Shown here piece by piece: positions 1 to 17,352 of a stretch of 17,352 bases of DNA (within the stretch, counting starts at the first letter, position 1; each line of letters begins with the position of its first letter). This DNA is from Phycisphaerae bacterium (lineage in GTDB: Bacteria; Planctomycetota; Phycisphaerae; Tepidisphaerales; Tepidisphaeraceae). Position numbers and translations under genes: made by a program. Under the pieces are notes generated by a model that saw only the letters and a list, made by a program, of their open reading frames with translations, was not told the origin of the DNA and did not search any database. Location of the stretch: NCBI GenBank assembly GCA_030448225.1, contig JAUJNJ010000046.1:1-17352 (forward strand), in the 5' to 3' direction.

Positions 1-52
1 GCCTGCGGGGCCGATGATACTGCCTCAGCGGGAAAGTAGGTCACCGCCAGCG
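1..52 (+). rRNA. rrf: 5S ribosomal RNA, 3' end (partial)
   Basis: The left edge carries the last half of a 5S rRNA on the plus strand. The canonical 3' half is readable: CCGATGATACTG (11-22), a short helix, then GGGAAAGTAGGTCACCGCCAG (30-50). In 5S rRNA this segment forms domain IV/V and the closing helix, and the terminal CCGCCAGC would pair with the missing 5' end GCTGGCGG. The 5' half lies outside the window, so the rest of an rRNA operon probably lies to the left, transcribed towards the window. The exact 3' end is uncertain by a few bases. No protein gene should be called over it. Confidence 0.85.
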
Positions 53-68
53 TTTCAAACGAACCCCC

Positions 69-100
69 GGACCCCTCGAAGAAGGCCAGGGGACCTTGTT
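69..100 (+). terminator. Probable rRNA-operon terminator hairpin
   Basis: GGACCCCT (69-76) can pair with AGGGGACC (88-95) with one A-A mismatch around an 11-base loop. TTGTT follows at 96-100. Its position about 17 bases after the 5S end suits a terminator of the rRNA operon. The T-run is short, so efficiency is uncertain. Confidence 0.45.
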
Positions 101-271
101 ACGCCGGTGGTTTTGCCGGTTGAAGCTGCTGGACCCTCATTGATGTCGCCGTGGATCTTGAATGCTGGAAGCGCCCAGCTCGTTGAGATCACGGCTCGCG
201 TTCGCGCCAGGTTGCCAGTAAGAGGTGAATCGTTGCCGCTGCAAGCGTCTCGGCTTGAACGGCGACGTCCA
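101..271. other. Intergenic spacer between 5S rRNA and the convergent dehydrogenase gene
   Basis: No gene, tRNA or strong hairpin is seen here. Open frames in this stretch on both strands show no recognisable protein features. It separates a plus-strand rRNA operon from a minus-strand protein gene, so the two transcription units converge. Confidence 0.5.
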
Positions 272-3212
272 TCACTTCTTGATGGGATTCTTAAGAAAGG
301 CAATGAGGTCCGCCAGGTCTTGATCCTGTAGAGCGGCCTCGAAGCCGTCGGGCATCAGGAGCGGTCGAAAGCCGTCGAGGGACTTGAGGGCGGCGGGAAA
401 GGGTTTGTTCCCGACCGTCGAGACCCTTCATGCTGGCCGTGTCGCTCTCGGTCGTGATGATGCCGAAGACGATTTCCCCCGCAGACGGCGTGGCGGTGTA
501 GGCGAGGTAGCGGGGCTCGACCAGCCGGTTCGGATCAAGGATCGCAACGTGCTTGCCGCCTGGGGGTTCCACCCGCTCACGGAGCGGAGGTCCGGCCCAA
601 CGTCTTGGCCCTTGTCGCCGAGGCGGTGGCGCGGCTGCAGTGCTGCGTAGCGAACCGCACCCCCCGCCGCGTCGCCGACCAGCGGCGAGCGCGCCCGTCG
701 CTTTTCCACCACCTTCTGCCGGCCGGCGGGGTCGAGGTTGCCGAACAGTTCTTTCGCGAGTGCATGACGGCCCCCGCCTTGTGGGCGAGAAGCCGCTGCC
801 GGCGCGACGCGCCAGCGCTGCCGCAGACTCAATTCGTCCGCTCTTCACCTCCCGCAACGGCTGCCACCGCCCAAGCTTCTCGCCCCAACAGAGACTCGAG
901 CACCGCCGCCCGCGTTTGCGGCGACCGCGACGACCAGCCCATCGTGAGCAGGCGCGGGGTCTGGGGGTCACCGGTTCGCACGATCGCTCACCGCCGCCAC
1001 CTGGACGTCCCGCGGGGTCCGCGGTTCCAGCGGCCCGGCGAGCCACTGCAATTCCGCCGAATCGCGATCCGCCGCCGGGCGGTGCGGCGATGCCAGCAGG
1101 CCGATCGCCGAGCGATGGGAGGAGGAGCGGTCGCGTCAGCGGCGACGATCTTCGCGGCTCCGAAATTTTGTCCCGCGCCCGACAACCGCTCCCGCCAGTT
1201 CATCGTCCGCGGATTTCCTCAAGCCCGACAGCGTCGTCCGCCGGGCGTCGAGCTGCTCCAAGAAGCGGGCGAAGGCGACGAGGGACGCGCCGTCGGTCGA
1301 CGTCATGAGCGGTTCGAGCAGCGCGGCCGCCGCCGACCGATCCTCCCATGCTGCCGCGACCGCGATCAGGTTGTCACGCAGCGGATCACTCACCGGCCGA
1401 CCCGCCGCGACGATGGCTTCCCGTCACCGCGCGGGCGCACGGCTTTGCGGAACTGGCGATGGCGGCAATCATCAGCGGATCGTCGCGCACGCTGGCCGCG
1501 AGCGTCGCGATGGCACCGGCCGCCGCGGGCGTCGCCCACTCGCCGAGCGTGAGCGCGACCGCCGGACCGCCGGGTCGGGGTCATCTACGAGCACCGCCGT
1601 GCGGGCGATGAGGTCGGGTTCGGCGGGGTTCATCGCTTCGGCTAACCGAATCGCCTGACGTCGGACCGAGGCGTCCGTGTCGGCCAGTGCCGCGGCGATC
1701 GCTTTCCGTCGAGCGGCTCGAGTTCGCGAAGCGTCCAGAGGGCGTGAGACGCGACGGCGTCGCCACTTCGGCGGGCCATTATTTTGAGCGGCTCGATCGC
1801 GGCGGGGTCGCGGCGGTGGAGCAACAGGCGGCACGGGCCGTATCGCGCTGCCACCTGTTCGGCCGTTCGAGTGCCTCCACGAGCGATGGAGTGTCGGCGT
1901 CGCCCAGCGTTGGTAGGGCGGCCGGGCGACCGCCCTTGGGGTAGACGCGATAGATCCGCCCGCGGTCGTGGCCGTCGCGGAAGAAGCGCGTCATCTTCTC
2001 CTCGCCGCCCGGCGGGAGCCACTGGGGGTGCTCGACGAGAGGTACCGGTACATGTCGACGACCCAGAGCCGCGCCGTCCGGCCCGACGCGAAGTCATCAC
2101 CGCGGAACCACATGTCCTCCGACGCCAAGAACTCGCTCCGCTGCTCGGCGGGCGCGCGGGCGGCGGTGTAGCTGGGCCGTTGTTGTCGGTCAGGACCGCG
2201 TGGTGCACGAGGTTGTGGACCGGCTCGCACGCGAATGCGGCGGACGCCGGGCACGCGCGGGAACAGGAGCCGCGTCGCGGTAGAGCGTGGGGGAGCAGGC
2301 CGACGTGAAATGCGGGGTGGCCGGGCGACGCCTGCGTGCGGTCGAACTGTTCGCGCGTTGCTCCGCGCGAAGACCGGGGCGTTGGCCGGCAGGATCAACT
2401 GCCGCCTCGGGTCGAACGCGGCGTGCGGGTTGCGGCGGAGGTAACGGTCCTCGATCGCGAGGTGAAACAGCGGGAAGCTGTTGTGACACCCGAACCAGTT
2501 CGACGTCGTCGCGGTCGCGGCCGAACTGCGAGGGCCGGCGATCAACTCCATGTCGCCCGTGTCGGGCTTGATGCGGATGTCGCGGCCGTCGAGCTTCAGC
2601 GTCTTGTTCGCGGATCGGATCGCGCATTCCACGCCGCTCGTGCCGCTGGAGCAGATCCACCCGTCGAACCCCCATCGCGGCGCGTTGACGCGGAGCCGAG
2701 GGGAGTTTACGCTGCCGGCCGCTGAACAGCGTCGCGGACGTCGATCTTGCCGTCATCGTTCGTGTCGCCGGCGTAGAAGATTTCGCCGGCGGCGGTCACG
2801 AGCACGCCGTCGCGCCAGGCGGCGACGCCGGTCAGCACGCGCACGCCGTCGAGCAGGACCGTCGAGGCGTCGGCGGCCGCCGCGCGTCCGTGTCGCGTGT
2901 GCAACGGATCCGCCCGCCCGCCTTGCGCTTGCCGTCGACGCCGGTGGGTAGTCGGCCATCTCCGCGACCCAGAGCCGGCCGTCGGCATCCCAGTCGATCG
3001 CGACCGGGTCCATCACCATCGGCTCGGCGACCACGAGTTCCACCGCGTAGCCATCGGTGACGTGGATCGCGCGTAGCGAATCCGCCGGCGACATGGGTTC
3101 GGACGTGCGCCGCGGCGCTTGGCGGGCTGGCCGTCGACGCGGCCGAGGCGAGGGTGCCGCAGAGGAAAGCCGTGAGCAGTCGACGGCGGGGCCGGCACTT
3201 CAGGTCATTCAC
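272..3212 (-). CDS. PVC-type membrane-bound dehydrogenase with HEAT repeats and cytochrome-like C-terminus (multiply frameshifted)
   Basis: This is a secreted, probably periplasmic redox protein of the large PVC-superphylum family that joins a glucose-dehydrogenase-like beta-propeller, HEAT repeats and a C-terminal haem-binding domain; its substrate is unknown. The GTG start at 3212 has GGAG six bases upstream and begins an Arg-rich, hydrophobic signal peptide (VNDLKCRPRRRLLTAFLCG). Family motifs then appear in alternating frames: YAVELVVAEPMVMDPVAIDW and GRLWVAEMADYP (about 3060-2940), IFYAGDTNDDGKIDVRDA (about 2780-2720), IKPDTGDMELIAGP (about 2575-2530), YLRRNPHAAFDPRRQ (about 2445-2400), FLASEDMWFRGDDF (about 2130-2090), DRGRIYRVYPKGG (about 1970-1930). 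HEAT-like segments fill about 1800-1140. The C-terminus holds HRLGDKGQDVGPDLRSVS (about 630-575), ILDPNRLVEPRYLAYTATPS and the closing DLADLIAFLKNPIKK before TGA at 272-274. At least ten frame changes are needed. A clean CXXCH haem motif cannot be read near 620-645, where bases seem to be missing. I infer sequence errors rather than decay. Confidence 0.8.
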
Positions 3213-3257
3213 GTTTCGCTCCAACTCCGCGGCCAGGGGCCCGCCGAAGATCGAAGG

Positions 3258-3356
3258 GAACCACAACTTACGCGGATAACACAGATGACGACGACCAACG
3301 AGAAGAATGTAGTTGTATCGCGTGGCGACCCCGATCATCCGTGTAGTCTCCGGTTC
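3258..3356. repeat. Imperfect inverted repeat, 'GAACCACAA...ACACAGATG' class
   Basis: The left arm reads GAACCACAACTTACGCGGAT then AACACAGATG (3258-3287). The right arm (3336-3356) reads CATCCGTGTAGTCTCCGGTTC, close to the reverse complement of the left arm with gaps. The spacer is about 48 bases. This resembles short dispersed intergenic repeats of many environmental bacterial genomes, often mistranslated as spurious proteins. It sits just upstream of the dehydrogenase start and overlaps the 3' end of the ceramidase-like gene. Confidence 0.55.
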
Positions 3357-4989
3357 AGCTCTCCTCCGTGCCTCCGGGCCTCCGTGTCGGGGTTCAATTC
3401 CTTCCCCCGCGATCCCGTCATCACGGCATCATTCCAACTCCGGTGGTTGATCGCCGTACCGCCCGCGTCGCGCTTGAACGGCTTGGCCGGCGGCGGGGTG
3501 GGGACGTCGCCGGCCTCGAACCGGCCGGCGAGGGCGATCAGCCGCCTCGGCGATCTGTCGCCCGGCGCTAACCTGGTGGTTGCTGTAGCTCGTGAGGCGG
3601 CATCCCGCGGCCGCCGGCGGGGCTCATGGCTTCTTTCGGTCGGGACGTAGCCGACGCAGTCGTTCGCGAGCGAGACGGGGAACGTCGGCGGGAATTGTCG
3701 ACTTCGCCCGGAGGTCGAGCCCGAACTGGCAGAAGTATTCCGACGGGTTGGCGAGCAGCACGACCGGACCCACCTGGATCGCCTGCACCTCGACGCCGAC
3801 GGTCGGCTGCTTCTTCACGAGGTGGTCGAGCATCACGGTCTCCTTCGCGAAGATCCAGTCAGTCCGATCGAGCTTTGCCGGTGGGTCCTTGCTCACCTTT
3901 TCCATCGCCGCCGCCACCTTGCTGCGGCTCGGCGGGCGGCGCTGATCTGCAACGTCTCGCCCGCGGCCGCCACCGGCATGCTCGCCCGCGGCCGGGCGAA
4001 GGTCGACAGCAGGACTTCGCCGCCCCGCCCCGACCCGCCCGCCGACGAGTTCCGCCGCCGCCTCGCCCGACTGCTTGATGTCGTACGGCGTGCGGTTGTC
4101 CACCTGCGTCACGTCCTCGCGCACCTGGCCGGCGGTGAAGACGACGATCACGTGTCGCCGAAGAGCTGCGGATGCACTTCTCGACGTAATGGACGTAATC
4201 GGCCGACGTGCCGCCCGGCCCGGTGGTGGCGTGGCAGGCGAAGTTCACGACGCAGCCGAGCAGCTTGCCCGTCGTCGGCGCCCTCCACGCGCCGATCACG
4301 CCGACGTGCGGGTCGATCGGCCCGGCCGGCTCGACGATGTCGGGGTTGCTGGCCGCGGATGCGTGAACGTCGTCCCGTTCTTCATCCGGAACCGGCGATT
4401 GAACGAGACGGCCGCCTCGGAGCCGGAGCCGGCCGCGCGCGGGCGCCGCTGTGCCGGCGGCCGTCGGCCTCCACGACCGCGTCGGCGATCGCGGCCTCCA
4501 GGCGGGCGAGGTATCTCGCGTCAGCGCAGGACGACTTTTCGTACGCAAGGCGTTTCACGAGGTCCGGCGCGTCGCCGTACTCGCCGGGCAGCACCATCCG
4601 GTCGGGCCGCCGGAGTGCGAGTGCGAGGCGGCGATCATGACCCGCCTGGCTCGATGCCGCACCGCGCGGCGATCGCCTTGCGCGCGCGCGTCGACCGACG
4701 GCCGGCGGATCATCGCCGCGTCGACGCCGACGACCGCCACCCGCGACCGCCCGTCGCCGAACACCGCCGCCCGCACCTTGCACGGGTCGTGGCGCGCGCG
4801 AACTGCTTCATGTAGTTCCCCGGCTGCTCCATGCCGAGGTCCGGCGTGACGTCGCGGCCGGCGAAGCCGGCTTGAACGCCGGCGCGGCCGCCGCCCGGCT
4901 TGGCGTCGGCCGCGGCGCCGGGTGCCGAGTTCGCCACCAGCAGCAGGGCGAAACGAGCGTTGCGAATCCACGCTATGCGGACGCCGCAT
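3335..4989 (-). CDS. Secreted neutral/alkaline ceramidase-family hydrolase (frameshifted)
   Basis: This is a homologue of neutral/alkaline non-lysosomal ceramidases (Pfam PF04734 family), zinc amidohydrolases that split N-acyl sphingosines; planctomycete members are mostly uncharacterised, so the substrate is open. ATG at 4989 follows GAGG eight bases earlier. After one frame change a signal peptide reads RNARFALLLVANSAPGAAA. Next come GFAGRDVTPDLGMEQPGNY (about 4860-4810), KVRAAVFGDGRSRVAVVGVD, and IAASHSHSGGPTG (about 4645-4605), whose His-x-His matches the family zinc site. NFACHATT (about 4245-4220) supplies another expected zinc His and NPSEYFCQFGLDLRAKS (about 3755-3700) the expected Glu. 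EDVTQVDNRTPYDI (about 4115-4075) lies where ceramidases have GDVSPN, so the nucleophile serine appears to be Thr. FPVSLANDCVGYVPTE, LTSYSNHQVSAGRQIAEA and RFEAGDVPTPPPAKPF close the domain. At least six frame changes occur. The last codons lie in dispersed repeats, so the true end could be nearer 3420. Confidence 0.75.
3361..3400 (+). repeat. 'CCTCCGTGTCTCCGTG' dispersed repeat, copy A
   Basis: CTCCTCCGTGCCTCCGGGCC followed by TCCGTGTCGGGGTTCAATTC is the first of three copies in the window; the others are at 13086-13114 (reverse) and 13224-13255. Each copy lies after a CATCC motif, here at 3336-3340. This copy runs into the 3' end of the ceramidase-like gene, where it would encode the last residues before TGA at 3335-3337. 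Confidence 0.65.
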
Positions 4990-5409
4990 TGCCGATCCTC
5001 CGCGTCGTCGCCAGGTTCTTTCCCGATACGTTCTACCGATTCCCGCGCGGCGACGCACGCATTTTGGGCGTGACGACCAGGGCGTGCCTCACAACCTCTG
5101 CCGGTAGTGGCGACGCCTGCGTCGCGGTCGACGCGCAGCGGCGAATCTATCGCTCGGGACTTGTGGCTGCGCACAACCGCGACGGGGGCCGCCGCCACTA
5201 CGAGGTGTAAGACAGCCCCAAAAGCCAGCGCCTCGGGAGCACGCGCTCGGTTCCCCCTCCGCCGGCGTTCCGCCTGCTTGGACTTGCGCATGCACCGACG
5301 TCCCGCAGCTGCTCAATGTCGGGACCTTCCGTGGCGGGCGAACGTCCTCGGTACGATTAGCCGTGCGAGGGGGGGTGCGAGTCGGCGGGCATTACGACGA
5401 GGGGTCCTC
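4990..5409. promoter_or_regulatory. Divergent intergenic region between the ceramidase-like and glycosidase genes
   Basis: About 420 bases separate two divergently transcribed genes, so promoters for both should lie here. A possible sigma-70 -10 box for the plus-strand gene is TACGAT at 5352-5357, about 52 bases before the ATG at 5410; no convincing -35 box lies 17 bases upstream. A minus-strand frame from 5291 has a hydrophobic patch (FGAVLHLVVAAAPVAVV) but no good ribosome-binding site or recognisable family, so I do not call it a gene. Confidence 0.35.
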
Positions 5410-7964
5410 ATGGTGCAACGTGTGACACGAGTGCGGCGTTGTCTCGCCCCGGCGACGGCCATATTCACGGGGCTGTTCCTGCTCGCCGCCGCCGCGTCGG
5501 GCGGGCCGGAGGTCCGCGTGCTCGACAAGCAGAAACTCCTCGACGCCCAAACCTTCTGGGACAACCGCGACTGGGACTGGTACCGCCAGCACATCCCGTT
5601 CCTCGACACGCCCGATGCCGACGTCAACACCACCTACTACTACCGCTGGGAACTCGTCGAAGCACCTGACGTACGGCTCGCCCGACTCCGGCTACGCGTA
5701 CACCGAGTTCATCGACCGGCCGTTCTGGTCCGGCGCGTACGGGGCGATCAGCTGCCCGGCCGGTCATCAACTGTACAGTGCGCTGCTGCGCGAGCCGCGC
5801 TACGCCCGCGACTACGCCCGCTACTGGTTCCGCACGCCCGGCGCGCAGCCGCGGCGGTACAGCACGTGGCTGGCGGACTCGGTGTGGGCCGTCCGCAGGG
5901 TGCACCCGGACGACCGGTTCGCGATCGACCTGCTCCCGGACCTCGTGAAGAACTACGACGGCTGGGAGCGGGACCATTTCGTCCCCGACGTCGGCCTGTT
6001 CTGGCAGACCGGCCACGACGACGGATGGAGTACAACATCAACAGCCGCCAGACGCAGGACATCGTCCGCGCGCGCCCCGGCTTCCGCCCGACGTTCAACG
6101 CCTACATGTGGGCCGACGCCAGTCGAGCGGATCGCCCGACTCGCCGGCGACGAGGCGCTGGCGAAGCGATTCGCCGCCAAGGCCGCGTCGATCAAGGCGA
6201 ACGTCCAGCAGAAACTGTGGGACCCGAAGCGCGAGTTCTTCTTCCACATGTTCATGGGCGACGAACAGCGCGACGGCTTCGCCGTGGGGGCGCTGACGCT
6301 CACGCACGAGAGCGGCCGCTTCGCCGGCAGCGCGTTCGGGCGCGAGCAGATCGTTCGTGCCGTGGCAGTTCAACCTCCCGGACGCGGGCAAGGGGTACGA
6401 GGTCGCCTGGCGCACCCTGATGGACCCGACCCGCTTCTTCGCCGAACGCGGGCCGACCACCGTCGAGAAACGGGACCCGATGTTCCGCCTCGTCAAGACG
6501 TGCTGCTGGTGGAGCGGCCAGTCCTGGCCCTACGCGACGACGCAGACGCTCGAAGATGGCGCAACCTGCTGCAGAACTACGAGCAGGACGCCGTCAGCCG
6601 GGCGGACTACTTCAAGCTGCTGAAGGTCTACACGCTCACCCACCGCAAGGACGGCCGGCCCTACATCGCCGAGAAGCGCGCACCCCGACACCGGCTCGTG
6701 GGAGGGTCACGACAGCTACAACCACAGCGAGCACTACTTTCACTCCCGGCTACACGGACCTGATCCTCACGGGCCTGATCGGCCTGAAGCCGCGGAACGA
6801 CGACACGCTGGAGATCGACCGCTCGCTGCCGGGTGGGACTACTTTGCAATCGAGGACGTGCCGTACCGCGGCCGCCTCGTGGGCGTCGTGTGGGACCGCG
6901 GCGGCGGGGCGTACGGCGTGGGCCAGGGCCTGCACCTCTTCGCCGACGGCGTGAAGATCGCGTCGGCAGACCAAGTGCAAAAGCTGAGTGCCGCGCTTGC
7001 CGGCGAAAGGCGGCACCCGCCGAAGTGCCCGCGACGTCGACGTTGACCAACTTCGCCGTGAACAACGAGGGGACCTACTTCCCCCGCGTCACCGCCTCGT
7101 TCACGGCCGCCGAGACGTCGGTGGGCAAGCTCGTCGACGGCAACTACTGGTACCACCGCTCCCCGCCCAACCGCTGGACGACCGCCGGTTCCGCCTCCGA
7201 CCGCGACTGGTGCGCGGTCGACTTCGGCACGAAGCGGCCGATCCACACGGTCAAGCTCTACTTCCTGGAGGACGAGAAGGACGTCGCCGCCGGAGGCGTT
7301 CGACCTGGAGTATTGGGACGGGCGGTCGTGGGCGCCTGTCCCCGCCAGCAACGCACGCCGGACAAACCGGCCGGCCGGCGGGCGAACGTGGTGCGATTCC
7401 CGGCGATGGAGGTGGAGAAAGTGCGGCGACGTTCACGCACCGACGAAACGCCCGCACCGGCCTGACCGAGTTCGAGGCGTGGGGCGACGCGACGCTCCCC
7501 GTAGCCCCCGCGCCGCCGCCCGCCGGCAACCTCGCGTACAACGCCGGCGGCAAGCCGTTCGAAGGCGTCGGCGTCGTTCACGTCGCGGTTCGACGACGTC
7601 GCCCTCGCCAACGACGGCCGCATCGTCTTCTCGCCGTCCCCCAACAACCGCTGGACGAGCTTCGAATCGCCGAACGCCACCGACTGGCTCGAGATCGACT
7701 TCGGCAGGCGACGTCGCCGCGTCGAACTCGCCCTCTACGACGACCGTGGCGGCGTGAAGGCCGGCCGACTACCGCGTCCGAACTCTGGACCGGCGACAAG
7801 TGGACGCCCGCCGCCAACGCGACGCGCAGCCCCGCCAAACCCGCCGGCGGGCAGATCAACGAGGTGCGGTTCGACGAGGTGAAGGCGTCGAAGGTCCGCG
7901 TCTCGCCTTCACCCACGCCGGCCCCGCCTGCAGCGGCGTGACGATCCTTGTCTGGCCGGAGTGA
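5410..7964 (+). CDS. Secreted MGH1-like (alpha/alpha)6 glycoside hydrolase with two C-terminal discoidin-like modules (frameshifted)
   Basis: The protein looks like an exported glycosidase of the MGH1-like six-hairpin group, which resembles GH63 and trehalase folds; substrate is unknown. ATG at 5410 follows GAGGGG by five bases and opens a signal peptide with core IFTGLFLLAAAASGG. The catalytic region shows FWDNRDWDWYRQHIPFLDTP, YYYRWELV, GSPDSGYAYTEFIDRPFWSG, YSTWLADSVWAVRRVHPDD, TFNAYMWADA, KLWDPKREFFFHMFMGDEQR, VPWQFNLPDAGKGYEVAWRT and WWSGQSWPYATTQTLE (about 6510-6560). It continues with NLLQNYEQDAVSRADYFKLL, GYTDLILTGLIGLKPRNDD and VPYRGRLVGVVWDRGGGAYG, an order typical of the family. 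Two beta-rich modules follow, about 7040-7480 (PRVTASFTAAETSVGKLVDG, NRWTTAGSASDRDWCAVDFG) and about 7530-7964 (NRWTSFESPNATDWLEIDFG), like F5/8 type C carbohydrate-binding domains. The end reads VTILVWPE then TGA. About a dozen frame changes occur, for instance near 5660, 6022, 6122, 6352, 6557, 6680, 7010, 7290, 7575 and 7705. Its likely role is glycan trimming at the cell surface. Confidence 0.8.
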
Positions 7965-7997
7965 GAGGACGCCGCGTTGAGCCGCAGTTGAGCGGAA

Positions 7998-8021
7998 CGG
8001 CCCGCGCCCGTGCGCGGGCCG
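7998..8021 (+). terminator. Perfect GC-rich stem-loop after the glycosidase gene
   Basis: CGGCCCGCGC (7998-8007) and GCGCGGGCCG (8012-8021) form a perfect 10-base-pair stem with loop CCGT. It lies 33 bases after the glycosidase stop and 48 bases before the next start. There is no T-tract, so it may be an L-shaped terminator or an mRNA-stabilising hairpin. Confidence 0.6.
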
Positions 8022-8069
8022 ATCGGTGATTCGTCCGGCTCAAAACGTCTTCCAGCGGAAAGGGTGATC

Positions 8070-10334
8070 GTGCGAATACGCGCGCCTGCCTCTTCCTCCT
8101 TCTCCTCGCCGCCACGACCGCCGCCCGCGCCGAATCGCCGCTGCCGGCGAGCGCGCGCGCGCCCGCCGGCTGCCCGTCCGCACTTCCCCGACCGGATGCA
8201 CGCGTTCGTCTGGCGGAACTGGAACCTCGTGGAAACCGAACGTCTCGCGGGTGCTCGGGACGACGCCGCAGAACGTGGCGGCCGTCGCGGGGTCGATGGG
8301 GCTCCCGCCGGCGCGGCCGGTGCCGCCGGCGTACGAGTCGCGGCTGTACCTGTCTCTCATCCGCCGCAACTGGCACCTGCTGCGTACGAGCAGTTGCTGA
8401 CGCTCCTCGACTGGACGCCGGCGCCTGGCCGAAACCCTGCGGGAGGACGACTTCCTCTGGATCAAGCTCTCGGCAGCGTCAAGCCGGCGTGCGAGCCGAT
8501 CACCTACGCGCCCTGGCGAGCCGCAGCGACGCGCGCGGCGGAGATCCGCCAGATCGTGAATGAGGCGATCGGCGAGAAGCGCCGGGCCGGCGAGGAGCGG
8601 TTGGCCTTTCTGAAGGAATTCGCCGCGCGGTCGCGTAGCCGCGCCAGGGGCCGGACGCGCCACGGCGTGCGGTTCCTCTACTCCTACTTCGCCGTCTTCG
8701 GCGACCCACTCGCCGACGCGTCGCTCGACCCATACCCAGACGCGGCTGCTCCAGCTTACGCCGACCTCGGCGTCAACGGCGTCTGGCTCCACGTCGTCCT
8801 CCGCCGCTCGCCGTCGGCCGACTTCCCGGAGTTCGGGCAAGTGGTCCGAGCGGCGGCTCGCGAACCTCCGCGCAAGCTTGTCGCCCGCGCCCAGCGCTTC
8901 GGCATCGACGTCTACCTCTACACGAACGAGCCCCGCGCGATGCCCGCCGTGTTCTTCGAGCGGCGGCCGAACTCGCGGGCGTGCGCGAGGGGGACCACGT
9001 CGCGATGTGCACGTCGCAGCCGCTCGTTCGGCGGTGGCTGAGCGATTCGCTCGCACGTCTTCCGCGCCGTGCCCGACCTCGGCGGCGTCTTCACGATCAC
9101 CGCGTCGGAGAACCTCACGAACTGCGCGTCACACTACGGGCACGCCGGCTGTCCGCGGCAAGACGCGGGACGCCGCTGAGATCGTCGCGGAGGTGAACGC
9201 AGCGGTGGAGGCGGGCGTCCGCCGCGGCAGCCCGGACGCGCGTGTCATCGCGTGGGACTGGGGCTGGAAGGACGAGTGGGCGGTCGGACGCGATCAAGCG
9301 GCTGCCGGCGGGCGTCGAGTTCATGTCGGTCAGCGAGTGGTCGCTGCCGCTGTCGCGGGGCGGGGTGGCGGCGACGGTGGGGGAGTACTCGCTGTCGGCC
9401 GTCGGGCCAGCCGCGCGCGACGAAACACTGGACGGCCGCCAAGGCGCGCGGATTGCCGCGGGTGGCGAAGGGTGCAGCTCAACAACACGTGGGAACTGTC
9501 GGCCGTCCCGTACCTGCCGGTGATGGACCTGGTGGCGGAGCACTCGCGCCCGCCTCGCCGCGGCCGGCGTCGACGGGATGATGCTGAGCTGGTCGCTCGG
9601 CGGCTACCCCTCGGGTCCTCGACCTCGCCCGCCGCTTCCGCCAGCCGCCCCGTCCCGACGACAGCCGCCGTCCTCGACGCCCTCGCCGCCGAGCGGCTTC
9701 GGCCCCGCCGGCGCGCCCCACGCCCGCCGCGCGTGGACGGCGTTCAGCGCCCGCCCTGCGCGAGTGCCTGTTCGACGCGTCGGTCATCTACCGCTCCCCG
9801 GTCCAGCAGGGCCCCGCCAACCTGCTCTGGCCGAAGCCGACCGGCTACGCGTCCACGATGGTCGGCCTCCCGTACGACGACCTGAAGGGCTGGCGCGGCC
9901 CCTACCCCGCCGCGACGTTCGTCGCGCAGTTCGACAAGGTCGCCACCGCGTGGCACGCCGGCCTGCCCGACCTCGAGAGGGCCGCGAACCTCGCGCCGCC
10001 GGAGCGCGCGGCCGACGCCCAGGCCGAACTCCGCTTCGCCCACGCCGCCGCGCTCCACTTCCGCAGCGTCGCCGACCAATCGCGCTACGTCATGACCCGC
10101 GACGCGCTCGCCGCCGCACCGACCGCCGCCGACCGCCAGCGCCTCGCGGCGGAACTCCGCGAAATTCTGCGCGCGGAAGAAGCGTCGGCGAAGGCGCTCT
10201 ACGCACTGGCGTCGGCCGACTCGCGCATCGGTTTCGAGGCCTCGAACCACTACTACTACGTCCCGCAGGACCTCATCGAGAAGGTGCTGAACTGCCGCCA
10301 CCTCGCGAGCGCGGATGCCGGAATCGTGCGGTAA
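8070..10334 (+). CDS. Secreted putative TIM-barrel glycoside hydrolase, GH20-like (frameshifted)
   Basis: I do not recognise a named family with certainty. The architecture resembles a large exported glycosidase with a TIM-barrel core, as seen in uncharacterised planctomycete and verrucomicrobial proteins related to GH20-like hexosaminidases. GTG at 8070 follows AAAGGG by five bases. Allowing one frame change it gives a clear signal peptide, ACLFLLLLAATTAARA, which decides the start over the GTG at 8064. Readable segments are DRMHAFVWRNWNLVE (about 8195-8240), LRRNWHLL region near 8365, FLYSYFAVFGDPLADASLDP (about 8670-8730), YADLGVNGVWLHVVLRR, VARAQRFGIDVYLYTNEPRA (about 8880-8940), GVFTITASENLTNCASHYGH (about 9083-9140), ARVIAWDWGWKDEW, VQLNNTWELSAVPYLPVMDL and GVDGMMLSWSLGGYPS (about 9565-9615). 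The helical C-terminal part (9850-10334) is in one frame and ends TAA. At least eight frame changes occur upstream. No catalytic acid can be assigned safely. It probably shares a role with the preceding glycosidase. Confidence 0.65.
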
Positions 10335-10378
10335 CGCGCGCCCGGACGAGCCCGCGCGGCGGCCGCACGACGAAGCGG

Positions 10379-10460
10379 AAAGAGGTTCAGCGGCCGGGCG
10401 GACACCGAACCGCATCCTATTTACGGGAACCGCACGCTCGCCCGGCCCTGCGGCTACCTC
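10379..10460. repeat. Imperfect palindrome after the zinc-ribbon gene, possible degenerate attC-like site
   Basis: GGCCGGGCG (10392-10400) pairs perfectly with CGCCCGGCC (10439-10447). The flanks GAGGTTCAGCGG and CTGCGGCTACCTC extend the palindrome imperfectly, and CTA within the right flank is the stop codon of the minus-strand zinc-ribbon gene. The motif TCAGCGGCCG resembles TCAGCGGGCG and TCAGTGGCCG in the two palindromes between neighbouring small genes. It could equally be the terminator of this small gene. Confidence 0.4.
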
Positions 10461-10724
10461 CGCGTCCAACTTTGGTTGAGCAGGTCGAGCGCGATGTGCT
10501 TGATGCTCGGGTCTCGCTCGAACTCCGCTATCAGCGCTTTCTCGGCGAGGTACTTTCGCCAGAACATCGCCCAGGCCCGTTCGCGCTTCGGTGAGGGGAC
10601 CCGAATTCTTCCAGTGAACGTGCTCGCACGGCACCTTGCACTGCGGGCAAAGGACGGCGCGTACGGATTGGTCTTTCCGCTGCGACTTGCGGCACTGAAG
10701 ACATACCCAGGTTCGGTTGCTCAT
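10454..10724 (-). CDS. Small zinc-ribbon protein (one apparent frameshift)
   Basis: An 89-residue protein results if one extra base in AAGAATTCGG (about 10603-10609) is removed. It begins MSNRTWVCLQCRKSQRKDQS and carries Cys8-x2-Cys11 and Cys26-x2-Cys29 plus Cys33, a four-cysteine zinc-ribbon pattern. A basic-amphipathic helical half follows (RAWAMFWRKYLAEKALIAEF ... IKHIALDLLNQSWTRR) and ends at TAG. Without the frame correction the reading continues for hundreds of bases as low-complexity Arg/Ala sequence, which supports the correction. Such ribbons bind nucleic acid or partner proteins, but nothing here shows which. The start lies ten bases after the conserved core of a palindrome, as is usual for integron cassettes. 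No family name is assigned. Confidence 0.65.
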
Positions 10725-10733
10725 GGCGATGTC

Positions 10734-10828
10734 GCACAACGTGAGGCCGATCAGCGGGCGGCGCATCACCCGGCCATCGAACTACAAACTACCGTCCCCG
10801 GCCGGTCCGCTCCGACGGCAGGTTAGTG
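10734..10828. repeat. attC-like imperfect palindrome 1 between small genes
   Basis: On the plus strand the outer boxes are GCACAAC (10734-10740) and GTTAGTG (10822-10828). The inner boxes are GTGAGGCCGATCAGCGG (10741-10757) and CCGCTCCGACGGCAG (10807-10821). The arms are imperfect inverted complements with bulges, and CCGGCC/GGCCGG inside can extend the stem. Total length is 95 bases, within the range of integron attC sites. The TAA stop of the upstream minus-strand gene lies inside the GTTAGTG box. The core of the inner box recurs at 11071-11087. The outer boxes fit the GTTRRRY consensus only approximately. Confidence 0.5.
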
Positions 10829-11005
10829 GGCCCGGCTCCGATACCAAATCACGAGAACGACGCCTACAACCATGACCACCGCCTCCGCGATGAACTGCTT
10901 CGCGAAGTCCGACAGATCCTGCTTCCAATCGGCCGGCGCTTCGTCCACGGCATCGCCTCGCGGTGACTCGTGTTCGAATACCGTCTGCGATGAGGCATCG
11001 CGCAC
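10823..11005 (-). CDS. Small single-span membrane protein, 60 residues
   Basis: GTG at 11005 is preceded by AAAGGA with a seven-base gap, which decides this start over the ATG at 11056. The product starts with a polar, acidic segment (DEAPADWKQDLSDFAKQFIA) and has one membrane segment at about residues 38-54 (AEAVVMVVGVVLVIWY), followed by a short basic tail RSRAH. That charge pattern predicts a tail-anchored protein with its basic C-terminus in the cytoplasm or a short N-out protein; topology is uncertain. No family is recognised. The gene is intact and flanked on both sides by related palindromes, as a mobile cassette would be. Confidence 0.6.
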   Translation of the reverse strand: MRDASSQTVFEHESPRGDAVDEAPADWKQDLSDFAKQFIAEAVVMVVGVVLVIWYRSRAH

Positions 11006-11063
11006 GGAGCTATCCTTTGGCTGACGGCGTCGACGAAACGGGAGACGTCGGTGCATCCGGCCC

Positions 11064-11163
11064 CACTAACGTAAGGCCGATCAGTGGCCGAGCCCGCGCG
11101 ACGCCGGCTCTCGAACCGCGGGAGTGTACGCGCCGGCTCCGTCCGCTGCATCGGCGGGCTATG
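11064..11163. repeat. attC-like imperfect palindrome 2 between small genes
   Basis: On the plus strand the left boxes are CACTAAC (11064-11070) and GTAAGGCCGATCAGTGG (11071-11087). The right box CCGCTGCATCGGCGG (11143-11157) gives CCGATGCAGCGG in reverse complement, matching CCGATCAGTGG with one extra G, which recalls the unpaired base of attC L boxes. GAGCC/GGCTC extends the inner stem. The outer right box GCTATG is weak. The left 24 bases match 10738-10757 closely, so the two palindromes are copies of one element type. The site starts 16 bases after the stop of the minus-strand gene at 11179. Confidence 0.5.
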
Positions 11164-11178
11164 CCCCGGTCGTGCGTG

Positions 11179-11520
11179 CTACAGGTTTCCGCCGATCGCG
11201 AAGTGGAACGGCAAGCCCAGGAACAGGATCAAGGCGAGGGCGACGATACTTGCGACGATCGCAGCCGCGGTGGCTAGGCCGACGTGGGGCGAACCGTCGG
11301 ACTGGCGCAACAGTCCTGCGCCGCCGACGCCAACCGCGAACGGGAACAGCAGGATGAGCCAGTCGAAGTGGTGGATTTGCGACGGCGCGAACCGCACGAG
11401 GACGAAGTCGAGGCCGCACCAAGCGAGGAACCCGAGCGCTGCGCCCCCAAACGCGACCAAGCAGAACCGCCCAGCCATTGGGGGAGGTGCGGGGGCGACG
11501 GTCTCGTGCTCGAGGGGCAT
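11179..11520 (-). CDS. Small membrane protein with three predicted spans, 113 residues
   Basis: ATG at 11520 opens a 113-residue product beginning MPLEHETVAPAPPPMAGRF. Three hydrophobic segments are visible: about residues 17-43 (CLVAFGGAALGFLAWCGLDF), 52-71 (DWLILLFPFAVGVGGAGLL) and 80-104 (GLATAAAIVASIVALALILF). It ends FHFAIGGNL then TAG. GGAG lies eleven bases before the ATG, rather far; an in-frame ATG at 11589 would add an Arg-rich leader that looks non-coding. No family is recognised and no catalytic motif is visible. The gene is intact and is the first of the three small minus-strand genes in reading order. GTTATGC overlaps its start codon and GTTAAC lies at 11643-11648, so a weaker palindrome may bound it upstream. 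Confidence 0.65.
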   Translation of the reverse strand: MPLEHETVAPAPPPMAGRFCLVAFGGAALGFLAWCGLDFVLVRFAPSQIHHFDWLILLFPFAVGVGGAGLLRQSDGSPHVGLATAAAIVASIVALALILFLGLPFHFAIGGNL

Positions 11521-11846
11521 AACCGTTGATTCTCCGGCCCGCGGGCGCCGGATAGCGCTGCGGCGTCGCGGCAAGCCTCGCGCGCGCAAGGGCCGTCGTC
11601 AAGATGGTTATCGGTCGGTTCCCGCGGACTTGGCGGTCGGACGTTAACCTGCGCACGGCCGCCGGGCGGCATGATATTTGGCGCTCCGGCGTCGATGCGG
11701 CGGGCGGCGGGCGGCGGTCGTCGGCCGGCGCCGCGTAGCCCGTTGCGGCGCCACGCGCGGCCGGCCCCGCGTCCAGGATAACGCCGCCGGACCGGCGCAG
11801 GATATCGTGCGGGCGCGGCCGCTCCAGCGGCGGGTTGCGCAGCGAT
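11521..11846. other. Intergenic, GC-rich, no confident gene
   Basis: Long frames cross this stretch but their translations are Arg/Pro/Ala-rich without motifs. Two compact palindromes are present: CGCCGGACCGGCG near 11782 and GCCGCTCCAGCGGC (11816-11829). The second lies about 18 bases after the stop of the possible small peptide gene at 11847. I see no promoter that can be supported. Confidence 0.4.
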
Positions 11847-11948
11847 CTACTGCGGCTCCCTGTAGAGGTCCACCAACATGAAAAACAGGAGGGGTAGGAT
11901 CGCGCCACGGCCACGACGGCGAATGCGCACACCGGCACGCGCCCACAT
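11847..11948 (-). CDS. Possible 33-residue membrane peptide
   Basis: A short frame starts at ATG 11948 and ends at TAG 11847-11849. The product begins MWARAGVRIRRRGRG, continues AILPLLFFMLVDLY and ends REPQ: a strongly basic N-terminus and one short hydrophobic segment with an abrupt polar end. Such composition differs from the Arg/Ala-rich noise in other frames here. GGAGG lies twelve bases upstream of the ATG, farther than usual. It could also be the C-terminal remnant of a longer broken gene. No family is known to me. Confidence 0.3.
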   Translation of the reverse strand: MWARAGVRIRRRGRGAILPLLFFMLVDLYREPQ

Positions 11949-12083
11949 CGGGAGCGGTCGCCTCCGCGCGGCCCCCTCGCACGCTGCGCGGAATCGTGGC
12001 GGGCGCGGCGGTCCGCCGTCGCGGCGGGGAAAGGGGCAATGACTCGTGCGGGGTGCCGGCCGAACGCCAGCCTGTCATCGCGT

Positions 12084-13046
12084 TTAGTGCGCGTCCGGTT
12101 CCAGCGGCCCCGCCAGTTGGCGCACGAAGAAGAGGCGGCCGGCCATCGTGGGCATGAAGGAGGAGGGGATCCAGGGCGTCGGGCCGTACTGGAGGGTGAC
12201 GCAGAGGCTCATGCCTTGCCAGCAGGCGCCGCGGTCGGGGTAGACGCCGTCGGCGCCGCCGATGCAGAAGTCGCTCTGCAAAAACAGGCCCGGGCCGATC
12301 GTGTTGGCGAAGCAGGGGATGAGCGTGAAGCGGCTCATGAAGCTGTGCAAGCTGTTCTGCTCCACCGTCAGCGGGTGCAGCGCGACGCCGAGGCGGTGCG
12401 TCTGGCGGCGCCATTCGCCCGCGTCGTACTCGCCAGCGAGTTGCGGCTCCCAGAACGCGATGTGGCACACGCGGCCGATGCCGTACACCGTCACGAGCCG
12501 GGCGCCGCCCGTCTTCAGCGCGGCGATCTGGGCGCCGTAGGTCGGGAGGTTCTTCCGCGTCGCGAAGTTCCGCTGCGCGGGCGGGACGGTCAGCTTTCCG
12601 AGCGGCGCGAACAGCGCGCCCGCCATCGCGTGCTCGAACCCGCCGGGCTGGTCGCCGGGCATCGTGTCGCCCCTGGCGTCGGACCACTCGTCCATGTTGA
12701 ACGTCGTCACGTGGTCGCACGGCGTGCGGCTCGCTTTGAGGCGCTTCACGACCGTGGCGTACATCCCCATCGGCCCCACCGGCAGGATGATCGCCAGCTT
12801 GCGGCCCGCGCGGCGGGTCTGCTCGACCTCGTCGGCGATCGCGTCGCCCATCCGCCGGTCCATCTCCGCCACGTCGCGCACGGCCGCGGGCTTGAAGTCG
12901 TCGTGCCAGTGTTTCGTCGGCTGAAGCACGCCGCGCAGGCCCATCGCGCAGCACTTGTCGATGCGGCGCAGGTCCCAGCCGGCGGGGTAGAAGTTCTCGA
13001 GCAGCGAGCCCTTGAGCGTGTTGATGAGGTTGAGCGATTTGGGCAT
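12084..13046 (-). CDS. NagB-like glucosamine-6-phosphate deaminase/isomerase homologue
   Basis: The 320-residue intact product belongs to the NagB/RpiA/6-phosphogluconolactonase superfamily, whose NagB members convert glucosamine-6-phosphate to fructose-6-phosphate and ammonia in the cytoplasm. Visible motifs are a phosphate-loop-like LPVGPMGMY (residues 88-96), FNMDEW (116-121; NagB has FNMDEY with a catalytic Asp) and GIGRVCHIAFWEP (189-201). NagB has GIGxDGHIAFNEP there: His195 and Glu200 are kept, but the Asp two residues before the His is replaced by Val. The C-terminal third (LTVEQNSLHSFMSRF, TIGPGLFLQSDFCIGG, GMSLCVTLQYGPTPWIPSSF) parallels NagB helices. ATG at 13046 is chosen because the 18 codons upstream are encoded by dispersed repeat. 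No clear ribosome-binding site is seen. A PIG-L deacetylase gene precedes it in the same direction, which suits amino-sugar use. Given the changed active-site residue, a related isomerase role is possible. Confidence 0.75.
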   Translation of the reverse strand: MPKSLNLINTLKGSLLENFYPAGWDLRRIDKCCAMGLRGVLQPTKHWHDDFKPAAVRDVAEMDRRMGDAIADEVEQTRRAGRKLAIILPVGPMGMYATVVKRLKASRTPCDHVTTFNMDEWSDARGDTMPGDQPGGFEHAMAGALFAPLGKLTVPPAQRNFATRKNLPTYGAQIAALKTGGARLVTVYGIGRVCHIAFWEPQLAGEYDAGEWRRQTHRLGVALHPLTVEQNSLHSFMSRFTLIPCFANTIGPGLFLQSDFCIGGADGVYPDRGACWQGMSLCVTLQYGPTPWIPSSFMPTMAGRLFFVRQLAGPLEPDAH

Positions 13047-13085
13047 ATGCGTTTCGGTGAGGTGCTCGGTCGTTCGGGGGAAGTC

Positions 13086-13114
13086 GAACCACGGAGACAC
13101 GGAGACACGGAGGT
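13086..13114 (-). repeat. 'CCTCCGTGTCTCCGTG' dispersed repeat, copy C (inverted)
   Basis: GAACCACGGAGACACGGAGA followed by CACGGAGGT is the reverse complement of the copy at 13224-13255, so the two form an inverted pair around about 110 bases. GGATG at 13141-13145 is the reverse of the CATCC that precedes the other copies. It lies 40 bases upstream of the NagB-like start and may affect its expression. Confidence 0.65.
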
Positions 13115-13189
13115 CGGAAGAGAAAGCGAGAACGGAAGATGGATGAATTGACCATGGCGGAAGCCGTAGCCAGTGCGATGCTGCGTGTT

Positions 13190-13255
13190 CATCCGTGTTC
13201 CACGACTTTGGTCTTCTCCTCTTACCTCCGTGTCTCCGTGCCTCAGTGGTGAATC
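13190..13255 (+). repeat. 'CCTCCGTGTCTCCGTG' dispersed repeat, copy B
   Basis: CATCCGTGTTCC (13190-13201) is followed after about 22 bases by ACCTCCGTGTCTCCGTGCCT then CAGTGGTGAATC (13224-13255). It pairs with copy C at 13086-13114 and matches copy A at 3361-3400 in order of motifs. It lies between the PIG-L stop at 13288 and the NagB-like start at 13046. Confidence 0.65.
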
Positions 13256-13287
13256 TTCTTCCGCCCGTGCGACGCCGTCATCCCAGC

Positions 13288-14061
13288 CTACCGGGGGCCG
13301 AGCGCGCCGAACAGGTCGGCGAGGAGGTCGGCCTGCGGGAACGCGTGGCCGCGGTGTTGGACGAACGCCTCGGCGGCGGCGACGCCGACCTGGCCGCCGC
13401 GGTGGGCGGCGTGGCGTTTGGTGGCGTCGATGTACTCGTCCATGCCGTGGTGCGCGCGCAGCCACTCGCGCTGCGACGCGTGGCAGGCGAGCATCGCGAG
13501 CTTTGTGTCGAGCACGCCGCTGACGTCGACGTAGACCGTGGGGCGGACCTCGGTGCCGAGCGGGTCGAGGCCCTCCACCGGGTCGCAGTAGTAAAGGTGC
13601 GGGATACGACTGGCGGCCAGGAGGGGAAAGGCGGACACGTTCGGCGCGCCGTAGACGAAGCTCGCGCACCGGGCCATGAGGTGGGCCTGCTCGTGGTCGA
13701 GCATGTAGTCCTTCACCGGGTGGGCGAACACGAGCGCCGGCGCGACGCGGCGGAACAGGTCGATCGCCTTTTGGGCCGTCTCGCGGCTGTAGACGACGAG
13801 GCCGTCCGGCTCGTCGAGGCAGTGATAGGTCGCGCCGATCATCTCCGCCGCCCGCCGGGCCTCGGTCGTGCGGATTGCGCTGATGTCCCAGCGGTTGTGG
13901 GTCATCGTGCCGCAGTCGCCCGGCGTGGCGGTGGCGATGTGGACGACCCAGCCAAGTTTAGCGAGCAGTGCGAGCGTGCCGCCGCAGAGGATCTCCGCGT
14001 CGTCCGGATGGGCGAGGAATGCGAGTGCGATGTTGGGCGGGTGGGTGTTGGTGTCGGACAT
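13288..14061 (-). CDS. PIG-L (LmbE-like) family zinc deacetylase
   Basis: The intact 257-residue protein is a PIG-L family N-deacetylase. The family removes acetyl groups from GlcNAc-containing substrates such as GlcNAc-inositol, bacillithiol and mycothiol precursors and chito-oligosaccharides, using one zinc ion. FLAHPDDAEILCGGTL (residues 15-30) supplies the zinc-binding His18 and Asp21 and catalytic Asp20. FAHPVKDYMLDHEQAH (112-127) supplies the second His cluster. TTEARRAAEMIGA (65-77) is the usual helix after the second strand, and no signal peptide is seen, so it is cytoplasmic. ATG at 14061 is chosen over the upstream frame, which is Arg/Thr-rich and lies in non-coding DNA; GCAGG nine bases upstream is a weak ribosome-binding site. 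It is followed, 241 bases downstream and across an inverted repeat, by a NagB-like gene. The pair suggests deacetylation of an N-acetylated amino sugar followed by deamination or isomerisation. Substrate cannot be told from sequence. Confidence 0.85.
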   Translation of the reverse strand: MSDTNTHPPNIALAFLAHPDDAEILCGGTLALLAKLGWVVHIATATPGDCGTMTHNRWDISAIRTTEARRAAEMIGATYHCLDEPDGLVVYSRETAQKAIDLFRRVAPALVFAHPVKDYMLDHEQAHLMARCASFVYGAPNVSAFPLLAASRIPHLYYCDPVEGLDPLGTEVRPTVYVDVSGVLDTKLAMLACHASQREWLRAHHGMDEYIDATKRHAAHRGGQVGVAAAEAFVQHRGHAFPQADLLADLFGALGPR

Positions 14062-14339
14062 GCGTGGGTGCCTGCGTCGCGAAGTGGATCGGTTTGTGTC
14101 GGGGGTCTCGTCGGCATCGCGGGACCTGTTTAGCAGGCTCGCTCGCGAGCCGCGTCGGACGGTGCTGGTCCCGCGCGGAGCGTGGCAAATTAGTTGCGCC
14201 CGTCGCTCCAGCCGCGTTTCCCCGTTGTACCCACAAACCCCCGCGCGCGTCGAACGGAGTGGCACGTGCAGCACGCGGCGCGTGACACTGAGATCGGCGC
14301 GGCGCGTTCGGCGTGCCAGGGACGCGAAGCGCTGTTGTC
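14062..14339. other. Intergenic leader of the PIG-L gene, no gene seen
   Basis: The minus strand of this stretch should hold the promoter of the PIG-L gene. I see no consensus -35/-10 pair that I can defend, no tRNA and no convincing reading frame. It ends at the first of three C-rich palindromes. Confidence 0.4.
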
Positions 14340-14380
14340 CCCTCTCCCCCGTACTCGGGGGAGAGGGTTAGGGTGAGGGG
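14340..14380 (+). repeat. C-rich palindrome, copy 1
   Basis: CCCTCTCCCCCG (14340-14351) and CGGGGGAGAGGG (14356-14367) form a perfect 12-base-pair stem with loop TACT. The tail TTAGGGTGAGGGG (14368-14380) follows. Copy 2 is the same element in opposite orientation. This type of short palindrome is widespread between genes in GC-rich environmental bacteria; function is unclear. Confidence 0.75.
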
Positions 14381-14484
14381 CCGAATGGGGAAAGTCGTGC
14401 AGGTGGTGGAGGGACGGAGTGCTCAAGCGCGCGTAGACGTTTTGCGACGCCACCCTGCCATGACGTGACCATTTCTCTGTCCCG
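14381..14484. other. Spacer between palindromes 1 and 2
   Basis: About 100 bases lie between oppositely oriented palindromes. No gene, RNA or promoter can be supported. Confidence 0.35.
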
Positions 14485-14525
14485 CCCCTCACCCCTGCCC
14501 TCTCCCCCGAGTACGGGGGAGAGGG
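14485..14525 (-). repeat. C-rich palindrome, copy 2 (inverted relative to copy 1)
   Basis: The head CCCCTCACCCCTG (14485-14497) matches the reverse complement of the tail of copy 1. It is followed by CCCTCTCCCCCG (14498-14509), loop AGTA and CGGGGGAGAGGG (14514-14525), again a perfect 12-base-pair stem. Copies 1 and 2 thus form a larger inverted repeat around about 104 bases. Confidence 0.75.
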
Positions 14526-14676
14526 AGCAAAGCGTTTCGCTGGTAAAGGCGTTCGATGTAAGGAGGCGTTCGCCAAGAGGACTCTGCTCGGTCGGCTCTC
14601 CCGTCTGCTCCGCGGACCGTCTCGGGTGAGGATCGCGCGACCGTCGGCCCCAGTGCAGGAACGTCAGCGGCGAGAG

Positions 14677-14717
14677 CCCCTCTCCCCTGCCCTCTCCCCA
14701 GCGTACTGGGGAGAGGG
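14677..14717 (-). repeat. C-rich palindrome, copy 3, also a candidate terminator of the helicase gene
   Basis: The head CCCCTCTCCCCTG (14677-14689) is followed by CCCTCTCCCCA (14690-14700), loop GCGTAC and TGGGGAGAGGG (14707-14717), an 11-base-pair stem. The stem has a compensatory change relative to copies 1 and 2 (terminal A-T instead of the outer C-G), which suggests the stem itself is kept. It lies about 50 bases after the helicase stop and could end that transcript. Confidence 0.7.
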
Positions 14718-14769
14718 AGGTCGCGAGTCATCGGGCTTGCCGTGACAGATCACAGATACCCCGCGCCCT

Positions 14770-17232
14770 CTACACCTCGTCCGCCAGTTCCTCCAGGATC
14801 TCGTCGGTCGACTGCGGGTCGACGGTGCGGCACGCGGTCGTGAGGACTGACGAGATTTCCGCCAGGCGCGCCTGCCACGCCACGGGGTCGGTGTCGCCCG
14901 GGGTGAGGCGGGCGAACTCCTGGCAGAGCAGGATCATCCGCAGCAGGTGCTTGAAGAGGATGCCCTCCTGGCGGACGAGGTCGCGGGCGCGGACGAACTT
15001 GTCGAAGTCGCCGCCGTGCTGGAGCAGGTCGCCGACGGCCCACACCGGCGTGACGAACAGGCCGCCGGCGTGGTCGATCTCGCCCTCGAAGAGCATCCGC
15101 ATCTTCTGGGCGAGCGGTACGGGGTACTTGCGGAACTCCGGCGCGACGTCCGACTGGTCAGCCTGCGGGTAGAGATCCTCCTGCGTGGCGAGGCCGCGGG
15201 TGTAGATGAGCGGGTCGACCGTCTCGAGGCTGAGGCGGCCGGGGGGCAGGTCGTCGGGCCACGGGACGCGCAGCGATTTGGCGACCGAGCCGGGCATCTC
15301 GAGCAGACTCTCGAGGATCTGAATCATCTCGTGGTCGTCGGCCTTGCCGAGGTAGTCCATCAGGTACAGGCCGTAGAGCGGGTGGACGGCGCGGAAGACC
15401 ATGAGCTGGTGCAGCTTTTCCGTCGGCGCCGCGGTGATCGGGTCGTACGGGTCGGGTGGGACGGTGCCGCCCTTGTTCGCGCCGCGGGCGGCCATATCCG
15501 GACGAGCGGCGACGGCGGCGGTCGTGCCGATCTCGTCGCCCATCTTCAGCCGGGCCTTCAGTTCGCTCACGCTCGGCGGCTTCACGCGCGGCGCCTCGAC
15601 GACCGCCGCGGCGGTGACGGCCGGAACGGTGGGGGCGTCATCGGCGTCGTCCTCGTCGTCGAGGACGGCGGTGGTCGGCAGCATCGCGCCGGCCGGCTTC
15701 ACGGCGTTCTGCCACGCGGGGGGTGGCGGGGGATCGAGGATGACGACGCCCGTTCCGCTCAGCGTCACGAGCATGCGCGTCAATCGCTTGACCTCCGCCT
15801 CGATCGTCGGCGGGTCCATCAGCCGGCGGCGGATCACCTGGCGGATCGGTTCCACCGCAGGGTCCGCGTCGAGCAGGAACGCGAGCCAGCGCCAGTTGAG
15901 GTTCCCCTTGCTCGCCAGGCGCACCGGCGGGGCGGTCTGCAGCTTTGCGAACTGCTCGGCGTTCCAGTAGGTGAAGTTGCTGCGGCGCGTCGGCTTCTTC
16001 TTCAGCAGCGCCTTCTTCGCCTTCATCAGGTTCGGGTCCTTCGTCTCCTCGGGGATAGAGTCGTACTTCTCCTTCCACCGCGCGAGCTTCACGTCGTCCT
16101 CGTGCGCCATCGCGTAGACGTGCCCCTCGGTGTCGAACTGCGGCCGCCCGGCGCGGCCGAACATCTGCTGCGCGTTGCTGGCGTCGACGAGCTTCTTCTT
16201 GTCGCGCGGCCCTTTGACGAGCGTCGTCAGCACGACCGACCGCGCCGGCAGGTTGATGCCCGCCGCCAATGTCTCGGTGCAGACGCACACCGGCAGCAGC
16301 TTTTCCTGGAAGAGCGTCTCCACCACCCGCCGGTAGCGCGGCAGCAGGCCGGCGTGGTGGATGCCGATGCCGCGCGTCAGGAACGTGCGCAGCTTGTTGC
16401 CCGAGCCGACGGAAAAGTCGAACGCCTCGAGGCGGTCGAGCAGCGTCTTGCGCTGCCCCTCGTCGAACAGGTCTTTCCCCTTCAGCACCTCGGCGGTGTC
16501 CCAGCAGACCTGCCGGTCGAAGCAGAACACGAGGGCCGGCGTGCGGCGCTGCTCGTCGGCGCCGCCGGCGATGCGCTCCATGAAGTCGGGCAGCAGCTCG
16601 TCGCCGACCCAGTGGAAGTGGAGCGGGACCTTGCGCTCGGTCCCCTCGACGAGCGTCACCCGCCGGTCGAGGCTGCGGGCCATCCAGCTGATGAACTCCG
16701 GCGCCGACCCCACGGTGGCCGACAGCAGCATCACCCGCACGTGCGGCGGCAGCAGCGACAGCGCCAGCTCCCACACGATGCCCCGCTGCGGCTCGTTGAA
16801 GTTGTGGAACTCGTCCATCACGACCGCGCCGACTTCGGAGAAGTCGAACGCCTCGGGGTGGAGCAACCGGTTCAGCAGCACCTCGGCCACCACCACCTTG
16901 ATCTGCGCGTTGGGGTTGACCGTGCGGTGGCCGGTGACGAGGCCAACTTTTTCCCGGTCGAACCCCCAGCGGGCGACGGTGTCCTGCAGTTCGAGCAGTT
17001 TCTGGTCGGTCAGCGCGATGAGCGGCGTCGAGTAATACACCACCTTCCCCGTCCGCAGCCCCTCGTAGACCGCGGCCTCGGCGACCATCGTCTTGCCGGT
17101 GCCGGTGGGGGCCGACAGCAGCACGCCCTGGTCACAGGACGCCCACGCGTACATCGCTTCCTCCTGCACCGGGTACGGCGCGTGGGGCAGGCGGTCGAGG
17201 TAGTCGAGGACGATTTCGTCGCGAGAGACCAT
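14770..17232 (-). CDS. Ski2-like DEAD/DEAH-box helicase, 820 residues
   Basis: This intact superfamily 2 helicase unwinds RNA or DNA with ATP; Ski2-like members in bacteria are poorly characterised. ATG at 17232 follows AGGA by seven bases. Motif order is Q-like YPVQEEAM (20-27), Walker A SAPTGTGKT (40-48), motif Ia STPLIALTDQK (68-78), DEFH (140-143, a DEVH variant), SAT (171-173), then motif V TETLAAGINLPA (319-330) and motif VI QQMFGRAGRP (355-364). The Ski2 hallmark GIGIHHAGLLPRYR (288-301) is present. After a winged-helix-like part, residues about 503-605 form a low-complexity linker rich in Pro, Ala and Asp (LDDEDDADDAPTVPAV), followed by a helical C-terminal domain (PTEKLHQLMVFRAVHPLYGL ... 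EILEELADEV) that resembles the DSHCT region of Ski2/Mtr4 proteins in position. An RNA-turnover role is inference; a DNA-repair role (HelQ-like) is an alternative. Confidence 0.85.
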   Translation of the reverse strand: MVSRDEIVLDYLDRLPHAPYPVQEEAMYAWASCDQGVLLSAPTGTGKTMVAEAAVYEGLRTGKVVYYSTPLIALTDQKLLELQDTVARWGFDREKVGLVTGHRTVNPNAQIKVVVAEVLLNRLLHPEAFDFSEVGAVVMDEFHNFNEPQRGIVWELALSLLPPHVRVMLLSATVGSAPEFISWMARSLDRRVTLVEGTERKVPLHFHWVGDELLPDFMERIAGGADEQRRTPALVFCFDRQVCWDTAEVLKGKDLFDEGQRKTLLDRLEAFDFSVGSGNKLRTFLTRGIGIHHAGLLPRYRRVVETLFQEKLLPVCVCTETLAAGINLPARSVVLTTLVKGPRDKKKLVDASNAQQMFGRAGRPQFDTEGHVYAMAHEDDVKLARWKEKYDSIPEETKDPNLMKAKKALLKKKPTRRSNFTYWNAEQFAKLQTAPPVRLASKGNLNWRWLAFLLDADPAVEPIRQVIRRRLMDPPTIEAEVKRLTRMLVTLSGTGVVILDPPPPPAWQNAVKPAGAMLPTTAVLDDEDDADDAPTVPAVTAAAVVEAPRVKPPSVSELKARLKMGDEIGTTAAVAARPDMAARGANKGGTVPPDPYDPITAAPTEKLHQLMVFRAVHPLYGLYLMDYLGKADDHEMIQILESLLEMPGSVAKSLRVPWPDDLPPGRLSLETVDPLIYTRGLATQEDLYPQADQSDVAPEFRKYPVPLAQKMRMLFEGEIDHAGGLFVTPVWAVGDLLQHGGDFDKFVRARDLVRQEGILFKHLLRMILLCQEFARLTPGDTDPVAWQARLAEISSVLTTACRTVDPQSTDEILEELADEV

Positions 17233-17249
17233 GGCCCGATCCTAACGGA

Positions 17250-17352
17250 TCACGAGATGCGCCGCAGGCGCGCGTGCCGCGGGCGGACGTTGACGACGCG
17301 CTCCTGCGCGGGGACGTGAAGGTCTCGCGCTCGGGGAACGTGCCCGCCGAAG
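17250..17352 (-). CDS. Possible C-terminal end of an upstream gene (partial)
   Basis: The minus strand is open from the window edge to TGA at 17250-17252 and would encode about 33 residues ending VVNVRPRHARLRRIS. The stop is 17 bases before the helicase start, a spacing typical of an operon. The stretch is too short to recognise a family, and an open frame of this length is common by chance in such GC-rich DNA. Confidence 0.3.
   Translation of the reverse strand, partial: FGGHVPRARDLHVPAQERVVNVRPRHARLRRIS

Follow-up and report, generated by a model that had tools for sequence, protein, structure and literature searches.

A probable short integrase-less integron cassette array in a planctomycete-like genome

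Integrons capture genes by means of attC, a recombination site that takes the shape of a hairpin. Integron cassette arrays without an integrase (CALINs) are an established and rather frequent type of element. In PMC9024848, they are described as common arrays of at least two attC sites placed head to tail, with small genes on the same strand between them and an integrase not found nearby. The average is put there at almost six attC sites per CALIN, and IntegronFinder 2.0 calls a CALIN once two or more attC sites are present (PMC9024848). PMC8618304 proposes that CALINs originate by off-target insertion, through the loss of intI, or by rearrangement; it also places binding on the bottom strand of attC and lists Planctomycetota among the phyla with integrons. 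A Planctomycetota-specific attC model exists (PMC8352920). Given these published integrons and this attC model, the element that we describe belongs to a known kind. It differs from the chromosomal integrons of Planctomycetota, in which related sites adjoin intI, while no intI was matched in the 17,352 bases around it.

The element lies in a stretch of 17,352 bases (hereafter the window), whose host is probably a planctomycete. We give a probability of about 93% to the reading that it is a short CALIN in a planctomycete-like genome, smaller than the average one; the strand, the cutting and the origin that go with this reading are what we infer from it. On the minus strand, from 11523 down to ~10366, imperfect palindromes are interspersed with three small genes (Table 1). 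The presence of three small minus-strand genes had been claimed in an earlier note made from the letters of this DNA, and it holds after correction of their lengths and frame. The core that the note saw in both palindromes is borne out as well: CCRCTGATCGGCCTNACGTT occurs in two exact copies, at 10738-10757 and 11068-11087, both on the minus strand. Allowing up to three mismatches, the window contains two matches against 0.04 expected, a count that 0 of 200 shuffles reached. The two sites start 336 bases apart on the same strand.

Table 1. Positions in the window of the array, its predicted sites and its neighbors, with related arrays of other genomes in the last row (R1 and R2: covariance models, see text)
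Feature	Position	Strand	Remarks
GTTATGC box	11517..11523	-	contains the ATG of cassette gene 1; from sequence
Cassette gene 1, 113 residues	11179..11520	-	three hydrophobic stretches by inspection
Predicted attC site B	11061..11165	-	R1 69.3 bits, E 4.2e-18; R2 68.8 bits, E 6.8e-16
Site B, R'' and L''	R'' GCATAGC 11164-11158; L'' GCCGAT(G)CAGCGG 11155-11143	-	from sequence
Site B, L' and R'	L' CCACTGATCGGC 11087-11076; R' GTTAGTG 11070-11064	-	from sequence
Cassette gene 2, 77 residues	10823..11056	-	ORF; one hydrophobic stretch near the C-terminus by inspection
Predicted attC site A	10731..10829	-	R1 56.1 bits, E 2.7e-14; R2 49.8 bits, E 5.3e-11
Site A, R'' and L''	R'' CACTAAC 10828-10822; L'' GCCGTC(G)GAGCGG 10819-10807	-	from sequence
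Site A, L' and R'	L' CCGCTGATCGGC 10757-10746; R' GTTGTGC 10740-10734	-	from sequence
Cassette gene 3, zinc-ribbon-like	10454..10724	-	CLQC...CPQC by inspection; frame broken near 10610
Candidate site D	10366..10471	-	hairpin where cassette gene 3 stops, without GTT core
Array neighbors, one side	12084 to 17232		gene without name, PIG-L, helicase
Array neighbor, other side	ORF ending at 10334		
Arrays in genomes without an integron integrase match at E≤1e-30	L063-L066 (G001); L071-L072 (G004); L067, L069, L070 (G005)		

The earlier note had suggested searching the genome for the core; a species-genome collection was scanned with it as an exact pattern, and 21 stretches were recovered. Seven of them (L002, L008, L009, L011, L014, L015, and L016, with L011 and L015 from the same genome) share a single type of long hairpin, ATAACCCGCCGATGCAGYGGACCG ... 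CGGCCRCTGATCGGCCTYACGTTA; six of these records are titled as planctomycetes and the seventh, L016, as Krumholzibacteriia. The other 14 stretches gave no match to model R1 (described below) at E≤0.05, the best reaching 14.6 bits with E 0.27 under default filters, and the core looks like a chance string in them.

The covariance model R1 was built on a MAFFT alignment (A1) of ten sites taken from the seven hairpin records, with no window sequence among them. A wider model, R2, was made of 39 sites of other genomes, again with no window sequence. The source sites of both models are of planctomycete type and were retrieved through the window's own core, hence selected by their right half; left halves, stems, and pairing were absent from the search pattern. 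R1 matches both window sites end to end, in the layout R''-spacer-L''-stem-L'-spacer-R' (scores in Table 1). With filters off, the next best of the 54 R1 matches listed for the window has 19.3 bits, and R1 finds no further attC site above 20 bits in the 17,352 bases besides A and B; the third R2 match falls from 68.8 and 49.8 to 15.6 bits. We thus take the two palindromes to be attC sites, as predicted by models that hold no window sequence and as the earlier note had read them, which an IntI would recombine.

Pairing is conserved in the family. In A1, the R and L stems are paired in 94.2% of cells, and nine cells changed on both sides compared to 2.3 for shuffled alignments (a count reached by 0 of 500), with a weaker signal for further pair types (5 versus 3.4; 19 of 500). 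The 39-site alignment showed 72 such cells versus 21.6 (0 of 500; slid controls 12-17), although it was fitted to R1 and is therefore biased toward the model. One G and one A of the left arm are unpaired and invariant throughout A1, and both are retained at sites A and B; the extrahelical G of site B lies at 11149, in L''. Standard pairs are formed by 17 of the 19 modelled pairs in site B and by 15 of 19 in site A, where three of the four failing pairs sit in the middle of the L stem. It is these model matches and this covariation, and not folding energy, that make the case for attC: plain DNA folding showed no gain against shuffles (z −0.74 for B and +1.14 for A). Rfam at gathering thresholds had no match anywhere in the window, and hence speaks neither for nor against attC.

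The consensus of R boxes is RYYYAAC/GTTRRRY. Each of the four boxes of the window (GCATAGC, GTTAGTG, CACTAAC, and GTTGTGC) departs from it at one or two positions, a deviation already seen in the earlier note; for instance, R'' of site B ends in AGC rather than AAC. Strong palindromes with unremarkable plain folding energies, in a window that contains other palindromic repeats (14335-14719), could be imagined as an unrelated hairpin family, i.e., a terminator or a REP/MITE-like repeat lying by chance between small genes. We find this barely credible, because the conserved extrahelical G and A, the unpaired spacers, and the AAC/GTT ends speak against it, as do the one-strand arrays, the stop codons placed in the box, and the physical link to intI in other genomes (see below). 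No terminator-like match falls on site A or B. An ordinary terminator was also rejected as a candidate: the single terminator-like match in 10200-12100, where 1.1 are expected, is at 11658, off the sites. The earlier note had named what would count against its own reading, a lack of attC matches and a core behaving like a common terminator or REP-type repeat; neither was observed.

The anatomy around the two attC sites is that of integron cassettes, with one small gene per attC, all in the same orientation, and stop or start codons beside the R boxes, the attC of gene 3 being a candidate. In gene 1, the ATG (11520-11518) sits inside the GTTATGC box, read as 11523-11517, and the stop codon TAG (11181-11179) is found 13 bases ahead of site B. 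Its 113-residue product has seven relatives besides its own entry, of 113-145 residues and 61-74% identity; five of the seven are also 113 residues long, one has three additional N-terminal residues and one is longer by 32. In gene 2, the TAA (10825-10823) lies inside R'' of site A (10828-10822). The earlier note was right in placing a stop codon in this box, but the gene to which it gave 60 residues is in reality an ORF of 77 (10823-11056). For the 77-residue protein we found a single relative (74% over 65% of the query). Neither this protein nor the 113-residue one has a Pfam family at E≤1.

Gene 3 starts close behind a box, as had been claimed, yet its ATG follows the end of GTTGTGC (10740-10734) by 9 bases and not by ten; its stop codon TAG is at 10456-10454. 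We call it frameshifted near 10610 because an 85-residue relative holds both pieces in one frame, and the frameshift could be either an assembly error or real decay. The second zinc-ribbon piece has two relatives, one of which is this 85-residue protein, itself without a Pfam family at E≤1; the first zinc-ribbon frame of the window is likewise without one at E≤0.001. As accessory cassette cargo, small membrane proteins and zinc ribbons would be plausible.

At both ends of the array, the earlier note had proposed weaker candidate sites. The left one (10379-10460) corresponds to site D, which starts at the stop codon TAG of cassette gene 3, the place at which one would expect an attC. Its matches are weak (R1: 13.7 bits, E 0.048, rank 5, over 10375-10461; R2: 15.6 bits, E 0.03, rank 3), so that it is perhaps a decayed attC following this gene, and at best that. 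The right one, which joined GTTATGC (11517-11523) to a box at 11643-11648, had to be given up: the region 11510-11652 (candidate C) gave no match to R1 up to E 10 or to R2 up to E 5. Judging from its sequence, the GTTATGC box at 11523-11517 may form the outer boundary of the array.

Sites of this family form arrays in other genomes too. Of six genomes examined that carry them, five have at least two R1 matches on one contig, while G002 has single R1 matches on two contigs, the first of which (L008) is accompanied by another, weak match of 23.0 bits. We fetched 11 arrays from five genomes, comprising 43 sites out of 46 matches; the set omits three single sites (L016, L031, and L032). Within each array every site is on one strand, and sites are spaced by a median of 573.5 bases (347-3580). 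Of the 32 intervals between sites, 29 have their longest ORF on the strand of the array, and in 12 this ORF has a stop codon whose last base immediately precedes the C of R'' AAC, like in site A. In one array, L067 (G005:C209, 1255-2234), the three sites are evenly spaced at 437 bases, which may reflect the duplication of a cassette.

The hairpin family is physically linked to intI in other genomes. Among 199 Planctomycetota genomes, in which up to 20 candidates per genome were scored with R1, sites were matched in 26 (E≤0.001), and the integron integrase model TIGR02249 in 40 (E≤1e-40), of which 33 exceed the cut-off. Both occur together in 12 of the 199 (one-sided Fisher p 0.0011, or 0.0007 after dropping G001, which had been selected for its site), leaving 28 of the 40 intI genomes without an R1 match and 14 of the 26 R1 genomes without such an intI match. 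In seven of the 12 double genomes (G102, G109, G112, G156, G161, G176, and G191), site and intI are 0.75-6.4 kb apart on one contig. Of the six site-carrying genomes, two have TIGR02249 above the family cut-off; at G002:C148, intI and a divergent attC are separated by 0.64 kb. When 20 intI loci were fetched with 1.5 kb flanks, 12 had an R2 match at E≤0.01 and eight did not. G112, G191, and G002 have intI and site in divergent orientation, and in G102, G109, G156, G161, and G176 the two are parallel; such 'inverse' integrons are known. The TIGR02249 loci G002:C148 and G112:C11 have attC sites matched by the same model as those of the window, with the difference that an integrase stands beside the site there, while the window has sites only.

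Indeed, a tblastn search of all 17,352 bases with one planctomycete IntI gave nothing at E≤10, in line with the earlier note, which had seen no integrase. A complete integron would have intI and attI beside the array; the tblastn search gave no intI in the window, and no outer site was detected at 11510-11652. Two attC sites and no intI match in the window fit the definition of a CALIN, and the attC models, the cassette anatomy, and this absence all support the array of this type that the earlier note had suggested. We consider it very unlikely that the array instead terminates a complete chromosomal integron with its intI beyond the 17 kb, in which case it would be no true CALIN. Sites of the same family are found up to ~6.4 kb from intI on one contig (G109 and G176), and the contig of the 113-residue protein's own entry, with 41,584 bases, extends past the window; yet other genes bound the array on both sides (Table 1), and the window gave neither an additional site above 20 bits nor a match to intI.

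Taken as a CALIN, the array would consist of two attC sites, perhaps joined by a third in decay, that delimit three small cassette genes in the same direction. Each attC would fold as a single strand, the bottom strand being presumably the plus strand of the window. IntI cuts at R'. An IntI tyrosine recombinase could therefore cut the present sites at the GTT of R' and move the cassettes. As for its origin, the array most likely arose through off-target insertion by an IntI whose gene sits elsewhere in the genome, or was severed from its intI by loss or rearrangement. To us, its shortness and its conserved neighbors make insertion by an IntI elsewhere, or rearrangement, likelier than the decay in place of a large integron.

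The neighbors provide a point of comparison. Among 294 Planctomycetota genomes, the closest relatives of the gene at 12084-13100 were found in G226 (71%) and G204 (70%), which suggests the phylum of the host. G204 has an intI above the cut-off, together with four sites of the same attC family in two pairs, while G226 had neither a site match nor an intI match at the limits used. In both genomes the gene pair at 12066-14046 (PIG-L and its neighbor) is conserved, and similarity stops at 12066, on the side of the array. No attC was found at the corresponding place in G204 or G226, and no empty site could be delimited in them; for G226 this is a weak test since its contig ends ~0.9 kb beyond. From the sequence comparison, the break at 12066 would fit an insertion or a rearrangement at this point.

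The arrays of G001 are spread over four contigs, and in G001, G004, and G005, whose attC arrays lie on different contigs, no integron integrase was matched at E≤1e-30. The G001 arrays in particular raise the idea that this Planctomycetota attC type seeds many small integrase-less clusters across the chromosome by off-target insertion, the array of the window being one of a dispersed set and not the relic of a single integron; we hold this extension to be tentative and rather unlikely. Two N-terminal fragments of intI were also observed: at L068:1727-2073 (G006:C207), spanning ~residues 22-105 of the G003 IntI, with an attC-like match of 26.5 bits, and at L032:1294-467 on the minus strand (G003:C588), spanning ~residues 25-233, with one of 24.8 bits. 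Both run into or end near the attC-like match, as if cut by a recombination site, and hint at a route of integrase loss.

A phage or plasmid origin was considered and rejected, as 10440-11540 has no match in phage or plasmid collections (blastn, E≤1e-5). Two viral contigs contain the core string and R2 finds no site in them at E≤0.01; no viral contig encoding a relative of the 113-residue protein was found.

An unaided reading of raw sequence had here spotted diverged attC sites that Rfam gathering thresholds do not flag. What comes out of following it up is a planctomycete-type attC model, three small cassette proteins with no Pfam assignment, and one more CALIN, useful for understanding how integrase-less arrays arise in Planctomycetota.

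Three other features of the window were recorded. An MGH1-like glycoside hydrolase region (5107-6763) extends across overlapping frames, and the window sequence may hence carry indel errors. Between the PIG-L and helicase genes, a palindromic repeat, CCCTCTCCCC...GGGGAGAGGG, is present in three copies (14335-14530 and 14676-14719). Finally, a 59-base repeat with the motif CACGGAGACACGGAG is found at 13066-13124 and, inverted, at 13214-13272, the two copies being 75% complementary.
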